Origin: Rivularia sp. PCC 7116
GTDB taxonomy: Bacteria > Cyanobacteriota > Cyanobacteriia > Cyanobacteriales > Nostocaceae
DNA: 64,000 nt
Direction of reading: 5' to 3'
Assembly: GCF_000316665.1 (NCBI RefSeq)
Contig: NC_019678.1
Location: 4,030,001-4,094,000 of the forward strand
The notes below the pieces were generated by a model, which did not search any database, was not told where the DNA came from, and was given only the letters and a program-made list of their open reading frames with translations. Below are positions 1-64,000 of the stretch, piece by piece; within the stretch, counting starts at the first letter, position 1; each line of letters starts with the position of its first letter. The position numbers were made by a program, and so were the translations under genes.

Positions 1-668
1 TTTCCTGAAGCATTAGTAACTAAACGTACTACTTTAGCCGAAGTTTTCACCGTCACATTATCGTATTTTTTGATTGTAGGATAAATCCCCGTATCTTCCG
101 AATCAGTTCGCCCTTGTTTACCAACTCCGATAGGCAGATAAGCAGGATTTAAACCTTGTTTAGAAATGCGAGTACAAATATCTTCTATTTGGGGTTCGCT
201 ATCAACTGTAGGTAATGGAAAATCCTCACTACGAGAAGGTTCAGTTAAATCGTTGCCGACATTTCCGTGGACTTGATAGAGTTTTTCAGCTTCTGTATAG
301 TAAGGTTCAAAATCCTTGTATTTAACTTCCCATTCCGGGGAAAAGCCATCCTGATGTTGAACTTTTTCAAAATCCTTTTCCCGTAATCGTTGCAATACAC
401 CACTATAAATTTTGGTATTACCACCTACAGAATAATTAGTTTGAGGAAAAAAACTATCTTCTTCTTCGTACCATTTTTCCGGTGCATAGAAACTTTCTTT
501 TTTAAAGACTTCTACATCAACTAACTGCGAACTTCCTTTTTCTAAAAAATCTCCTTGTTCCAAAACAAGAATCTTTTTCCCAGTAGGTGCTAGTTTACGC
601 GCTAAAGTTCCTCCACCAGCACCAGTCCCGACAATAATTACATCATAATGTTGGTCGTCAATAATCAT
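1..668 (-). CDS. GMC family oxidoreductase, N-terminal part (runs off the window)
   Basis: About 222 codons are visible, starting at an ATG at 668 and continuing past the left edge without a stop. Close to the N-terminus the protein reads DVIIVGTGAGGGTLARKL, the dinucleotide-binding G-x-G-x-x-G motif of FAD enzymes, ending in the LVLEQG acidic strand. Further on SVGGNTKIYSG resembles the second FAD-contact segment of glucose-methanol-choline oxidoreductases. Known for the family: FAD-dependent oxidation of alcohols or sugars; the substrate cannot be read from this part. It lies 121 bases downstream of the oxidase subunit III gene on the same strand, separated by heptamer repeats, so co-transcription is possible but not shown. 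Confidence 0.85.
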   Translation of the reverse strand, partial: MIIDDQHYDVIIVGTGAGGGTLARKLAPTGKKILVLEQGDFLEKGSSQLVDVEVFKKESFYAPEKWYEEEDSFFPQTNYSVGGNTKIYSGVLQRLREKDFEKVQHQDGFSPEWEVKYKDFEPYYTEAEKLYQVHGNVGNDLTEPSRSEDFPLPTVDSEPQIEDICTRISKQGLNPAYLPIGVGKQGRTDSEDTGIYPTIKKYDNVTVKTSAKVVRLVTNASG

Positions 669-745
669 TTTTAGTTGTTAGTTGTTAGTTATTAGTTGTT
701 GGGTATGGGGCATGGGGCATGGGGCATTGGTAATTGGTAATTGAC
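669..745. repeat. Short tandem repeats (GTTAGTT and GGGGCAT heptamers)
   Basis: Tandem GTTAGTT-type units are followed by three GGGGCAT-type units. These low-complexity heptamers recur between genes throughout the window, for example near 18400, 34040, 47700, 56250 and 59310, and are typical of heterocystous cyanobacteria. Confidence 0.85.
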
Positions 746-789
746 AATAAAATCAGTGAAATCAGTGAAATCCATCTAATCCGTGATAA

Positions 790-1434
790 TTATTGCCAAA
801 GGTAAAGAAGCACGAATAAAACAATCCAAATTACGTCAACAAAGTGCCAGAATAATGAAGTGGCATCTACACCATAGTGACCGTTTTTGTAATTGTCTGG
901 AATAAAGGAACGAACTAACATATTTAGCTGCAATACAACACCTGTAAAAACATGTAAGCCGTGGAAACCAGTTAGTAAGTAAAACATTCCACCGAATACA
1001 CCAGATGTAAAGCCGAATTCTAAACCGCTCCATTCAACTGCTTGTCCGTAAAGGAAGTAACTTCCCATAGCCATTGTTAATAACCAAAAAAGGCGAAAGC
1101 GCCAAATATGATGGTTTTTTAGTTCCCTCTCAGCAAAGTAAATCACGAAGCTACTAGAAACTAGAATTATTGTATTTATGAATGGTTCTCTAACTTCTAG
1201 CCCTTCAACTCCTGGAGGTAGCCAATCTACGGCTGTTGTTTTATAAACAATATACCCCGCGAAAAAGCTTAAGAAAATTACGCTTTCCGACAACAGAAAT
1301 GCGATGAAGCCAAACATGCTGTTGCCTTCTTCATCATGCTCGTGAGTCGCTACATTCGCGTGATTAATTAGCTGTAATTCATCGAATGTATTCTCATGTT
1401 CTAACTGTATCGTTTTGCCGTCTGTAGTACTCAT
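790..1434 (-). CDS. ctaE: Terminal oxidase subunit III
   Basis: A 214-residue integral membrane protein with a soluble N-terminus and several transmembrane helices. MFGFIAFLLSESVIFLSFFA (about residues 40-59) and the C-terminal SLFWHFVDVIWIVLFVLLYL are characteristic of heme-copper oxidase subunit III, including the W-H-F-V-D segment. It is the last oxidase gene of a minus-strand operon in the order subunit II, I, III; 145 bases filled with TTAACCT-type heptamers separate it from subunit I. Subunit III stabilises the complex and is not catalytic. Length is normal for the short cyanobacterial form. Confidence 0.95.
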   Translation of the reverse strand: MSTTDGKTIQLEHENTFDELQLINHANVATHEHDEEGNSMFGFIAFLLSESVIFLSFFAGYIVYKTTAVDWLPPGVEGLEVREPFINTIILVSSSFVIYFAERELKNHHIWRFRLFWLLTMAMGSYFLYGQAVEWSGLEFGFTSGVFGGMFYLLTGFHGLHVFTGVVLQLNMLVRSFIPDNYKNGHYGVDATSLFWHFVDVIWIVLFVLLYLWQ

Positions 1435-1450
1435 AACAAATAATATTTCA

Positions 1451-1513
1451 GGTTAAAGGTTAAAGGTTAAAGGTTAGAGGTTAAAGGTTAGAGGTTAGAG
1501 GTTAAAGGTTAGA
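1451..1513. repeat. Heptamer tandem repeat (GGTTAAA/GGTTAGA)
   Basis: Roughly nine tandem copies of a seven-base unit lie in the gap between the subunit I and III genes. The same unit read on the other strand (TTAACCT) recurs at 10131-10182 and 17770-17787. Confidence 0.9.
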
Positions 1514-1579
1514 ACTAATAGTTTTGACAAATTTATTCTTCCCCCTCTACTCCCTCTACCCCTTCTTCCCCCTCTCTAA

Positions 1580-3289
1580 TTAATTAAGTTCTGAAGCATT
1601 CGCGACTAAATCTTCTGGTTTCGATTTACCGTAACCGTATGGTTCTTCTAATACAATGGGAAGCTGTTTTTCAAAGTTTTCTACGGGTGGTGGTGAGGAT
1701 ACTAACCATTCCAAACCAATTGCACGCCAAGGATTATCCGATGCTTTTTTACCGTCAATCCAAGAACTTATAACGTTAAGTAAAAACGGTAATGTAGACA
1801 TTCCTAAAATAAATGCGCCAACACTAGCAACTACATTCCAACCTAAATATTCTGGATCGTAAGAAGCAACTCGACGGGGCATTCCTTGCAATCCTAATGG
1901 GTGCATGGGGAAGAAATTTAAATTAGCACCAATGAAGGTTAACCAAAAATGTAGCTTACCTAAACCTTCGTAATACATCTTTCCAGTCATCTTAGGGAAC
2001 CAGTGATAGATGGCTGCATAGATACCCATCACTACCGCACCGTAAATAACATAGTGGAAGTGCCCAACGACGAAGTAAGTATTGTTAACGTGAATGTCGA
2101 TGGGAACCGAGGAAAGCATGATACCGGTGATACCTGCAAATACAAACATCACTAATCCACCCAATGCAAACAACATTGGTGTATCTAAGCGTAATTTACC
2201 TCCCCAAATTGTTCCTAACCAAGCAAATACTTTAATTCCTGTGGGTACCGAAATCAGCATTGTGGAGAACATGAACAGCATCCGCATCCAGCCTGTGGTA
2301 CCGCTAGCATACATGTGGTGAACCCATACCACTGCGCTTAATCCAGTGATAATTAAGGATGAAACTGCAACTACCTTATAACCAAATAAAGGTTTGCGAG
2401 AGTAAACGGGAAATATCTCTGAAAAGATTCCGAAGATAGGTAGTATAATTACGTAGACTGCTGGATGAGAATAGAACCAGAAAAAGTGCTGGTATAATAC
2501 CGGGTCGCCGCCTTGTACGGGGTCGAAAAATGCAGTACCTACCGTTAAGTCAAACAATAGCATTACCGCACCAGCAGTCAAAGCAGGCAATCCAAATAAT
2601 TGAATCATCTGAGCGCTTAAGACTGTCCATACATAAGCAGGCATTTTGAAAAAGCCCATTCCTGGCGCTCTCATCCGGAAAATAGTAGTAACAATATTAA
2701 CCGCGCCTAAAATGGATGAAACACCCGATAATGCTACAGCTACTAACCATAAGAGTTCTCCATTAACCAAGTTACCTGTGGGATTCTGAGTACTTACAGG
2801 AGGATAAGACCACCAACCTGCTTGTGCTGAACCGCCAGGAACGAAGAAACTCGCCATAAGTACGATGCCGAACAGGGGCACCATCCAAAAAGCTAAAGCG
2901 TTCAGGCGAGGAAATGCCATATCTTTAGCACCAATCTGCAAAGGTACGAGATAGTTCGCTAAGCCTGCCAATATGGGGAAAGTCCACATAAATAGCATTA
3001 ACGTTCCATGCATCGTAAACATTGAGTTGTAAACGGTGCGATCTACTAAGTCAGATTCAGGAGTCATTAATTCACCCCTGATTATCATGGCAAGTATTCC
3101 ACCAAGCAAGAAAAATATAAAGGCTGTAACTATATATTGAATACCAATTACTTTATGGTCGGTACTAAAAGTAAAATAGGTCTTCCACGTTGTCGGTGGA
3201 TGAGGATGGTGTGTTTGATGCTGTGGTTGACTCTGAGGTTGATGTTGCTTTTTTACAACCTCAGTGTTTTTTGATTGAGTGTTAGTCAT
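1580..3289 (-). CDS. ctaD: Heme-copper oxidase subunit I, A2-type (YSHPAV motif)
   Basis: A 569-residue polytopic protein with a His/Gln/Pro-rich N-terminal tail (residues 13-32). Heme and copper ligands are present: H94 (low-spin heme, TMHGT), H275 and Y279 in YSHPAVY (CuB and the cross-linked tyrosine), H324/H325 (VWVHHMYASG), H410 and H412 (VVGHFHY). The usual GHPEVY is replaced by YSHPAVY, so the key glutamate of the D-channel is missing, which by the accepted classification marks an A2-type oxygen reductase. Together with the CuA-less subunit II this points to the cyanobacterial alternative respiratory terminal oxidase rather than the housekeeping cytochrome c oxidase. Reduces O2 to water and pumps protons. 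Confidence 0.95.
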   Translation of the reverse strand: MTNTQSKNTEVVKKQHQPQSQPQHQTHHPHPPTTWKTYFTFSTDHKVIGIQYIVTAFIFFLLGGILAMIIRGELMTPESDLVDRTVYNSMFTMHGTLMLFMWTFPILAGLANYLVPLQIGAKDMAFPRLNALAFWMVPLFGIVLMASFFVPGGSAQAGWWSYPPVSTQNPTGNLVNGELLWLVAVALSGVSSILGAVNIVTTIFRMRAPGMGFFKMPAYVWTVLSAQMIQLFGLPALTAGAVMLLFDLTVGTAFFDPVQGGDPVLYQHFFWFYSHPAVYVIILPIFGIFSEIFPVYSRKPLFGYKVVAVSSLIITGLSAVVWVHHMYASGTTGWMRMLFMFSTMLISVPTGIKVFAWLGTIWGGKLRLDTPMLFALGGLVMFVFAGITGIMLSSVPIDIHVNNTYFVVGHFHYVIYGAVVMGIYAAIYHWFPKMTGKMYYEGLGKLHFWLTFIGANLNFFPMHPLGLQGMPRRVASYDPEYLGWNVVASVGAFILGMSTLPFLLNVISSWIDGKKASDNPWRAIGLEWLVSSPPPVENFEKQLPIVLEEPYGYGKSKPEDLVANASELN

Positions 3290-3377
3290 TTCAATTTAAG
3301 ATTTAAGATTTTGGATTATCCGTAAACGATTAACAATAAATATGACTGGTTACTGATAACTGCTCACTGTTAACTGA

Positions 3378-4286
3378 TTAATCGTGATAATTAACCACAG
3401 GAGGTTCTGCTGGTTTAACTGTTGCCCAATTAGTATCGATTGCTTGCTCTGATTTTCTTTTGTATTCAGACATTGCTTGGTTATAGGCTGGAGAAGGTTT
3501 CTGTTTAGAAGCCTCTTTTAACCATTGGTTGTATTTCTCTGGAGATTCGACAACCACATCAGCCTGCATTGCTGCGAAATAAGTACCGCTATATTGAGAA
3601 TCACGCAGTCTATATTTACCTTCGAGAATAGGAGTAAACTCAAAATTGATTGTTTCGTTGGGGATAACATCTTGCTTTACCCGAAATGCAGGAATATAAA
3701 ATCCATGTATCACATCTTCTGATTTCAGGGTTAGATAAGCTCTTTGATTTACAGGTAAATGTAATTCCGTACTGCTGATATTTTGCTCGGGATAGTTGAA
3801 AATCCAAGCCCACTGTTTCGATATTACTTCAATTTTTTCTGAATCTTTAGGTAATTCTGAATTTGTTGAGATTGGTGCCGCGTTAGCCGATTTCATACCT
3901 ATCGATGTATGCTGATGCTCCATCGGAGAGAGAATTGACATTTGGTCGTAGATTTGGTAACTATAGACTCCAATCCAAATCACTAATACAAATGGAATTG
4001 CTGTCCATACTACTTCTAGGGTAATATTGCCCTCTACATGCGGACCATCGCTAATATCGTACTTACCTGCACGATTGAAGATAATTGAATATATCAGCGC
4101 TCCCGTAACTCCTAGAAAAATAAATGCTCCTAAAGTCACCAAAAAGCTGAATAAATCATCAACTAATAGAGATTCTGCTGTAGCTTCAGGGGGAAGCCAA
4201 GTATACGATAATTGTCCTATCCCTAGACTCACAATAGCCAGGAAAATTGTAGCGATCGCTAACAATATAATTTTACGTCTTGTCAT
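3378..4286 (-). CDS. ctaC: Oxidase subunit II lacking the CuA ligands (quinol-oxidase-like)
   Basis: A 302-residue protein with two N-terminal membrane helices (about 7-25 and 46-68, and another hydrophobic stretch at 94-110) and a cupredoxin-fold periplasmic domain. In canonical subunit II the C-terminal CuA site reads C-x3-C-x3-H-x2-M; here the aligned stretch is YRLRDSQYSGTYFAAM (225-240), so both cysteines and the histidine are D229, S233 and F237. H194 (VIHGFYIP) and M240 remain. Without CuA the enzyme should not take electrons from cytochrome c in the usual way; a quinol donor is the inference. First oxidase gene of the operon, 84 bases downstream of a DUF2231 gene and 88 upstream of subunit I. 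Confidence 0.93.
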   Translation of the reverse strand: MTRRKIILLAIATIFLAIVSLGIGQLSYTWLPPEATAESLLVDDLFSFLVTLGAFIFLGVTGALIYSIIFNRAGKYDISDGPHVEGNITLEVVWTAIPFVLVIWIGVYSYQIYDQMSILSPMEHQHTSIGMKSANAAPISTNSELPKDSEKIEVISKQWAWIFNYPEQNISSTELHLPVNQRAYLTLKSEDVIHGFYIPAFRVKQDVIPNETINFEFTPILEGKYRLRDSQYSGTYFAAMQADVVVESPEKYNQWLKEASKQKPSPAYNQAMSEYKRKSEQAIDTNWATVKPAEPPVVNYHD

Positions 4287-4336
4287 TACTAATAATTGTT
4301 AGTAGTTAGTAGTTAGTAGTTAGTGGTTAGTGGTTA
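4287..4336. repeat. TAGTTAG heptamer repeat
   Basis: About five tandem TAGTTAG/TGGTTAG units occupy the gap between the second DUF2231 gene and the subunit II gene. Nothing else is visible there. Confidence 0.8.
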
Positions 4337-4370
4337 TATTTTTAACCTTTAACCTTTAATCAATTCCCAA

Positions 4371-4970
4371 TTATTTCAATAAAGTATTGGGATCTTGTCC
4401 CGATTGCAATAAATTATCTGCGGTATTGTGTATACCAAATTCACCAGCCATATGCGCTCCTAATGTTCCGTGGAGATACATTACAAACATAATGACTAGC
4501 CCTACGAGTAAATAACTCAACTGGACTTGCAAAGTCTTATCCTTACAAAATTTGAAGCGTTGAAATCCTCGCCAAACAGCCATGCCAACTATAAAAGCCA
4601 GCAGCAAAACTCCTCCCACACCATGCCAGAGCATTGTTTCCATTGCTCCCAATCCCCAAGCACTTTTGATATCAGGTTGAGGTTTTGCCAGCATAATTTC
4701 ATAAAAACCTGCTGCCACCGTGAAAAAAGTAATTATGGCTGAAGCCACGATATTGTACCAGCCAACATCAAAAAAATTGGCACGATTGACACGTATAGAT
4801 AGAAATTTGAAGATTGGTTTTTCTAATGTGAAAAATACACCGGCAATATCAAAAGTAATCGCAATAATAAATAGTCCCAATGTTAAATGCACTAAATTAG
4901 GATGAATTGGTATATGATATGGCAACCCATTTGCACCTATAGGCATCTGATTTATAATTTCTGTATCCAT
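4371..4970 (-). CDS. DUF2231-family membrane protein (second of a pair)
   Basis: A 199-residue protein with four likely transmembrane helices. HPNLVHLTLGLFIIAITFDI near the N-terminus is the H-P-x-x-V-H signature of DUF2231, and YLHGTLGAHMAGEFGIH near the end supplies more conserved histidines. Its ATG directly follows the TAA of the upstream paralogue with no spacer, so the two are translationally coupled. The function of DUF2231 proteins is not established; placement directly before a terminal oxidase suggests a redox or metal/heme role, which is inference only. Confidence 0.85.
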   Translation of the reverse strand: MDTEIINQMPIGANGLPYHIPIHPNLVHLTLGLFIIAITFDIAGVFFTLEKPIFKFLSIRVNRANFFDVGWYNIVASAIITFFTVAAGFYEIMLAKPQPDIKSAWGLGAMETMLWHGVGGVLLLAFIVGMAVWRGFQRFKFCKDKTLQVQLSYLLVGLVIMFVMYLHGTLGAHMAGEFGIHNTADNLLQSGQDPNTLLK

Positions 4971-5471
4971 TTATAAAGCCCCTTCTTTCACGGCTTCTAC
5001 AACTTGACTTGTATGCAATCCATACACCCAAACTAGCTTGTCTCCAAGATACACTTGAAAACACAGCAGCATTGTTAAAATTAAGCCAATTCCTAAATAA
5101 GTAACTGGTACTCTTTTGGGATAGCGGATGCGAATTACATAGCGCCATCCTGTCATTGCGGCGATAAATCCTGAAAGAGACCAACCTATTAAAGTGTGTA
5201 AATTCAGCGTTGGTTCTACTGCATCATAAGCTAATGCTAAACCAGCTTCAATTTGACCAAAAATAACTGCGATAAAAACGGAAATTGTAGCAAAAAACAT
5301 ATTCCACCAACTCACTTCAAAAAGTCGAGTGTTTTTAGTAAAATAGCCTACTACATCGCAGACAAAGGCAAATAAAACCATCGCAATCACAAAGTGAACT
5401 ACGATTGGATGAATTGTATCTGGATAAGGCAAATTATGCTCATTTAATTGCGGAATCAATTTTTCAAACAT
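4971..5471 (-). CDS. DUF2231-family membrane protein (first of a pair)
   Basis: About 166 residues starting MFEKLIPQLNEHNLPYPDTI; HPIVVHFVIAMVLFAFVCDV matches the DUF2231 N-terminal signature and four hydrophobic segments follow. The frame is open nine codons further upstream (to 5498), but the start at 5471 is preferred because AAAAGGAAA lies just before it. The gene heads the apparent operon DUF2231-DUF2231-ctaC-ctaD-ctaE and stops immediately before the next ATG. It is a paralogue of its neighbour, likely from an old duplication. The family has no proven function. Confidence 0.85.
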   Translation of the reverse strand: MFEKLIPQLNEHNLPYPDTIHPIVVHFVIAMVLFAFVCDVVGYFTKNTRLFEVSWWNMFFATISVFIAVIFGQIEAGLALAYDAVEPTLNLHTLIGWSLSGFIAAMTGWRYVIRIRYPKRVPVTYLGIGLILTMLLCFQVYLGDKLVWVYGLHTSQVVEAVKEGAL

Positions 5472-5498
5472 TTTGTTTCCTTTTACATATTTAGCCAA

Positions 5499-6300
5499 TA
5501 AATTGCTAAATCTTTCCCTTTTGTCTTAACATTTTTATGTTAGATTTCTTAACAATATTTCACTGTATTTAACCGAACAGAATTGTCTATCACTCATTGT
5601 TGTTTCGGCTACTTTTTTATTTAAATACAGAAAAATTTAAGCATTGCCAAGCGATTTTTATTTTACATAAAGAAAATATAAAGTTTGATAGATTCTTAAC
5701 AATTTGCTTTTGTGCTTTTGTAGCGATTGATGCGAATAGGCAATAGTTAATTGGTGATTGGCGGATATATAAGAATCCTATTAAGTAGGTAGTAGACGTA
5801 ATTAAATATAAGAAAATATTTCACCACGGTACTTTGCTTAAGGTTGGGAACCTCCCGTTCACTTGTATGTGCGGCTTAGTTTTGCGGAAAGAACATCTCC
5901 CCGCCAACTTCCCTTTGCACGCAATTGGCTCCGGAAGCCGACACCCCCAAATAGACTCACCGCAACGCAGTAGCTTCTCAATCTCCTTGATAAGGGAAGC
6001 AGTCGGCAGGGTGAGGTTTTATATTTAATCTGACCTAATTACTTAGCAAGAACAGTACCTTTGCTAATTTACGAGGAGTTAAAAGTATTTAATCGCCCAA
6101 ATTCTCGATTTCTTCCCGATTCCTTCTCTAGTTCTTCCCGATGATTGCTTAATTTAATAATTAGTTTCTCGGTTAAGGAAATATAAATTTCAATTTTGAA
6201 TTTCCCGTCTGCTTCGCGATTGATTTCTATATTGAATTCAATTCATCTTCCAGATAACGAGAATAAAGTAAAAAAACACTTAATTTATTGGAGTATCATC
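5499..6300. other. Intergenic region with hairpins, no gene
   Basis: Divergent gap between the oxidase operon and the next plus-strand gene. 5521-5800 is AT-rich and presumably holds the oxidase operon promoter, though I cannot pick a clear -10/-35 or NtcA box. 5825-6020 is GC-richer and looks like a structured remnant: AGGTT-GGG-AACCT forms a hairpin near 5841, and CTCACC near 5957 can pair with GGTGAG near 6010. No convincing coding frame is seen, and I could not fit it to group II intron domain V. Confidence 0.5.
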
Positions 6301-7599
6301 ATGTTCGATAAAGTTTTTGGGATAGACGATTTAGAAAGAGATATACAACAGTTTAAGCAAGATATAGAGAATGCTAAAGCAACATATATAAGTGAGTATG
6401 CTGAATATATAAATATCACAACTGACTTTGAAAATGTAGAGACGAAATATGATTTTCTTCAGGAAGAAACCGAGGCTCTTACAGTCATATTTCCTGAAGA
6501 AGATGCAGGTGAAACTCTATCAAACGTCGCCAGCGGTTTTTTCTATGCGGCAAGCGTTCTTGAAATCGTTGCTGTCATAGGCTATGTGATGAGAAGAGTA
6601 AATATGTGGAAGCTGACTAAAATTCTGGCAACCATCGACGATCTTGACGAGACAATACGAGTTCTTAGCGCAGCACCAACCAAGGCAGGGAGGGTGCTTG
6701 GCTTACAATCATTTGTTCGGGCAGCAGATTCGGCAAAAGCAGCGAAACTAGCTAAGACAGCAAAAATAGCAAAGGTAACGAGAATAGCACAAGTTTCCGC
6801 AGCAGCAGGAGCTATTCTTGGTATTGTTTCTCTTGCTTTGGATATTAGCTCAGCAGCACAGCGGAAAGAGTATCTTAAGGAACACAAACAGGAATTAAAG
6901 GAATTTCTAGATGAGTTCAATGGTTATATTGCTGATGCTAACGATGCCACCAAGAACGTAATCAATGCTTTTTTAACTTACTTCGAGGAATTAGAAATCG
7001 ACGTTGATGGGGTATTTAATCAGAATAAAGATGGATTTTTAGATGAAAGTGGAGAAGAAAAGTTTGACGACCCTGAGAATGGTTTAGTATCACAAATACG
7101 TGAAATTTTAAATGGGGCTATCAAGCGGATAGGAGAGTTGAATGCAGCTATTAAATTAGCCAATAGACGCATAGAGCGTTATATTAGCCAGGGACTAGAA
7201 GGGACTAAACTGATTGAAGAAGTTGTCTTCGATACAGAACTTCCAGAGGAATTAATTCAACGTCTCTATGTCTTCAAGTTACGAGAGCTTGGTAACACAG
7301 TCCAACAAGCAATAGAGCTATCTGGATTAGCAGAAGATATTGTCAGGAAAGTTTATGCTCGCGCTTTTTTAGACGATGGTAAAACAGTTGAAGATGCAGT
7401 TGAGCTATCTGGATTAACAGAAGACGAAGTTAGAAGAATTTTTGTAAGTAAGCTGTTAGACGATGAGCTAAATGCTGAAAATCCAGATGATGTCATCGAT
7501 GTGAGAGCTATTGCAGAAAAAGCTGGTGTTTCAGAGGAAATTGTTCGAGAAATACGCGCTCAGAAACTAGCTGCCTTCCCAGAGGACGAAGAGTCTTAA
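6301..7599 (+). CDS. Unrecognised coiled-coil protein with two hydrophobic helices and C-terminal helical repeats
   Basis: A 432-residue protein I do not recognise. The start at 6301 is chosen because GGAG at 6290-6293 sits seven bases upstream; the open frame reaches back to 6196. Layout: helical, coiled-coil-like N-terminus (1-60), hydrophobic stretch ASGFFYAASVLEIVAVIGYV (about 78-97), an Ala/Lys repeat run (about 145-165), a second hydrophobic helix AAAGAILGIVSLALDI (about 168-183), another coiled coil, then an acidic loop NQNKDGFLDESGEE resembling an EF-hand but one residue out of register. The last 115 residues hold about three repeats of a helix-turn-helix-like unit (AIELSGLAEDIVRKVYAR, AVELSGLTEDEVRRIFVS, IAEKAGVSEEIVREIRAQ). 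The next gene has a similar coiled coil/hydrophobic layout. No signal peptide. Confidence 0.75.
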   Translation: MFDKVFGIDDLERDIQQFKQDIENAKATYISEYAEYINITTDFENVETKYDFLQEETEALTVIFPEEDAGETLSNVASGFFYAASVLEIVAVIGYVMRRVNMWKLTKILATIDDLDETIRVLSAAPTKAGRVLGLQSFVRAADSAKAAKLAKTAKIAKVTRIAQVSAAAGAILGIVSLALDISSAAQRKEYLKEHKQELKEFLDEFNGYIADANDATKNVINAFLTYFEELEIDVDGVFNQNKDGFLDESGEEKFDDPENGLVSQIREILNGAIKRIGELNAAIKLANRRIERYISQGLEGTKLIEEVVFDTELPEELIQRLYVFKLRELGNTVQQAIELSGLAEDIVRKVYARAFLDDGKTVEDAVELSGLTEDEVRRIFVSKLLDDELNAENPDDVIDVRAIAEKAGVSEEIVREIRAQKLAAFPEDEES

Positions 7600-7641
7600 A
7601 AAAGATTGTTTTACACAAAGCCGGTAAATCTTTTGTAAGCC

Positions 7642-7666
7642 GTAGGGTGGACAATTTTCACCCTAC
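7642..7666. terminator. Hairpin between the two coiled-coil genes
   Basis: GTAGGGTG and CACCCTAC form a perfect 8-bp stem around a nine-base loop, 43 bases after the stop of the first gene. No clear T-run follows, so it may be an attenuator, an mRNA-stabilising stem or a repeat remnant rather than a full terminator. Confidence 0.4.
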
Positions 7667-7778
7667 CCACGGAGTTTGTGCCTAAGTCTTGAATTAAATT
7701 GAAGCAAGAAAGCTGGAATTGAGATGGGGAATTAAACACATGTTTTTGATTAAAGAGTAGTTTTTTAAGGAGTTGATT

Positions 7779-8639
7779 ATGTCGTTTTTCAAACGGACTT
7801 TTAAGAAAGCAAAGAAAGGCGTTAAAAAAGCAGTCAATAAAGTAGAAAAAGTTGTAGACGAAGGTACTAATGAAGTTAAGAAGGCTGTAGATAAAAGTGC
7901 TAGTAAAATAGATAAAGTTGCAGAGGAAGGATTTGACAAGCTAGAAAAAGGAGCTAACTTAGCTAAAGAAGGATTGGAAGAAACGGGCGATTTTCTGCTT
8001 AATAGCTCCGACAGAGAATATTGGAATAAAGAAATTTCGCATCTTAAGAATCGCTTTAATAATTTACGAGAGGAACTGAAAAATAAAGTTAATGCTTACT
8101 ACGATGTGAGGATAGATTATCAAGGAAAAGTCCATCAATTTATCACAATAAAGCAAGATACTATCGCCTTGGGGTTAGTATCTTCAGATAAATTAGATTT
8201 AGACAAAGTTATGGATAATGCCGGAATTATAGTAGATTATACAAGAGAGTTTAGTGAAAGCAATAGCGAAATTGAAGAAATTGGCAGATATACACTTGGT
8301 TTAGTATCTGCCGGAATATCTGAGATAGTGTTTGCTTCCCAGGAAGCTAAGAAAGAGGCTAAGCATCTTAATAAGCAAATTTCCCTATTAGAAGAAAATC
8401 TGGAAAAAATTAATAACAACATTGCCAATCATAAAAAAGGCATTGTTTTAATCAATCAATCTCTAACAGAAATTTTGCAGTTGTATGGAGAGGATACTAC
8501 CATAGATAACTTTGTATCAAAGCAATGTCAATTAATCTACAAGCAAGCAAAAGAATTAAAGGTTCACAGAACTATCATTAAGATGCAGAAAAAAAATGTA
8601 GCCCAGCAAGAAATAGTGGAAGCAACTGCAAACATCTAA
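7779..8639 (+). CDS. Unrecognised Lys-rich amphipathic/coiled-coil protein
   Basis: A 286-residue protein starting MSFFKRTFKKAKKGVKKAVN at 7779, with AAGGAG at 7767-7772 as ribosome-binding site. The N-terminal 75 residues are a run of Lys/Ala/Val heptad- or 11-mer-like amphipathic repeats (VKKAVDK, VEKVVDE, LEKGANL). Then follow a long coiled coil, an uncharged stretch YTLGLVSAGISEIVFA (about 168-183), and a second coiled coil. This coiled coil-hydrophobic-coiled coil layout matches the preceding gene and is reminiscent of all-helical two-component pore-forming or membrane-remodelling proteins, but there is no sequence motif I recognise. Spaced 179 bases from the preceding gene, same strand. 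An inverted-repeat element begins two bases after the stop. Confidence 0.75.
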   Translation: MSFFKRTFKKAKKGVKKAVNKVEKVVDEGTNEVKKAVDKSASKIDKVAEEGFDKLEKGANLAKEGLEETGDFLLNSSDREYWNKEISHLKNRFNNLREELKNKVNAYYDVRIDYQGKVHQFITIKQDTIALGLVSSDKLDLDKVMDNAGIIVDYTREFSESNSEIEEIGRYTLGLVSAGISEIVFASQEAKKEAKHLNKQISLLEENLEKINNNIANHKKGIVLINQSLTEILQLYGEDTTIDNFVSKQCQLIYKQAKELKVHRTIIKMQKKNVAQQEIVEATANI

Positions 8640-8640
8640 C

Positions 8641-8784
8641 GGGAGCATCCCAATTTCGCACAAAGCCCACAGACTAAAAGTCTGGGGCTAATGCTAGGAA
8701 GCCCACCTTCGTGGGCTTCGTTTTTGTAGCCGCACCCATAAGCGGGTGTCGGATAAAGTATTTGTTCAAAATTGGGATGCTCCC
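8641..8784. mobile_element. MITE-like element, family A copy 1 (GGGAGCATCCCAATTT ends)
   Basis: A 144-bp element with 16-base perfect terminal inverted repeats (GGGAGCATCCCAATTT at 8641-8656 and its complement at 8769-8784). Inside are small hairpins, including AGACT-AAA-AGTCT and GCCCAC-CTTC-GTGGGC. No coding frame. Shorter relatives with the same ends are at 30371-30439 and 43163-43248. Confidence 0.75.
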
Positions 8785-8904
8785 CATCTAACTTTTTTGG
8801 TAAGTGTTACAGTTACTCGTTGGTGCGTGACGCTATAAGCCCGATTGCTGGGTTAAAATTATTAGATCGCATCACATACCCGACAGTCAAAATGTGCCCC
8901 AAAT

Positions 8905-9516
8905 TTAACTTTTAGCCCAACGCCACTGATAGCTATTCCATTGATAAATTCCTTGGATTTGATACTCTGCACCATCATTGAAGCGGATGCTACAAGTTGT
9001 GTAGGAACTGTTGCCATCAACAATTTCTTCGATATTAATTACCGTACATAAAAACCATTGAGGTTCGCAAGCTGTACCTTCTTGTACCCATTCCCACAAT
9101 CCATTGCAAACTTCGATGCGATCGCCAATTTTTAATTTGAAATTTGCTTGGGTTTCAAGTTCGTCGAAATGATGTTTTTCAACCTTGTTTAGCCACTTTA
9201 TACCGTAGCGATCGCGAATAAATTGCACAACACCAGAATCTTTCTCTTGCAACCAATCGTTTAACAATTGTATTTTCCAAGAACGATTTTGTTGTTCCTG
9301 CTGTTTAACAAACTCAGAAAACAGCTTTAATTCTTCATAAGTCAGTTGTTTTAAAGGATTTGCATTGTCTGATAAACCCGGACTCGAATTTCCATTGACT
9401 TGCTTGCTTACCGCTTGCAGCAATATATCTTTTTGCCCATCAGTGAGAGGACAGCGGGCTGCATCGCAACGATTGAAAGCTACTTGCAGTGCTACTTCTA
9501 TCTCATCTGGTGTCAT
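8905..9516 (-). CDS. Conserved hypothetical protein
   Basis: A 203-residue soluble protein with no signal peptide or membrane helix. The N-terminus is helical (MTPDEIEVALQVAFNRCDAA). The middle is charged and Trp-rich (IQLLNDWLQEKDSGVVQFIR). The C-terminal half (KLKIGDRIEVCNGLWEWVQE to the end) looks like a small beta domain ending YQIQGIYQWNSYQWRWAKS. The name of the family is not known to me. It stands alone: no same-strand neighbour within several hundred bases. Confidence 0.7.
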   Translation of the reverse strand: MTPDEIEVALQVAFNRCDAARCPLTDGQKDILLQAVSKQVNGNSSPGLSDNANPLKQLTYEELKLFSEFVKQQEQQNRSWKIQLLNDWLQEKDSGVVQFIRDRYGIKWLNKVEKHHFDELETQANFKLKIGDRIEVCNGLWEWVQEGTACEPQWFLCTVINIEEIVDGNSSYTTCSIRFNDGAEYQIQGIYQWNSYQWRWAKS

Positions 9517-9839
9517 AATTGGATTTCAAATGAGTGTCTATTCTCTTAATTATTGCAAAATTTTTCAGCATTTTAAATTATGCTTTGATACAATATTATA
9601 TTTAAGGGTTTGTTGTAAGGATATTTTTCATGATTTATCGGCTGCTGCATTAACTACAGGAAGAGGAAAACCCAAACGCAGATAGCAAAATTTCTAGATA
9701 TTAGCAGTGTCTAGCAAACAAAAAAATAACTCTCCTCTCTCACGCTCTAACTTCAGTGGCGAACTATTATTAAACTGTTACTTGCTTGATAATGGTGCAA
9801 GTCATAGGGTGTTTGAAACATTGAATCGTTTTTTCGGTC

Positions 9840-10041
9840 TGTAAGGCTTGCTATGTTTACGTTTGAGCCATTTTTAGCCGTTTGGTCACTTGCACTTTCT
9901 TTCTAACTCTTTCTACGAGCCACTTTCAGCCTTTTTTTATTTTGTAGATATTGACATCCAGTCGCTGAAACAGTATTTTGTTTATACATTTGCACTTCTG
10001 TACCTTGAAAACTAAATATCCCAAGCCTTCTGTAGTCAGCA
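9840..10041 (+). promoter_or_regulatory. Probable CRISPR leader
   Basis: A low-GC, pyrimidine-rich stretch directly before the orphan CRISPR repeat. It ends with ACCTTGAAAACTAAATATCC about 30 bases upstream of the first repeat, which resembles the repeat-proximal end of leaders seen in cyanobacterial arrays. Assigned by position and general look only. Confidence 0.4.
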
Positions 10042-10130
10042 GTTGAAACTCAAATTAATCCCTACTAGGGATTGAAACAAACTAATCCCTCGTGAGTAAG
10101 CTTTGTTAAAAGGTTGAAACTCAAATTAAT
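10042..10130 (+). CRISPR. Orphan CRISPR remnant: one full repeat, one spacer, one half repeat
   Basis: A 37-base repeat (10042-10078) begins GTTGAAACTCAAATTAAT, continues with the inner palindrome ATCCCTACTAGGGAT and ends ATTGAAAC, the usual cyanobacterial repeat terminus. A 34-base spacer follows (10079-10112), then 18 bases identical to the repeat start (10113-10130), after which the sequence runs into TTAACCT heptamers, so the second repeat is truncated. No cas gene is present in the window. Orientation is set by the ATTGAAAC end. Confidence 0.75.
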
Positions 10131-10183
10131 ACCTTTAACCTTTAACCTTTAACCTTTAACCTTCAACCTTTAACCTTTAACCT
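10131..10183. repeat. TTAACCT heptamer tandem repeat
   Basis: About seven tandem copies directly abut the truncated CRISPR repeat, suggesting that repeat expansion or insertion here destroyed the distal part of the array. Confidence 0.85.
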
Positions 10184-10245
10184 GATATCTAAGGCTATAT
10201 ATTAGCCAAGGCGGCAGTTTAAGCTCAAGAAAAATAAGACCAAAA

Positions 10246-10512
10246 TTACATCAGTTCTTTTTCGGCTTGCAGCCAACATTCCACAGATTTATTGTTAGGG
10301 CAGCCCATTCGCTGCCAAATCTCATAAGCTTTTAAGCGGATTTGATTTTCTGAAGGATGGTTGCTGATGAAGTGTTTGCAGGAATTAGTGTTGATGTCAT
10401 AGGGAGTTTGTGTAAAAGAAATTTTCCGCCCTGGAATTTTTAGTGTAAAGCGGTAACAGTTGTGTTTTATCGGACAATTTGTTCCCGGACACAAGGTAAT
10501 ATCGTTAAGCAT
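10246..10512 (-). CDS. Small Cys-containing protein with DUF2934-like tail
   Basis: An 88-residue protein from MLNDITLCPGTNCPIKHNCY (start at 10512). The cysteines in LCPGTNCPIKHNC suggest a small metal- or disulfide-bearing knuckle. The C-terminal QIRLKAYEIWQRMGCPNNKS followed by W-L-x-A-E-K resembles the I-R-x-R-A-Y-E-I-W-x-x-x-G tail of DUF2934. The open frame extends upstream to 10695, but that part overlaps the divergent SUI1 gene and is unlikely to be translated. The function is unknown. Divergent from the SUI1 gene with about 105 bases between starts. Confidence 0.7.
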   Translation of the reverse strand: MLNDITLCPGTNCPIKHNCYRFTLKIPGRKISFTQTPYDINTNSCKHFISNHPSENQIRLKAYEIWQRMGCPNNKSVECWLQAEKELM

Positions 10513-10617
10513 ATATAATAAAGCTCTTGTAGGGCGGCATCCCTGCCAGCCAGAATCTACTGTATAGCCTTGGGTAAAGCTAAAATCATAGTAATAGAAA
10601 AAAATAGTTTCAAGTTT

Positions 10618-10962
10618 ATGGCTGCTGCAAAACGCAAATCTTCTAATAAATCCGCTGTTTGGCGAGAGTTTGGTTCTGATAATGCTGCGACTCAAAGAGC
10701 AACACCCGATTTACCTCCTGAAAAACAGGATTTGCGGGTACAGGCAACCCGTGCTGGGCGTAAAGGTAAAACTGTGACTATAATTACGGGATTTCAAAGT
10801 AAACCGGAAACTCTACAAGCTTTGTTAAAGCAGTTAAAAGGGCAATGCGGTTGCGGGGGTACGGTTAAGGATAATGAAATTGAAATTCAAGGAGAACACA
10901 AGCAAAAAATTCTTGAAATTTTGAAGAAGCAGGGATATAAAGCCAAAATTAGCGGTGGCTAA
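10618..10962 (+). CDS. SUI1/eIF1-family translation factor (YciH-like)
   Basis: A 114-residue basic protein. The Lys/Arg-rich N-terminal tail leads into the SUI1 fold: VQATRAGRKGKTVTIITGFQ, then LLKQLKGQCGCGGTVKDNEI and IQGEHKQKILEILKKQGYKA. The pattern C-G-C-G-G-T-V-K and I-x-x-Q-G-x-x is diagnostic. The family is known for small ribosomal subunit binding and start-codon discrimination in eukaryotes and archaea; its bacterial role is less clear. The start at 10618 (MAAAKRKSS) is preferred over 10570 because the upstream codons lie in the intergenic promoter region. Confidence 0.9.
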   Translation: MAAAKRKSSNKSAVWREFGSDNAATQRATPDLPPEKQDLRVQATRAGRKGKTVTIITGFQSKPETLQALLKQLKGQCGCGGTVKDNEIEIQGEHKQKILEILKKQGYKAKISGG

Positions 10963-11205
10963 TTTAAAGAGAACAAAGAGGAAAAAAGCAAAGAGAGATA
11001 ACAATCAGAAGCGGAATTGAGAATTCAGAATTTTCACTGATATCTTTTCAATTCAATCCAACTGTTGTAATACAAACAAAACTAATTATCTTTGACTGTT
11101 GGCTGCTCGCTGTATCTCTATAAACCCAACTATCTTATATAAAAATGCTATGGTTAGGATATAAATAAAATAATCCTACCCATTCTAATATAAATAGGAG
11201 ATACA

Positions 11206-11364
11206 ATGGATTTAATTCGCATAATTTGTGCTATTTTCATTCCCCCTTTGGGAGTATTTTTACAGGTTGGTATTGGTGCTGATTTTTGGATTAATATTCT
11301 TTTAACTTTATTAGGATATATACCAGGTGTTGTTCACGCAATATGGGTGATTGCTAAAAAGTAA
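11206..11364 (+). CDS. PMP3/YqaE-family small membrane protein
   Basis: A 52-residue protein: two hydrophobic helices separated by a short polar link, MDLIRIICAIFIPPLGVFLQ near the start and LLTLLGYIPGVVHAIWVI near the end. The P-P-L-G-V-F and G-Y-I-P-G-x-x-H-A motifs are the signature of the Pmp3/UPF0057 family of plasma membrane proteolipids, linked in other organisms to salt and cold stress and to membrane potential. AGGAG lies five bases before the ATG. Single gene, no operon partner. Confidence 0.92.
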   Translation: MDLIRIICAIFIPPLGVFLQVGIGADFWINILLTLLGYIPGVVHAIWVIAKK

Positions 11365-11711
11365 TAAATGATTGTTGAATCGCTGGGGTTCACGTCTGGT
11401 AAAAATCAATATTGATAAGAGATGGAAGAGAAAGTAAAATGTTGCTTTTTCTTCTATTTTTGTATGGGAGCTATTAAATATTCCTTAATTGTAAAAACTT
11501 GCCACAAGTTTGAGAGTTTTAAGTTGATTGTTGGCTCAATTTTTGTTTGTTTGCTACTAAAAATGTTTATCCTTGCTCGTTTGCAAGAAATGCTGTTGCT
11601 TCTACTACGGAAAAATATTTTTTGTTAGCAATACATACTTTCATAATTGCTAGGCTGCCATGAGAATGAGAAAGATGAAAAATTGCAGTGCAAAAAGTAT
11701 CTTTCTTTTGA
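11365..11711. other. Intergenic, nothing recognised
   Basis: AT-rich sequence with a few short open frames lacking ribosome-binding sites or protein-like composition. Confidence 0.5.
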
Positions 11712-11712
11712 G

Positions 11713-11855
11713 CGTTGCTGATTCAAAGTCTGAATTACCCCCGCAAGCCCCCAATTATAGAGGAACAAGATAACTGAAAGTCCCCAATTTTTGGGGGATT
11801 TAGGGGGCATCACTATGAAGGAAAAAATAAATTCATACCCGGATTCAGCAACGCC
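11713..11855. mobile_element. MITE-like element, family B copy 1 (CGTTGCTGA ends)
   Basis: About 143 bp with imperfect terminal inverted repeats GCGTTGCTGATTC and GATTCAGCAACGC and internal runs of CCCCC/GGGGG able to form a hairpin. The ten bases TTCTTTTGAG occur on both sides (11703-11712 and 11856-11865), consistent with a target-site duplication. A second copy is at 23376-23519. Confidence 0.7.
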
Positions 11856-11889
11856 TTCTTTTGAGTATTATTATTTGTGGTAACAATCT

Positions 11890-13428
11890 TTATCCAAACC
11901 CGCCACCACCAGGAGTTTCTATCACAAAGATATCTCCAGCTTCCATTTCTACCGTTGCGGTACTATTCAATTCTTCTTCGCTTCCATTCTTACGAATTAC
12001 CAAATTACGTCCAACTTTCCCCGCTTCTCCATTGTTTAAACCGAAGGGAGATATCAAACGGTGAGAGCAAAGAATATTCGCTGTCATATTTTCTAAAAAT
12101 TGGATGCGACGGATTACTCCATTACCACCAGAATGTTTTCCCTTACCACCACTACCGAAACGCAAACTAAAATTTTCTAGAAGTACCGGATATCTTGATT
12201 CTAATACTTCGGGGTCAGTTAAGCGCGAATTTGTCATATGAGTTTGTACGGCATCCGTACCGTCAAAGTCTTCACCAGCACCGGAGCCTCCGCAGATTGT
12301 TTCGTAATATTGATAGTTTTCGTTGCCAAAGGTAAAGTTGTTCATGGTACCTTGAGAACCTGACATTACTCCCAAGGCTCCATACAAAGCATCGACAATA
12401 GTTTGGGAAGTTTCCACATTACCAGCAACTACTGCTGCTGGATAACTGGGGTTGAGCATACAGCCCTGGGGAATAATAATTTCTAAAGGATTGAGACAGC
12501 CTGCATTCAGAGGAATATTATCTTTAACTAAAGTACGGAAGACGTATAAAACGGCAGCTTGAGTTACAGCTTTGGGAGCATTAAAGTTACTATTTAACTG
12601 TTTGGATGTGCCGGTAAAATCTATTTTAGCGCTGCGATTTTCTTTGTTAATAGTTACTTCGACTTGAATTTTGGCACCACTATCCATTTCATAACTAAAA
12701 GTACCATCTTTTAAAACATCAATTGCTTTTCTTACCGCTTCTTCCGCATTATTTTGTACAAACTGCATATAATTTTGTACAACTTCTAAGCTATATTGCT
12801 CAACCATTTTCAGAAGTTCTTGAACTCCGCGATTATTAGCAGCAATAGAAGCTCTGAAGTCAGCTATATTTTGGTCGATATTTCTAGCTGGATAAGTATG
12901 ATTTGCCAGTACTTGCCTTACTGCTTGTTCCCGAAAATTGCCTGTTTCAACTAAGAGAAAATTATCAAATAAAATACCTTCCTCTTCGATAGTTTTACTA
13001 TGGGGAGGCATCGAACCCGGTGTAATTCCGCCAATATCGGCTTGATGCCCGCGAGAAGCAACGTAGAAAATAGGAGTATGAGAAACACCAAAAACCGGAG
13101 TAATTGCCGTTACGTCGGGAAGATGAGTTCCACCGTTATAGGGATTATTTGATAAATATACATTTCCTGGTTTTAAACTGCTACCCTTATCATTAATTAG
13201 ACTGCGAACGCTTTCACTCATCGAACCCAAATGTACGGGAATATGAGGCGCATTTGCGACTAATAAACCGGAAGCATCAAAGATTGCACAGGAAAAATCC
13301 AAACGCTCTTTAATGTTTACCGAAGCTGCGGTATTTTGCAGCACGATTCCCATTTGTTCGGCTATAAATTGATAAAGATTTTTAAAGATTTCTAAACGAA
13401 CTGGGTCGGGTTGGGTTGTTTTATGCAT
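11890..13428 (-). CDS. Hydantoinase B / 5-oxoprolinase B subunit (HyuB-like)
   Basis: A 512-residue cytoplasmic protein, full length for HyuB. Recognised by PVRLEIFKNLYQFIAEQMGI at the start, DFSCAIFDASGLLVANAPHI and GSMSESVRSLI, the block LSNNPYNGGTHLPDVTAITP, SRGHQADIGGITPGSMPP, and the closing IETPGGGGFG. Family members hydrolyse hydantoins or 5-oxoproline (ATP-dependent) together with a HyuA subunit. HyuA is not adjacent, so it must be elsewhere or this protein acts alone; cyanobacteria often carry the two halves apart. There is no same-strand neighbour close by. Confidence 0.92.
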   Translation of the reverse strand: MHKTTQPDPVRLEIFKNLYQFIAEQMGIVLQNTAASVNIKERLDFSCAIFDASGLLVANAPHIPVHLGSMSESVRSLINDKGSSLKPGNVYLSNNPYNGGTHLPDVTAITPVFGVSHTPIFYVASRGHQADIGGITPGSMPPHSKTIEEEGILFDNFLLVETGNFREQAVRQVLANHTYPARNIDQNIADFRASIAANNRGVQELLKMVEQYSLEVVQNYMQFVQNNAEEAVRKAIDVLKDGTFSYEMDSGAKIQVEVTINKENRSAKIDFTGTSKQLNSNFNAPKAVTQAAVLYVFRTLVKDNIPLNAGCLNPLEIIIPQGCMLNPSYPAAVVAGNVETSQTIVDALYGALGVMSGSQGTMNNFTFGNENYQYYETICGGSGAGEDFDGTDAVQTHMTNSRLTDPEVLESRYPVLLENFSLRFGSGGKGKHSGGNGVIRRIQFLENMTANILCSHRLISPFGLNNGEAGKVGRNLVIRKNGSEEELNSTATVEMEAGDIFVIETPGGGGFG

Positions 13429-13551
13429 GGTATATTTTTGTTAATTGAATAGCTTTTAGTACGCATTTTAGCTATTTAATTTAAGGAATAAAGTCCTGAC
13501 TAATGCTTTGTTTGATTTGTTTTGACGGGTTTTATTTTAGTCCTATTCATC

Positions 13552-13776
13552 TGATATCTTGCACCATTTTCGTTAAGCCTTCATAACCGCCTTGTAAGCC
13601 GGAGGCTTTCTAGCCCGCACGCTCTGCGCTCACGCAGAGAAATAAAAATCCGAGGCTCATATACAAAGTACGTTAAAACGCACTAAAACCCTTGCCCAGT
13701 ATGATTTATCAGACTTTGTGTATTAGCCTGAGAATTTATGAATACGGCGGTTGTTGAAAATGGTGCAAGATGTAAG
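13552..13776. mobile_element. MITE-like inverted-repeat element
   Basis: A 16-base perfect inverted repeat, ATCTTGCACCATTTTC at 13556-13571 and its complement at 13756-13771, encloses about 185 bases with further short stems (AACCGCC/GGCGGTT, CTCTGCGCTCACGCAGAG). The heptamer ATTCATC flanks it on both sides (13545-13551, 13777-13783). No coding frame. Confidence 0.6.
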
Positions 13777-13964
13777 ATTCATCGGACTTTTGCTATTAGA
13801 TGGGGGTTTGCAACCCCCGAGGGGTTGCGATAAAAACCGTCAAGTTTAATGAAATGGACTACTAATACTTTGTCCCATAAATTCTGATGGGGAAAACATT
13901 GTTTATACCTAAAGGCAAAAACCCTGAATGTTTGGCGCTGAAGCGCAACTACGAACATATATAG
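13777..13964. other. Intergenic tail with GGGGGTTTGCAACCCCC hairpin
   Basis: The hairpin near 13803 has a 5-bp G/C stem extended by GTT/AAC, then GAGGGGTTGC follows. It is too far from the phosphatase stop (13965, minus strand) to be called its terminator with confidence. Confidence 0.4.
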
Positions 13965-14510
13965 CTATCTGTCTTTTTCGCCAAAAATACGACAATTATC
14001 CAAAATTGAATTAAATTGTGCAATTGCTTTCTTCGGATTTTCACCTTTCATTGCGGCAGTAACTATAAATTCATAGGGATTTCTTTTGATTCGCATAACT
14101 GTAGATATAGCATCTTGATTCGTAAATCCCCGTTTGTAAACTAACCAAGCAGCTAAAACCTGTCCCGTGCGTCCAATTCCAGCCGAACAGTGTACTACTA
14201 CTTTTTCATTTTGTCGATTTGCTTCTGCTAGAAATGGTAAGATATTTTGAATTAATATTTCACTATCAATTAAATTAAAATCCTCAATTGCTGCCCAACA
14301 AACTTTTTTAGAGCCAAATTCTTTTTGATATATGTCTAATAAATTTGAATACTTGTTTAATTGACTTCGATCGAGCAAACAGCAGACGCACTTTATACCT
14401 TGGCTTTGCATAAACTCAATCCATTGCCCAACCTTTTCATCATTATATCCAGGTCTTGCAGAGCCATATACAATAGTTTCATTTTCGCTTGCCGGTGCAA
14501 ATTTGTACAT
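13965..14510 (-). CDS. Dual-specificity / tyrosine phosphatase-like protein
   Basis: A 181-residue cytoplasmic protein. VVHCSAGIGRTGQVLAAWLV holds the cysteine-phosphatase loop H-C-x5-R-T, with Cys nucleophile and Arg intact. Upstream, IVYGSARPGYNDEKVGQWIE and the loop with CCLLDRSQL fit the dual-specificity phosphatase fold; the general acid could be D in the DRSQL segment. The start at 14510 (MYKFAPASENETIVYGSARP) matches the expected domain start; the frame extends to 14618, but those residues look like read-through of the promoter region. Likely dephosphorylates proteins or small phosphorylated substrates. Divergent from the next gene. Confidence 0.88.
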   Translation of the reverse strand: MYKFAPASENETIVYGSARPGYNDEKVGQWIEFMQSQGIKCVCCLLDRSQLNKYSNLLDIYQKEFGSKKVCWAAIEDFNLIDSEILIQNILPFLAEANRQNEKVVVHCSAGIGRTGQVLAAWLVYKRGFTNQDAISTVMRIKRNPYEFIVTAAMKGENPKKAIAQFNSILDNCRIFGEKDR

Positions 14511-14634
14511 ATAAGAATTTGATTTGATTAATATAATTATTTGTGTAGATAAGGAAGAGGCAAGAGTGAAATGATTGACATTTTCTCCGTTTCTTGAATG
14601 CTGGTATAATTGATGCAATTTAAGACCGCAATCA

Positions 14635-14988
14635 ATGACTCAATTCATAGCTTTACTACTTTCCTTAGCTATTGAAATACCGATTATTTTATTGCTAACT
14701 CACTATTTACAAAGATTTTCGTCTTTTGTAGAACTATTAGCAATGTCTTCTTTAGCCTGCGGTGCAACTCTTTTAACTCACCCTTTAGCATGGACGAGCA
14801 ATCAAATCATTATTCATGACTTAATATTTCCCGTAAGAATAATTATAATCGAAGCCATTGTTGTTTTTATTGAAGGTTTTTTATATTCGCAAGTTTTAGA
14901 TTTAGGCTGGAGAAAAGGACTATATTTATCAATGATTGCTAATATTGCTTCTTTTTGCGGTGGAATAATTATGTATAAATTTCTTTAA
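14635..14988 (+). CDS. Small unknown membrane protein
   Basis: A 117-residue protein with four predicted hydrophobic helices (FIALLLSLAIEIPIILLLTH, LLAMSSLACGATLLTHPLAW, the segment around RIIIIEAIVVFIEGFLYS, and MIANIASFCGGIIMYKFL). Charged residues H and E within the helices (THPLAW, IEAIVVFIEG) may matter functionally. I do not recognise a family. Its last four bases overlap the stop of the convergent gene at 14985. Confidence 0.65.
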   Translation: MTQFIALLLSLAIEIPIILLLTHYLQRFSSFVELLAMSSLACGATLLTHPLAWTSNQIIIHDLIFPVRIIIIEAIVVFIEGFLYSQVLDLGWRKGLYLSMIANIASFCGGIIMYKFL

Positions 14989-15944
14989 TCTAGGATAATT
15001 TTCTCTTCAGCAGGAATTGCTAGAGCTAGAAGCAAAATGGGAAATTCTACCCAAGCATGAACTGCTGCTGCGATTGAGTATAGTTTGCGCGCATCGGTAA
15101 AGGATTGAGCAAAGTAAATAAATATTAACGTGCTTAAAAATATTACTACTTTTTCAAATCCACTTTGACGATTCCACGCGACAAAATTATTATTTTTGTT
15201 TTTCTGCCAATTGGGTAATATACCCAAAACTACCGCGTAGTGCATACATTGTAGAAATACCGCAGCCGAAAAGGCATTAAGTGCGATCGCGCTTTCATGT
15301 AGCTCTCGGGGTACGAATGCACCTAGGTGAAGCTGTAGGTTGCCAGCTTGGAGGATGTCAGCCGATGGTGCAACCAAATTCAAGGAAAATAGAAAATTAT
15401 AAGGATATCCAGAAATAATTATTAATGGGATTAATGCAAATACAATTAAACAAATCAATAAAGCGAATTTTTGCTTTCTACCGCTTAATCTTTCCGCAAT
15501 AAAACCTACGGGAGTCAGATTATGCAAAACAGCAAGCAGCAACATCATAAATGTAGGTATCCAAAATACTCCAGCAGAAAGAATAATACAAATTAAGATA
15601 CCTAAACTTGCTAATTTCCAATCTTTAACTTTTAAAATTGGGATAACCAGAATAACTAAACCGATTACACAAAGTAATTCTAATGATACGCTTATGGAAG
15701 AATTAACTATACCAAGAAGTTCTATAATTCGTAAATTAACTATTATCAGCAGCAGAATTACAATTTTTCTTTGTAAATCAATCTTTAAACGCGGATTAAA
15801 ACGAGAATTGACATAGCGCAACTCAGTCAAAACATGAGCAAGTCCAAAACTAGCTAAGGTTAATGTATAAGTTGCCAGCGGAAAAGCAACCGATATAAAA
15901 GCAGCAGTTAGGATTAATAAAATAGCTGCAATAAATTTTCTCAT
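14985..15944 (-). CDS. Unknown polytopic membrane protein with intramembrane histidines
   Basis: A 319-residue protein of eight to nine transmembrane helices. Histidines sit at helix positions with conserved-looking contexts: FGLAHVLTELRYVNSRF, LAVLHNLTPVGFIAERL, LQCMHYAVVLGILPNW and AAVHAWVEFPILLLAL. That layout recalls membrane oxygenases or heme/carotenoid enzymes such as the Brp/Blh group, but no diagnostic motif is present, so this is only a hint. It overlaps the upstream exported-protein gene by four bases (ATGA), a strong sign that the two form one operon and act together. Confidence 0.65.
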   Translation of the reverse strand: MRKFIAAILLILTAAFISVAFPLATYTLTLASFGLAHVLTELRYVNSRFNPRLKIDLQRKIVILLLIIVNLRIIELLGIVNSSISVSLELLCVIGLVILVIPILKVKDWKLASLGILICIILSAGVFWIPTFMMLLLAVLHNLTPVGFIAERLSGRKQKFALLICLIVFALIPLIIISGYPYNFLFSLNLVAPSADILQAGNLQLHLGAFVPRELHESAIALNAFSAAVFLQCMHYAVVLGILPNWQKNKNNNFVAWNRQSGFEKVVIFLSTLIFIYFAQSFTDARKLYSIAAAVHAWVEFPILLLALAIPAEEKIILD

Positions 15945-16612
15945 TCTGCTTTATTAGGTTTTTTACATTTATTCCAGTAAGCAGCTCCACCAATCAAAGA
16001 CATCCCAAAAATTGGAATATACCAAAGAAAAGCTGTATTCTTGCTTGAAGGTAATGGCAGCTTGTCTCCATCTAGATAAGCTTTTGTCTCTGATTTATTA
16101 TTTTTGTAAATATAAGTAATTGAGCTATTTCTCAAACTTAAATACCTATTATTAATATCCGCAATTTCATAACCTTTAGCAACTTTATCTATTTGGTAAA
16201 TATTCCGCATTGTTCTAATAGGATTGATTCTCCCTGTAGCGGGAATTAATTTGGCTTTTTTGCTCTCCAAATCTTTTAATCGCTCAAATTCTCCAATAAT
16301 ATCTTGTTCTAAATCAACATCAGATTTTTTCAAAGCATAAACTTCACCATACACACGATACCCACCTAAGTCATGACATTTACCGGACTTTAAAAACCTA
16401 TTTCTAGTTGTCATTCTGGGACCATCCGATTTTTCAACCACCATAAATAAATAATCTGGATATTTATCAATATTAGTGATTTTGAAACAATAGCTTACAC
16501 GACTTTCATCCCGAGGTAAAACATCTGCTCGCGCTAAAGATGGCTCAAATAAAGTTAATAAAATTCCTAAAGGGAGTATCGATATTAAACTCTGCTTGCG
16601 AAATATTCTCAT
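15941..16612 (-). CDS. Exported/anchored hypothetical protein
   Basis: A 223-residue protein with an N-terminal signal peptide (hydrophobic ISILPLGILLTLFEPSLARA, probable cut after SLARA) and a C-terminal membrane helix (TAFLWYIPIFGMSLIGGAAY) followed by KCKKPNKAE. The extracytoplasmic part begins VLPRDESRVSYCFKITNIDK and has few recognisable features, with C at about 42 and 78 that may form a disulfide. It overlaps the downstream polytopic membrane gene by four bases, implying a shared function. Family unknown to me. Confidence 0.65.
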   Translation of the reverse strand: MRIFRKQSLISILPLGILLTLFEPSLARADVLPRDESRVSYCFKITNIDKYPDYLFMVVEKSDGPRMTTRNRFLKSGKCHDLGGYRVYGEVYALKKSDVDLEQDIIGEFERLKDLESKKAKLIPATGRINPIRTMRNIYQIDKVAKGYEIADINNRYLSLRNSSITYIYKNNKSETKAYLDGDKLPLPSSKNTAFLWYIPIFGMSLIGGAAYWNKCKKPNKAE

Positions 16613-16920
16613 GTTATTAGATTAGAAAAACTACGTATTATTTATAACTTATCTATAATCAAGAAAAAACGAAGACTTTCATACCTTGCTTTTGCTCTTC
16701 AAAATGTAGAGTGTGTTATCGCCGAGTGTAACGCACCATCCACCGAACAAGGTGCAAAAAAACGTTTATAACGCATTTACCTTGCCATTGTAATATTGTA
16801 TGTTACACTTGTAGTGAGGTAGTAGTAAAGCTTCGCTATAGCTCGGGTTCAGTATGCCCGACTGGTGCGCCGAGCAATGCTTTGAGCGTATACCGCGAAC
16901 AACTCGAAACTATTTCAACA

Positions 16921-16991
16921 GCATAATTAGCTCAGAGGAAGAGCGTTAGACTTGAAATCTAAAAGACGTAGGTTCAACTCCTACATTGTGC
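16921..16991 (+). tRNA. tRNA-like gene, anticodon TGA (Ser codon), class I shape
   Basis: All arms fold: acceptor GCATAAT/ATTGTGC (one G-T pair), D-arm GCTC/GAGC, anticodon arm TTAGA-CTTGAAA-TCTAA, T-arm GTAGG-TTCAACT-CCTAC. The anticodon is TGA, but the variable loop is only five bases, whereas bacterial tRNA-Ser has a long variable arm needed by seryl-tRNA synthetase. CCA is not encoded. Charging and function are therefore uncertain; it may be a tRNA of accessory-array type. Confidence 0.75.
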
Positions 16992-16993
16992 CC

Positions 16994-17068
16994 CGGAAGT
17001 TAGCTCATCGGCAGAGCAATAGACTCATAATCTATCGGTAGCAGGTTCGATTCCTGCACTTTCAACCA
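16994..17068 (+). tRNA. tRNA-Met-like gene (CAT) with C1-A72 mismatch and encoded CCA
   Basis: Acceptor CGGAAGT/ACTTTCA leaves a C1-A72 mismatch, the hallmark of bacterial initiator tRNA; A73 and an encoded CCA follow. D-arm GCTC/GAGC, anticodon arm ATAGA-CTCATAA-TCTAT (anticodon CAT), variable loop CGGTA, T-arm GCAGG-TTCGATT-CCTGC. The three consecutive G-C pairs of the initiator anticodon stem are missing, so initiator and elongator features are mixed. It starts two bases after the preceding tRNA. Confidence 0.8.
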
Positions 17069-17073
17069 ACCTA

Positions 17074-17114
17074 CTAACCTGAAAAGTTAGTCAAACCCTA
17101 CCCTGTCACGGTAG
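17074..17114 (+). ncRNA. Two free-standing anticodon-arm-like hairpins (Phe GAA, Asp GTC)
   Basis: CTAAC-CTGAAAA-GTTAG (17074-17090) and CTACC-CTGTCAC-GGTAG (17098-17114) each have a perfect 5-bp stem and a 7-base loop with T33 and A37. Their loops are what tRNA-Phe(GAA) and tRNA-Asp(GTC) carry. Only seven bases separate them, so D-arm, T-arm and acceptor stem are absent. Seen in sequence; any RNA product is inferred. Confidence 0.5.
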
Positions 17115-17145
17115 ATAAAAAATCCGCAAATAACGCTCCTAAGCT

Positions 17146-17162
17146 CCTTGTTGGAAACAAGG
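17146..17162 (+). ncRNA. Anticodon-arm-like hairpin (Ser GGA)
   Basis: CCTTG-TTGGAAA-CAAGG: perfect 5-bp stem, 7-base loop with T33, GGA at 34-36 and A37. The homologous hairpin in the second cassette copy (18019-18035) keeps the stem but has a different loop, reading TGG (Pro). Confidence 0.45.
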
Positions 17163-17563
17163 TTCCCGATGGTTGATTTATCGACACAGGGGAGCGCAAT
17201 CGGAATGCTTTCCTAGAAAGCAAACTCCGCGATGCGAGTGCTTGCAACCGTTCGTTACCTGGTAAAAGAGCGGGAGCTATGGTGAAGTAGCCAGAGCAAT
17301 TGTTTTTTCTTTAACTTGAGTATGGGCTTCGCTAGCTGAATTCAGTTTTTCTATGGAAATTCTGGAAAGATGAAGCGAACCTCATATTTGAAAATTGTTT
17401 GATAATTTGAGATTACCTACGGGTATTTTTGTATTTGATAGCAGTTTTCTTAATCCAGTTATCGCAGAAGCTTTTGCCCGCTATGGAATCATATCAGCAC
17501 TTACATTTGCGGAGTTTTTAATTTTACCTCACCCCGTCCTCACGGACACCCCTCTCCTTGCTA

Positions 17564-17712
17564 AGGATACTGCTGGCGAATGGTATGTCTCACCCCTCAC
17601 CCGAACAAATTAATAGGGATTTTGAGCTATTAACAGGAGTGCGATCGCACTCCTCAAACCCTTATTTTTCGGTGATTAAGGGGTCTTACCCTTGATTCGC
17701 CAGCAGTATCCT
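17564..17712. repeat. 149-bp inverted-repeat element between the two cassette copies
   Basis: AGGATACTGCTGGCGAAT (17564-17581) and its perfect 18-base complement (17695-17712) bracket the segment. At its centre a 20-base palindrome with GCGATCGC (HIP1) in the middle occupies 17635-17654, flanked by AGGAGT/ACTCCT. No coding frame. Confidence 0.65.
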
Positions 17713-17917
17713 TGCTAAGGAGATGGGAATAAGAAAAAATAAATTTTGATATTACCCTTTAGCCTTTTTGACCTTTAACCTTTAACCTTCACTATGCTAC
17801 ATTTGTAGCGAGATAGTAATTAAGCCACAATACTATAGCTCGGGTTCTGGATACCCGACTGGTGCGCGAAGAAATGCTTTGAGCGTATGCCGTTAAGTAC
17901 TTGAAACTATTTCAACA

Positions 17918-17991
17918 GCCTAATTAGCTCAGTGGTTGAGCAATCGGTGAATCGCCGATAAACGTAGGTTCAAATCCTGCATTGGGCACCA
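17918..17991 (+). tRNA. tRNA-like gene with abnormal anticodon loop (AAT if standard register)
   Basis: Acceptor GCCTAAT/ATTGGGC, A73 and encoded CCA, D-arm GCTC/GAGC, T-arm GTAGG-TTCAAAT-CCTGC all fold well. The anticodon stem is ATCGG/CCGAT with loop TGAATCG: position 33 is G instead of the invariant U and position 37 is C instead of a purine, so normal decoding is doubtful. Could be a decaying tRNA or one with a non-decoding role. Confidence 0.6.
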
Positions 17992-18018
17992 ATAACACCC
18001 CCGCCCTGGGTATGGGCA

Positions 18019-18035
18019 CCTTGTTTGGGACAAGG
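18019..18035 (+). ncRNA. Anticodon-arm-like hairpin (Pro TGG)
   Basis: CCTTG-TTTGGGA-CAAGG: perfect 5-bp stem, 7-base loop with T33, TGG at 34-36 and G37, the purine that tRNA-Pro characteristically has. Same stem as the Ser(GGA)-like hairpin in copy 1. Confidence 0.45.
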
Positions 18036-18387
18036 CTACATAAATTTAGAGGAGACTAACAGCAGCGTGTTGCTGTCAGTCTGCAAACTCCGCGATGTGA
18101 ATGTTTGCAACCGTTCGTTACCTAGTAACTTTCGGAAGCTATGGTGAAGAAGCCAGAGCAATTACCTCTCTCTTTAACTTGAGTATGTCCTTTGTTTGCT
18201 GCATTCAGTTTTTTTCGGGAATCCTGGAAAGGTACTACAAACGCCATATTTGAGCGCTGGAATGAAGATTTTGGGTTATCTTTGGGTACCCTGAGATTGG
18301 ACAACAGTTCTCTTAATCCAGTTGTTGAGACGTTTTTGCCCGCAACGGAACCTATACGCATTTACATTTGCGGAGTTTTTAATTATA

Positions 18388-18766
18388 TGGGCATTGGGGA
18401 ATTGGGGAATTGGGAATTGGGCATGGGGCATGGGGCATTGGTAATTGCTAACCTTCTACCTCCACTATCCTTATCCCATTGCCGAATTTGTATTCCTAAT
18501 GTAGTATATATATTACATAGGGCTGTTGATTGGAGAATGGTAATTCTAAGCAAGCAAAACCGTAGCGCTAGAGTTCAAAACAAGTAAACCACTGTCAATG
18601 CTTGTCGGTTAAGGCTAGATCCTCCCTAACCCTCCTTAAAAAGGAGGGAACTAAGCCCCCTTTACAAGGGGGTTTGGGGGATCTAAAAAATTTTGGATTT
18701 CTTAACCGAGCAGTATTGAAACCACTGTTTCCCATTACCAATTACCAATTACCTATTAAATTATTT
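18388..18766. repeat. Intergenic repeats before the slipin gene
   Basis: GGGAATT and GGGGCAT heptamers (18393-18445), a CCTCCTTAAAAAGGAGG hairpin with GGGGG/CCCCC runs near 18630-18685, and AATTACC repeats at 18735-18755. An open frame runs through from 18602 into the slipin gene but is built from these repeats and is not believed. Confidence 0.65.
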
Positions 18767-20371
18767 ATGTTTCTATCAAGATTTTTCTCTCGATTGCGTT
18801 TACCTAAATTGCCAAATTTATCTAAATTATTTATAAAAATACCTATGTGGAAAAATTTCTATATCAAACCCGGTGAAATCGGAATTTTATATAACCGTAG
18901 CGATTTCAAAAAGATTTTAACTTCTGGAACCTACACTTACTTTGGTAGGTTTTGGCGAGTTGAAACTTTTGATTTAAAGCAGCCAGAAGCGAATATTGAA
19001 AACTTAGAATTACTGTTAAGAGATAATGCCGAAGAACTACAAGAGCATCTATTAGTAGTACGTACTGATTTCAGCCAAGCTGCTTTAGTAAGAATTGGGC
19101 AGAAATGGATAACCGTTTTGCCAAATCAATTACGAGCATTTTGGCGGGGTTTTATTGAAGTCGAAGCCGATATCTTTAATTTAGAAGAAAGTTTAGAATT
19201 AGCAACTCAATTCGTACAGCAATTGCGTGGATTTAATTTTAGCGGCATCAAGAAAATTCTAGTTAAAGAATATGAAATTGGTTTATTGTACGTCCAAAAT
19301 AACTTTGTTCGTCCTCTTGAGCCTGGAGAATACGCATTTTGGGCTATAGATAAGGAGATTACATATTATGCAATGAGTCGTCTGATGCATAATCCGCAAT
19401 TTCCCCTCGAAGAAGTATTAATTGAGAGACATCCTGAGTTTGTTACAGCTTATTGTGAAACCGTACAAACAGTTGCTCAACAGGTTGCAATTGTTAGGTA
19501 TCAAGGAAAGGCGATCGCTATTTTACCTCCAACCAGTCGCAAGTTATTTTGGCAGGGTGTTGATGTCGAAGTCGTTGATATTAGCAGCAATCCTAAATTA
19601 TCAACAGCTTTAGTTACCGAATTAGTTTCAGGTTTACCCGAAACCGTAAACTTGAGTCGTAGCTGTTTGCACGTTTGCCAAGTACCCGCTCAACACATCG
19701 GCTTACTATATATCAACCAAGAATATCAAACGGTACTTGAATCGGGAATTCATGCATGGTGGGTGTTTGGGCGCTCTTTCCGCAGCGAAGCCATTGATTT
19801 ACGTTTACAAAATATGGAGGTTTCTGGACAAGATATTTTATCCAAAGACAAAGTACCTCTGCGTTTGAATTTAACTGCTGGTTTCCGCATCCGAGACGCA
19901 TTAACAGCAAGAAATGGATTGTCAGATTTTATTGGTTATCTGTACAAAGAATTACAGTTTGCTTTACGTGCTGCGGTGGGTGAAAAGAATTTAGACGAAC
20001 TTTTAGAAGATAAAGGAGCAATCGACATCAGCATTGCAGAATATATTCGTCCCAAAGCAGCAGAATACGGAATAGAAATTGATTCGGTGGGAGTGAAAGA
20101 CATCATTCTTCCCGGAGAAATCAAAACTATTTTGAGCAAAGTTGTAGAAGCAGAAAAATCAGCCCAAGCCAATGTAGTACGACGTAGAGAAGAGACTGCT
20201 GCAACTCGTAGCATGTTGAATACAGCAAGAGTTATGGAAGACAACCCCGTAGCTTTGAGATTGAAAGAATTAGAAGTATTAGAAAGAATTTCCGAGAAAA
20301 TTGAGAAAATTCAAGTTAACGGTAGCTTAGATAGTATTTTGACAGAATTAATTCAAATTAATCGGAGTTAG
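18767..20371 (+). CDS. Slipin/SPFH (band 7) protein with repeated N-terminal modules
   Basis: A 534-residue protein starting MFLSRFFSRLRLPKLPN. The final 200 residues form an SPFH/band 7 domain: EAIDLRLQNMEVSGQDILSK, then DKVPLRLNLTAGFRIRD, the ALRAAVGEKNLDELLEDKGA block, GVKDIILPGEIKTILSKVVE and the coiled coil VEAEKSAQANVVRRREETAA. Before it, three related modules begin KPGEIGILYNRSDFKKIL, VKEYEIGLLYVQNNFVRPLE and VPAQHIGLLYINQEYQTVLE, each followed by G-x-x-A/T-x-W/F. Usual slipins have one such module. Known role of the superfamily: oligomeric membrane scaffolds. No obvious N-terminal membrane helix; the basic Arg/Lys N-terminus may bind membrane. Confidence 0.85.
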   Translation: MFLSRFFSRLRLPKLPNLSKLFIKIPMWKNFYIKPGEIGILYNRSDFKKILTSGTYTYFGRFWRVETFDLKQPEANIENLELLLRDNAEELQEHLLVVRTDFSQAALVRIGQKWITVLPNQLRAFWRGFIEVEADIFNLEESLELATQFVQQLRGFNFSGIKKILVKEYEIGLLYVQNNFVRPLEPGEYAFWAIDKEITYYAMSRLMHNPQFPLEEVLIERHPEFVTAYCETVQTVAQQVAIVRYQGKAIAILPPTSRKLFWQGVDVEVVDISSNPKLSTALVTELVSGLPETVNLSRSCLHVCQVPAQHIGLLYINQEYQTVLESGIHAWWVFGRSFRSEAIDLRLQNMEVSGQDILSKDKVPLRLNLTAGFRIRDALTARNGLSDFIGYLYKELQFALRAAVGEKNLDELLEDKGAIDISIAEYIRPKAAEYGIEIDSVGVKDIILPGEIKTILSKVVEAEKSAQANVVRRREETAATRSMLNTARVMEDNPVALRLKELEVLERISEKIEKIQVNGSLDSILTELIQINRS

Positions 20372-20424
20372 TTGTTAGTTGATAGTTGATGATCCACACC
20401 CTCCGGGTGAAAGTTGATAGTTGT

Positions 20425-20501
20425 GCCCAACTACCAACCCTTTCAAATTAATAGTAATAACGTAATCAGTGTAATCAGCGAAATCCATTTAATCCGTGAT
20501 A
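20425..20501. repeat. 77-bp direct repeat, copy 1
   Basis: Matches 20995-21071 with one visible difference (aatccgTgat versus aatccgCgat). The two copies bracket the small gene at 20509-20820. Part of it (AATCAGTGTAATCAGCGAAA) is a common cyanobacterial intergenic repeat also seen in shorter form at 751-790. Confidence 0.85.
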
Positions 20502-20508
20502 ATTCATT

Positions 20509-20820
20509 ATGGGTATACCAAAAAAAGGTTCAAGAAAAATAACCGTAGATGGAGAAAATTTCATCTGGCTAATTAGAAGAAAAGCAACTTATGGACAAAC
20601 AGATTTCGGTATGGGTTTAAATATTGCAGTCGAACATGCTGAAGGTACGGGTTCAAAATTAGTAATTTTAACAGATAAACCCCATCCCAAAGATTGGGCT
20701 ACAACCGAAGTTAAACCAGTTGTACCTTCAGAAGTAGCATCATGGATAAACCAAGCAATCAAAGCGGGATGGCAACCTAAAAAATCGGGGAAACCATTTG
20801 AGTTTATAGTTAATAGTTGA
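20509..20820 (+). CDS. Small conserved hypothetical protein
   Basis: A 103-residue soluble protein: MGIPKKGSRKITVDGENFIW, a strand-rich middle, and VPSEVASWINQAIKAGWQPK near the C-terminus. The pattern (short beta segments, W-I/A-x-x-A-I-x-x-G-W-x-P) occurs in small stand-alone bacterial proteins whose function I cannot name. The gene is enclosed by 77-bp direct repeats, which may reflect local duplication or movement of a segment. Confidence 0.7.
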   Translation: MGIPKKGSRKITVDGENFIWLIRRKATYGQTDFGMGLNIAVEHAEGTGSKLVILTDKPHPKDWATTEVKPVVPSEVASWINQAIKAGWQPKKSGKPFEFIVNS

Positions 20821-20835
20821 TTTGTATATTCGTAG

Positions 20836-20901
20836 GTTGGGTTCGGTGCGACAAGGTAATTTAACTAATAATCAAAAATTAGATTCGCACCGTAACCCAA
20901 C
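20836..20901. terminator. Inverted repeat after the small gene
   Basis: GTTGGGTTCGGTGCGA at 20836-20851 pairs with TCGCACCGTAACCCAAC at 20885-20901 (one bulge). It could end transcription of the preceding gene or be a small dispersed element; no T-run is seen. Confidence 0.45.
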
Positions 20902-20994
20902 AACTTTACTCAAAAATCAAACGAGTATAAGGTTTTTCAAGAATAATATTAGCACTACTTACGCTTTAAATTACTGAATTCCCAGGGGAAAACA

Positions 20995-21071
20995 GCCCAA
21001 CTACCAACCCTTTCAAATTAATAGTAATAACGTAATCAGTGTAATCAGCGAAATCCATTTAATCCGCGATA
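20995..21071. repeat. 77-bp direct repeat, copy 2
   Basis: Second copy of the repeat described at 20425-20501, immediately before the 3' end of argJ. Confidence 0.85.
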
Positions 21072-21097
21072 GTTAATAGTTGATTCGTAGAACAATA

Positions 21098-22411
21098 TTA
21101 GGTTGTATACTCAGCATTAATTTTGACGTAATCGTAACTCAAATCGCATCCCCAAGCTTTCCCCTCACCTTTACCATTACCCACGCTAACTTCAATAATT
21201 ACCGGATTATCTATCCTTTGAGTTTTAAGCGTATTTCTATCAACAGTTAAATCGTTACTATTATTAGTAGCTGCAACATCTTGTGGTAAAGAAGATTCTG
21301 CTGCTGTTTCTTTTAAATATGTACTTGCTGCTTTTCTATCAAATTGTTGGGGTTGTCCTTTTTCCATTAACAAAAAGTCCCCTAATTTTATCCTCAAATC
21401 ATCTTGCTCGAAGGGTACCCCCGCACGCCCAGCAGCAGCAGCAATTCTTCCCCAGTTAGCATCCCTACCAAAGATTGCAGATTTCACCAACGATGAACCA
21501 GTAACGGTTTTAGCGATTTGTAAAGCCGCTCTTTCATTTTGTGCGCCGCTAACCCGTACTTCTATCAAACAAGTTGCACCTTCCCCATCACGAGCGATCG
21601 CCTTTGCTAAATGCTGACAAACCGCCGTTAACATTGCTTCTAATTTCTCAGCTTCGGCTCCCATTTCTGTAATTGCCGGAGTGCGGGATTGTCCGTTGGC
21701 TAAAGCAATTAAACTATCGTTAGTACTGGTATCGCCATCAACGGTAATTGCATTAAAACTTTTGTCGGCAGCACGACTAAGCATTTCTTGCCATAATCCA
21801 GGAGAAACCGCAGCATCTGTAGTTACAAAAGCTAACATCGTTGCCATATTCGGATGTATCATTCCCGAACCTTTGCTGATTCCCCCTATTCTTACCGGTC
21901 TGTCATGTATAGTAGTTTCTAAAGCAATGGATTTTGTCACCAAATCTGTAGTAATTATCGCTTTCGCCGCATCATCCGAACCATTTTCTGAAAGTGATTC
22001 TACTAACTTTGGAATACCTGCTTTAAAAGCATCCATCTTAATTCTTTGTCCAATGACTCCAGTTGAAGCCAACAAAACAGACTCTGAAGAAATATTAAGT
22101 GCTTGCCCTAACGTCATTGCGCTTTCAAGGGCATCCAACCAACCTTGATTTCCTGTAGAAGCGTTAGCCTGCCCCGCATTGCAGAGAATTGCACGGGCAC
22201 CCGCAGCCGACATTAACCGCTGACGACAATAGTCAACACAAGCTGCCGTAACCTGCGACATTGTAAACACACCTGCGGCGATCGCCTCTACATCTGAAAC
22301 AATCAACGCTAAGTCTGGGGCACCCGAAGGCTTTAAGCCAGCAGCAATTCCAGCTGCTTTATATCCTCTAGGTGCCGTAACACCACCAGTTATTTCCCAC
22401 CAGTCACTCAT
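21098..22411 (-). CDS. argJ: Bifunctional glutamate N-acetyltransferase / N-acetylglutamate synthase
   Basis: A 437-residue protein. GGISKGSGMIHPNMATMLAF holds the autoproteolysis site: cleavage before T191 frees the Thr nucleophile of the beta chain. AITVDGDTSTNDSLIALANG and the C-terminal GKGEGKAWGCDLSYDYVKIN are also diagnostic of ArgJ. The enzyme recycles the acetyl group from N-acetylornithine to glutamate and can use acetyl-CoA, feeding arginine (and cyanophycin) synthesis. The N-terminus is MSDWWEITGGVTAPRGYKAA. Single gene; its upstream region on this strand is the four-copy sRNA array, and whether those RNAs affect it is unknown. Confidence 0.96.
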   Translation of the reverse strand: MSDWWEITGGVTAPRGYKAAGIAAGLKPSGAPDLALIVSDVEAIAAGVFTMSQVTAACVDYCRQRLMSAAGARAILCNAGQANASTGNQGWLDALESAMTLGQALNISSESVLLASTGVIGQRIKMDAFKAGIPKLVESLSENGSDDAAKAIITTDLVTKSIALETTIHDRPVRIGGISKGSGMIHPNMATMLAFVTTDAAVSPGLWQEMLSRAADKSFNAITVDGDTSTNDSLIALANGQSRTPAITEMGAEAEKLEAMLTAVCQHLAKAIARDGEGATCLIEVRVSGAQNERAALQIAKTVTGSSLVKSAIFGRDANWGRIAAAAGRAGVPFEQDDLRIKLGDFLLMEKGQPQQFDRKAASTYLKETAAESSLPQDVAATNNSNDLTVDRNTLKTQRIDNPVIIEVSVGNGKGEGKAWGCDLSYDYVKINAEYTT

Positions 22412-22563
22412 TAATATCCCCTACATCTCTTTTCTAATCGCTGCAATAGTAGGGGATTATATCAATTATTAGTTGACGGTTAATGGTAACTTATTAGTTA
22501 TTAATGGTAATTGGTAATTGGTAATCGGGAATTGCCCCCATATCAAATACCGTAAAAATACTC

Positions 22564-22617
22564 AAAAAAAAGAGAGAGCCATTCGGCCGCTCTCCAGATC
22601 ATCAGGGTGCATCTACT
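22564..22617 (-). ncRNA. Tandem small RNA, copy 1
   Basis: Read on the minus strand: -10 TATACT (22624-22629), predicted start near 22617, unpaired GATGCACCCTGATGATCTGG, then a GAGAGC/GCTCTC hairpin and an eight-T run (rho-independent terminator). About 54 nt. A 16-base palindrome AGGGGTTTTAACCCCT sits at 22643-22658, where the -35 would be. Confidence 0.75.
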
Positions 22618-22642
22618 TAACATAGTATACCATTTTTAGCCT

Positions 22643-22658
22643 AGGGGTTTTAACCCCT
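22643..22658 (-). promoter_or_regulatory. GGGGT-ACCCC palindrome upstream of sRNA copy 1
   Basis: Inverted repeat about 14 bases upstream of the TATACT box. Equivalent palindromes precede the other three copies (near 22816-22831, 22962-22977, 23191-23203) although the surrounding sequence differs, so a regulator site is likely. Confidence 0.55.
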
Positions 22659-22737
22659 CAGTTAAGGTTGGATTAAATTTTCGTAAATAAATTATCCTTC
22701 ACTTCACAGTATTATTATCTAGAAATAGAAAAAAGCT

Positions 22738-22791
22738 AAAAAAAAAGAGAGCCACTTGGGTAGCTCTCCAGATCATCAGGGTGCATCTACT
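22738..22791 (-). ncRNA. Tandem small RNA, copy 2
   Basis: Same architecture: -10 TATACT (22798-22803), conserved unpaired segment, GAGAGCTACCCAAGTGGCTC-type hairpin at 22747-22769, then nine Ts. Almost identical to copy 1 from the -10 to the hairpin. Confidence 0.75.
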
Positions 22792-22887
22792 TAACATAGT
22801 ATACCATTATCGCCCAGGGGGTCATACCCCCTTACTGAGATTTTGATAAAATTTTTGCGAAGAAACTGCCAGGAAATATAAAAAAAT

Positions 22888-22937
22888 AAAAAAGAGAGCC
22901 ATGAATATAGCTCTCTAAACATCAGGGTGCATCTGAT
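22888..22937 (-). ncRNA. Tandem small RNA, copy 3 (most diverged)
   Basis: -10 box TAAAAT (22944-22949), conserved GATGCACCCTGATG, then GAGAGC-TATATTCATG-GCTCTC hairpin and six Ts. The upstream palindrome is imperfect (GAGGGATAATACCCCTT). Three to four bases are missing between the seed and the hairpin compared with the other copies. Confidence 0.68.
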
Positions 22938-23108
22938 TATCACATTTTACCATTTATGGCATGAGGGATAATACCCCTTCGCAAAAAAAAATGGTAGAAA
23001 ATATTCTTTTAAAAGATAAAATAAAACCAGTAAGTAGGATTTTACTCCCTAATCCGCGTTTAACTGTATTTAAAAGATTGTAATAACGTATATCAAACCA
23101 AAATTCTC

Positions 23109-23163
23109 AAAAAAAAACGGAGAGCTACTTGGCAGCTCTCCAGATCATCAGGGTGCATCTACT
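23109..23163 (-). ncRNA. Tandem small RNA, copy 4
   Basis: -10 box TATATT (23170-23175), conserved unpaired segment, GGAGAGCTGCCAAGTAGCTC-type hairpin at 23119-23141, then G-T9. Palindrome GGGGTGTAACCCC at 23191-23203. Stem changes relative to copy 2 keep the base pairing, which supports a structured RNA. Confidence 0.75.
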
Positions 23164-23375
23164 TAACATAATATAGCACTATAGGGGTGAGGGGTGTAAC
23201 CCCTTTTGTAAAATAACGATAAAGTTTTTGTGAAGTTATTTAAGTGAATACACTCATTGTGATTATTGTCTTACTGCGTGTAAGTTGAAATACGCATGTA
23301 AGTTACGATAAATATGTACTTTTAAAATTTGGTCGTATATTTATTTAATTTTTTGCTACATCAATAAAAAATTAG

Positions 23376-23519
23376 GGCGTTGCTGAATTGAAGTATGAAT
23401 TTATGTTTCTGGTTTTAGTAAAGCCCCCTAAATCCCCCAAAATTGGGGGACTTTAAATTATCTTTCTCCCCCAGAATTGGGGGTTGGGGGGCAAAATCAT
23501 ACTTGTAATCAGCAACGCC
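23376..23519. mobile_element. MITE-like element, family B copy 2 (GGCGTTGCTGA ends)
   Basis: 144 bp, ends GGCGTTGCTGA and its complement TCAGCAACGCC, flanked by the direct repeat AAAATTAG (23368-23375 and 23520-23527). The interior holds CCCCCAAAATTGGGGG and CCCCCAGAATTGGGGG hairpins. Same length and ends as 11713-11855. Confidence 0.75.
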
Positions 23520-23605
23520 AAAATTAGAAATATACCGCTTTCTTCTTCTCTGACTATTCTTAAAGCGTAAACTTAGAAAGAATTCACATTGTGACAAAAA
23601 TATGG

Positions 23606-23630
23606 AGACGTTGCGCCGGGAGCAACGTCT
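23606..23630 (-). terminator. gatB terminator-like hairpin
   Basis: AGACGTTGC/GCAACGTCT forms a perfect 9-bp stem 15 bases after the gatB stop; on the minus strand it is followed by CCATATTTTTG. Confidence 0.65.
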
Positions 23631-23645
23631 GTGTGTATAGATTTT

Positions 23646-25130
23646 TTATTCGACTAAAGCCTTGAGCTTCTTATCTACAAGCTGATTGGTTAGTTTTGGA
23701 TCGGCACGCTTTCCGGTTTTCTTAAGAACTTGTCCGACAAAGAAACCTTTGACGTTAGTTTTGCCGCTGCGATATTTTTCAACTTCCTTGGGGTTTCCAG
23801 CGATAGCTTCATCGATGAGAGGTTCGAGTACTGCTGGATCTGTAATTAATTTTTCACCAGCAAAAACATCTTTAGGAGCTTTACCTGCAAGTAAGTCTGG
23901 TAGTTTCTCCTTAGCTTTAGCATTGCTTATCTCGCCCTTATCAATCAGCTTGGCAACTTCAGCTAAATTATTTGGAGTTAAGTTAATTTGGGAAATGCTG
24001 AGTTTTTCTTTGTTGAGATAGCCAGCGATATCGCCCATAATCCAGTTGGCGGCAGTTTTGGCATTTGCTCCCTTATTTACAGCAGTTTCAAAATATTCTG
24101 CCGTAGCACGCTCCTCAGTTAAAACTCTGGCATCGTATGCAGAAAGTCCCAACTCGGTTTCATAATGATGGCGTTTTTTTGCAGGTAAATCGGGTAATTC
24201 GCTTTCCCAGTTCTTTAATTGTTCTTCAGTTACTTCAATGGGAGCCAAATCTGGTTCGGGAAAATAACGGTAGTCGGAAGAACCTTCCTTAACTCGCATA
24301 CTAATAGTACGTTGAGAACCTTCTTCCCAAAGACGAGTTTCTTGAATTATTGCTTCACCGGATTCAACAGCTTCGATTTGACGTTCAATTTCGTATTCAA
24401 TTGCCTTCTGAATAGCGCTGAACGAATTCATATTCTTAATTTCAACTTTTGTGCCAAATTCCTTTTGTCCGACGGGGCGCACGGAAATATTGACATCGCA
24501 ACGTAACGAACCTTCTTGCATGTTACCGTCGCTGACACCAAGATAGCGGACAATTCGACGTAACTCTTGGGCATATTCGGCGGCTTCTTGCCCGGAGCGC
24601 AAATCTGGTTCCGAAACAATTTCTACTAAAGGTACTCCAGCCCGGTTGTAGTCTACCAAAGAATAGCTCGAACCAGAAAGGCGATCGCTGCCAGCGTGGA
24701 CTAATTTTCCTGCATCTTCTTCCATATGCAAGCGAGTAATACCAATCTTTTTGCGACTGGGATTATCATCTTTATCGACTAACTCAATTTCGATATAGCC
24801 GTGCTCGGCAATGGGTAAATCGTATTGAGAAATTTGGTAGTTTTTGGGTAAGTCGGGATAAAAATACTGCTTGCGGTCAAATTTGCTGTATTTCGCAATT
24901 TGGCAATTGAGAGCTAAACCTGCTTTTACGGCATATTCTAATACTTTTTCATTGAGAACCGGCAAAACTCCAGGTAAACCCATGCAAATTGGGTCGATAT
25001 TAGTATTAGGATCGGCACCAAATTCTGTGGAGCTATCGGAGAAAATTTTTGTTTTAGTAGCGAGTTGACAATGGGTTTCCAAACCGATAATCGCTTCGTA
25101 ATCAGTTTTTACAGTTGTAGCAGCAGTCAT
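23646..25130 (-). CDS. gatB: Aspartyl/glutamyl-tRNA(Asn/Gln) amidotransferase subunit B
   Basis: A 494-residue protein, full length. EAIIGLETHCQLATKTKIFS at the start, GLPGVLPVLNEKVLEYAVKA, FDRKQYFYPDLPKNYQISQY and SLVDYNRAGVPLVEIVSEPD are GatB hallmarks; the C-terminal GatB/YqeY helical domain ends with NQLVDKKLKALVE. With GatA and GatC it converts misacylated Glu-tRNA(Gln)/Asp-tRNA(Asn) to the amidated forms in the cytoplasm. gatA and gatC are not adjacent, as is usual in cyanobacteria. The start at 25130 (MTAATTVKTDYEAIIGLETH) fits the family. Confidence 0.97.
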   Translation of the reverse strand: MTAATTVKTDYEAIIGLETHCQLATKTKIFSDSSTEFGADPNTNIDPICMGLPGVLPVLNEKVLEYAVKAGLALNCQIAKYSKFDRKQYFYPDLPKNYQISQYDLPIAEHGYIEIELVDKDDNPSRKKIGITRLHMEEDAGKLVHAGSDRLSGSSYSLVDYNRAGVPLVEIVSEPDLRSGQEAAEYAQELRRIVRYLGVSDGNMQEGSLRCDVNISVRPVGQKEFGTKVEIKNMNSFSAIQKAIEYEIERQIEAVESGEAIIQETRLWEEGSQRTISMRVKEGSSDYRYFPEPDLAPIEVTEEQLKNWESELPDLPAKKRHHYETELGLSAYDARVLTEERATAEYFETAVNKGANAKTAANWIMGDIAGYLNKEKLSISQINLTPNNLAEVAKLIDKGEISNAKAKEKLPDLLAGKAPKDVFAGEKLITDPAVLEPLIDEAIAGNPKEVEKYRSGKTNVKGFFVGQVLKKTGKRADPKLTNQLVDKKLKALVE

Positions 25131-25648
25131 AAAAGTTCAATATTAGAGCTTATGTTGCAATCAATAGGTATTGTAGCTGTTTCGAGTCAATAACTGATGG
25201 ATGTTTACGCTCGTTATGATGGTGAAAATTCCGTCCACCGAGTCAAAGAATTTCTTAAATTTGTATCCCGTATAGAATTGAGTCCATATTCTTACGAGAC
25301 GGATATTTTGTTCAATCTATATTAATAGCGAATTACAGTCCTGGTTCAGCCTGTAATCTAATTTAAATTATCTTTACGCCGCTCAACATCTACAAATGTC
25401 AATTTTATGCAAATTATTAGCATTTTTAATCTTAATAAGTAACCATGTTAACTAGTTATACCCTTCAATTTTTAAACAATGCTCTTTAGGTAGATGCACG
25501 AGCAAATCAATGAATGTTATTAAAAAGATATCTACTATCCTTGTAAAAAATCGTAACTACAATAATTAAAATATCGCTGCATTTTGAATTGCAGTTGACT
25601 ATAGCATAGTGTGAAAAATATTAATAGCAAACGTCTAGAAAAATAAGA
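25131..25648. other. Divergent intergenic region, nothing certain
   Basis: About 500 bases between gatB and the channel gene. AT-rich; no RNA gene, clear palindrome or coding frame recognised. Confidence 0.5.
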
Positions 25649-26716
25649 ATGTCAATTTTATTAATTATTTTAGGAATAGCAATATTAACCTATACTACTT
25701 TCGACGTATTAGTAACAACCTTAACTGTGGGAGGAGGGGGTCCAATTACAAGTAGAATTTCTAGTGGAATATGGTGGTTAGTATTGCAAATTCATCGGAG
25801 AAAATCGAACCATCGCTTGTTATCAATTACAGGTTTAGTATTGCTATGTGGAATAGCTTTAGCTTGGTATATATTAACTTGGGTAGGCTGGACACTGATA
25901 TTCTGTGCGGAAAATTCGGCTGTTGTAAATGCATCTTCTAAAATTCCGGCAGATACTTGGCAAAGAATATATTTCGTAGGCTATAACATATCAACTTTAG
26001 GGATGGGTGACTTTCAAGCTCAAGGAACAGTTTGGCAAATGGCTACGGCAATATCATCAGCAAGTGGTTTTTTCTTAGTAACTTTAAGTATTGCTTACCT
26101 ATTACCAATTGTTTCAGCAGCTTCGGAAAAACGTGCTTTTGCTATTTACATTGCTTCATTGGGAGGAACGGCAGACGAAATTTTGGTTCGAGCTTGGAAC
26201 GGTCATGATTTTGGCGATTTATCTTCACATTTAAGTTCATTAACTCCAACTTTAACCCAACAGGGAGAAAAACACTTAGCATATCCAATTCTGCATTATT
26301 TCCACAGTGTAGAAAGAGTTAGATCTCTACCTTTGAGTTTGGTTGCATTAGATGAAGCATTAACTTTATTACAATATGGAATTCCACAAAAATATCAACC
26401 AGAGCCAGCAGCCTTAGGTGCAGTTAGAAGGGCTAGTGCAGCTTTTTTAAAAACGTTAAAATCAGCTTATTTGGAACCATCGAACTACAATCCAGAGCTT
26501 CCTTCTTTAGAATTACTGCGAAATAAAGGTATTCCTACGGTTAGCGATGAAGAATTTTGGGAAAATACTAAGATTATTACTAAACGTCGAAGATTCCTAT
26601 TAGCATTAACAGAAAATGATGGCTGGACTTGGGATTCGATTGCTTCGAGTATCACTACTAATAGAGCTAGTAGTTTAGATGATGAAACAATGATTGATGA
26701 TGTAAGATTGCATTAA
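25649..26716 (+). CDS. Potassium channel-like two-TM pore protein
   Basis: A 355-residue membrane protein. After an N-terminal helix (MSILLIILGIAILTYTTFDV) and a second one (SITGLVLLCGIALAWYILTW), a pore-loop motif FVGYNISTLGMGDFQAQGTV is followed by the inner helix FFLVTLSIAYLLPIVSAASE. STLGMGDF corresponds to the T-x-G-Y-G-D selectivity filter, with M replacing the aromatic residue, so ion selectivity may differ from classical K+ channels. The C-terminal 200 residues are cytoplasmic with no RCK domain I can see. 66 bases upstream of a DUF421 gene on the same strand, so a two-gene unit is possible. Confidence 0.82.
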   Translation: MSILLIILGIAILTYTTFDVLVTTLTVGGGGPITSRISSGIWWLVLQIHRRKSNHRLLSITGLVLLCGIALAWYILTWVGWTLIFCAENSAVVNASSKIPADTWQRIYFVGYNISTLGMGDFQAQGTVWQMATAISSASGFFLVTLSIAYLLPIVSAASEKRAFAIYIASLGGTADEILVRAWNGHDFGDLSSHLSSLTPTLTQQGEKHLAYPILHYFHSVERVRSLPLSLVALDEALTLLQYGIPQKYQPEPAALGAVRRASAAFLKTLKSAYLEPSNYNPELPSLELLRNKGIPTVSDEEFWENTKIITKRRRFLLALTENDGWTWDSIASSITTNRASSLDDETMIDDVRLH

Positions 26717-26723
26717 ATTAATT

Positions 26724-26752
26724 GGTAATTGGTAATTGGTAATTGGGAAATA
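26724..26752. repeat. TTGGTAA heptamer repeat
   Basis: Three to four tandem TTGGTAA units between the channel and DUF421 genes; also seen at 53132-53160. Confidence 0.8.
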
Positions 26753-26782
26753 ACTTTTATTAACTAGACATATTTAATATTT

Positions 26783-27355
26783 ATGTTTGAGGTAATTGGC
26801 AACGGGATTAATTATGCTTTGGGATTGGATGCTAAGGAAGTAAATTTATGGCAGATGGGGTTAAGGGCTGCGGTAGTTTATATTGCCGGATGGATAATGG
26901 TTAGAATTGCCGGAGATAGGCGTTTTCTTGGTAAACATGCTGCTTTTGATGTTGTTTTAAGTATTATTTTTGGTTCTACCTTAAGTCGTACTATCAATGG
27001 TTCAGCACCTTTTTTCCCGACTATTGGTGCTGGGTTTGTCTTGGTAGGAATGCATTGGTTGTTTGGAGGAATTTCTTTTCATTTTCCTGCTTTAGAAAGA
27101 TTGATTAAAGGTTCATCTCGCGTGTTAATTCGGGATGGTAAAGTTAACTATAAAAACATGCAGAAAAGTCATCTTAGCGAGAAAGATTTAGAATCTTCAT
27201 TACGTTCTCAAGCGAAGCTTACCGAAGTCTCGCAAGTCGAAATTGCGCGATTGGAAAGTAGCGGTGATATTAGCGTTTTAGCTAAAGAAAGTATTCCCCG
27301 TATTATTAATGTGCATGTGGAAGAAGGAGTTAAAACTATTAAGATAGAATTGTAA
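26783..27355 (+). CDS. DUF421/YetF-family membrane protein
   Basis: A 190-residue protein with three N-terminal membrane helices and a cytoplasmic domain. LRAAVVYIAGWIMVRIAGDR, then DVVLSIIFGSTLSRTINGSA and LERLIKGSSRVLIRDGKVNY are typical of the YetF/YkjA-like DUF421 family, and the small C-terminal beta domain (from about 135) completes it. Biochemical role unknown; some members are implicated in sporulation or stress in Firmicutes. Follows the channel gene by 66 bases. Confidence 0.85.
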   Translation: MFEVIGNGINYALGLDAKEVNLWQMGLRAAVVYIAGWIMVRIAGDRRFLGKHAAFDVVLSIIFGSTLSRTINGSAPFFPTIGAGFVLVGMHWLFGGISFHFPALERLIKGSSRVLIRDGKVNYKNMQKSHLSEKDLESSLRSQAKLTEVSQVEIARLESSGDISVLAKESIPRIINVHVEEGVKTIKIEL

Positions 27356-27484
27356 AATATCTCTCCCTGTCTCTACTTGGGAGCGCCCTTCGGCGAGGCT
27401 CTGCTTCACAATGAATGAAGGCAGAGCCTTCTTGTCTGTATTCCTTGCCGGAGACAAGGAACAAGTTATATTAAATTAAACTTT

Positions 27485-27633
27485 TGTAGGGTGTGTGACT
27501 AAGGTGTTGACTTTGATAGAATCTTAAATATTTAGATTCATACTTTTATTATTTCAACATTATGGTGCGTTAGATGATGTAATAAATTTTTCGTTTTAAG
27601 AGATAGATTGTCGTGCATCTAACACACCCTACA
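27485..27633. mobile_element. Inverted-repeat element, family C copy 1 (TGTAGGGTGTGT ends)
   Basis: TGTAGGGTGTGT at 27485-27496 and ACACACCCTACA at 27622-27633 bracket about 150 bases. Related ends (GTAGGGTGTGTTA) occur at 62504-62632. Before it, 27380-27470 holds GGCTCTG/CAGAGCC stems also found near 59410. Confidence 0.6.
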
Positions 27634-27683
27634 AGATTTAAATACACTTACCGTCACGCACCACAGATGTTGGAAACAATAAG

Positions 27684-30154
<2,471 letters not shown>

Positions 30155-30367
30155 ATGATTTTATTATCTTTAATATTAGGATTAATACTAGGCTATCTAT
30201 TTAGCGGAAAAAAAGGTAGCTTAATTACTATTAGATTTTATATAAACATTAATTTCAGTAATAACTTAAACGGTAATGGCAATAATAATGGAAACGATAA
30301 TTTAAATAATAATGGCAATAATAACGGCAACCAAAATGAAGTTGCGGAGAATGAAGTCAAAGTCTAA
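30155..30367 (+). CDS. Short membrane-anchored Asn/Gly-repeat protein
   Basis: A 70-residue protein: one hydrophobic helix (MILLSLILGLILGYLFSG), a short basic link, then a low-complexity run rich in N and G (LNGNGNNNGNDNLNNNGNNN) and an acidic tail. AGGAAG precedes the ATG. No family known to me; composition suggests a small anchored linker. A family A MITE-like element starts three bases after the stop. Confidence 0.55.
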   Translation: MILLSLILGLILGYLFSGKKGSLITIRFYININFSNNLNGNGNNNGNDNLNNNGNNNGNQNEVAENEVKV

Positions 30368-30370
30368 AAA

Positions 30371-30439
30371 GGGAGCATTAATTATGCAAAAAAATATTTC
30401 CCATGTGTAACCTGGGAAATATAAAAATTGGGATGTCCC
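30371..30439. mobile_element. MITE-like element, family A copy 2 (short)
   Basis: 69 bp with GGGAGCAT at the left and AAAATTGGGATGTCCC at the right; interior hairpin ATTTCCCA-TGTGTAACC-TGGGAAAT. Ends match 8641-8784 with a few changes. Confidence 0.6.
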
Positions 30440-30460
30440 CGACAAATTATCAATTACTCA

Positions 30461-31318
30461 TTAATACGATCGCTTAATCAACAGTTCCTGGAAACTGGAG
30501 TTTTGTTTGACACACAACCTTAGTTTAAATAGTCGATAATAAAATACAACTTTAGCAGTTATTTTATCGTGAATTTTTTTCAGATTGCTACGTTTTGGGT
30601 ATTCAATTTCTTTGTGTTTGTCGAAATAAACTTGCTTCTCAATAAAGTTTGACTGTCCCATCTTGACTCTGACTCGTTCAATATTATCTTTGAAAAAAGG
30701 AAATCTATCTTCAGAATCAAATCTAATCGGAAAACCTGCTTTAGCAGCAGCTAATCCCATAACATTACCTTCTCCATCATAAATTCCTTGCATCTCAAAA
30801 AAGTAAGAGATGGTTTGCCATAGTTTCAAGAAAACCTGTTCGGTACCGTCTTGTTTGCTAACAACAAACATAAACTCGTGAAACCATTTTGTTTCCTGGA
30901 GATTGATGCTTAAATTTTGTGCAACTTTTTCTATGGCTGCAAACTCAGCACGAGGTTTTGTCTGTACGTTATGCTTGATAATATTACATCCAGTTCTCGC
31001 TGTAATTCCAGGAAGCCATTCCAGCCCTTGCGGTACAGAGCCGATGATTCGTACATCTGAGTCTAAAAATACGCAAGTGTCAAATTTTTCCAGAGACTTT
31101 TCAATCACAAAACGCTTATCGTGATAACCTTTAACACTTTGCAGTCGATGCTTAATAGCAATAACATGACTGTATTCCCCAAAATCAGCAGGTTCATCTG
31201 TTAAAACTACGAAAGCAATATCTGGTGCTTGCTCTTGAATATCTTTTGCAAGAATTTTCGCGTGGGTACGATATCTCTTACCTACAGCTAACGTACAAAA
31301 ACAATATTCTTTGACCAT
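30461..31318 (-). CDS. Glycosyltransferase-like protein (GT-A fold)
   Basis: About 285 residues from MVKEYCFCTLAVGKRYRTHA (start at 31318; the frame opens 18 codons earlier). CVFLDSDVRIIGSVPQGLEW supplies the D-x-D metal/nucleotide-sugar motif; FHEFMFVVSKQDGTEQVFLK and GEGNVMGLAAAKAGFPIRFD give later acceptor-side residues. Presumed cytoplasmic sugar transfer in surface glycan synthesis. It lies 174 bases downstream of a polysaccharide pyruvyl transferase gene on the same strand, supporting a surface-polysaccharide role. The donor and acceptor sugars cannot be read. Confidence 0.75.
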   Translation of the reverse strand: MVKEYCFCTLAVGKRYRTHAKILAKDIQEQAPDIAFVVLTDEPADFGEYSHVIAIKHRLQSVKGYHDKRFVIEKSLEKFDTCVFLDSDVRIIGSVPQGLEWLPGITARTGCNIIKHNVQTKPRAEFAAIEKVAQNLSINLQETKWFHEFMFVVSKQDGTEQVFLKLWQTISYFFEMQGIYDGEGNVMGLAAAKAGFPIRFDSEDRFPFFKDNIERVRVKMGQSNFIEKQVYFDKHKEIEYPKRSNLKKIHDKITAKVVFYYRLFKLRLCVKQNSSFQELLIKRSY

Positions 31319-31400
31319 AATTTTTACTCTTAGAAAATATAAGTTCCATCTAAAGTCATGACGATAATTCAATGTAGTTTATACTAAGAATTATTTATAT

Positions 31401-31487
31401 GACTTACGCAAACGCAACGAGGAATTAAGTATTTCAAGAGTTTATATCCCCCCAACCCCCCGATGAGTTGGGGGCTTTGCGTAAGTC
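31401..31487. mobile_element. 87-bp inverted-repeat element (GACTTACGCAAA ends)
   Basis: GACTTACGCAAA at 31401-31412 and TTTGCGTAAGTC at 31476-31487 are perfect complements. The inside has CCCCCAACCCCCCGATGAGT and GTTGGGGG able to pair. Lies between the two polysaccharide genes. Confidence 0.65.
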
Positions 31488-31492
31488 CTAAT

Positions 31493-32362
31493 TTAATTAA
31501 ATAATCCTTGTTTTACATCATCTTGGAACTGATAAAGCTTTTCTTCAAGCTGATTAGTTAAACTCTCAATACGTGAATCTTTACTTAAATATGCAGGCTG
31601 ATTCAAAGCAACTTGCTTTAAAGTTTTAGCAGCCTTATTTTGTCTAATTTTATCTCTAAAGAAGCGAACGGGAGTTAGTAAATCCAGCTTTTCTCTGGGA
31701 TTTTGTAATCTTTCAATATAATTAGGTTTGTATTCAATACCAATCGACGAACACCAGTCTTGCCACTTGAAAGAAAGAATAGTGGAATTAGTCACAATTG
31801 GTACCCAAGGAACCCGAAGTGCATCAGCAACAATTGCACCATGCATAGCTTCAGTTAGCAAAACTTCAGTTTCGCATATAGAAGATAAAACTTTGTCCAC
31901 ATTCCATCTTGGATCGATATAACCAAAGCCATTATTTTTACAGGCAAGCTCCCATCCTTTACCTGCAAGTTCGTAATGAGGCATATAAGAAAAACGATGG
32001 ACTTTTTTAGCAGTGTTTTCGTAAATGCGGCGAATTAAAACAGCGCCATCAGTAATTCCGAGTTCTTCTTCTACTCCCAAAGCTTTCGCCGAAAGCGAAC
32101 CTCGCAAGCAATAAATTTTATAAGAATCATCAAGTTTTACATCGCCCTTGCCATAACCTACACCAGTACCGAAAATCACCCTTCTGCTTGCATGACGAGT
32201 GCGCCAAGGCAATCCATCATTAATTAAGCTGCCAATGCCAACGAAAGCCACGTTTTCGTTATTATCTAAAACCCCTGGAATCAACTTTTCCCAAATCAAA
32301 GGATTAAGGTCATCTCCAAAATTCCTTTCTCCATTAGGTAATTTGTAGTATGATAACTTCAT
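31493..32362 (-). CDS. Polysaccharide pyruvyl transferase family protein (ExoV-like)
   Basis: A 289-residue protein. KLPNGERNFGDDLNPLIWEK (the N-F-G-D-D/E-L motif near the start), VAFVGIGSLINDGLPWRTRH, VIFGTGVGYG, YCLRGSLSAKALG and LLTEAMHGAIVADALRVPWV are family signatures (E-x-x-H-G binding segment). Members add a pyruvyl ketal from phosphoenolpyruvate to sugars, or act as related GT-B transferases, in exopolysaccharide synthesis. The C-terminal 60 residues are helical and poorly conserved. Likely works with the downstream glycosyltransferase. Confidence 0.85.
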   Translation of the reverse strand: MKLSYYKLPNGERNFGDDLNPLIWEKLIPGVLDNNENVAFVGIGSLINDGLPWRTRHASRRVIFGTGVGYGKGDVKLDDSYKIYCLRGSLSAKALGVEEELGITDGAVLIRRIYENTAKKVHRFSYMPHYELAGKGWELACKNNGFGYIDPRWNVDKVLSSICETEVLLTEAMHGAIVADALRVPWVPIVTNSTILSFKWQDWCSSIGIEYKPNYIERLQNPREKLDLLTPVRFFRDKIRQNKAAKTLKQVALNQPAYLSKDSRIESLTNQLEEKLYQFQDDVKQGLFN

Positions 32363-32703
32363 TTATTTATGTCTCGATATTTTTATATAAAGATAAGTTA
32401 AGATTTGTTTATTTAGAGATAATAACTTTGGATATATTATCTACTGATGAGAAGCGAAAGAGTTCAGTATATTAACCTAATTTATTGTCTTAAGATTTAG
32501 TTTTTAGGTAAAAATTGCAGGATTTTTTTTCCGGATAGAAAACAGAATATTTCTGTTAATAAAAATAATTTATTACTAGCGCTTTAAATTGATAAATTTA
32601 ATAAGTTTGTTTGGAAATTATAATAATTATCAATTTTTGCAATAGCAGATACGCTAGGTGTATGAAAACATAAAAAATTATACCCCCTCTCCCCCAGCAA
32701 TTC
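32363..32703. other. Intergenic, nothing recognised
   Basis: AT-rich 340 bases between the pyruvyl transferase start and the 3' end of the phosphate transporter. No clear terminator or RNA seen. Confidence 0.5.
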
Positions 32704-33990
32704 TTATCCCAAAACTAGCCGAACTAAACTAAAAATAATCGCGCTTAAAACCGCACTTACAGGAAGCGTCACAATCCAAGCAGCAGCGATTGAGCGCAAA
32801 GTTTGGAATTGTACCGATTTAATATCTTTGATTAAGCCGATACCAACCACACCACCAACAAGTGCATGGGAAGTAGAAACCGGTAAACCCAAACGAGAAG
32901 CAAGAATAACTGTAGTTGCCGTTGCTAATTCCGCACAAAACCCACTGCTAGGTTGCAAAGTAATAATACTCTCACCAATAGTCGCAATTACTTTTTTACC
33001 CCAAACAGCCAAGCCAAAAACAATCCCAGTACCACCAATAACAAGAATCCATACAGGAATATCTAAATCGTAAATCGGAACTTTCCCCGTGCGGTTGATA
33101 TAAGCTATAGCAGCTAAAGGAGCAATAGCATTTCCCACATCGTTAGAGCCATGAGCAAAAGCAACAAAACAAGCGCTTAACAATTGGAATCTAGCAAATG
33201 TACGCTCAACGGGATTTAGGAATGGGGAATTGGTTTCTACCCCCTCTCCCCCCTCTTCCCTCTCTCCCCCTTTCCCCAACTCTCGCCAATTATAAACAGT
33301 AAGCCCAACTGCTGCGGTGGTACCAATAAAAAGCGGAATATCGTGAGACGGTATTTTGAAACCAACCTGCTCGATTAAATAATTAGCCAACGGTTGAGTT
33401 GCTTTAGGTAAAACAATTACTCCGAATACTCCTAATAACAAAGCACTTAACCAGGGAATCCACTCATTTAACTGTCGCAATTGTTCTGGTTGATCTAAAA
33501 TCCAGCGCTTAATTTGACTGTAAAACAAAGCCGCAATACAGCCGCTAATAACTGGTGTAATTACCCATCCCAAAGTAATCATACCAATCGATGACCACTC
33601 AACTGCACCGAACCCAGCAGCTACAATACTAAAACCAGCGATCGCACCAACAACTGCATGGGAAGAAGAAACTGGTAAACCCTTTGATGTGGCTATTTGC
33701 AGCCATAAAGCACTAGCTAACAACACCGAAAACATTCCAACCGCAAAAACTTGAGGAACATCAGCGAACAAAATCGGATTGCTAACCTCTGTCGCTAAAG
33801 TTTGAGATACTTCATGTCCGAATAGTACGGCACCAGTAAATTCAAGTATTCCAGCAATTATCAAAGCCTGTCTTAAAGTAACAGCTTTAGAACCTACCGA
33901 AGTTCCCATTGCATTCGCAACGTCATTCGCTCCTAAATTCCAAGCTAGATAAAAAGCTAATAAGATAACGATAAAAATAGAAATTGTCAT
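32704..33990 (-). CDS. Inorganic phosphate transporter, PiT family
   Basis: A 428-residue polytopic inner-membrane protein. The duplicated PiT signature is present in both halves: LGANDVANAMGTSVGSKAVT near the N-terminus and FVAFAHGSNDVGNAIAPLAA near the middle; VVGAIAGFSIVAAG/LVGGVVGIGLIKDI is the second repeated pair. A Gly/Glu-rich loop (GKGGEREEGGEGVETNSPFL) separates the halves and its DNA is built from CCCCTCTC repeats. Low-affinity cation- or proton-coupled phosphate uptake is expected. Confidence 0.93.
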   Translation of the reverse strand: MTISIFIVILLAFYLAWNLGANDVANAMGTSVGSKAVTLRQALIIAGILEFTGAVLFGHEVSQTLATEVSNPILFADVPQVFAVGMFSVLLASALWLQIATSKGLPVSSSHAVVGAIAGFSIVAAGFGAVEWSSIGMITLGWVITPVISGCIAALFYSQIKRWILDQPEQLRQLNEWIPWLSALLLGVFGVIVLPKATQPLANYLIEQVGFKIPSHDIPLFIGTTAAVGLTVYNWRELGKGGEREEGGEGVETNSPFLNPVERTFARFQLLSACFVAFAHGSNDVGNAIAPLAAIAYINRTGKVPIYDLDIPVWILVIGGTGIVFGLAVWGKKVIATIGESIITLQPSSGFCAELATATTVILASRLGLPVSTSHALVGGVVGIGLIKDIKSVQFQTLRSIAAAWIVTLPVSAVLSAIIFSLVRLVLG

Positions 33991-33992
33991 TT

Positions 33993-34170
33993 AATTATTT
34001 CAGAATTAAGAATTAAGAATTAAGAATTAAGAATTAGGAATTGGGCATGGGGCATGGGGCATTGGGCATTGGGCATTGGTTTAGATGTTATATATTTTCT
34101 CCATCTTCCAATCTCATTATTTGCCTATTACCAATTACCCATTACCAGTTATAAGTAAACAGTGAGCAGT
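33993..34170. repeat. AAGAATT and GGGGCAT/GGGCATT heptamer repeats
   Basis: About five TTAAGAA units (33999-34035), then GGGCATG/GGGCATT units to 34080 and AATTACC units near 34130. Intergenic low-complexity DNA upstream of the phosphate transporter gene. Confidence 0.85.
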
Positions 34171-34216
34171 GGACAGTTAGTTACTAATGCCCAATGCCCA
34201 ATTACTATTAATAAAA

Positions 34217-35263
34217 TTAAGGATAAATGAGTATTTTATAAGTATCTTCAGAAGGAGTTACAGCTTGTTCTACTGCTGCTGATAAATTCTCTAAAGAATA
34301 GCTATTGCTAATCAAAGCTTTTACGTCAATGCGACGATTAAAAACAATGTCAGCAGCTAAACTTTGCAATCTATAAGATGAACTGTAACTACCCATTAAG
34401 TCAATTTCTCGACGATACAAAATATTTGGATTGATGGGAATTTCTAATTCATCGGGAAATTCTGCGAAAAATAAGATTTTACCACCCTTACGGGTACAAT
34501 CAAGAGCTTGAAAAAAGGCTTTGTCGCTGGGAACTGCAAGTAAAGTTACGTCAACACCCAAACCGTCGGTTAGTTCTTGAATTTTACTGCTCAAATCGCG
34601 ATCTCGAGCGTCAAAAGCGGCTTCGGCACCAACATCTAAGGCTTTCTGAATTCTAGATGGTAGTAAATCAGTGGATATAGCTTTACCACCAAAGTATTTT
34701 ACTAGCATAATAAACATTAACCCAATTGGTCCGGCACCAGTAATCAAAACTGTTTTTCCCGGAGCAATTTCGGCTTTTTTGACTGCTTTTAAACAGCAAT
34801 TGGTTGGCTCGACAAAACTTGCTTCTTCAAAACTAATATCGTCGGGAATCGGAATCAAACCGCCGTTTTCGACAATATGCCCGGGAACCTTGACGTATTC
34901 GGCGAAACCACCACCACTAGGTGTAAAACCTGCCGTGGTAACAATATTTTTATAGGTATCGCACATCGAGAAATTATCATTCATGCAGTAAGAGCAACGC
35001 ATACATGGAATATGATGCATCACCGCAACTCTTTGCCCTACCTGCCATTTTTCAACTTTATCCCCAACAGCAGTAATGATTCCGGCTGTTTCATGACCGA
35101 AAATACGCGGCGGTTCGTAAAGCGGATAGCGAATCTTTTTAATATCCGATTGACACAATCCTACTACTTGTACCTGCACCAATACCTCATCAGATTCCAA
35201 TGATGGCACCGGAATTTCTTCGTAAGATAAATTGTTAACGCCTCTAAATATCTGTGCTTTCAC
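34217..35263 (-). CDS. Zinc-dependent medium-chain alcohol/polyol dehydrogenase
   Basis: A 348-residue protein of the MDR superfamily. Catalytic zinc ligands: C37 (GLCQSDIKK), H58-E59 (FGHETAGIITAVGD). Structural zinc cysteines: CMRCSYCMNDNFSMC. NAD-binding Rossmann motif: VLITGAGPIGLMFIMLVKYF. Closest in style to sorbitol/threonine dehydrogenases; the substrate is not determined by sequence. Start MKAQIFRGVNNLSYEEIPVP. Stand-alone gene. Confidence 0.9.
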   Translation of the reverse strand: MKAQIFRGVNNLSYEEIPVPSLESDEVLVQVQVVGLCQSDIKKIRYPLYEPPRIFGHETAGIITAVGDKVEKWQVGQRVAVMHHIPCMRCSYCMNDNFSMCDTYKNIVTTAGFTPSGGGFAEYVKVPGHIVENGGLIPIPDDISFEEASFVEPTNCCLKAVKKAEIAPGKTVLITGAGPIGLMFIMLVKYFGGKAISTDLLPSRIQKALDVGAEAAFDARDRDLSSKIQELTDGLGVDVTLLAVPSDKAFFQALDCTRKGGKILFFAEFPDELEIPINPNILYRREIDLMGSYSSSYRLQSLAADIVFNRRIDVKALISNSYSLENLSAAVEQAVTPSEDTYKILIYP

Positions 35264-35436
35264 GTGTTTTTCTCTTCGCTCATCGATATTAGATTTAGCA
35301 TTGTTTGGGTGATTTTTGAGTAATAGATTATTTAAATATCAATGCAAATGTTTCAATTGGCACTTTAAAATTCTATCTAATGTCAGTATATTTCAATATT
35401 GTGATTATTCGTTGATTTTACTTAGGGATAACAAGA

Positions 35437-36768
35437 TTGAATCTAATAAACAAAATAGTAGGAAATTTAGCTACAGTACCGCTTACGATTAAATCACAAT
35501 TGGTTGAGTATTGGCGAAATAGAAAGACTGTAATTCAAAAACTTAGGTGGCAATTTGATGTCAGGTTTTGGCATCTTATAAATGTCGGATATAGGCTCGT
35601 ATTGATTTCTGGATTCGTATGGATACTTATTTTAGGTATAAATATATTTTTAAAACATCAGCCAGGGCAGTGGGTTACGGAGAATACAAAAAGTAAATTT
35701 TATGAGAGAGTCGAATCTTTAAGTATACTTGCTGGTTTAATTATTTATCTTTGGAACAGAAAAAGTCCTGAAGCACAAGAACAAAAACGCTCTAATTATG
35801 AAGCTTGGCAAGTTATTAATTCCGCAGGAAATCAAAAAGGTAGTGGTGGACGTATTCAGGCGTTAGAAGAATTAAACGAAGACAATGTATGTTTAGCTGG
35901 TTTAACAGTAGCATATGCTGACCTAACAAATATTAAGCTTCGAGGAGCAAACTTAGCTAGAGCCGATCTTAGAGGTACTAAGCTCAATCAATCCGATTTT
36001 ACTAATGCAAATCTTGCTGGTGCAGACCTTCGCGATGCAGACCTCACCAATGCAAATCTTGCTGGTGCAGACCTTAGTAACGCAGATCTCACCAATGCCA
36101 ACCTTAATAGCGTTCAACTAGTCAAGGCACAATTAATAAATGCAAGATTAGTCGATACAGACCTAAGAAAAGCTAACCTTAACGGTGCGTATTTAATTGA
36201 TGCAAACATTAATAGAGCCAATTTAAGCGGAACTAATTTAAGCAATGCAGATCTCACCAGCGCCAAACTCCGTGAAACTTTTCCCTCGAATACAAACTTC
36301 TGCGGTGCAAATCTGAGTGGAATTGACTTTAGTGGTTTTATTCTCAACGGTATAAATCTTCGGTGGGCAAAATTAATTGGTGCCAATTTGACAAGCACTA
36401 AATTTATAGGTGCAGACCTCCGCGAAGCAAATTTTGTAGGTGCCAATTTAGATAATGTTGACTTCAGCAATGCCAATCTTAGTGGCACAAATTTGAGCGG
36501 TGCTGATTTGAGTGGTGCTGATTTGAGCGGTGCTTATTTAAGCGGTGCTTATTTTTATGATGCTGATTTAAGTGACGCTAATCTTCAAGGTGCTGATTTG
36601 AGCGGTGCTTATTTTTATGATGCCGATTTAAGTGGCGCTAATCTTCAAGGTGCTGATTTGAGCGGTGCTTATTTTTATGATGCCGATTTAAGTGGCGCTA
36701 ATCTTCAAGGTGCTAATTTGAATGGTGCTGATTTAACTGATACTTACATTGATAGAGCCAAAAATTGA
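35437..36768 (+). CDS. Membrane-anchored pentapeptide-repeat protein
   Basis: A 443-residue protein with a TTG start (no Met in the first 150 residues; AGGGA lies nine bases upstream). A hydrophobic helix (LVLISGFVWILILGINIFL, about 55-73) and a second one (SILAGLIIYLW, about 95-106) anchor it. From about residue 150 to the end it is a right-handed beta-helix of A(D/N)LXX repeats (LRGANLARADLRG, LSGADLSGADLSGAYLSGAY). The last three turns are encoded by nearly identical 60-base repeats. Such repeats mediate protein-protein or DNA-mimic interactions; the target is unknown. 117 bases upstream of the STAND gene, same strand. Confidence 0.88.
   Translation: MNLINKIVGNLATVPLTIKSQLVEYWRNRKTVIQKLRWQFDVRFWHLINVGYRLVLISGFVWILILGINIFLKHQPGQWVTENTKSKFYERVESLSILAGLIIYLWNRKSPEAQEQKRSNYEAWQVINSAGNQKGSGGRIQALEELNEDNVCLAGLTVAYADLTNIKLRGANLARADLRGTKLNQSDFTNANLAGADLRDADLTNANLAGADLSNADLTNANLNSVQLVKAQLINARLVDTDLRKANLNGAYLIDANINRANLSGTNLSNADLTSAKLRETFPSNTNFCGANLSGIDFSGFILNGINLRWAKLIGANLTSTKFIGADLREANFVGANLDNVDFSNANLSGTNLSGADLSGADLSGAYLSGAYFYDADLSDANLQGADLSGAYFYDADLSGANLQGADLSGAYFYDADLSGANLQGANLNGADLTDTYIDRAKN
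36547..36726. repeat. Three 60-bp tandem repeats inside the pentapeptide gene
   Basis: Units 36547-36606, 36607-36666 and 36667-36726 differ by only a few bases, each encoding four pentapeptides. The near-identity at third positions shows recent expansion. Confidence 0.9.
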
Positions 36769-36885
36769 ACTTAACTGAAGAACAACTTAAAAATACTCTT
36801 ATGCGGTAAGTCGCTATTATTGGCTATTAAACAATTAATATTAATAATCAAATAATCGGTAAACAAATATACAATTAATACCATC

Positions 36886-39800
36886 ATGAAAAATAATATA
36901 AATGCTTTAAATAATAAACCTCAAGCTTTAGTTGTTGGAATAAATAAATATGAATACAGAACAATAAAAAACCTCAAAATTTCTGTTAACAATGCCAAAT
37001 ATATAGCAAATAGACTTGTTAGACAAGGAGACTTTGAAGCAGAGAGATTTCATCAGATAACCCGAAAAAATCTAAAAGAACAAATTGTTCAGCTTTTTAA
37101 ACCGAAAGGGTATCACCCCGAAATGGCATTATTATATTTTTCAGGATATATGCAAGTTAGAGATGAGGGGTTCAAAGAATTTTTTTTGGTAACTAGTGAT
37201 TCTAATCCAGATGAAGATTATGAATTAGGAGTATCTTTAGAATGGTTAAAGCAAGTATTACAAGAGAGTCCGGTAGAACAACAAATAATTATTTTAGATT
37301 GTTGTTATCCTATAGACCAAAGACTAGATGTAGGAATAGATAATTTCATACCTGGATATAAACTTGGAACAGATATGTTTTTCCTGATTAATCTTCATAA
37401 AAATAATAGTGTTTTCCAAGAAAAATCTTATACTAGTACTTTAACTTTAACTACTGCAATACTTAACATACTTCAATTAAACTATGAACAAGGAATAAAT
37501 TGTATCGATAACAAAATATTAATCAAAGAATTAAAAAGAACATATGAAAATAACTTAAAAAGGAATGGATATTATAAGCTTATTTCTTTTGGCAAGCGCA
37601 TTAATATTTTAGGTAAGCCTTCTATTAATCGCGGTAAAACACATCTGATGCCAGCTTCTGGTGTAAATCAACGCAAAAATCCTTATAAAGGTTTAGCTTT
37701 TTTTAAAAGTGAAGATGGCGAGTATTTTTACGGCAGACAAAATTTAACTGACGAGCTGCTTGAAAAAGTACGTAATAATAACTTTTTGGCAGTTTTAGGA
37801 GTATCCGGAAGCGGAAAATCAAGCCTTCTCAGAGCGGGATTAATTTATAAACTCCAACAAGGCGAGCAAATATCGGGCAGTGAAAATTGGAAAATTGTTG
37901 TTTTTTTGCCCGGAATACGTCCTCTTGAAAGTTTAGCAGAAGAATTAGCAAGAGAAGTGTTAATAGATACGTCTCAAGATTATGATTTGGAACTTCCGAA
38001 AAAAATAGCTGAAGCTAAAAAATATCTTGACGAAGGTTCTGATGGTTTAGTAAAGCTGATTCGCAATATTGACACGAAGCGAGTAGTGCTATTTATGGAT
38101 CAGTTTGAAGAAACTTTTATACTATGCAATAGCAACAAAGAGAGAGAAAAGTTTTTTGAATGCATATTGAATGCTTGCCAGAAAGTTAAAAATAATAAGC
38201 TTTGTTTAGTTTTATCTTTAAGAGCGGACTTTTTTGGTAAATGTGCCGAGCAGGAATATTACGGACTTGCCAGAAAAATTCAGCAACATCTTGTATTTAT
38301 AACCCCAATGAATCCTGAAGAATTAGTAGAAGCTATTGAGAAACCGGCAAGCGAATTGGGTGTAGATGTTGATAACGATTTTACAAAAAAGTTAGTTAAT
38401 GAGGTCAAAAATGAACCTGGAAGTTTACCTTTACTACAATATACTTTAGAAAAAAATTGGGAAGAGAATGCGAAATATTGGAAAGGAGGAAGTGAGATAA
38501 AATTAAAAGATAAAACCAATAAATCTTTAAATATAATTATCGAAGAAAATGCTAATCATGTTTACTATAGTTTGAGCCAAACGGAAAAATCAATAGCTAG
38601 ATATATTTTTCTAAAACTAACTTTTTTGGGAGAAGGAACGGGAGATACCCGCAAAAAAATTAAAGCAAGCGAACTAGAACGAAATCATATGTCACGTTAT
38701 GACAAAGGAGACATTAAACGGGTAAAACAAAAACTAATAGTTCATAAATTAATTATTAGCTACAAAGTAAAAATAGATGATGGCGACGAAGTTGAATTTG
38801 TTAACTTAGTTCACGATGCATTAATTCGTCACTGGTCAAAACTGCGCGTTTGGCTGGGTGAATATCGTGTCTACAGCAAATTTAGAGAAGATATTCAGGA
38901 CAAATCAGAAAAATGGGAAGCTAAGGAAAGAGATACTAGCTACCTTTATACAGGAGAAGAATTAAAAGAAGCTGAAAAATCAATTGAGAATTACGGACAT
39001 ATTTTAACTTTAAATGAACTAGCACAGAATTTTATCGAAGCTAGTAAAGATTACCGCGATGAACTTAATAAAAAAGAACATAAGTCAAACAAAGAAAAAA
39101 GACGCAATCGATTAACTTTTATTCTTCTAATACTGTTACTATCTATTCTAATTTTCAATATTATTGCATTCTATAACTTCTCTTCCCAAAGAGTTAGAAC
39201 CGAACAAAACAACAGATATATATTTAACCAAAGTGTAGCTCTGACTAGCTATTCTAAATCGCTATTTAGTGAAAAACAACAGTTTGATGCGCTCATAGAA
39301 GGGTTGCGAGCAGTAGTACCGCTCAAAAAGCAAAAATAACCTCTTCCCCAAAATATCAAATCCGTATTAAGACAAGCAGTAGAAGGAGTTAAAGAACGCA
39401 ATCGCTTGCAAGGTCATACAGGTTCAATTTACAATTTAGTTTTTAGTCCTGATGGTGAAATATTAGCTTCTGCTAGTCTTGATAAAACAATAAAATTATG
39501 GAACGTTGAAACTGGTGAAGAAATTCTTCCTCGCCTGAAAACACATAAACGTAAAGTTTATAACGTTGTTTTTAATCCTCAAAATGGTCGGCAATTAGCT
39601 TCTAGTCGGTCAACAAATAATGACTTTAGAAGGACATAAAAATAAGGTTAGTAGTATTAGCTTTAGTAGTAATAATAAATTTTTGGTTTCTGGTAGCTAT
39701 GATAAAACTGTCAAAATATGGTATTTAAAAACCGGTGAAGTTATTCATACTCTTACAGGGCATACAAGAAAAGTAGAAGCCGTTAGCTTTAGTCCAAATA

Positions 39801-40126
39801 GTAATATCGTAGCTTCTGGCAGCGCTGATAAAACAATTAAGCTTTGGGATGTTAAAACAGGTAAAGAAATAAAAACCTATGCCGAACATCAAAGTGATGT
39901 TTTAAGCGTTAACTTTAATTCCGATGGCACAATTTTGGCTTCTGGTAGTGCTGACAAAACAATAATTTTATGGAAAATTCCCAGTCAAGATAAAATCGCT
40001 TCAGCAGAAAACGCCAATTTAGATCGATTAATTAGTCAAGGTTGTGAATGGGCACGCGGCTATTTACAAAACAATCCCAACGTACCCGAACACGATAAGT
40101 ATTTGTGTGACAATATTAATCCGTAA
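36886..40126 (+). pseudogene. Caspase-like / STAND NTPase / WD40 gene, interrupted by a stop and a deletion-frameshift
   Basis: The first 817 codons (36886-39339) are intact: a caspase-like N-domain, nSTAND1-type NTPase (Walker A GVSGSGKSSL at 305; Walker B VVLFMDQFEETF), winged-helix-like segment, and a membrane helix (about 743-765). In the caspase domain the catalytic His is Tyr (YFSGYM, Y88) while the Cys remains (ILDCCYP, 139/140), so proteolysis is doubtful. A TAA at 39337 then interrupts; in the same frame follow [20 protein letters not shown] and two WD40 blades, until a deletion near 39605 shifts the frame and removes part of blade two; three more blades (39620-40126) and the usual C-terminal tail follow. 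Presumed sensor/effector of the cyanobacterial signalling or defence STAND class. The N-terminal product could still be made. Confidence 0.82.
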
Positions 40127-40216
40127 TATATAGATAATTTGATTTATTACCAAGCCCCAGCGATATGGTAAATGTTTTACCGAGCATGATATAAGTCGGC
40201 ATAAATAAATCTAACG

Positions 40217-42016
40217 ATGGAAAATCAAATCTACACCACCGATGTTTTAGTAGTCGGCGGTGGTACCGGGGGAACTACCGCAGCGATTCAAGCAGCGCGA
40301 CGTGGTGCAAAAACTATTTTGGTAAGTGAATTTCCCTGGCTGGGAGGAATGTTAACTTCTGCTGGAGTTTGCGCTCCCGATGGTAACGAATTAGAAGCTT
40401 TTCAAACTGGGATTTGGGGTGATTATTTGAAAGAATTACAACAGCGACAACCGGGAGGATTGGATAACTGTTGGGCAAGTCTTTTTAGCTATCATCCCCA
40501 AATCGGGGCACAAATTTTTGCTGATTGGGTAGCTCAATTAACAAATCTGCAATGGTTTTGGGGACAAGTGCCGTTAGAAGTATTATCCGAAGATAATTGC
40601 GTTAAGGGAGTTAGATTTGCAGATTTTATCGTAGAAGCCAAAATTACTCTTGACGGTACCGAATTAGGAGATTTACTGGCTTTAGCCGATATACCTTTTC
40701 GCTGGGGTTGGGAATTACAATCTGAATTCAATGAACCCAGCGCACCAGTTACACACAATTCTCTCACCGCAAAATACCCAGTACAAGCCCCTACTTGGGT
40801 AGTAATCATGCAAGATTACTGCGAAAATTTAGCTCCAGCAATTACACCAGCATCAAATTACGATTCATCCTTATTTGCAGGTGCTTGGGATGATTATGGT
40901 GCAGAAAAATTTTTGAATTATGGCAGCTTAGGAAATGGTCTTTTGATGATAAATTGGCCTAACTGTGGCAACGACTACGGCGAAGGCTTGGGGCGGCTGG
41001 TTGAATCAGAGCAAGCAAAAAGTGAGTTTCTTTATGAATGTCGTAATTATAGCCAAAATTTCGCTCATTTTATTCAATCTAGTCTTGGTCGTCGCTACGG
41101 CTTGGCTGACAATGTTTTTCCTACAATCAAAAATCATTCAGGTGCTTTCGCTTTTCATCCTTACTACCGAGAAAGCCGTCGTTTGGTAGGGCTAACTACG
41201 GTGAAGGAACAAGATATATTGCCAGTTTCTGGAACAAACGCAGCGCCTTTATATCCCGATAGTATAGCTATTGGAAACTATCCCAACGACCATCATTATC
41301 CAGGAGTAAAATTCGAGTTACAACCAAAATCAATCCGGTGGGGAGGGCGTGTTACGGGAACCCCTTTCAGCATTCCCTATGGTTGCTTGGTTCCAGCAAA
41401 GGCAGACGGTTTATTAGTCTGTGAAAAAAATATTTCCGTATCCCATATCGCCAACGGTGCTACCAGATTGCAGCCGGTGGTGATGAATATCGCTCAAGCC
41501 GCAGGAATGGCTGCGGCAATGTGTATTGAGCTAAACATTCAACCCAGAAATTTACCTGTAAGGGCATTGCAACAAGCTTTATTAAATGATGCGCGATCGC
41601 CTGCGGCAATAGTGCCTTTGTTCAATTCATTACCAAGTCATCCCGATTGGTTAAAGGAGCAACTGTATTATTTAGACAATTTGCATGATTATATTGCTAT
41701 CCTTACTTCTGGTAGCACATCATATTTTAAGTACTCATACGGTACAGCAACTAGAAGTAAACTACGCAATATTTACTCTGTCGGCGGTATTTTCCAGCGT
41801 GTATATCAGCAAAATTACAGATTTATATTTATCTCTACATCTGTATCTAAAACATATAATTATCAGCTTATAGCTTTAAGCCCAACCATAAATAAAAGGT
41901 TGTGTTCCTTACAAAATGGCTCTTATCTCAGTATTAGCGGTTCCATTAATCATGCAGCTAACTGGTTATTAGTCGAACACATTACTAAAAAAACCAGCAC
42001 ATTTAATTTAGAGTAA
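40217..42016 (+). CDS. FAD-dependent oxidoreductase (FAD_oxidored family)
   Basis: A 599-residue protein starting MENQIYTTDVLVVGGGTGGT with the GGGTGG dinucleotide motif and AIQAARRGAKTILVSEFPWL, then LGGMLTSAGVCAPDGNELEA. YGCLVPAKADGLLVCEKNIS and GATRLQPVVMNIAQAAGMAA, with AAGMAA, are the C-terminal FAD contact region of this family (annotated as FAD-dependent oxidoreductase, sometimes xanthan lyase-related). The last 110 residues, after PSHPDWLKEQLYYLDN, are less typical and may be a family-specific extension. Substrate unknown. Stand-alone gene. Confidence 0.85.
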   Translation: MENQIYTTDVLVVGGGTGGTTAAIQAARRGAKTILVSEFPWLGGMLTSAGVCAPDGNELEAFQTGIWGDYLKELQQRQPGGLDNCWASLFSYHPQIGAQIFADWVAQLTNLQWFWGQVPLEVLSEDNCVKGVRFADFIVEAKITLDGTELGDLLALADIPFRWGWELQSEFNEPSAPVTHNSLTAKYPVQAPTWVVIMQDYCENLAPAITPASNYDSSLFAGAWDDYGAEKFLNYGSLGNGLLMINWPNCGNDYGEGLGRLVESEQAKSEFLYECRNYSQNFAHFIQSSLGRRYGLADNVFPTIKNHSGAFAFHPYYRESRRLVGLTTVKEQDILPVSGTNAAPLYPDSIAIGNYPNDHHYPGVKFELQPKSIRWGGRVTGTPFSIPYGCLVPAKADGLLVCEKNISVSHIANGATRLQPVVMNIAQAAGMAAAMCIELNIQPRNLPVRALQQALLNDARSPAAIVPLFNSLPSHPDWLKEQLYYLDNLHDYIAILTSGSTSYFKYSYGTATRSKLRNIYSVGGIFQRVYQQNYRFIFISTSVSKTYNYQLIALSPTINKRLCSLQNGSYLSISGSINHAANWLLVEHITKKTSTFNLE

Positions 42017-42040
42017 AAAAAAACACTTTTTGGTAAAATT

Positions 42041-42068
42041 TCCGGATGCAGTAATTAAAACTAAGTAT
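42041..42068 (+). promoter_or_regulatory. patX promoter with TCCGGA -35 element
   Basis: TCCGGA at 42041-42046 is followed after 15-16 bases by TAAGTAT, a plausible -10. TCCGGA around -35 is known from developmental (DIF-type) promoters active in differentiating heterocysts. The box lies 58 bases before the patX ATG. Confidence 0.6.
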
Positions 42069-42103
42069 CAGTGAAGTGGATAGTTCAAAAATAGACATCT
42101 ACT

Positions 42104-42316
42104 ATGCGTAAAGCCATTTCACTTTTAGCTACAAGTATCGTATTCGGCTCCTTAGCTGTTAACTTCCAAGGAATTGGAAACTCTTTAGAAACAGAAATGT
42201 TTTCTACTTCTGTAGAGCAAGAATTACTATTGAGTAGATCCAACCCACGCAAGCCTAGAACACCTCATCGAGGTAGCGGACGCAGAGAATTTATGGGATA
42301 TTCCAACCACGCTTAA
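42104..42316 (+). CDS. patX: PatX-like heterocyst-inhibitor precursor peptide
   Basis: A 70-residue peptide: a signal-peptide-like N-terminus (MRKAISLLATSIVFGSLAVN), a spacer, and HRGSGRRE at residues 55-62. RGSGR is identical to the PatS-5 pentapeptide that inhibits HetR and so suppresses heterocyst formation in neighbouring cells. N-terminal secretion signal plus a C-terminal RGSGR/RGTGR core is the layout of PatX proteins rather than PatS, which is short and lacks a signal. The upstream TCCGGA element supports expression in differentiating cells. Eight residues follow the core, then FMGYSNHA ends it. Placement near gifA and glnA may be conserved in Nostocales. Confidence 0.88.
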   Translation: MRKAISLLATSIVFGSLAVNFQGIGNSLETEMFSTSVEQELLLSRSNPRKPRTPHRGSGRREFMGYSNHA

Positions 42317-42990
42317 TTCTGCTGCATCGCTACAGGAAGTGCTACGTATAGAACCGTTAAGTCGTGTTATTTCAAGTATATTTCTCGTATAGTTCGTAGG
42401 GTTTAGAGAAATTATTCTTACCTTTCGCAGCTTCACGCAGATATAATATATAGCTACACGATATTGTTAAATAATTTTTCGTTACCATTTATTTCATTTT
42501 GTATAAATAGTCAGTCAAACCAATATATATCAACGGTTACTTAATTGACTGTCTACTTCGATAGCATCACAATCGCTTCTCAAAGAGAAAATTTCCTCCC
42601 GCACGTCGTCTGCCACTACGAAGGTTAATCCTCTATTTGTTTTCATATTTATAATGATTCCTGCTTTACTAGTGAGTCGGACATCTAATTTGAATATGTC
42701 TTCATTCCCACCAGAGGAAACAAATCGACTTATCGGTTTGCTATAGTTTGCTATATTTTACAGCAACTGCTTTCTTATTAATTGAGTAGATAATATCTGC
42801 TGAAGGGGAGTTAGGAATTTTTTTGGGAAGATATAAATTAATCAGATGCTTGAATTGATGTATCTAATATCTTTTCTAAGCGCTTTCTCAAGCTTTGAGT
42901 TCTATTTATAAATAAGTATAAGTAGCAAGTAATTTCATTTACGCTCCCGAGCGGATAATTAAAGATTACTCAGTCCTGCTTGCTTGTTTA
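42317..42990. other. Intergenic, mostly unassigned
   Basis: A long gap after patX. Apart from the short open frame at 42530-42646 on the minus strand no feature is recognised; tail sequences are AT-rich. Confidence 0.45.
42530..42646 (-). pseudogene. Possible gene fragment (38 codons plus open frame upstream)
   Basis: The frame reads MKTNRGLTFVVADDVREEIF to a TGA at 42530. It remains open for about 30 more codons upstream with protein-like sequence (NEDIFKLDVRLTSKAGIIIN) but offers no start codon. Likely a decayed or chance frame; the family is unknown. Confidence 0.25.
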
Positions 42991-42999
42991 CAATGAATT

Positions 43000-43090
43000 T
43001 TATTAACAGGTGATTCATTCACCTAAATATTATGTATCGTATGATTCTTTAAGACTAGAGGCAAGTTATTGTCTCTAGTTTTTGTTTTGT
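43000..43090 (+). ncRNA. Candidate small RNA ending in a strong terminator
   Basis: AGGTGA-TTCAT-TCACCT hairpin (43008-43024) and, 30 bases later, ACTAGAG/CTCTAGT hairpin (43054-43079) followed by TTTTTGTTTT, a rho-independent terminator on the plus strand. No gene with a stop lies close upstream on this strand (patX ends about 700 bases before), so a short independent transcript is the simplest reading. Confidence 0.4.
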
Positions 43091-43162
43091 GCTTATAAAT
43101 ATGCATATAAAGCTTCCTTAGTTAGGGAAAAATTTTTAAGTGTCTAAGAAGATTGACAAAAA

Positions 43163-43248
43163 GGGAGCATCACAGTTTTAAACAAATATTTTCGAGCATA
43201 AGCAAAGCCCACCGGTAAGGCAGGCTTTGATCAAATTGGGATGCTTCC
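43163..43248. mobile_element. MITE-like element, family A copy 3
   Basis: 86 bp, left end GGGAGCAT, right end AAATTGGGATGCTTCC, interior hairpin AAAGCC-CACCGGTAAGGCA-GGCTTT. It lies directly beyond the 3' end of the methyltransferase gene. Confidence 0.6.
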
Positions 43249-43257
43249 GGCAACAAT

Positions 43258-44316
43258 TTATGCCGAGGGTTTACGAGCAATTAGATATTTGCTCATATGA
43301 TGAACCTGTATTTCAATATTGTTAAAACCAGCATTTTCTAAACGTTCCACTAAATTATCATTTACATAATTCATGTAGAAAGGTTCGTGGAAGGTTTCGT
43401 GGAAGTTTTGCATTGCGGCTTCTACTTCCGGTGAATCACTCAATTGAACTGAATCGCAAATAATAAAAGTTCCACCCGGTTTTGTGACTCGGAAAGCTTC
43501 ATTAATTACTCGCTGACGTATTGCTGCTGGTAACTCGTGGAAAAGGAAAACGCAAGTTGTAGCATGAAAATAGTCATCTAAATAAGGTAACTCTTCGGCA
43601 TTAGCTTGTAAAAGTTGGGGTAATTCTCCCGGATTTTCTGAGAGCAGTTGATTTGCTTTCCGCAAGTAAGTTGGTGATAAGTCGGCACCAAATAGTGATG
43701 CTTGAGGTAAAGCTGCTCGTATCATTTTTAAAGTACGCCCGGTACCGCAAGCTATATCTAAAATTCGTTGTTGGCGTGGAGATACATCTGCAAATACTTT
43801 TAACCCTTGTTTTAATGAAGCCAAAATTCTGCGTCGCATTGCATCAGCAGCACCATTAAAAAGAATTTCCACTTGTAAATCGTACAAGTTAGCAGATAAT
43901 TCACTTAAATAACCATCGGTTTGATGATGGAAATTCCGCACGTAATATTGGGGATAATCTGTAGTATCTATATTTGGAGAGAATTCTTGATATTTATCAG
44001 ATTTAGCTCGCTCCCAAATTTGAGGTAAATCCATCCATACTTGTGGATAGTACAGAAAAAAGTCTTCCCAAGGATTATCAAACAGCAGACTTTTTGGGTA
44101 TACTCCCCGCTCCGCATCTTCCCAGTCTGCTTCTAATAAATTATTTAGACGCTCTTGAAGTTTGGGTAATAACTCCGCAGGAATCGGCGTTACTTTTTTA
44201 TTCACCGGAGACAACACATTCATCAGCTGCGTGCTGAGAGTCTTGTGAGCTAGACCAAAAATACTTTTACTTTGTTGAAATGTCTGGTAAGTCAGTTTTG
44301 TTAAAACGTCTGGCAT
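43258..44316 (-). CDS. Class I SAM-dependent methyltransferase
   Basis: A 352-residue protein. ILDIACGTGRTLKMIRAALP is motif I of class I methyltransferases; SLFGADLSPTYLRKANQLL gives the acidic end of strand 2, and HATTCVFLFHELPAAIRQRV is motif IV. The N-terminal 150 residues are a separate helical region (LPKLQERLNNLLEADWEDAE). No substrate-specific motif. MPDVLTKLTYQTFQQSKSIF at the N-terminus; stands alone. Confidence 0.85.
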   Translation of the reverse strand: MPDVLTKLTYQTFQQSKSIFGLAHKTLSTQLMNVLSPVNKKVTPIPAELLPKLQERLNNLLEADWEDAERGVYPKSLLFDNPWEDFFLYYPQVWMDLPQIWERAKSDKYQEFSPNIDTTDYPQYYVRNFHHQTDGYLSELSANLYDLQVEILFNGAADAMRRRILASLKQGLKVFADVSPRQQRILDIACGTGRTLKMIRAALPQASLFGADLSPTYLRKANQLLSENPGELPQLLQANAEELPYLDDYFHATTCVFLFHELPAAIRQRVINEAFRVTKPGGTFIICDSVQLSDSPEVEAAMQNFHETFHEPFYMNYVNDNLVERLENAGFNNIEIQVHHMSKYLIARKPSA

Positions 44317-44588
44317 AGGAATTCAATATTTCATTACCTAATTCTAATTTTATGTAAATTTTTCTTAATAAACAATAATAAGTCTTAAAAAAATCCCCAA
44401 TTTTAACGAAGCTATTTTAATAAAAAAATGATAATGCTTGTTACCTCCTCACTAGCCCCAGACGGGGGATACTTTTCCCGAGCCTCTGCCCTTCTCCGCT
44501 ACATTGAGGCAGTTGCAATAAAAAAAGAAAGCACCATCAACGATCGAGCGTTAAATTTTGACTTTCCCTTGGAAAAAACCTGTCCAAA

Positions 44589-44714
44589 ATTGGTCAGACT
44601 TCGCTTTTTGGCGGCTTAAATAATCTTATTTTCACCCAAGATATTGGGTTAAGCCGCCAAAAAGCATCCGAGTTGACTTGTTTAACAAGTGGATTTTGGA
44701 TAAGTCTGACCAAT
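44589..44714. mobile_element. 126-bp nested inverted-repeat element
   Basis: Outer 13-base perfect ends ATTGGTCAGACTT (44589-44601) and AAGTCTGACCAAT (44702-44714); inner 17-base perfect repeat GCTTTTTGGCGGCTTAA (44603-44619) and its complement (44649-44665). No coding frame inside. Confidence 0.65.
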
Positions 44715-44855
44715 GCCGGGATAACTTTAATGAAGCCCCTGCGCGCTACTACTGGGCTAAAGAAATTATCGGAGTTAGTGAAATTAACTAATTTCCGAAG
44801 ATGAAAATAGTTTACATAAATTTATATATAGTTTTCATAATATAAGTCAAAAAGA

Positions 44856-44886
44856 GTAGTCATTGTTACAGAATTATTCATATAAT
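44856..44886 (+). promoter_or_regulatory. gifA promoter with overlapping NtcA box (repression)
   Basis: GTA-N8-TAC (44856-44869) is a perfect NtcA site; a TATAAT -10 box lies at 44881-44886, only 11 bases downstream. At this spacing the box covers the -35 region, the layout of NtcA-repressed promoters (activated ones have about 22 bases). Confidence 0.8.
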
Positions 44887-44943
44887 CATATAAAGCGCCA
44901 ATAAGCTTACTACATATTGATTAAATATAAGGAGTCCAAAAAT

Positions 44944-45144
44944 ATGAATACTCAAGAAAAAGCCCGTGCTTTAATGCAAGGTCATTATCAAACAATTAAA
45001 AATCGTCAACAATCAATGCTTGAACGTGCAGGAGAGGAGATTGGTCTTCCTGGAGAAACATCTCGCTACTGGAACCCGATTCAAGGAAAGATAAACCCTG
45101 GTGCTTGGAACAGCTATGACCGCAGTAGTGCGACGATGAGCTAA
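44944..45144 (+). CDS. gifA: Glutamine synthetase inactivating factor IF7
   Basis: A 66-residue basic protein: MNTQEKARALMQGHYQTIKN, then RQQSMLERAGEEIGL and a C-terminal YDRSSATMS. The block A-R-A-L-M, K-N-R-Q-Q-S-M-L and final Y-D-R-S-x-A-x-x-S match cyanobacterial IF7. IF7 binds and inhibits GlnA when nitrogen is plentiful, replacing adenylylation. GGAG nine bases upstream sets the start (the frame opens at 44917). It lies convergent to glnA with a shared terminator between, and its promoter has an NtcA box in the repressing position, so the protein is made only when NtcA is inactive. Confidence 0.92.
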   Translation: MNTQEKARALMQGHYQTIKNRQQSMLERAGEEIGLPGETSRYWNPIQGKINPGAWNSYDRSSATMS

Positions 45145-45230
45145 AACCGTTTTAAATGTAGAGCAAGGCAGTTAGGAACTATCTATCCCTTGCCTCCTTT
45201 TCCGCTTTTCTCCCTTCTTTATCTTAAAAA

Positions 45231-45256
45231 AAAGCCACCTTCGCAAAGGTGGCTTT
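45231..45256. terminator. Bidirectional terminator between gifA and glnA
   Basis: AAAGCCACCTTCGC/AAGGTGGCTTT forms a 9- to 11-bp stem with A-run on one side and T-rich sequence on the other, serving both convergent genes. Confidence 0.85.
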
Positions 45257-45307
45257 ATTTATGCTTTTAATTATGCTCGATTCAGCAAAGCTACAAAAAA
45301 TCTCAAA

Positions 45308-46723
45308 TTAACAATCGTAATATAGAGAAAATTCGTAGGGATGAGGACGTAAGCGCATGGGGTTAACTTCAGTGTCTAGTTTGTAAGCAATCCAGTTTTC
45401 AATGAAGTCTTCGGTGAATACCTCGCCTTGGGTTAAGAAATCATGGTCTCTTTCAAGAGCTTCTAGAGCCAAATCCAAAGAACCTGGTGTAGAAGGAACG
45501 GAGGCTAACTCTTCAGGAGAAAGTTCATAGATATTCTTATCTAAAGGTTCGCCGGGATCAATTTTGTTTTTAATACCATCTAAACCAGCACAGAGCATCG
45601 CAGCAAAGGCTAGATAGGGGTTACAAGTTGCATCAGGACAGCGGAACTCTAAACGCTTGGCTTTGGGATTGTCTCCAGCAAGAGGAATACGCACGGAAGC
45701 GGAACGGTTCCCTTGGGAGTAAGCCAAGTTTACTGGTGCTTCGTAACCGGGTACTAAGCGCTTGTAAGAGTTAGTGCTGGGGTTGGTGAATGCTAATAGT
45801 GCTGGTGCGTGCTTAAGAATTCCACCAATGTAGTGAAGTCCCATTTCGCTCATTCCCGCGTACTTATCACCTGCGAATAAAGGCTTACCATCTTTCCAAA
45901 TGGATTGGTGGGTATGCATACCGGAGCCGTTATCTTGAAATACTGGCTTAGGCATGAAGGTAACTGATTTACCGTATTTCTTAGCTACGTTTTTGATAAC
46001 GTACTTGTAAATCATCAACCAGTCAGCAGCTTCGATTAGCTTACCGAAGCGGAAGCCTAATTCGCACTGACCACCTGTTGCGACTTCATGGTGATGCTTC
46101 TCAATCGGAACGCCACATTTTGCCATTTCTAGCAACATTTCTGTCCGCATATCTTGCGAAGTGTCGGTTGGAGAAACTGGGAAATAACCTCCCTTATAAT
46201 CTGGCTTGTAACCGAGGTTAGGGCCTTCCTCTTTACCAGAATTCCAACGACCTTCTACGGAATCTACATAGTAATAGCCTGCATTCTGGGTTTGGTCAAA
46301 ACGAACATCGTCAAAGATGAAAAATTCAGCTTCTGGCCCAAAAAATGCTGTATCACCAACACCGACTGATTTTAAATAATCAACCGCTTTCTGAGCAATC
46401 ACCCGAGGACAACGGTCGTACCATTCACCCGTGCGGGGTTCTTTGATGCTACATACAATGCTCAGAGTCGGTTCTTTCATGAAGGGGTCGATCCAGGCAG
46501 TATTTGGATCTAGCACCATTGACATATCTGACTCGTTAATGGCTTTCCAACCCCGAATACTCGAACCGTCAAATGGTACACCATCGGTGAAAGAACTTTC
46601 ATCGATTTGGTCTTGAAACATTGTTAAATGCTGCCAAATACCTGGCATATCGATGAATTTCAGATCTATCATCTGAATTTTTTGGTCTTGAATCATTTTC
46701 AAGACTTCTTGTGGGGTTGTCAT
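45308..46723 (-). CDS. glnA: Glutamine synthetase type I
   Basis: A 471-residue protein, normal GSI length. Catalytic signatures: [20 protein letters not shown], then [34 protein letters not shown], the [20 protein letters not shown] region and the [20 protein letters not shown] block; [10 protein letters not shown] is the loop containing the tyrosine adenylylated in enterobacteria, which in cyanobacteria is not used. Converts glutamate and ammonia to glutamine, the main entry for nitrogen. Start preceded by AAGGAG. An NtcA-activated promoter lies about 190 bases upstream and a structured leader in between. Confidence 0.97.
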
Positions 46724-46906
46724 GGTTACTCCTTATCTGCCAATACGCAATGGATTAATACTGAAATATTCAAAAAACTGTTGACCGGTTCCCATTAAAA
46801 ATTTTTAATGGGGTCCGTTGACCCTCAGAAGCTGAAACCACTTGTTTAAGGGCACCCTTAACAGTTTTTTTGAAGAAAAAACTTTTAAGAGAACCGTTGA
46901 CACACC
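46724..46906 (-). promoter_or_regulatory. Structured 5' leader of glnA with three GTCAAC repeats
   Basis: The predicted 183-nt leader has three hairpins: AGTTTTTT/AAAAAACT, GTTAAGGG/CCCTTAA and CCCATTAAAAA/TTTTTAATGGG. Each is flanked by GTCAACGG or GTCAACAG (three copies). I see no match to the known glutamine riboswitch consensus. AAGGAG precedes the ATG. Confidence 0.55.
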
Positions 46907-46912
46907 TGGAAT

Positions 46913-46954
46913 ATGGTAAATAGAGGGACTCCAAAAAAGTGTATCATTTGTAAC
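46913..46954 (-). promoter_or_regulatory. NtcA-activated glnA promoter
   Basis: On the minus strand GTT-N8-TAC (46941-46954; one change from GTAN8TAC) is followed, after exactly 22 bases, by TACCAT (46913-46918), fitting TAN3T. That is the canonical spacing of class II NtcA activation. Confidence 0.75.
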
Positions 46955-47171
46955 AAAATGACGATTCTAAAGGTAATATTAACCTTTTACTAAATCATCT
47001 ACACAAAAATAAAAGTTCATCTTATGAGGGTCAACTTTGGCATAGAATCCTTAAGTAGTATGGATTGCTTTTTGCCAGATTTTGGCTAAGTTAACACAAA
47101 ATACATTTTTGATGGACTATTAGCCAGATTAATATCAAATAATAGATAGGAATGAATGGGAGATAATAAAA

Positions 47172-47681
47172 ATGCAAGATGCCGTAACAAATTTAATTAA
47201 GAATTATGATGTTACCGGACGGTATTTTGATAGAAATGCAGTAGATTCGCTCAAATCGTATTTTGAGAGTGGCACCCAAAGAATACAAGCTGCTGCTGCT
47301 ATCAATGCCAACGCAGCATTTATAGTCAAGGAAGCTGGCGTTAAGTTATTTGAAGAGCAGCCCGAATTAATTCGTCCTGGTGGAAACGCTTATACAACTC
47401 GTCGTTATGCAGCTTGTCTGCGAGACATGGATTACTATTTGCGTTACGCTACCTATGCTTTAGTTGCTGGCAGCATGGATGTGCTAGACGAGCGAGTACT
47501 GCAAGGTTTACGCGAAACTTACAATTCTTTAGGAGTTCCGATTTCTCCTACCGTTGCCGGTATCCAAATCATGAAAGATATGGTTAAAGAGCAAGTAGCT
47601 TCTGCGGGTATTTCTGATACTAGCTTTGTGGACGAGCCTTTTGACTATATGACAAGAGAATTGAGCGAAACGGACGTTTAA
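47172..47681 (+). CDS. apcF: Allophycocyanin beta-18 core subunit
   Basis: A 169-residue phycobiliprotein. RPGGNAYTTRRYAACLRDMD contains the chromophore Cys (C82) of beta-type subunits; the globin-like helices follow. The length of 169, versus 161 for ApcB, and KLFEEQPELIRPGGN with the extended C-terminus (DTSFVDEPFDYMTRELSETD) identify the ApcF type. In the phycobilisome core it replaces one ApcB in the trimer containing the linker core-membrane protein and helps pass energy to the photosystems. Monocistronic. Start MQDAVTNLIKNYDVTGRYFD. Confidence 0.93.
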   Translation: MQDAVTNLIKNYDVTGRYFDRNAVDSLKSYFESGTQRIQAAAAINANAAFIVKEAGVKLFEEQPELIRPGGNAYTTRRYAACLRDMDYYLRYATYALVAGSMDVLDERVLQGLRETYNSLGVPISPTVAGIQIMKDMVKEQVASAGISDTSFVDEPFDYMTRELSETDV

Positions 47682-47689
47682 TTATGATG

Positions 47690-47844
47690 GGAGTTGGGAA
47701 TGGGGCATTGAGCATTGGGAATAGTTGGGAGTTAGGAGTTAGGAGTTAGGAGTTACAATTCTTCCCCCTCTACCCCCTCTTTCTTTCAATGCCCGATGTC
47801 CCATGCCCGATGCCCAATGCCCAATTAGCAATTACCAGTTACCA
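47690..47844. repeat. GGGAGTT, TAGGAGT and GCCCAAT heptamer repeats
   Basis: Low-complexity repeats fill the gap between apcF and tlyA and run up to the tlyA start codon. They create a false in-frame extension beginning MPDAQCPISN. Confidence 0.85.
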
Positions 47845-48747
47845 GTGAAGCAGCGACTTGATGTTTTATTAGTAGAAAAAGGTTTATCTTCGTCTCGTCA
47901 GCAAGCACAGCGGTTAATTCAGGCTGGTGAAGTGTTGGTTAACGATAATCTTGTTGATAAGCCGGGGACGGATATTGATGTTGCTGCTGAAATTAGAGTT
48001 AAGCAGAAGTCGCGTTTTGTTTCTCGTGGTGGAGAAAAGTTAAAGAAGGCTTTAGATAATTTTGATATTTCTGTAGAAGGGCGTGTTTGTTTAGATGGCG
48101 GGATTTCTACAGGGGGGTTTACTGATTGCTTGCTACAATCGGGAGCTAAATTAGTTTACGGTATTGATGTTGGTTACGGACAAGTTGATTGGCGCTTGCG
48201 AAATGATGCACGGGTAGTTTTGCGCGAGCGTACTAATTTACGACATCTGACTCCGGAAGATTTATATGGATTTGGGGAACAAGAAACTAAAAAAAATAAG
48301 AATTCTCAAAATAATCATCAAAAAAATTTACCTCCCCTATCTGGGATAAAAGAGGTTTATGAAAGGGAATTCCCCGATTTGGCTGTGGTAGACGTGTCGT
48401 TTATTTCTCTAACTAAAGTTTTGCCCGCGCTATGGAAACTTTTGCAATCTCCTCGCGAAGCTTTGTTACTTGTGAAGCCGCAGTTTGAAGTTGGAAAAAA
48501 CCGAGTCGGCAAAAAAGGAGTTGTACGCAATCCTAACGATCAAGCTGATGCCATTTTTCAAGTTTTGCAAACTGCTACAGAATTAGGATGGTGTTACAAA
48601 GGTTTAACTTGGTCTCCGATTACTGGCCCTGCTGGTAATATTGAGTATCTATTATGGTTGGAATCTAATTTGCAAACTTCATCACCCGATTTACCAGCTA
48701 TTAAGCAAATTACTTCTGATGCTGCGGGCAGCTTCAAGCAAAGCTAA
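47845..48747 (+). CDS. tlyA: TlyA-family rRNA 2'-O-methyltransferase
   Basis: About 300 residues from a GTG start at 47845 (VKQRLDVLLVEKGLSSSRQQ); the ATG at 47803 is rejected because the intervening codons are heptamer repeats. N-terminal S4 RNA-binding domain to about residue 60, then an FtsJ-like methyltransferase domain: SRGGEKLKKALDNFDI, VCLDGGISTGGFTDCLLQSG (SAM motif), YGIDVGYGQVDWRLRNDARV, and VKPQFEVGKNRVGKKGVVRN. A low-complexity insertion of roughly 30 residues (EQETKKNKNSQNNHQKNLPP onward) interrupts the methyltransferase domain and is unusual. Homologues methylate ribose of rRNA. Confidence 0.88.
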   Translation: MKQRLDVLLVEKGLSSSRQQAQRLIQAGEVLVNDNLVDKPGTDIDVAAEIRVKQKSRFVSRGGEKLKKALDNFDISVEGRVCLDGGISTGGFTDCLLQSGAKLVYGIDVGYGQVDWRLRNDARVVLRERTNLRHLTPEDLYGFGEQETKKNKNSQNNHQKNLPPLSGIKEVYEREFPDLAVVDVSFISLTKVLPALWKLLQSPREALLLVKPQFEVGKNRVGKKGVVRNPNDQADAIFQVLQTATELGWCYKGLTWSPITGPAGNIEYLLWLESNLQTSSPDLPAIKQITSDAAGSFKQS

Positions 48748-49285
48748 TGATTTTAGTGTTAACTTTTCTTCACAAACACAAACGTTTCTCTATATTCATA
48801 AGCGGCGATCGCTACTAAATAGCTTCTTTGCTTCCCCGTTATTTTAATCGTTCAAAATATTATTTAAATCAAAATATAATTTCAATTGTTAATTATTTTT
48901 AGAGAAAAAATAAATTGAAAATTGCTCGCGGCATGAGATAATAATTATGTGAGATTAATCTTTTCATAATGGGAATATTAGCTTTAATAAAAATTTGAGC
49001 AATATTCCAATTATAAAAAATACTTTCTAAAGAAAATAATATCATCAAACCGGTACTTATAATCAAAAATTTTTTATTTCTATTTCGATTTTTATAGCCG
49101 ATTAATTGATTGAAATTTTCAAGTTATAAAAAATACTTAAGAATGAATAATTAAGTATTTATTTGCAGAAAAAGCAGTGGTTATATTAGCTATTGTTGTA
49201 AACAAAAAAACATTAAATATTTTAGGTAGTAGAATATTTTTGTAAGCAACGGGGATATAAATTCCATTATAAGCTTTGAGATTAA
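48748..49285. other. Intergenic, nothing recognised
   Basis: Very AT-rich 537 bases between convergent genes. No RNA or repeat identified. Confidence 0.5.
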
Positions 49286-50290
49286 CTATCGCTGCAAAAT
49301 TTTCCTTGCTTGTTCTTCAATATTCTCGGATGTGGTTTTGATTAAAGTGTATGTGACAGTTAAGTCCATTTTTTCGCCTACTTGCAAAGTTTTTAACGGA
49401 CTGAGAAATTCTAACTCAACATAAGCTTTTGGATCGTAATTGGTGTAAATTTCGGAATTACTATTATTATCGGGATAAATTACTTTATCTATTCTGGGTG
49501 AATCCATACGAACTGCGGTTTTTTCGCCCACCCATAACAATGTACTCGCATCGCTGCCAATTTTATGTGGTTTATCGCGATCGCGTGTCAAGGATAAGAT
49601 ACCGTTATCTATTTTTAAGTTAGCTGGCAAGTCGTCAGATTGCTTGTTGTAACCTTGAGGAAAAATTGAAGGTTGGGGTATCGCAGCGAAAACAGAAACT
49701 GGTTCGTTTAACTGCGTAATTGTCCAAACAGAGACTTGTTGTGAATCACCTTTGACTTTTTCAAAAGTGGTGGTGACTTTCATTATCGGTTCATTTGGTT
49801 CAAGTGTGATTTGACGGTAGAATCTAATTCCGTAAAATGGGTCAATTTCAGAAATTAACGTTATCTCATTTTTTTGGACTTCGACTTTAACTGGTACCGA
49901 ATCAAAAGTATCGGGTGGCGGCCAACTTATTTTTGTCATTTTTTTCCATTCGGATTGTGGTGCTGGCCAAGTTTTATCACCACCGAAGTTATTCCATTCT
50001 TCAGATTTTTTATTAGGTACTTTACCGTATAGCTGCGAATCTTCCCAAAATGTATTTTCTCCATCAGGGAAGCGAAATTGCATTATTCTTCCAATTGCTG
50101 GAACTATAACTGCTTCTACTTGGGAGTTACTCAAAATATAAGAATCTTCCCAACCCTGGTAATTGATTTTTTTGATTGTCATTTTTTCTGAAATATTAGC
50201 GCTTACGATTAGATAGCAAATTCCTGCTAGGAATAATCCCAAACAAAATAATAGTAAGTGTTTAAGCTTGATATTGCTGGGAATATTCAT
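49286..50290 (-). CDS. DUF4380-like exported carbohydrate-fold protein
   Basis: A 334-residue protein with an N-terminal hydrophobic helix (HLLLFCLGLFLAGICYLIVS) acting as signal anchor. The remainder is beta-rich and begins ILSNSQVEAVIVPAIGRIMQ, then GDKTWPAPQSEWKKM, where G-G-D-K-x-W-P-A-P-Q is a typical DUF4380 motif. The fold is expected to resemble galactose mutarotase or carbohydrate-binding beta-sandwiches; enzymatic role unproven. First of several exported sugar-related genes on this strand. Confidence 0.75.
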   Translation of the reverse strand: MNIPSNIKLKHLLLFCLGLFLAGICYLIVSANISEKMTIKKINYQGWEDSYILSNSQVEAVIVPAIGRIMQFRFPDGENTFWEDSQLYGKVPNKKSEEWNNFGGDKTWPAPQSEWKKMTKISWPPPDTFDSVPVKVEVQKNEITLISEIDPFYGIRFYRQITLEPNEPIMKVTTTFEKVKGDSQQVSVWTITQLNEPVSVFAAIPQPSIFPQGYNKQSDDLPANLKIDNGILSLTRDRDKPHKIGSDASTLLWVGEKTAVRMDSPRIDKVIYPDNNSNSEIYTNYDPKAYVELEFLSPLKTLQVGEKMDLTVTYTLIKTTSENIEEQARKILQR

Positions 50291-50482
50291 TTTTATATTT
50301 AATTGACATATTTAATTTATATCTTTTCCTGAAATTATACAGTTATTATTTCATGCCAAAAGCCCAATCATAATTGACTGGGCTTTGTAATTGGGTATGT
50401 CCCGGTGGCTAGTTATAGAAGTTCTTGATAATTTGCTTATCTGAGAATGACTACAACATGCCTTTTCTTGATTCCGGACTTA

Positions 50483-50920
50483 TTAATTAATTTCTACAGT
50501 ACGAATTTGCCCATCGGGATAATAAACACCCAGACATTTATCTGAAGCATCTGCGATAACCCAAGGATGAGTCACAAAAGTTCGTTGTTTCTAACTTTGT
50601 CCTGGCTTTAGCTGTCTGTATAACTTTCTTTTACCAGAGTAGTCAAGCCAGTAGGTTTTAATTGCTTTTTAACTATTATTTTTAAACACGATAAAGGTAT
50701 TTAAATCTGAACCGGAAGCAGTTGAACGAGACTTTGATTCAGATGGACATGTAGTACCAGTAGCCCCTGAAGCTACCTTCGCGGGCTTAAACTTCCCAAG
50801 CTGTCCGGAAACATTTTGGCAGTTATCCATAAATGCTGCTCCCTTCAGAGTTGAACCACGAGCAACTCTATTACCTCCAAGGCACTTGTTTTCCTTCTCT
50901 AAAAAGTGTTTAAGCTTCAT
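50483..50920 (-). pseudogene. Ricin-like / VHL beta-domain protein with two in-frame stops
   Basis: One continuous frame holds a partial beta-trefoil tail (ARGSTLKGAAFMDNCQNVSG then QLGKFKPAK), a linker, and a von Hippel-Lindau beta-domain: DLNTFIVFKNNS, AIKTYWLDYSGKRKLYRQLK, PGQS, TFVTHPWVIADASDKCLGVY, YPDGQIRTVEIN. A TAA at 50669-50671 and a TAG at 50591-50593 break the VHL domain. Without these it would be about 145 residues. The ricin part is incomplete at its N-terminus. Function of such fusions is unknown. Confidence 0.7.
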
Positions 50921-50941
50921 CCCTCATCCAACTCGATGCAA

Positions 50942-52135
50942 TCAGAAATTTACAATATCCACATTGCCAATAATTGCTTGCTTTCCTTTTAAATTACCTT
51001 TAGTATCTTTGACTTCTAAGACTTTTCCATTCTGAGCTTCAAACCATTCCAATGCAATCTGATAACTTCCCGATCGTAAGCTAGGCTGAGTTTTTAACAA
51101 GAAAACATCTCGCATAACTATACCCGAAGAAGTTCGATAATCGGAAACATAGTTATTAAGAAAGCTTGTCTGAGAAGTCTGCTTTATTTTTCCTTTAATA
51201 TCGCGCAGGCTCATAGTAATCTTTGATTGTGGTGGTAGTGGCTGCAAAAATTTCCAATAGAATGCAACTGCTAAATCTTCACCGGGCTTTATTTTTGAAG
51301 TAATTGAGTCATAACCTAGTAAGCGTACCCGTTCGCCGAAAGACAAAGATAAGGGTACTTGAATATCTTTTAAATCTTCTGCTAACGGTAATATACCTGG
51401 ATAAACTTTTGCATAATCAACACCATGTAGTTGAACTTTGTACAAGGGCTGAGAGCTGAGTCCATTTTGCGATTAATGCAAGACAACAAAACTAGAACGC
51501 ACAGTGGAATCAACACAAGTGCAATTATTTCTGGGGTTTTCTTGCAGCTACCTCGTAATTTTGGTACGAGCAAGATTATCAAACAAGCTAACAATCCGAC
51601 TTGCACCGCAGGAGAGAGACGGTAAACCAATACTAAGGGGGTAGTAACTGTTATCTAATTTCTACCCATATCTGGAAATATATACCCATATTGTCCAGAT
51701 ATAGTGTTAGTGGCGGCGTGTAACACGTATTTATAGTAAAGCGATGGCTAAAAGTTGTTGAAACGAAGTAATTGTTGCCTTTTATACTAATTAAAGTTTT
51801 AAGAATTAATAATTTTAACATTTACACTGTTAATGGTATTGAGAAGGATGATAAGTTTATATCTAATAATATAAAAATAGATGGTTTAACTGACAATTTA
51901 AGAACATTCCACTTCCATAAAGCCACATATTAGTGACTCCTGGATGGTGACGTAGAAAAGTATCAGCTAAATCGCCTTCAAATAAAAATTTAAAGAAGAA
52001 AGTACCACGAGATAGCCAAGACACTTCATCTACATTCAGCGGGACAGTTATTTCAAAGATACGTAAAAAAAAAGATATAAAAAAAATGCCGCTCAAAAGC
52101 GGAGAAAATTTTGTTTTGGCAAAAAAATATCTCAT
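50942..52135 (-). pseudogene. Decayed GT39/PMT-type membrane glycosyltransferase
   Basis: Three fragments in order on the minus strand. 51863-52135: N-terminus with NVDEVSWLSRGTFFFKFLFE and HHPGVTNMWLYGSGM, typical of dolichyl-phosphate-mannose transferase-like membrane enzymes. 51382-51630: membrane helices (GLLACLIILLVPKL, IIALVLIPLCVLVLLSCI). 50942-51445: C-terminal soluble part LHGVDYAKVYPGILPLAEDL to NVDIVNF, in a shifted frame. Several hundred residues are missing between the first two pieces and one indel joins the last two. Non-functional. Confidence 0.7.
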
Positions 52136-52174
52136 ATACTCGTATTAATTATGCTTTTAAAGTTAAAGACCAAG

Positions 52175-53119
52175 CTAATTTTTACCCGGTTGTATTCCTA
52201 CAGTATTTAGTGGAATCCGGTAAACGCTATTACCAGCAGTAATGTAAAGTGTTTTATAGTCTTTATTTCCCCAAGCCAAATTTGTAGCTTTTTCAGGAAC
52301 GCTTATTTTATCGAGAAGTTTACCTGCTGGTGAAAAAATCCACACACCTCCAGAACCAGTACCGTAAACATTACCTTTGGTATCTACTTTGATTCCATCG
52401 GGTACACCTTTATCTGTAGAACCAGTTAATTCTGCAAATACCTTACCTTCACTTAAAGTTCCATCTGGTTTGACATCAAAGACGAGAATATGTAATTTTT
52501 CCGAATCACTAACGTATAATTTTGTTTCATCGGGAGAAAAAGCAATTCCATTGGGACGAACTATTTCTTTATTTAACAAGGTCAAATTCCCATTTTCTTC
52601 CCAACGATAGATACCATAAAATCCTAATTCTTCTTCTTCTTTTTTGATTCCATAAGGTGGATCGGTAAAATAAATACTATCATCCGACTTCACTGCAATA
52701 TCATTGGGACTATTAAGCCGTTTATCTTTGTATCGTTCAGCTAAGACGGTGATTTTACCATCTTTTTCAGTCCGGGTTAATTTGCGGTTATGTTGAGCGC
52801 TAATCAATCTTCCTTGATTATCATAACTATTACCATTGGTATTTCCAGAAGGACGACGAAATATAGTAGGTTTGTCTTTAGTATTCCACTTATATATAGT
52901 ATCTGCTGGAATATCGCTAAAAAGTAAAAAGCCCTCGGGATTCCAAACAGGACCTTCCGTGAATTTTAATCCGCTAAACAACTTTTCTACTTTAGTATTA
53001 TCATCAACAATATCTGACGTTTCAGATGTATTAGCAGAAGTATTTCCACAGCTTGATTGTAAACTTAATAAGCCCAATAACAAACTGTATGTACCTATTC
53101 GGAAAGTATTATTCATCAT
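52175..53119 (-). CDS. SMP-30/gluconolactonase-like lipoprotein
   Basis: A 314-residue protein with a lipoprotein signal (LLLGLLSLQSSCGN, lipobox around C24). The six-bladed beta-propeller begins FSGLKFTEGPVWNPEGFLLF and includes PTIFRRPSGNTNGNSYDNQG, LNSPNDIAVKSDDSIYFTDP, PNGIAFSPDETKLYVSD and GVPDGIKVDTKGNVYGTGSG, conserved metal-binding and lid residues of the gluconolactonase/LRE group. Probably hydrolyses a sugar lactone outside the cytoplasm, perhaps following the sugar dehydrogenase encoded just upstream (171 bases) on the same strand. Confidence 0.88.
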   Translation of the reverse strand: MMNNTFRIGTYSLLLGLLSLQSSCGNTSANTSETSDIVDDNTKVEKLFSGLKFTEGPVWNPEGFLLFSDIPADTIYKWNTKDKPTIFRRPSGNTNGNSYDNQGRLISAQHNRKLTRTEKDGKITVLAERYKDKRLNSPNDIAVKSDDSIYFTDPPYGIKKEEEELGFYGIYRWEENGNLTLLNKEIVRPNGIAFSPDETKLYVSDSEKLHILVFDVKPDGTLSEGKVFAELTGSTDKGVPDGIKVDTKGNVYGTGSGGVWIFSPAGKLLDKISVPEKATNLAWGNKDYKTLYITAGNSVYRIPLNTVGIQPGKN

Positions 53120-53289
53120 TTTTATAATTTAACTGGTAATTGGTAATTGGTAATTGGTAATAGAGAAAATATAATTTTATTTATTTTGTTTCTTTAGTGA
53201 GAATAAATATCTAAATATCGGATAAAAATGTTGAAATTATTGTACGATAACTATTAAAATTTTACTCCCGATTGGCTACTCTCGATTAC

Positions 53290-54774
53290 TTAATTACCAT
53301 TATTCTTAACAGATACAAACTTTCTGACTTTTCCATCGCTTTTAGACGTAACGTAAATTTCTCCTGCTTCATCTACTCCGAATCTGACATCAGAACGTTT
53401 GCTACCAATAATTTCTAGAAAACTAGCTGATTTTCTACCATCAAAAAGCCTCAGTTCTTTTATCTGTGCCTGTTTACCATTTACAAGCTTATCTACGGGT
53501 ACGTGAAAAAAACGGGCATCGCTACCAAAATCTGCAAAAATATATTCACCGATTAATTCGGGAATAGCTTTACCTCGATATACATAACCACCCGTAATTG
53601 CAATCCCATAAAAACCCTCATAATCTTTGGGAATATCATGGTCATATTGAGCTACAGGATAAGTATAATCATACTCAGCATCATTTTTAGGTAAATCGAA
53701 AAGCACATTTTCGTTATCTTCTTTGATAACCCAAGTTCCTTCACGATTTCCCCATCCATAATTAGCACCCTTAACTATAAGATTCACTTCTTCAATAAAA
53801 GCTTGTCCGGTATCAACAGCCAACATTTTACCATTACCACCAGTGTCCCAACTTAAACGATGGGGATTTCGCAATCCATAAGCCCAAATTTCCCCTAATG
53901 TTTTTGAATCATTATCATTAGCAAAAGGATTCTCTTTGGGAATACCATATTTACCATTCTTACTATTATTACCACTCGGATTTATCCGCAGAATTTTACC
54001 TAAAGGAGTATTCAAATTTTGTCCGTTGTCGAGGGGATCTGTTTCGCTGACGGGAAAGCCATTACTACCTCCATCAGCTAAAGCAATATACAACATGCCA
54101 TAATCAGCATCTCCCGGTTTAGCGTTTGGGTTGAATCCTAATTGTCCGACATTATGGTCTTCATAAGGTTCTTCGATACGGATTGTTTCTCTAAAATTTC
54201 CGGTGAAATAATTCGCAGCAGGATTATCAGCTTTCCATTCTAGAATTACATCGTGATGAGAACTTTCAATGGTTTTATTTTCGCTATCAAAAATTATTTT
54301 GGTAACGGGAAAATCAGGAAGACGATTATTTTTTTCTTCGGTATGTACGGTATAGAGAATTCCATTTTTAGCAAACTCTGGATGAAACGCAAAATAAGCA
54401 AAACCCTGTTGTTGGGTTTGATAGCTAAAGCCAGAACATACTAAACTTTTAAAATTCATATATAAAGAGGTTTCTCCATCATTAATGACATACAATTTCC
54501 CTCGCATATCATTAACAAATAACCTACCGCTACCGTCACCAGCATTAGTTAAAAAATTTAATCGAGCTACCTTGTCTCTTCCGGTTCCACTACCGGGAAT
54601 TTGTGCTATTTCTTCTAAACCAACAATTAACTGTGATTTTTCTATTTTTTCGGGAATTGGGTCAGTTATCTGAGCGTGAGAAATACTAGAAAAAACTAAA
54701 CTCGATATTAAAATAAACCCAGTACAAATAAAAAGATACAGCCTTTTTATTAAATTTTTTTTGACCAACACCAT
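53290..54774 (-). CDS. Exported PQQ-type sugar dehydrogenase-like protein
   Basis: A 494-residue protein with signal peptide (IKRLYLFICTGFILISSLVF, then SSISHAQ). Beta-propeller of the glucose/sorbosone dehydrogenase family: VARLNFLTNAGDGSGRLFVN, FAFHPEFAKNGILYTVHTEE, HNVGQLGFNPNAKPGDADYG with LYIALADGG, GKILRINPSG, EIWAYGLRNPHRLSWD, and VNLIVKGANYGWGNREG. The R-N-P-H-R-x-S-W and G-x-N-Y-G-W motifs are diagnostic. Expected to oxidise aldoses using PQQ in the periplasm; a PQQ source was not checked. Upstream of the gluconolactonase-like gene, so a two-step sugar oxidation pair is plausible. Confidence 0.88.
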   Translation of the reverse strand: MVLVKKNLIKRLYLFICTGFILISSLVFSSISHAQITDPIPEKIEKSQLIVGLEEIAQIPGSGTGRDKVARLNFLTNAGDGSGRLFVNDMRGKLYVINDGETSLYMNFKSLVCSGFSYQTQQQGFAYFAFHPEFAKNGILYTVHTEEKNNRLPDFPVTKIIFDSENKTIESSHHDVILEWKADNPAANYFTGNFRETIRIEEPYEDHNVGQLGFNPNAKPGDADYGMLYIALADGGSNGFPVSETDPLDNGQNLNTPLGKILRINPSGNNSKNGKYGIPKENPFANDNDSKTLGEIWAYGLRNPHRLSWDTGGNGKMLAVDTGQAFIEEVNLIVKGANYGWGNREGTWVIKEDNENVLFDLPKNDAEYDYTYPVAQYDHDIPKDYEGFYGIAITGGYVYRGKAIPELIGEYIFADFGSDARFFHVPVDKLVNGKQAQIKELRLFDGRKSASFLEIIGSKRSDVRFGVDEAGEIYVTSKSDGKVRKFVSVKNNGN

Positions 54775-55019
54775 CTTCCTTCGTCTTCATCGCGAATTTT
54801 CCCATGTTCATAACGCTACGATATGACCGAAGCCCGATGCAAGCTCATCTAAAGAATTAAACCTAATCTTCAATTACAAATTTCCAATCCCTTACCATCG
54901 CAAAATATTAAACTGTTTGGATATATGCTTCTCTACATGCTTCGTAAGTGATAAATAGAATGTATGGTGTATTTAACAAAAATACATGAATACAAACATT
55001 AGCTGAGAACAGAACTGTG

Positions 55020-56228
55020 ATGGAAGCAGGATTACAAATTAATTGGCTTGTGGCAACGTATGCTTGCTTGCAGTTTGTTGCTTGGGGATTTCTATCAATT
55101 TTGATTGCTGAGGTGATTCGAGATAGCTATCATGCTGCTTGTCATCACGTGCAATGGTTATCTAAATGGCATAACAAACACCATCAGGTATACAAGCGAG
55201 ATTTATCGATAATTTCTCTGGAAGCTTATAAAGATTCTCAGCTTTATCACGACATTGTTGAATCGATATTGCTGCTGGTTATCATCGGCGCGATCGCAAT
55301 TATTTTTCGTCCGGTAGGTTTATGGTTGGGTGTACTTTACGCTGCTACTTTTTTGTATGGAGCATCGTTAAGATATTTTTTAGGAAGAGTTGAAACCGAC
55401 TATACTCATAAGCCGGGAGCATTAGAAGTTATTCCTTCAGTGTGGTGGGTAAATCGTACCTACCATTGGAGGCATCATTTTGATGACGTAAATGCTTATT
55501 ATAGTGGTGTATTTCCTTTAGTCGATAAAGTTTTGGGAACCGCACTATCCGTTAAAGGTAAAACCGTCGCTTTAACTGGAGCATCTGGTAGTTTGGGACA
55601 AGCTTTAACCGCCGAACTAGTTGCTAAAAATGCTAAAGTTATTGCGTTAACGACAAATCCTGAAAATATTGTCGAACAACCTAGAGTGACTGCGCTTGCT
55701 TGGGAGTCTGGTAAAGAATCGGAATTGTTTGAACGTTTACGAAAAGTTGATATTTTAATTATTAACCACGGAGTAAATGTTTACGGTAGTCGTACATCGG
55801 AGGATATTGATAAATCCTTTGAGGTAAATGCATTTTCAGCAGTGAGATTAATGGACGTATTTTTCTCTACGGTTACTGGAGCAGATGCAAAAGCGACGAA
55901 AGAAATTTGGATTAATACATCGGAAGCGGAAGTATCCCCAGCTTTAAGCCCTTTGTATGAATTGAGCAAAAGAACCTTGGGAAATATTATTACTTTGAAA
56001 AGGTTGGATTCCCCTTGTACAGTTCGTAAATTGATTTTGGGGCCATTTAAAAGCCAATTAAATCCTTATGGGGTAATGTCAGCACAACAAGTTGCAAAAG
56101 GAATCGTGTTTTTAGCGCGTCGGGATTTTCGCAACATTATCGTTACCGTTAATCCTTTAACCTATATCTTTTTCCCAATTAAGGAATTGACTACCTGGTT
56201 GTACTATCGGGTTTTTAGTAAGAAATAA
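55020..56228 (+). CDS. Fatty acid hydroxylase/sterol desaturase-SDR fusion
   Basis: A 402-residue protein. The N-terminal half has two or three membrane helices and the diiron histidine clusters: DSYHAACHHVQWLSKWHNKH and TYHWRHHFDDVNAYYSGVFP. The C-terminal half is a short-chain dehydrogenase: KTVALTGASGSLGQALTAEL (T-G-x-x-x-G-x-G-like), NHGVNVYGSR and a Y-x-x-x-K at YELSKRTLG. Such fusions occur in cyanobacteria and plants (cuticular wax CER1/CER3-related proteins have partially similar parts), with unknown substrate. ATG at 55020 chosen; GTG three bases earlier is possible. Confidence 0.85.
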   Translation: MEAGLQINWLVATYACLQFVAWGFLSILIAEVIRDSYHAACHHVQWLSKWHNKHHQVYKRDLSIISLEAYKDSQLYHDIVESILLLVIIGAIAIIFRPVGLWLGVLYAATFLYGASLRYFLGRVETDYTHKPGALEVIPSVWWVNRTYHWRHHFDDVNAYYSGVFPLVDKVLGTALSVKGKTVALTGASGSLGQALTAELVAKNAKVIALTTNPENIVEQPRVTALAWESGKESELFERLRKVDILIINHGVNVYGSRTSEDIDKSFEVNAFSAVRLMDVFFSTVTGADAKATKEIWINTSEAEVSPALSPLYELSKRTLGNIITLKRLDSPCTVRKLILGPFKSQLNPYGVMSAQQVAKGIVFLARRDFRNIIVTVNPLTYIFFPIKELTTWLYYRVFSKK

Positions 56229-56234
56229 CAAATT

Positions 56235-56330
56235 AGGGATTGGGGATTGGGCATTGGGAATGGGGCATTGGGCATCGGGCATTGTTCTAAGTGTATGGAA
56301 AGATAAAACATTATTCTTCCCCCTCTTCCC
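56235..56330. repeat. GGGGATT/GGGCATT heptamer repeats
   Basis: Tandem heptamers followed by a pyrimidine-rich stretch (CTTCCCTCTCC), between the convergent desaturase and gyrA genes. Confidence 0.85.
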
Positions 56331-56414
56331 TCTCCCCATTTTTACCCGTCAAATTTAACCAAAATAACCAGTAGTAGATGACTATATTTCCTAATTTTCA
56401 CAACCAATAAAAAA

Positions 56415-56438
56415 AGAGACGTAAAATTTTACGTCTCT
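56415..56438 (-). terminator. gyrA terminator
   Basis: AGAGACGTAAAATTTTACGT extends to a 12-bp perfect palindrome (ends AGAGACG/CGTCTCT); on the minus strand eight T residues follow. It lies 36 bases past the gyrA stop. Confidence 0.85.
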
Positions 56439-56473
56439 ACATTTAATAATTAGTAAATCACCAAAATCTGAAT

Positions 56474-59161
56474 TTATTCTTCTGTTTCCACCGCATCATC
56501 TGCGGGTTCTATAACAATTGTTTCCGTTACTTCTGCATTATCTTCATTTTCCTCATTTTCCTCGGAAGATTCGTCTGATTCTTCACCACTATCGCCGGGA
56601 ACTATTGCTACACCGTTAAGAAAATCGTCTTGATCGAGACGTTGTACTCTTACCCCAGTAGCAGAACGCGATTGAATGGAAATAGCGTTTACTGCTTGTC
56701 GGATAATAATACCGCGACTTGTCACCATCATTATCTCGTTATCTTCACTAACAATATGTAAACTTGCTAGTTGATCTTGAGTTTTGAGGTTTTTGAACTT
56801 GGTTGCCATTAAACCTTGTCCGGCGCGATTCTGCAAGCGGAATTGTCCGACTGGTACACGTTTACCGTATCCTCCGGTAGTAATTACTAAAACCCAAAGT
56901 CCAGAATTATTGTTATCCTCAACTTCTACAGTTGCTTCATTGTCTGAATCTTCAGTTTCAACTGTTTCTGCTTCAGTTTCTGCTTCTGCTTCTGAAACTG
57001 GGGCTATGTTGTTCAAAATGTGGGCGGGAAGAACATCCATCCCCACTAACTCATCTCCACCTTTACGCAACTTCATCGCTTTTACACCACGAGTTGCTCT
57101 ACCCAAGGGGCGTAATTGTTCGTGAGTGCAGCGGAAATGAATTGCCATACCCATGCGAGAACCAATAATTACGCTATCTTCGGCTCTAGCGCGACGTACC
57201 CAACGTAATTCATCACCTTCTTCCAAGGAAATTGCAATCAAACCGTTAGCGCGAATATTGCTAAATGCAGCTAATGCAGTTTTCTTGATATAACCACCTT
57301 TGGTAAGCATTACCAAATATTCATCTTGGCTAAATTCACTTACCGGTACAATTGAGGTAATTTTCTCTTCCTTGGGAATCGGCAGCATTTGGACGATGGG
57401 TGTACCCCTGCTAGTACGAGAACCCAGAGGTAACTGGTAAGCTTTCATGCAGTACACTACGCCGCGTTCGCTAAAGAATAAAACGCTATCGTGGTCGCAA
57501 CAAGTTAAGAAATGCTCTATATTATCGTCATCTTTTACCTTCGCAGCAGCTTTACCCCTAGTGGCACGGCTTTGCGCTTCAAAGGTATTAACGGGCATTC
57601 TTTTCATATAACCTTGCTGGGTAAGCAAAATTATGACTTTTTCGTTGGCAATTAAATCTATATCATCTAATTCCCCTTCTTTATGGGTAATTATCGTCCG
57701 CCGGGGTGTAGCGTGTTTTTCTCTTAATTGCTTAACTTCGGTTTCAATAATTTCTAATATCCGTTCTCTACGAGCTAAAATATCTCGTAAATCGGTGATT
57801 TGTAGCTGTAACTGCTCGTGTTCCAAGCGGATTTTATCAGCTTCTAAAGCAGTTAACCGTCGCAGCTGCATTTGCAAAATTGCATCAGCTTGTGCTTCGG
57901 ACAACCCATAATTAGTAATTAATTCTCCCTTCGCTGTCGGAGCATCGGCAGCATGACGAATCAAGGCAATAATTTCATCTAAATGGGACTGCGCGATTAA
58001 TAAACCTTGTAAAATATGGTCTCTTTCCTCAGCCTTCCGTAATTCATAACGGGTGCGTCTGGTAATCGCTTCAATGCGGAAATCTAAGAAAACCTCTAAA
58101 AACCGCTTTAACGTTAATAAAATGGGTTCTCCATTCACCAACGCCAACATATTTGCGCCAAAATTAGTTTGTAACGGCGTTAACTTGTATAAATTATTCA
58201 ACACCACGCGAGGATAAGCATCGCGCTTGAGTTCGATAACTATCCGCATTCCATCGCGATCGCTCTCGTCGCGAATATCAGAAATACCGTCAATCCGCTT
58301 GTCGTTAACTAACTCGGCAATTTTTTCAATCAGCGCTGCCTTATTAGTTTGATAAGGTAGCTCAGTGATAATTATTGCTTCTTTTTCCGGTCTTCCTCGC
58401 TGCTGGAGAGTTTCAATATTAGCTACCCCACGCATGGTAATCGAACCGCGTCCGGTAGTATAAGCTTCCTTAATTCCCGAAGTACCGAGAATTTGACCGC
58501 CCGTAGGAAAATCAGGACCGTGGATATATTTAGTTAACTCAATATCCGTAATTTCCGGATTCTGAATCAGTGCTACCAATCCGTCAATTAATTCTCCCAA
58601 ATTATGCGGAGGGATATTAGTAGCCATTCCTACCGCAATACCAGAAGAACCATTTAACAATAGCTGCGGTAGCCTTGCCGGTAAAACCGTAGGTTCCTGC
58701 TGCGAACCGTCAAAGTTGTCAGCAAAATCGACAGTTTCAGATTCGATATCTTGCAGTAAAGCGTCGCTAGTTAAAGATTGCAGGCGGCATTCAGTGTAAC
58801 GCATAGCCGCCGGAGGGTCGTTGTCAACACTTCCGAAATTACCATGCCCCGAAATTAAAGGCGACCTCATCGAAAAACTTTGTGCCATCCGCACCAAAGC
58901 ATCGTAAACAGCCGTATCTCCGTGGGGGTGATATTTACCTAAAACTTCCCCTACAACACGGGCGCATTTACGGAAGGGACGATCGGCCGTTAACCCCAAC
59001 TCGTGCATAGCATAGAGAATCCGACGATGCACAGGTTTCAGACCATCCCTGGCATCTGGCAAAGCGCGACCGACAATCACGCTCATTGCATATTCCAGAT
59101 AAGACCTGGACATCTCGTTTCTCAGATCCGTCGGGATTATCCGCTCCTGAGAGTAGGTCAT
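56474..59161 (-). CDS. gyrA: DNA gyrase subunit A
   Basis: An 895-residue type IIA topoisomerase subunit. [20 protein letters not shown] and [20 protein letters not shown] (quinolone-resistance region) lead to the catalytic tyrosine in [10 protein letters not shown]. The C-terminal beta-pinwheel contains [13 protein letters not shown] in place of the canonical GyrA box. An acidic insertion ([20 protein letters not shown]) sits between blades, and the C-terminus is a long acidic tail ([20 protein letters not shown]), features longer than in standard GyrA. Introduces negative supercoils with GyrB. Stand-alone gene with a clear terminator. Confidence 0.93.
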
Positions 59162-59284
59162 AACCTAAAAAACTCCAAAAATCGCAAATTTTAGGGCTTA
59201 AATCAGAAAAAAAGCCAAATTATTCCAAATGATGCTTGAATAATCGCCATTATTTGGTACAATTTTAGCACATTTTGCGTATTT

Positions 59285-59519
59285 TTGCAGAAAGTGGGTA
59301 TAGGGCATGGGGCATTGGGCATTGGGGATTGGGCATTGGTAATTGGTAATTGGTAATGGGGCATTTCTCGTTCTCTCGTTCTCTCGTTCCAAGGTTCTAC
59401 CTTGGAATGCACTTCAAGAGGCTCTGCCTCGTCTTTAGCTGAAGGCAGAGCCTTCAAAAACGCATTTCCATGCAGAGCATGGAAACGAGAAAATTACTCT
59501 AACTCCTAGCTGCTAACTC
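59285..59519. repeat. GGGGCAT/TTGGTAA heptamers and GGCTCTGCC hairpins
   Basis: Heptamers 59300-59360, CTCGTTCT repeats, then CCAAGGTTCTACCTTGG, GGCTCTGCC/GGCAGAGCC and CATGCAGAGCATG stems to 59480. The same GGCTCTG/CAGAGCC motif occurs at 27390-27440. Confidence 0.75.
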
Positions 59520-60705
59520 CTAACTCCTAACTCTTTCCTCCGCTACCACAATCAACGCTTGGGCTTCCACATTCTTCGTGGGAATCATATTTGCAATACC
59601 TAAATTCAAGCTTATATCGGCAATCTTCAATTTCTCTATTTCACTACGTATCACCCGAGCAACGTGAAGCACTCCATCACCATCAGTATTAGGTAAAAGC
59701 ACGGCAAACTGATATTCCCGATAACGCGCTACTAAATCAATCGCCCGCTTGGCACAGTTATTAATTACTTGAGCAATTGCAATTAAACATTCATCGCTCT
59801 TTTGATTACCATAAGCATTTTTATAAGATTCAAAATCGTTGATTTCGCATAAAATTAAGGATATCGGCAGCTTTTCTCTTCTGTAGCGCTGCCATTCTTG
59901 GTCTAAATATTCATCAAAACGGCGACGGTTGGCGATGTTGGTTAAACTATCTATTCTTGCTTGACGAGTTAATTCTAATTCTAAAAGTTTTGTTTGAGTG
60001 ATATCGCGGATAGTTAAGGTAATTCCATCACCTAAGCTGACTGCAATGATTTGATACCAGTTTTGACTACCATTAGTTTCATAATATAGTTCTTTATCAA
60101 AAGATTTTCTGGTTTCAACTACCTCTACCAAGGAATCAAATAAACTCGGATTATCTAGAAAAATCTTGTTATTAAGCAGATAATCACCAATTAAATCTTC
60201 TTGATTGCTATAGAAGAATTTAGCAATTACAGGATTAGCCATTAAAAAGCGAAAATCAGTTATTTCTCCTGCAACGTTATCTCTTACCGCTTGCATTGCT
60301 GCGATTCCATCGAGGGAAGTATTTAAAATGCTTTCTAAAAAAGCGCGGGATTGATAGAGAATTTCTTTAGTTTGTTTGAGTTCCTGGATTTCATATTGTA
60401 GCTGCGAAATCTCAGAATTTTCCGGGGGGGGTAGGTATTACTGGCGACAGAGTTTTTTTTTGCAGTACCATTCGCAAGTTTGTTTTAGTAACTTTCTCTC
60501 CCAGAATCTCAGAAATCTGCTTCCATAATTTGTAAGCTACATCCTTGATATGTCCGACGCTCAAGTGCGAATTTTTGGCAATGGTGGCATATGTTTCGTT
60601 TTCCCATGCTGCTTTTAATATTTCTTTTTCTATAACGGTTAGTTGTTTACCAGCGTTAGTATACAAAGTTGTTTTGATAACTTTTAGTGCTTCTTCAAGG
60701 GTCAT
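59520..60705 (-). pseudogene. HTH-PAS-GGDEF gene split at a C8 tract
   Basis: 60412-60705 encodes an N-terminal HTH (MTLEEALKVIKTTLYTNAGK, then TYATIAKNSHLSVGHIKDVA), like the domain that heads many cyanobacterial signalling proteins. It ends after TPPGKF at a run of eight Cs (60424-60431). With seven Cs the frame would continue as PENSEISQLQYEIQELKQTK into the coiled coil, PAS domain and GGDEF domain of 59520-60296. The GGDEF signature is REYQF (VARYREYQFAVLLP), so diguanylate cyclase activity is likely lost even if the frame is restored. Could be a true pseudogene, a slippage-restored gene, or a sequencing error in the homopolymer. Confidence 0.75.
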
Positions 60706-60965
60706 TAATAGGTTGGTTATAACAGTCCAACTTCTAAGTATAAATCAAGGTGCTATTATATACCGCTATTTAGATGTAGGTCAAAGTTACTATCTATCCG
60801 ACTTTTCCGACCTTAATATCAGACTCATCCGACTGACATCAGCCTTACGAATGAGTGATTATAGACACATGAAATCAAACAAAGGTTTCTGAACTCATAA
60901 AGATAAAACATTTTATCAAAACAGTTCAATAACTAATTTTCATGTAATTAAAAGAGAAGGGAAAA

Positions 60966-61496
60966 ATGAAAAAATTAATTTGCAATTCTTTAATCGCTTC
61001 CGTTGTAGCTGTTGCTGGTGCTGCTGGTTTTGCTGGTGAAGCGAATGCTCAATCAGTTGATGTTGATTTTAGCGGTACCGTTACTAGCAGTTGTGAGATT
61101 ACTAAAGTTAGCGATGGTAATCTAGGATTAAGTAATAATAACAATACAAGTTTACGTAGTAAACCATCTGAAGCTAGTGATGGAAAAGCGGGTGAAATTA
61201 GTGTTACTTGTGCGGGTTCTGGAGATATGTCTGTTACTGAACCGGTAGCTGTTAGTCAAGATGCTCAAAATTTCGCTGATCTCAGTGATTTTGGTGCAAG
61301 TTCTCAATTATATCTTAATGCACAAGGTAGTGGCGGCGTACTAGCTTCACAAGATCCAACCTTTGGTTCAAAAACTGTCACTTCAAACGGTCAGCCAGTA
61401 TCAGTATATGCTTTTATCGCTGTGGGAAGCTCGACTCAGCCCGTTCCAGAAGGTGATTACACATTCAGAACCACAGTTACTGTAGCTCCACAGTAA
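60966..61496 (+). CDS. Exported pilin-like subunit (chaperone-usher type)
   Basis: A 176-residue protein with signal peptide (MKKLICNSLIASVVAVAGAA then GFAGEANA, cut before QSVDVD). The mature part has VDFSGTVTSSCEITKVSDGN and SVTCAGSGDM, with the two cysteines expected for one disulfide, and a C-terminal beta strand PEGDYTFRTTVTVAPQ. The pattern (F-S-G-T-V-x-x-x-C near the start, Y-x-x-x-V-x-V-T end) resembles spore-coat-U/DUF4402-like fimbrial subunits. Followed by chaperone and usher genes in the same direction, fixing its role as the structural protein. Confidence 0.8.
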   Translation: MKKLICNSLIASVVAVAGAAGFAGEANAQSVDVDFSGTVTSSCEITKVSDGNLGLSNNNNTSLRSKPSEASDGKAGEISVTCAGSGDMSVTEPVAVSQDAQNFADLSDFGASSQLYLNAQGSGGVLASQDPTFGSKTVTSNGQPVSVYAFIAVGSSTQPVPEGDYTFRTTVTVAPQ

Positions 61497-61618
61497 ATAA
61501 CATATATCGTCCTATTAATAGGAACAATTCCCCATTTGTAGTTTATTACAAGTTGCAATGGGGATTGTTATTTTAAATATTTAAATCTTCCCTACAAAAT
61601 AATACTGAAATTAAAATA

Positions 61619-62494
61619 ATGAATAATCTTCAGAAGTTTCTATGTGCTGTGACTGGCACAGTATCAGCATTGTGCATTTTTCCTGAAATTGTGCAAGCTC
61701 AAATAAAAATTACTCCTTTGGTGATTGAAAAAGAAGTCAGACAAGGAAAAGCACAAGGGGTAATTAATATCACGAATACTAGTAACGAAACATTTCGCGC
61801 TCGCGTATATACTGCACCTTTTACTTATAATCAAAATGGATTTGAAGAATTAGAATCTAGTCCCCAAGATTTAAGTCCTTATTTAACTTTCTCTCCTCGC
61901 GAATTAGTATTAGAACCGGGACAAACCCGCCAGATTAGAGCAATTTCTCGGTTGCTCCCGAGTTCTGCAAAAGGGGAATATCGAGCAATTATTTTTACCG
62001 AAGATTTAGAAGAAATAAAAACGACTAGTGGCAATCAAACTATAGGTGTAACACCTCGTATGGGTGTAACTTTTTATGTCCGGAATGGTGATGCTTCTCC
62101 AAATTTAAAATTAGAAAGCGCTAGTTACAATCCCGAAACTAAAAAAGTTAGTCTTCAAGTTAAAAATAGTGGCAATGCAACCGCTCGTCCTAAGATTAAA
62201 TGGAATTTACAAAATTCATCAGGAAATGTAGCAAATGGTAGAGAAAATGCTTATACGGTAATAGCTGAAGGTGAAAGAAATATTCAAATTGATTTATCTG
62301 CTAAAGAAAAAGAAATCGCTGCGGGTAACTATAAATTAACAGGTAAATTAACTTGGAGAGAAGGAGATAAGGATAAGAGTTTACCTTTTAATGTTGATGT
62401 GAATGTTTCGGATAAAGTTACGGCAACAGATGTGACGGATAATCAAAAAGCTTCGTTGGAAAGTCGGTTGAAGAAGTTGTTGAAGGGTAATTAA
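61619..62494 (+). CDS. PapD-like periplasmic fimbrial chaperone
   Basis: A 291-residue protein with signal peptide (LCAVTGTVSALCIFPEIVQA). ITPLVIEKEVRQGKAQGVIN begins domain 1, where beta strands follow; PYLTFSPRELVLEPGQTRQI and AISRLLPSSAKGEYRAIIFT are the conserved G1-strand-adjacent segments of archaic-type chaperones. Domain 2 (LKLESASYNPETKKVSLQVK) is longer than in typical FGL/FGS chaperones. It donates a strand to pilin subunits before delivery to the usher. 122 bases after the pilin gene. Confidence 0.85.
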   Translation: MNNLQKFLCAVTGTVSALCIFPEIVQAQIKITPLVIEKEVRQGKAQGVINITNTSNETFRARVYTAPFTYNQNGFEELESSPQDLSPYLTFSPRELVLEPGQTRQIRAISRLLPSSAKGEYRAIIFTEDLEEIKTTSGNQTIGVTPRMGVTFYVRNGDASPNLKLESASYNPETKKVSLQVKNSGNATARPKIKWNLQNSSGNVANGRENAYTVIAEGERNIQIDLSAKEKEIAAGNYKLTGKLTWREGDKDKSLPFNVDVNVSDKVTATDVTDNQKASLESRLKKLLKGN

Positions 62495-62503
62495 AGGTTA
62501 TTG

Positions 62504-62632
62504 GTAGGGTGTGTTATCGCGGAGCGTAACGCACCATTATCTGCTTAATTCATATACTCAATTAACAATTAACCGTTCTGCAGCATTTCCATATTTTTGG
62601 TGCGTTAGACGAAACGTCGTAACGCACCCTAC
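62504..62632. mobile_element. Inverted-repeat element, family C copy 2 (GTAGGGTGTGTTA ends)
   Basis: GTAGGGTGTGTTA (62504-62516) and TAACGCACCCTAC (62620-62632) are complementary with one mismatch; inner GTAACGCACC/GGTGCGTTA repeats. The right side is followed by a CCCCTCTCC/GGAGAGGGG hairpin near 62645. It sits between the chaperone and usher genes. Confidence 0.65.
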
Positions 62633-62805
62633 AAAGTTCGGCACCCCTCTCCTTGTCAAGGAGAGGGGAAGAAAATTGGGTTTATTAAAGAGATTTAATC
62701 AAGCGATTTATATGGATTTGAGCTACTAGCCCGGAACTTAATTTTCGGGCAATCTTGCGTACTCTTTTTTCTCAGTTATTCAATTTTTAAAAGATATTTA
62801 TAGAT

Positions 62806-64000
62806 ATGATGTATCCAGATATTCCGATTAAACACAACGTCGAAATAATCGAAATACAGCCCTGTATACATTATATATATACTAAAAACGAAAAATCAAA
62901 TGATAAAAAAACAAATCCAAATTGTTACTTTCCTTATTCACTAAAAAAAGATTCAACACCCCAGACTATTTCGTTAATAGAGGAAGAAAATAAGAGTAAT
63001 TCGTCTTTGTCATTACGACAAAAGCTGAATAATTCCAAAAATACCATTGCCAACCAAATTAAATCAACCAAAAACGTATTTACTATTATCCCTGTAGGTT
63101 TAAATATAGGTAGACGCAACGTCAACGAATCAATTTTAATTCGCGGTTTTGAAGACGGAAGCAAAGCGGTTAATTTCGATAGCTGGCTGCTTCCTTTTGA
63201 TGATGTAATTTCGGCTTTAAAAATTACTAAAACCACTTTAGATGACGGACAATTAGAATTACGTTCACCGGGTTTAGTTAAGCGGATAAATCCCAATGAT
63301 TTAAAAACAGATGCTGAATTAGGTTTAGTTATATCTGTCGCGGATATCAAAAATATTCTGGGAGTACCGACGGAATTTGATATTGTAAAATACGCTATTG
63401 TATTTAATCCTCCTTGGTTGGGTTTAAGAAAGAAGAAAGGTAATCGTCAAGCAGAAATTCCGGTAATTTTAGACGGTTTACCTCAAGTTAATTCCCCTGG
63501 ATTCAGCTTTTCTACTGTCGGACAAAGTATTAATGTTTTTGCTACGGGAAACAATACAAATACCCGAGGAAATTTAACTGCTATCGGTACAATGTTTGGT
63601 GGTAGCTGGTATATCCGCACAAATCAGCCAAGTTTAACTGACAGAAAAAACTGGAATATCAATGAAGCGCAATATTTACGTCAAACTCCAACTTCTGATT
63701 ATGTAGTTGGTTCCCAACCGACATTTTGGAGAAGTCAAGGAGGACAATTTTGGGGTTTCACTACAGTGCAAAGATTTGGCTATAATCCATCAAATGCTGT
63801 AGGAGGTGGTTTTAGCCCATCTCAAAGAATGCAAAGCAGTAAAATTCAACGCACTATCAGTGGGGAAGCTGCACCGGGAACTTTGGTACAGTTAACCCAA
63901 GGTTTTGGCGATAATGTTATTGCAGAAATCTTGGTTGATTCTTCTGGTATTTACCGTTTTGAAAATATATCCACGGGAGGAAGTGGAATTGGTGGAAGTA
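62806..64000 (+). CDS. Fimbrial outer-membrane usher, N-terminal part (runs off the window)
   Basis: 398 codons are visible from tandem ATGs (62806 and 62809) to the right edge with no stop. There is no evident signal peptide in the first 60 residues (MMYPDIPIKHNVEIIEIQPC), which is odd for an outer membrane protein. The usher N-domain is seen at NVFTIIPVGLNIGRRNVNES, then DSWLLPFDDVISALKITKTT, and AYIVFNPPWLGLRKK-like text follows; PQVNSPGFSFSTVGQSINVF begins the beta-barrel, with TAIGTMFGGSWYIRTNQPSL next. It completes a pilin-chaperone-usher locus. Confidence 0.8.
   Translation, partial: MMYPDIPIKHNVEIIEIQPCIHYIYTKNEKSNDKKTNPNCYFPYSLKKDSTPQTISLIEEENKSNSSLSLRQKLNNSKNTIANQIKSTKNVFTIIPVGLNIGRRNVNESILIRGFEDGSKAVNFDSWLLPFDDVISALKITKTTLDDGQLELRSPGLVKRINPNDLKTDAELGLVISVADIKNILGVPTEFDIVKYAIVFNPPWLGLRKKKGNRQAEIPVILDGLPQVNSPGFSFSTVGQSINVFATGNNTNTRGNLTAIGTMFGGSWYIRTNQPSLTDRKNWNINEAQYLRQTPTSDYVVGSQPTFWRSQGGQFWGFTTVQRFGYNPSNAVGGGFSPSQRMQSSKIQRTISGEAAPGTLVQLTQGFGDNVIAEILVDSSGIYRFENISTGGSGIGGS

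Follow-up and report, generated by a model that had tools for sequence, protein, structure and literature searches.

Two adjacent units in the genome of Rivularia sp. PCC 7116 (8.73 Mb) are, judging from comparison with related cyanobacteria that share the locus, tandem copies of one structured non-coding RNA, which carries tRNA-like domains and extra anticodon arms and is linked to a gene for a slipin-like protein. The loop triplets of these arms change much faster than the scaffold that bears them. Of the readings considered, a decoy for enzymes that attack anticodon loops seems to us the best, at a probability that we place a little below one half.

Layout of the two units

The units lie in a window of 64,000 nucleotides, by which we mean the whole stretch of DNA analysed. 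Each has the order extended -10 promoter, 5' domain, one to three tRNA-like domains, anticodon arms (5-bp stem, 7-nt loop), 3' domain and T run (Table 1), and the putative transcripts, whose ends are both predicted, would measure about 0.70 kb (unit 1) and 0.57 kb (unit 2). The units are 70-94% identical over their common ungapped blocks, and 76% over the 3' core. In unit 1, tRNA-like domains 1 and 2 abut with zero spacer; the anticodon arm of the first (16946-16962) has the loop CTTGAAA of the genome's own Ser(UGA) tRNA, on a body that lacks a long variable arm. The tRNA-like domain of unit 2 has the anticodon arm ATCGG[TGAATCG]CCGAT at 17943. The embedded domains pass the Rfam cut-off for tRNA (RF00005, 29 bits) with 69.9, 61.5 and 55.5 bits, and no Rfam family except tRNA exceeds its gathering score in the window. 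Sub-threshold matches, such as those to Plastid-ycf2, YrlA, mir-31 and the S15 leader, were put down to chance or to cross-matching of tRNA, and membership of a known Rfam family was rejected.

Table 1. Features of the two units and of the DNA downstream, in positions of the window
Feature	Position	Strand	Basis
Unit 1 extended -10 promoter, TGTTACACT, hexamer TACACT at 16804-16809	16801..16809	+	Sequence and conserved place
Unit 1 5' structured domain	16816..16920	+	Covariation in alignment A1 (53 sequences); match to model R1
Unit 1 tRNA-like domain 1 (tga)	16921..16994	+	ARAGORN, Rfam, loop comparison
Unit 1 tRNA-like domain 2 (cat), loop CTCATAA, arm at 17019, CCA encoded	16994..17068	+	ARAGORN, Rfam
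Unit 1 extra anticodon arm, CTAAC[CTGAAAA]GTTAG, Phe GAA	17074..17090	+	Loop identical to genuine Phe loop
Unit 1 HP-A arm, CTACC[CTGTCAC]GGTAG, Asp GTC	17098..17114	+	Loop identical to genuine Asp loop
Unit 1 HP-B arm, CCTTG[TTGGAAA]CAAGG, Ser GGA	17146..17162	+	Genuine loop is CTGGAAA
Unit 1 3' structured domain, ends paired (AAACTCCGC/GCGGAGTTT), then T run	17222..17517	+	Covariation in A5
Unit 2 extended -10 promoter, TGCTACATT, hexamer TACATT at 17798-17803	17795..17803	+	Sequence and conserved place
Unit 2 5' structured domain	17810..17917	+	Match to model R1; covariation in A1
Unit 2 tRNA-like domain (aat), loop TGAATCG, no U33, CCA encoded	17918..17991	+	ARAGORN, Rfam
Unit 2 H-type pseudoknot (ACCC/GGGT, GCCC/GGGC), in a D-arm-like place before the next arm	17997..18018	+	Sequence; covariation in A4 (22 sequences)
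Unit 2 HP-B arm, CCTTG[TTTGGGA]CAAGG, Pro UGG	18019..18035	+	Loop identical to genuine Pro(UGG) loop
Unit 2 3' structured domain	18085..18378	+	Covariation in A5
TrcR-type operator core TGTAGTAT, between RNA and slipin gene	18500..18507	+	Motif from the available part of PMC10272220
Slipin-like SPFH/Band-7 gene, 534 aa, start codon picked by eye	18767..20371	+	Pfam, PDB match, linkage

A preliminary description of this DNA had reported two units of tRNA-like genes followed by perfect 5-bp/7-nt hairpins, among them a Ser-like and a Pro-like one with the same stem at the same place in each unit. ARAGORN and inspection of the hairpins bear this out: the four arms are where they were said to be (Table 1), and the last two have the common stem CCTTG/CAAGG, matching places and different loops. 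The claim that such hairpins are too many for chance also holds. Three fall within 17069-17180 where 0.01 are expected (0 of 2000 shuffles reach three), and the stretch 16799-18387 contains seven perfect 5/7 hairpins with T33 and a purine at 37 (R37), whereas 300 dinucleotide shuffles average 0.24 and never exceed 3; by these counts chance hairpins are ruled out. These seven are the four arms, two tRNA-like anticodon arms and one hairpin at 17392 in the 3' domain; the + strand of the whole window has 30. Two points need correction: the hairpins are perfect arms as described but not free, being part of a much longer conserved RNA, and T33 with a purine at 37 is found in the four named hairpins, whereas the tRNA-like anticodon arm of unit 2 lacks U33.

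A covarying scaffold with changing anticodon arms

Compensatory changes exceed both shuffled and slid controls and identify the units as a conserved structured non-coding RNA. In the 5' domain (alignment A1, 53 sequences; 15 pairs from RNAalifold plus 7 added by eye), 94.6% of cells are paired and the score is 0.221, against 0.154 for shuffled and at most 0.071 for slid controls. For the 3' domain, a search pattern extracted 54 of 86 units, or 52 after removal of near-copies, and the alignment holds 40 of these, five short sequences and seven that looked close to kept ones having been omitted. Here 95.7% are paired and 34 of 59 pairs have changed on both sides, against 14.9 in shuffles (0 of 500 as high) and at most 18 in slid controls, over which the structure is favoured since it was derived by RNAalifold from the same alignment. 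Most extra arms are preceded by an H-type pseudoknot, with its second stem directly adjoining the arm in the manner of a D-stem. Type A of this pseudoknot (33 sequences, 97.2% paired; four irregular rows of 37 were omitted, including window unit 1, which has no clear pseudoknot) has four pairs changed on both sides against 1.1 in shuffles, and type B (22 sequences, 95.8% paired) has six against 1.5; in neither is the count of further pair types above the shuffles. A protein-coding origin of the region was rejected, as the open reading frames of at least 60 aa inside the units are short and the paired bases covary.

With R1, the covariance model built from the 53 sequences of the 5' domain, the RNA is detected in 42 of the 291 genomes searched within the order at E up to 0.001, and in 19 of 386 genomes of a phylum sample, with every match inside the order of the window organism. 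By BLASTN among the same 291 genomes, the 3' part of unit 1 reaches 21 and unit 2 reaches 39. A search with a DNA pattern gave 60 named genome loci, of which 47 pass the profile and 13 fail; all 47 are cyanobacterial by their titles, one being an Acaryochloridaceae MAG. A phage or plasmid element was considered and judged unlikely: BLASTN returned one plasmid record, on the stretch between the units, and two phage records, on the tRNA-like part, and pattern hits that had no profile match were dropped, among them two viral contigs that matched one exact DNA pattern. Of 73 units, 66 have the extended -10 (TG plus a TA...T hexamer) in the corresponding position. Relatives that share the locus keep the hairpins, and these positions are not occupied by ordinary complete tRNAs.

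Two arm positions were sought in 86 distinct units: HP-A, with the stem CTAC[CT] and close variants, and HP-B, with a CCTTG-type stem. HP-A is present in 44 units and HP-B in 29, both together only in window unit 1; with the search pattern used, neither is found in 14. Among the 44 HP-A loops, U33 is present in 40 and R37 in every one, and 34 are identical to a genuine cyanobacterial tRNA loop, the genuine set comprising 70 loops from the tRNAs of two whole genomes, with tRNA arrays included and the embedded tRNA-like domains excluded. Counted as distinct loops, nine of 18 are genuine, against 3.6, 3.9 and 5.5 under three nulls (P 0.004, 0.002 and 0.03), and all nine (Asp, Gly(UCC), Lys, Cys, Tyr, Ser(GGA), Ser(GCU), Arg(UCU) and Pro(UGG)) also occur in the window genome's own tRNAs. 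All 29 HP-B loops have U33, and 27 have R37; for this arm the matches to genuine loops (seven of 29 units, two of 10 distinct loops) are not significant, and the commonest HP-B loop, TTAGGGA, would be a proline anticodon with A34.

The loops of the tRNA-like domains are less regular in this respect: U33 is present in 38 of 56 loops of tRNA-like 1 and missing from 18, and present in 57 of 76 loops of tRNA-like 2 and missing from 19, and in both domains the matches to genuine loops fail to beat every null. Where a unit has three tRNA-like domains, the third resembles initiator tRNA by its start, CGCGG(G/A)ATAGAGCAG, mostly with another anticodon, and seven of nine initiator-like loops lack R37. 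Among divergent loci outside the training set of the model, an arm with U33 and R37, picked by eye, follows the tRNA-like domains in all eight fetched, two of which have the genuine Glu loop CTTTCAC; in a ninth, no such arm was seen. These extra hairpins are anticodon arms rather than stray structures, and the mimicry suggested in the preliminary description is strongly supported: relatives keep the arms with constant stems and mostly with U33 and R37, and switch among loops that are often genuine.

The rate of this switching was gauged on loops with U33 and R37 only (33 of 54 distinct tRNA-like 1, 52 of 74 distinct tRNA-like 2), in pairs that are not independent, so that the following figures are descriptions and not tests. 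One body type of tRNA-like 2 carries CAT, TAT, TGT, GTT, TAG, CTT, GAT, CGT, CAG and more. Its triplet sites differ by 22% at 1.1% body divergence (15 pairs) and by 27% at 5.7% (97 pairs), and the triplets themselves are different in 47% and 49% of these pairs, respectively. For tRNA-like 1 the triplet-site difference is 17% at 1.4% (four pairs) and 12.5% at 5.4% (128 pairs). In HP-A, 55% of triplet sites differ at a 3' core divergence of 9.6% (113 pairs from 42 units); the four closest pairs, at 2.9%, have equal triplets, and some changes replace the whole loop, position 38 included, as in CTTCCAA to CTGTCAC. Neither anticodon identity nor U33 is conserved at orthologous embedded positions, unlike what is expected of a tRNA.

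A slipin gene and TrcR-type operator sites

The encoded slipin matches Band_7 (PF01145; 2.4e-31, 109.6 bits against a cut-off of 23.6) and, in the PDB, stomatin (7.9e-22). Pfam gives Band_7 only and no RNA-binding domain, and the predicted structure is poor (pLDDT 61). The idea of a defence gene was rejected, PADLOC giving no match for the slipin. Among the 291 genomes of the order, 42 have the RNA and 43 the slipin (N-terminal part, E up to 1e-10), with both in 39, the RNA alone in three and the slipin alone in four (Fisher 3e-40). The slipin-only genomes are G131, in which a diverged RNA is visible by eye (L271), and three with weak matches near 1e-15. The RNA-only genomes are G045, G108 and G175; that the RNA decays once the slipin is missing is a weak idea, as ARAGORN finds no tRNA in two of these three genomes but likewise none in 2 of 40 units, and in 3 of 55, examined elsewhere. 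At the named loci the slipin is among the three nearest downstream open reading frames in 33 of 47, always on the strand of the RNA, and at least a piece of it is in the available DNA of 38 of 47; apart from the slipin, the neighbours of the RNA vary. In six loci, one of the first two genes past the RNA is YdeI-like, and the one tested belongs to OmdA, a 'bacteriocin-protection' family.

In Anabaena, according to the available part of the TrcR study (PMC10272220), TrcR binds the promoter of alr0739 and represses alr0739-alr0740 (alr0740 being a slipin), rtcB and the trn array, at which its footprinted site is TGTAGTAT; the authors state that long non-coding RNAs were left out of their transcriptome analysis. 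Co-expression of the Anabaena slipin, YdeI homologue and rtcB has been described, with a caution from the authors about erythromycin (PMC9938897, available part). We found the same core within 900 nt before the slipin in 24 of 33 upstream stretches (the window and 32 relatives with a slipin of more than 480 aa in the locus), where the background per 900 nt is 0.11 across the named loci as a whole and 0.04 for the window. In 19 of the 24, the core sits 17-20 nt after GCRGAG, which resembles the 3' end of the RNA. Elsewhere in the Rivularia genome, one rtcB has the core about 250 nt upstream, and three further occurrences lie about 0.5 kb ahead of a tRNA array. Near the promoter of the RNA itself the exact core is found in one of 73 units and, by eye, in locus L267, and the string TACACTTGTA is common to window unit 1 and the trcR operator as given in the available text of that study (PMC10272220). 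These operator-like sites suggest that the slipin gene may belong to a TrcR regulon.

A proposed decoy function and rival explanations

We propose that the RNA, if transcribed as its promoter suggests, may act as a decoy or competitor for enzymes that attack anticodon loops and spare real tRNAs during tRNA damage, which is the most likely explanation, albeit with less than an even chance of being right. The 5' and 3' domains would form a scaffold between which the tRNA-like domains and extra arms are displayed, the last arm usually resting on a pseudoknot in a way that recalls the D-arm/anticodon-arm half of a tRNA. The decoy would bind, and perhaps be cut by, anticodon nucleases of the bacteriocin or toxin type, and the slipin could conceivably tether the RNA to the membrane, the site at which imported toxins arrive. 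Switching identities on arms that remain anticodon-like agree with a target that reads anticodon loops and itself varies over time. The regulon deals with broken or scarce tRNAs, and a decoy for anticodon toxins would explain the arms, their swapping and the regulon setting together. The slipin linkage and the 'bacteriocin-protection' gene near one locus also speak for it. A precedent is YrlA, a tRNA-like RNA encoded in an RNA-repair operon, for which competitive inhibition of an anticodon nuclease was put forward as a possible role (Hughes; PMC7790460, available part). Weighing against a decoy are that YrlA itself was not cleaved in that work, that HP-B loops are mostly not genuine ones, that many tRNA-like loops lack U33, that some units and one divergent locus show no extra arm, that the closest HP-A pairs have equal triplets, that the exact operator core is rare near the promoter of the RNA itself, and that the slipin has no RNA-binding domain in Pfam and a poor structural model.

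More tentatively, and with a lower probability than the decoy role as such, we consider that the decoy may be evolvable, its arms being swapped to match the nucleases met, anchored at the membrane by the slipin and brought into play alongside RNA ligase and spare tRNAs, which would amount to an RNA-based arm of immunity against ribotoxins. A decoy would mean that bacteria can absorb tRNA-cutting toxins and would explain the presence of a slipin in a cyanobacterial translational-stress regulon. The RNA also offers a way to test what purpose large tRNA-embedding RNAs such as GOLLD serve.

Several known systems share part of this picture. YrlA, from rsr-yrlBA-rtcBA RNA-repair operons, has the tRNA mimicry, the RNA-repair setting and the suggested role as competitive inhibitor (PMC7790460, available part); however, its Rfam model (RF02553, 114 positions) stays below its cut-off of 69 bits, with 22.8-29.8 bits over tRNA-like parts in three of seven relatives. 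The Anabaena trn operon (L-array) and TrcR regulon share the operator, the co-regulated slipin, a YdeI homologue and rtcB, but that operon consists of 26 tRNAs, whereas the present locus is a structured RNA with swapped arms, a kind of element that the available part of the paper does not mention (PMC10272220). In Pseudomonas aeruginosa, PaFlo8 is similar in gene setting, with an SPFH gene beside the RNA-repair genes of an rtc locus, but the available text on it mentions no RNA partner (PMC13086221). An open-access literature search returned no description of the present RNA, nor of hypervariable arms combined with a covarying scaffold and a slipin. The RNA resembles GOLLD in layout and YrlA in mimicry, with model matches failing for both. 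To our knowledge, no known RNA pairs a conserved scaffold with fast-changing anticodon arms that stay proper anticodon arms.

The units could also be a cassette of tRNA genes from which RNase P and other enzymes free working, perhaps specialised, tRNAs, the flanks being leader and trailer RNAs. CCA ends in 29 of 54 distinct tRNA-like 1 and 45 of 74 tRNA-like 2 domains, all of them with the T-loop TTCRA, and the spacer-free junction in unit 1 speak for it; however, near-identical bodies bear different anticodons, A34 anticodons, 6-nt loops and loops without U33 recur, and the flanking domains and non-tRNA arms are conserved in their own right. Moreover, a long variable arm is expected in Ser tRNAs, and the Ser(UGA)-like domain of the window has none. 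We regard a cassette as improbable. Much the same low probability attaches to a role as sponge or sensor, with tRNA-modifying enzymes, synthetases or damaged tRNA as its targets and translation or the slipin gene downstream under its control. By eye, the base at 37 often goes with that at 36 in the way known from real tRNAs (G37 after G36, A37 after A36 or U36), and U36, the preference of t6A enzymes, is found in 42 of 52 tRNA-like 2 loops with U33 and R37; control of the slipin is harder to reconcile with the operator-like site that this gene has of its own past the 3' end of the RNA, and with the YdeI-like gene that may intervene.

An analogue of GOLLD or ROOL, that is, an oligomer- or cage-forming RNA with the tRNA-like linkers as cargo or spacers, is likewise unlikely. 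GOLLD is a large RNA of similar size with a conserved 3' region, and at times has tRNAs in the linker between this and the 5' region (PMC12286853, available part). Yet the Rfam matches up to E 5 (16600-18700), and those up to E 1 in seven relatives, include neither of these two RNAs. GOLLD is an RNA of phages and prophages; the present one was found in cyanobacterial genome contigs, where it sits beside a slipin gene, has extra arms, mostly borne on pseudoknots, and swapped anticodons, which this analogy leaves unexplained; the stretch matched in both phage BLASTN records is that of tRNA-like 2, and neither viral pattern hit passes the profile.

The proposal in the preliminary description that the hairpins are relics of a collapsed long tRNA array has, in our view, very little chance of being correct. 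Tandem tRNA-like genes and degenerate loops in some copies are what a decaying array could leave, but not a conserved promoter, constant stems and a conserved partner gene, and it is disfavoured because the 5' domain, the pseudoknot and the 3' domain covary and the locus is tied to one slipin gene. The connection to cyanobacterial tRNA arrays survives in another form, that of the TrcR-type operator sites common to both.

The spacer between the two RNA units

Between the tandem RNA units lies a stretch of 113 nt bounded by a 33-nt inverted repeat (88%), and BLASTN returned a Calothrix plasmid match (80%) inside this region. The region is likely to be a small repetitive or mobile element. The window also contains a single match to the CRISPR-DR5 repeat (Rfam, 44.6 bits).

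In a relative (locus L082), an additional, truncated copy of the covarying 5' domain immediately precedes a full RNA unit. The search of 291 genomes of the order gave no match to slipin, the SPFH/Band-7 partner gene downstream of the RNA, in genome G108.

Other tRNA and rtcB loci of the window's own genome

A small tRNA array (L163, L130), one tRNA of which has a 6-nt anticodon loop, is preceded by three TrcR-type operator cores (TGTAGTAT) within about 40 bp. Two odd tRNA-like genes, Asn att and Leu taa, lie about 1 kb apart and have nearly identical acceptor stems.

One rtcB, with the same core about 250 bp upstream, matches its family as two pieces (profile 2-87 and 49-426) separated by about 500 bp, as if its sequence were interrupted by an inserted element such as an intein.

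Coordinates of the features (G000:C1, contig of the window's own genome)
Feature	Reference	Position
CRISPR-DR5 repeat	window	10042-10078
Inverted-repeat region	window	17549-17727
Calothrix plasmid match	window	about 17565-17648
Truncated 5' domain	L082	3856-3947
rtcB (L261)	G000:C1	3553350-3555068
tRNA array	G000:C1	6855400-6856885
tRNA-like genes (L167, L168)	G000:C1	near 8119683 and 8120731
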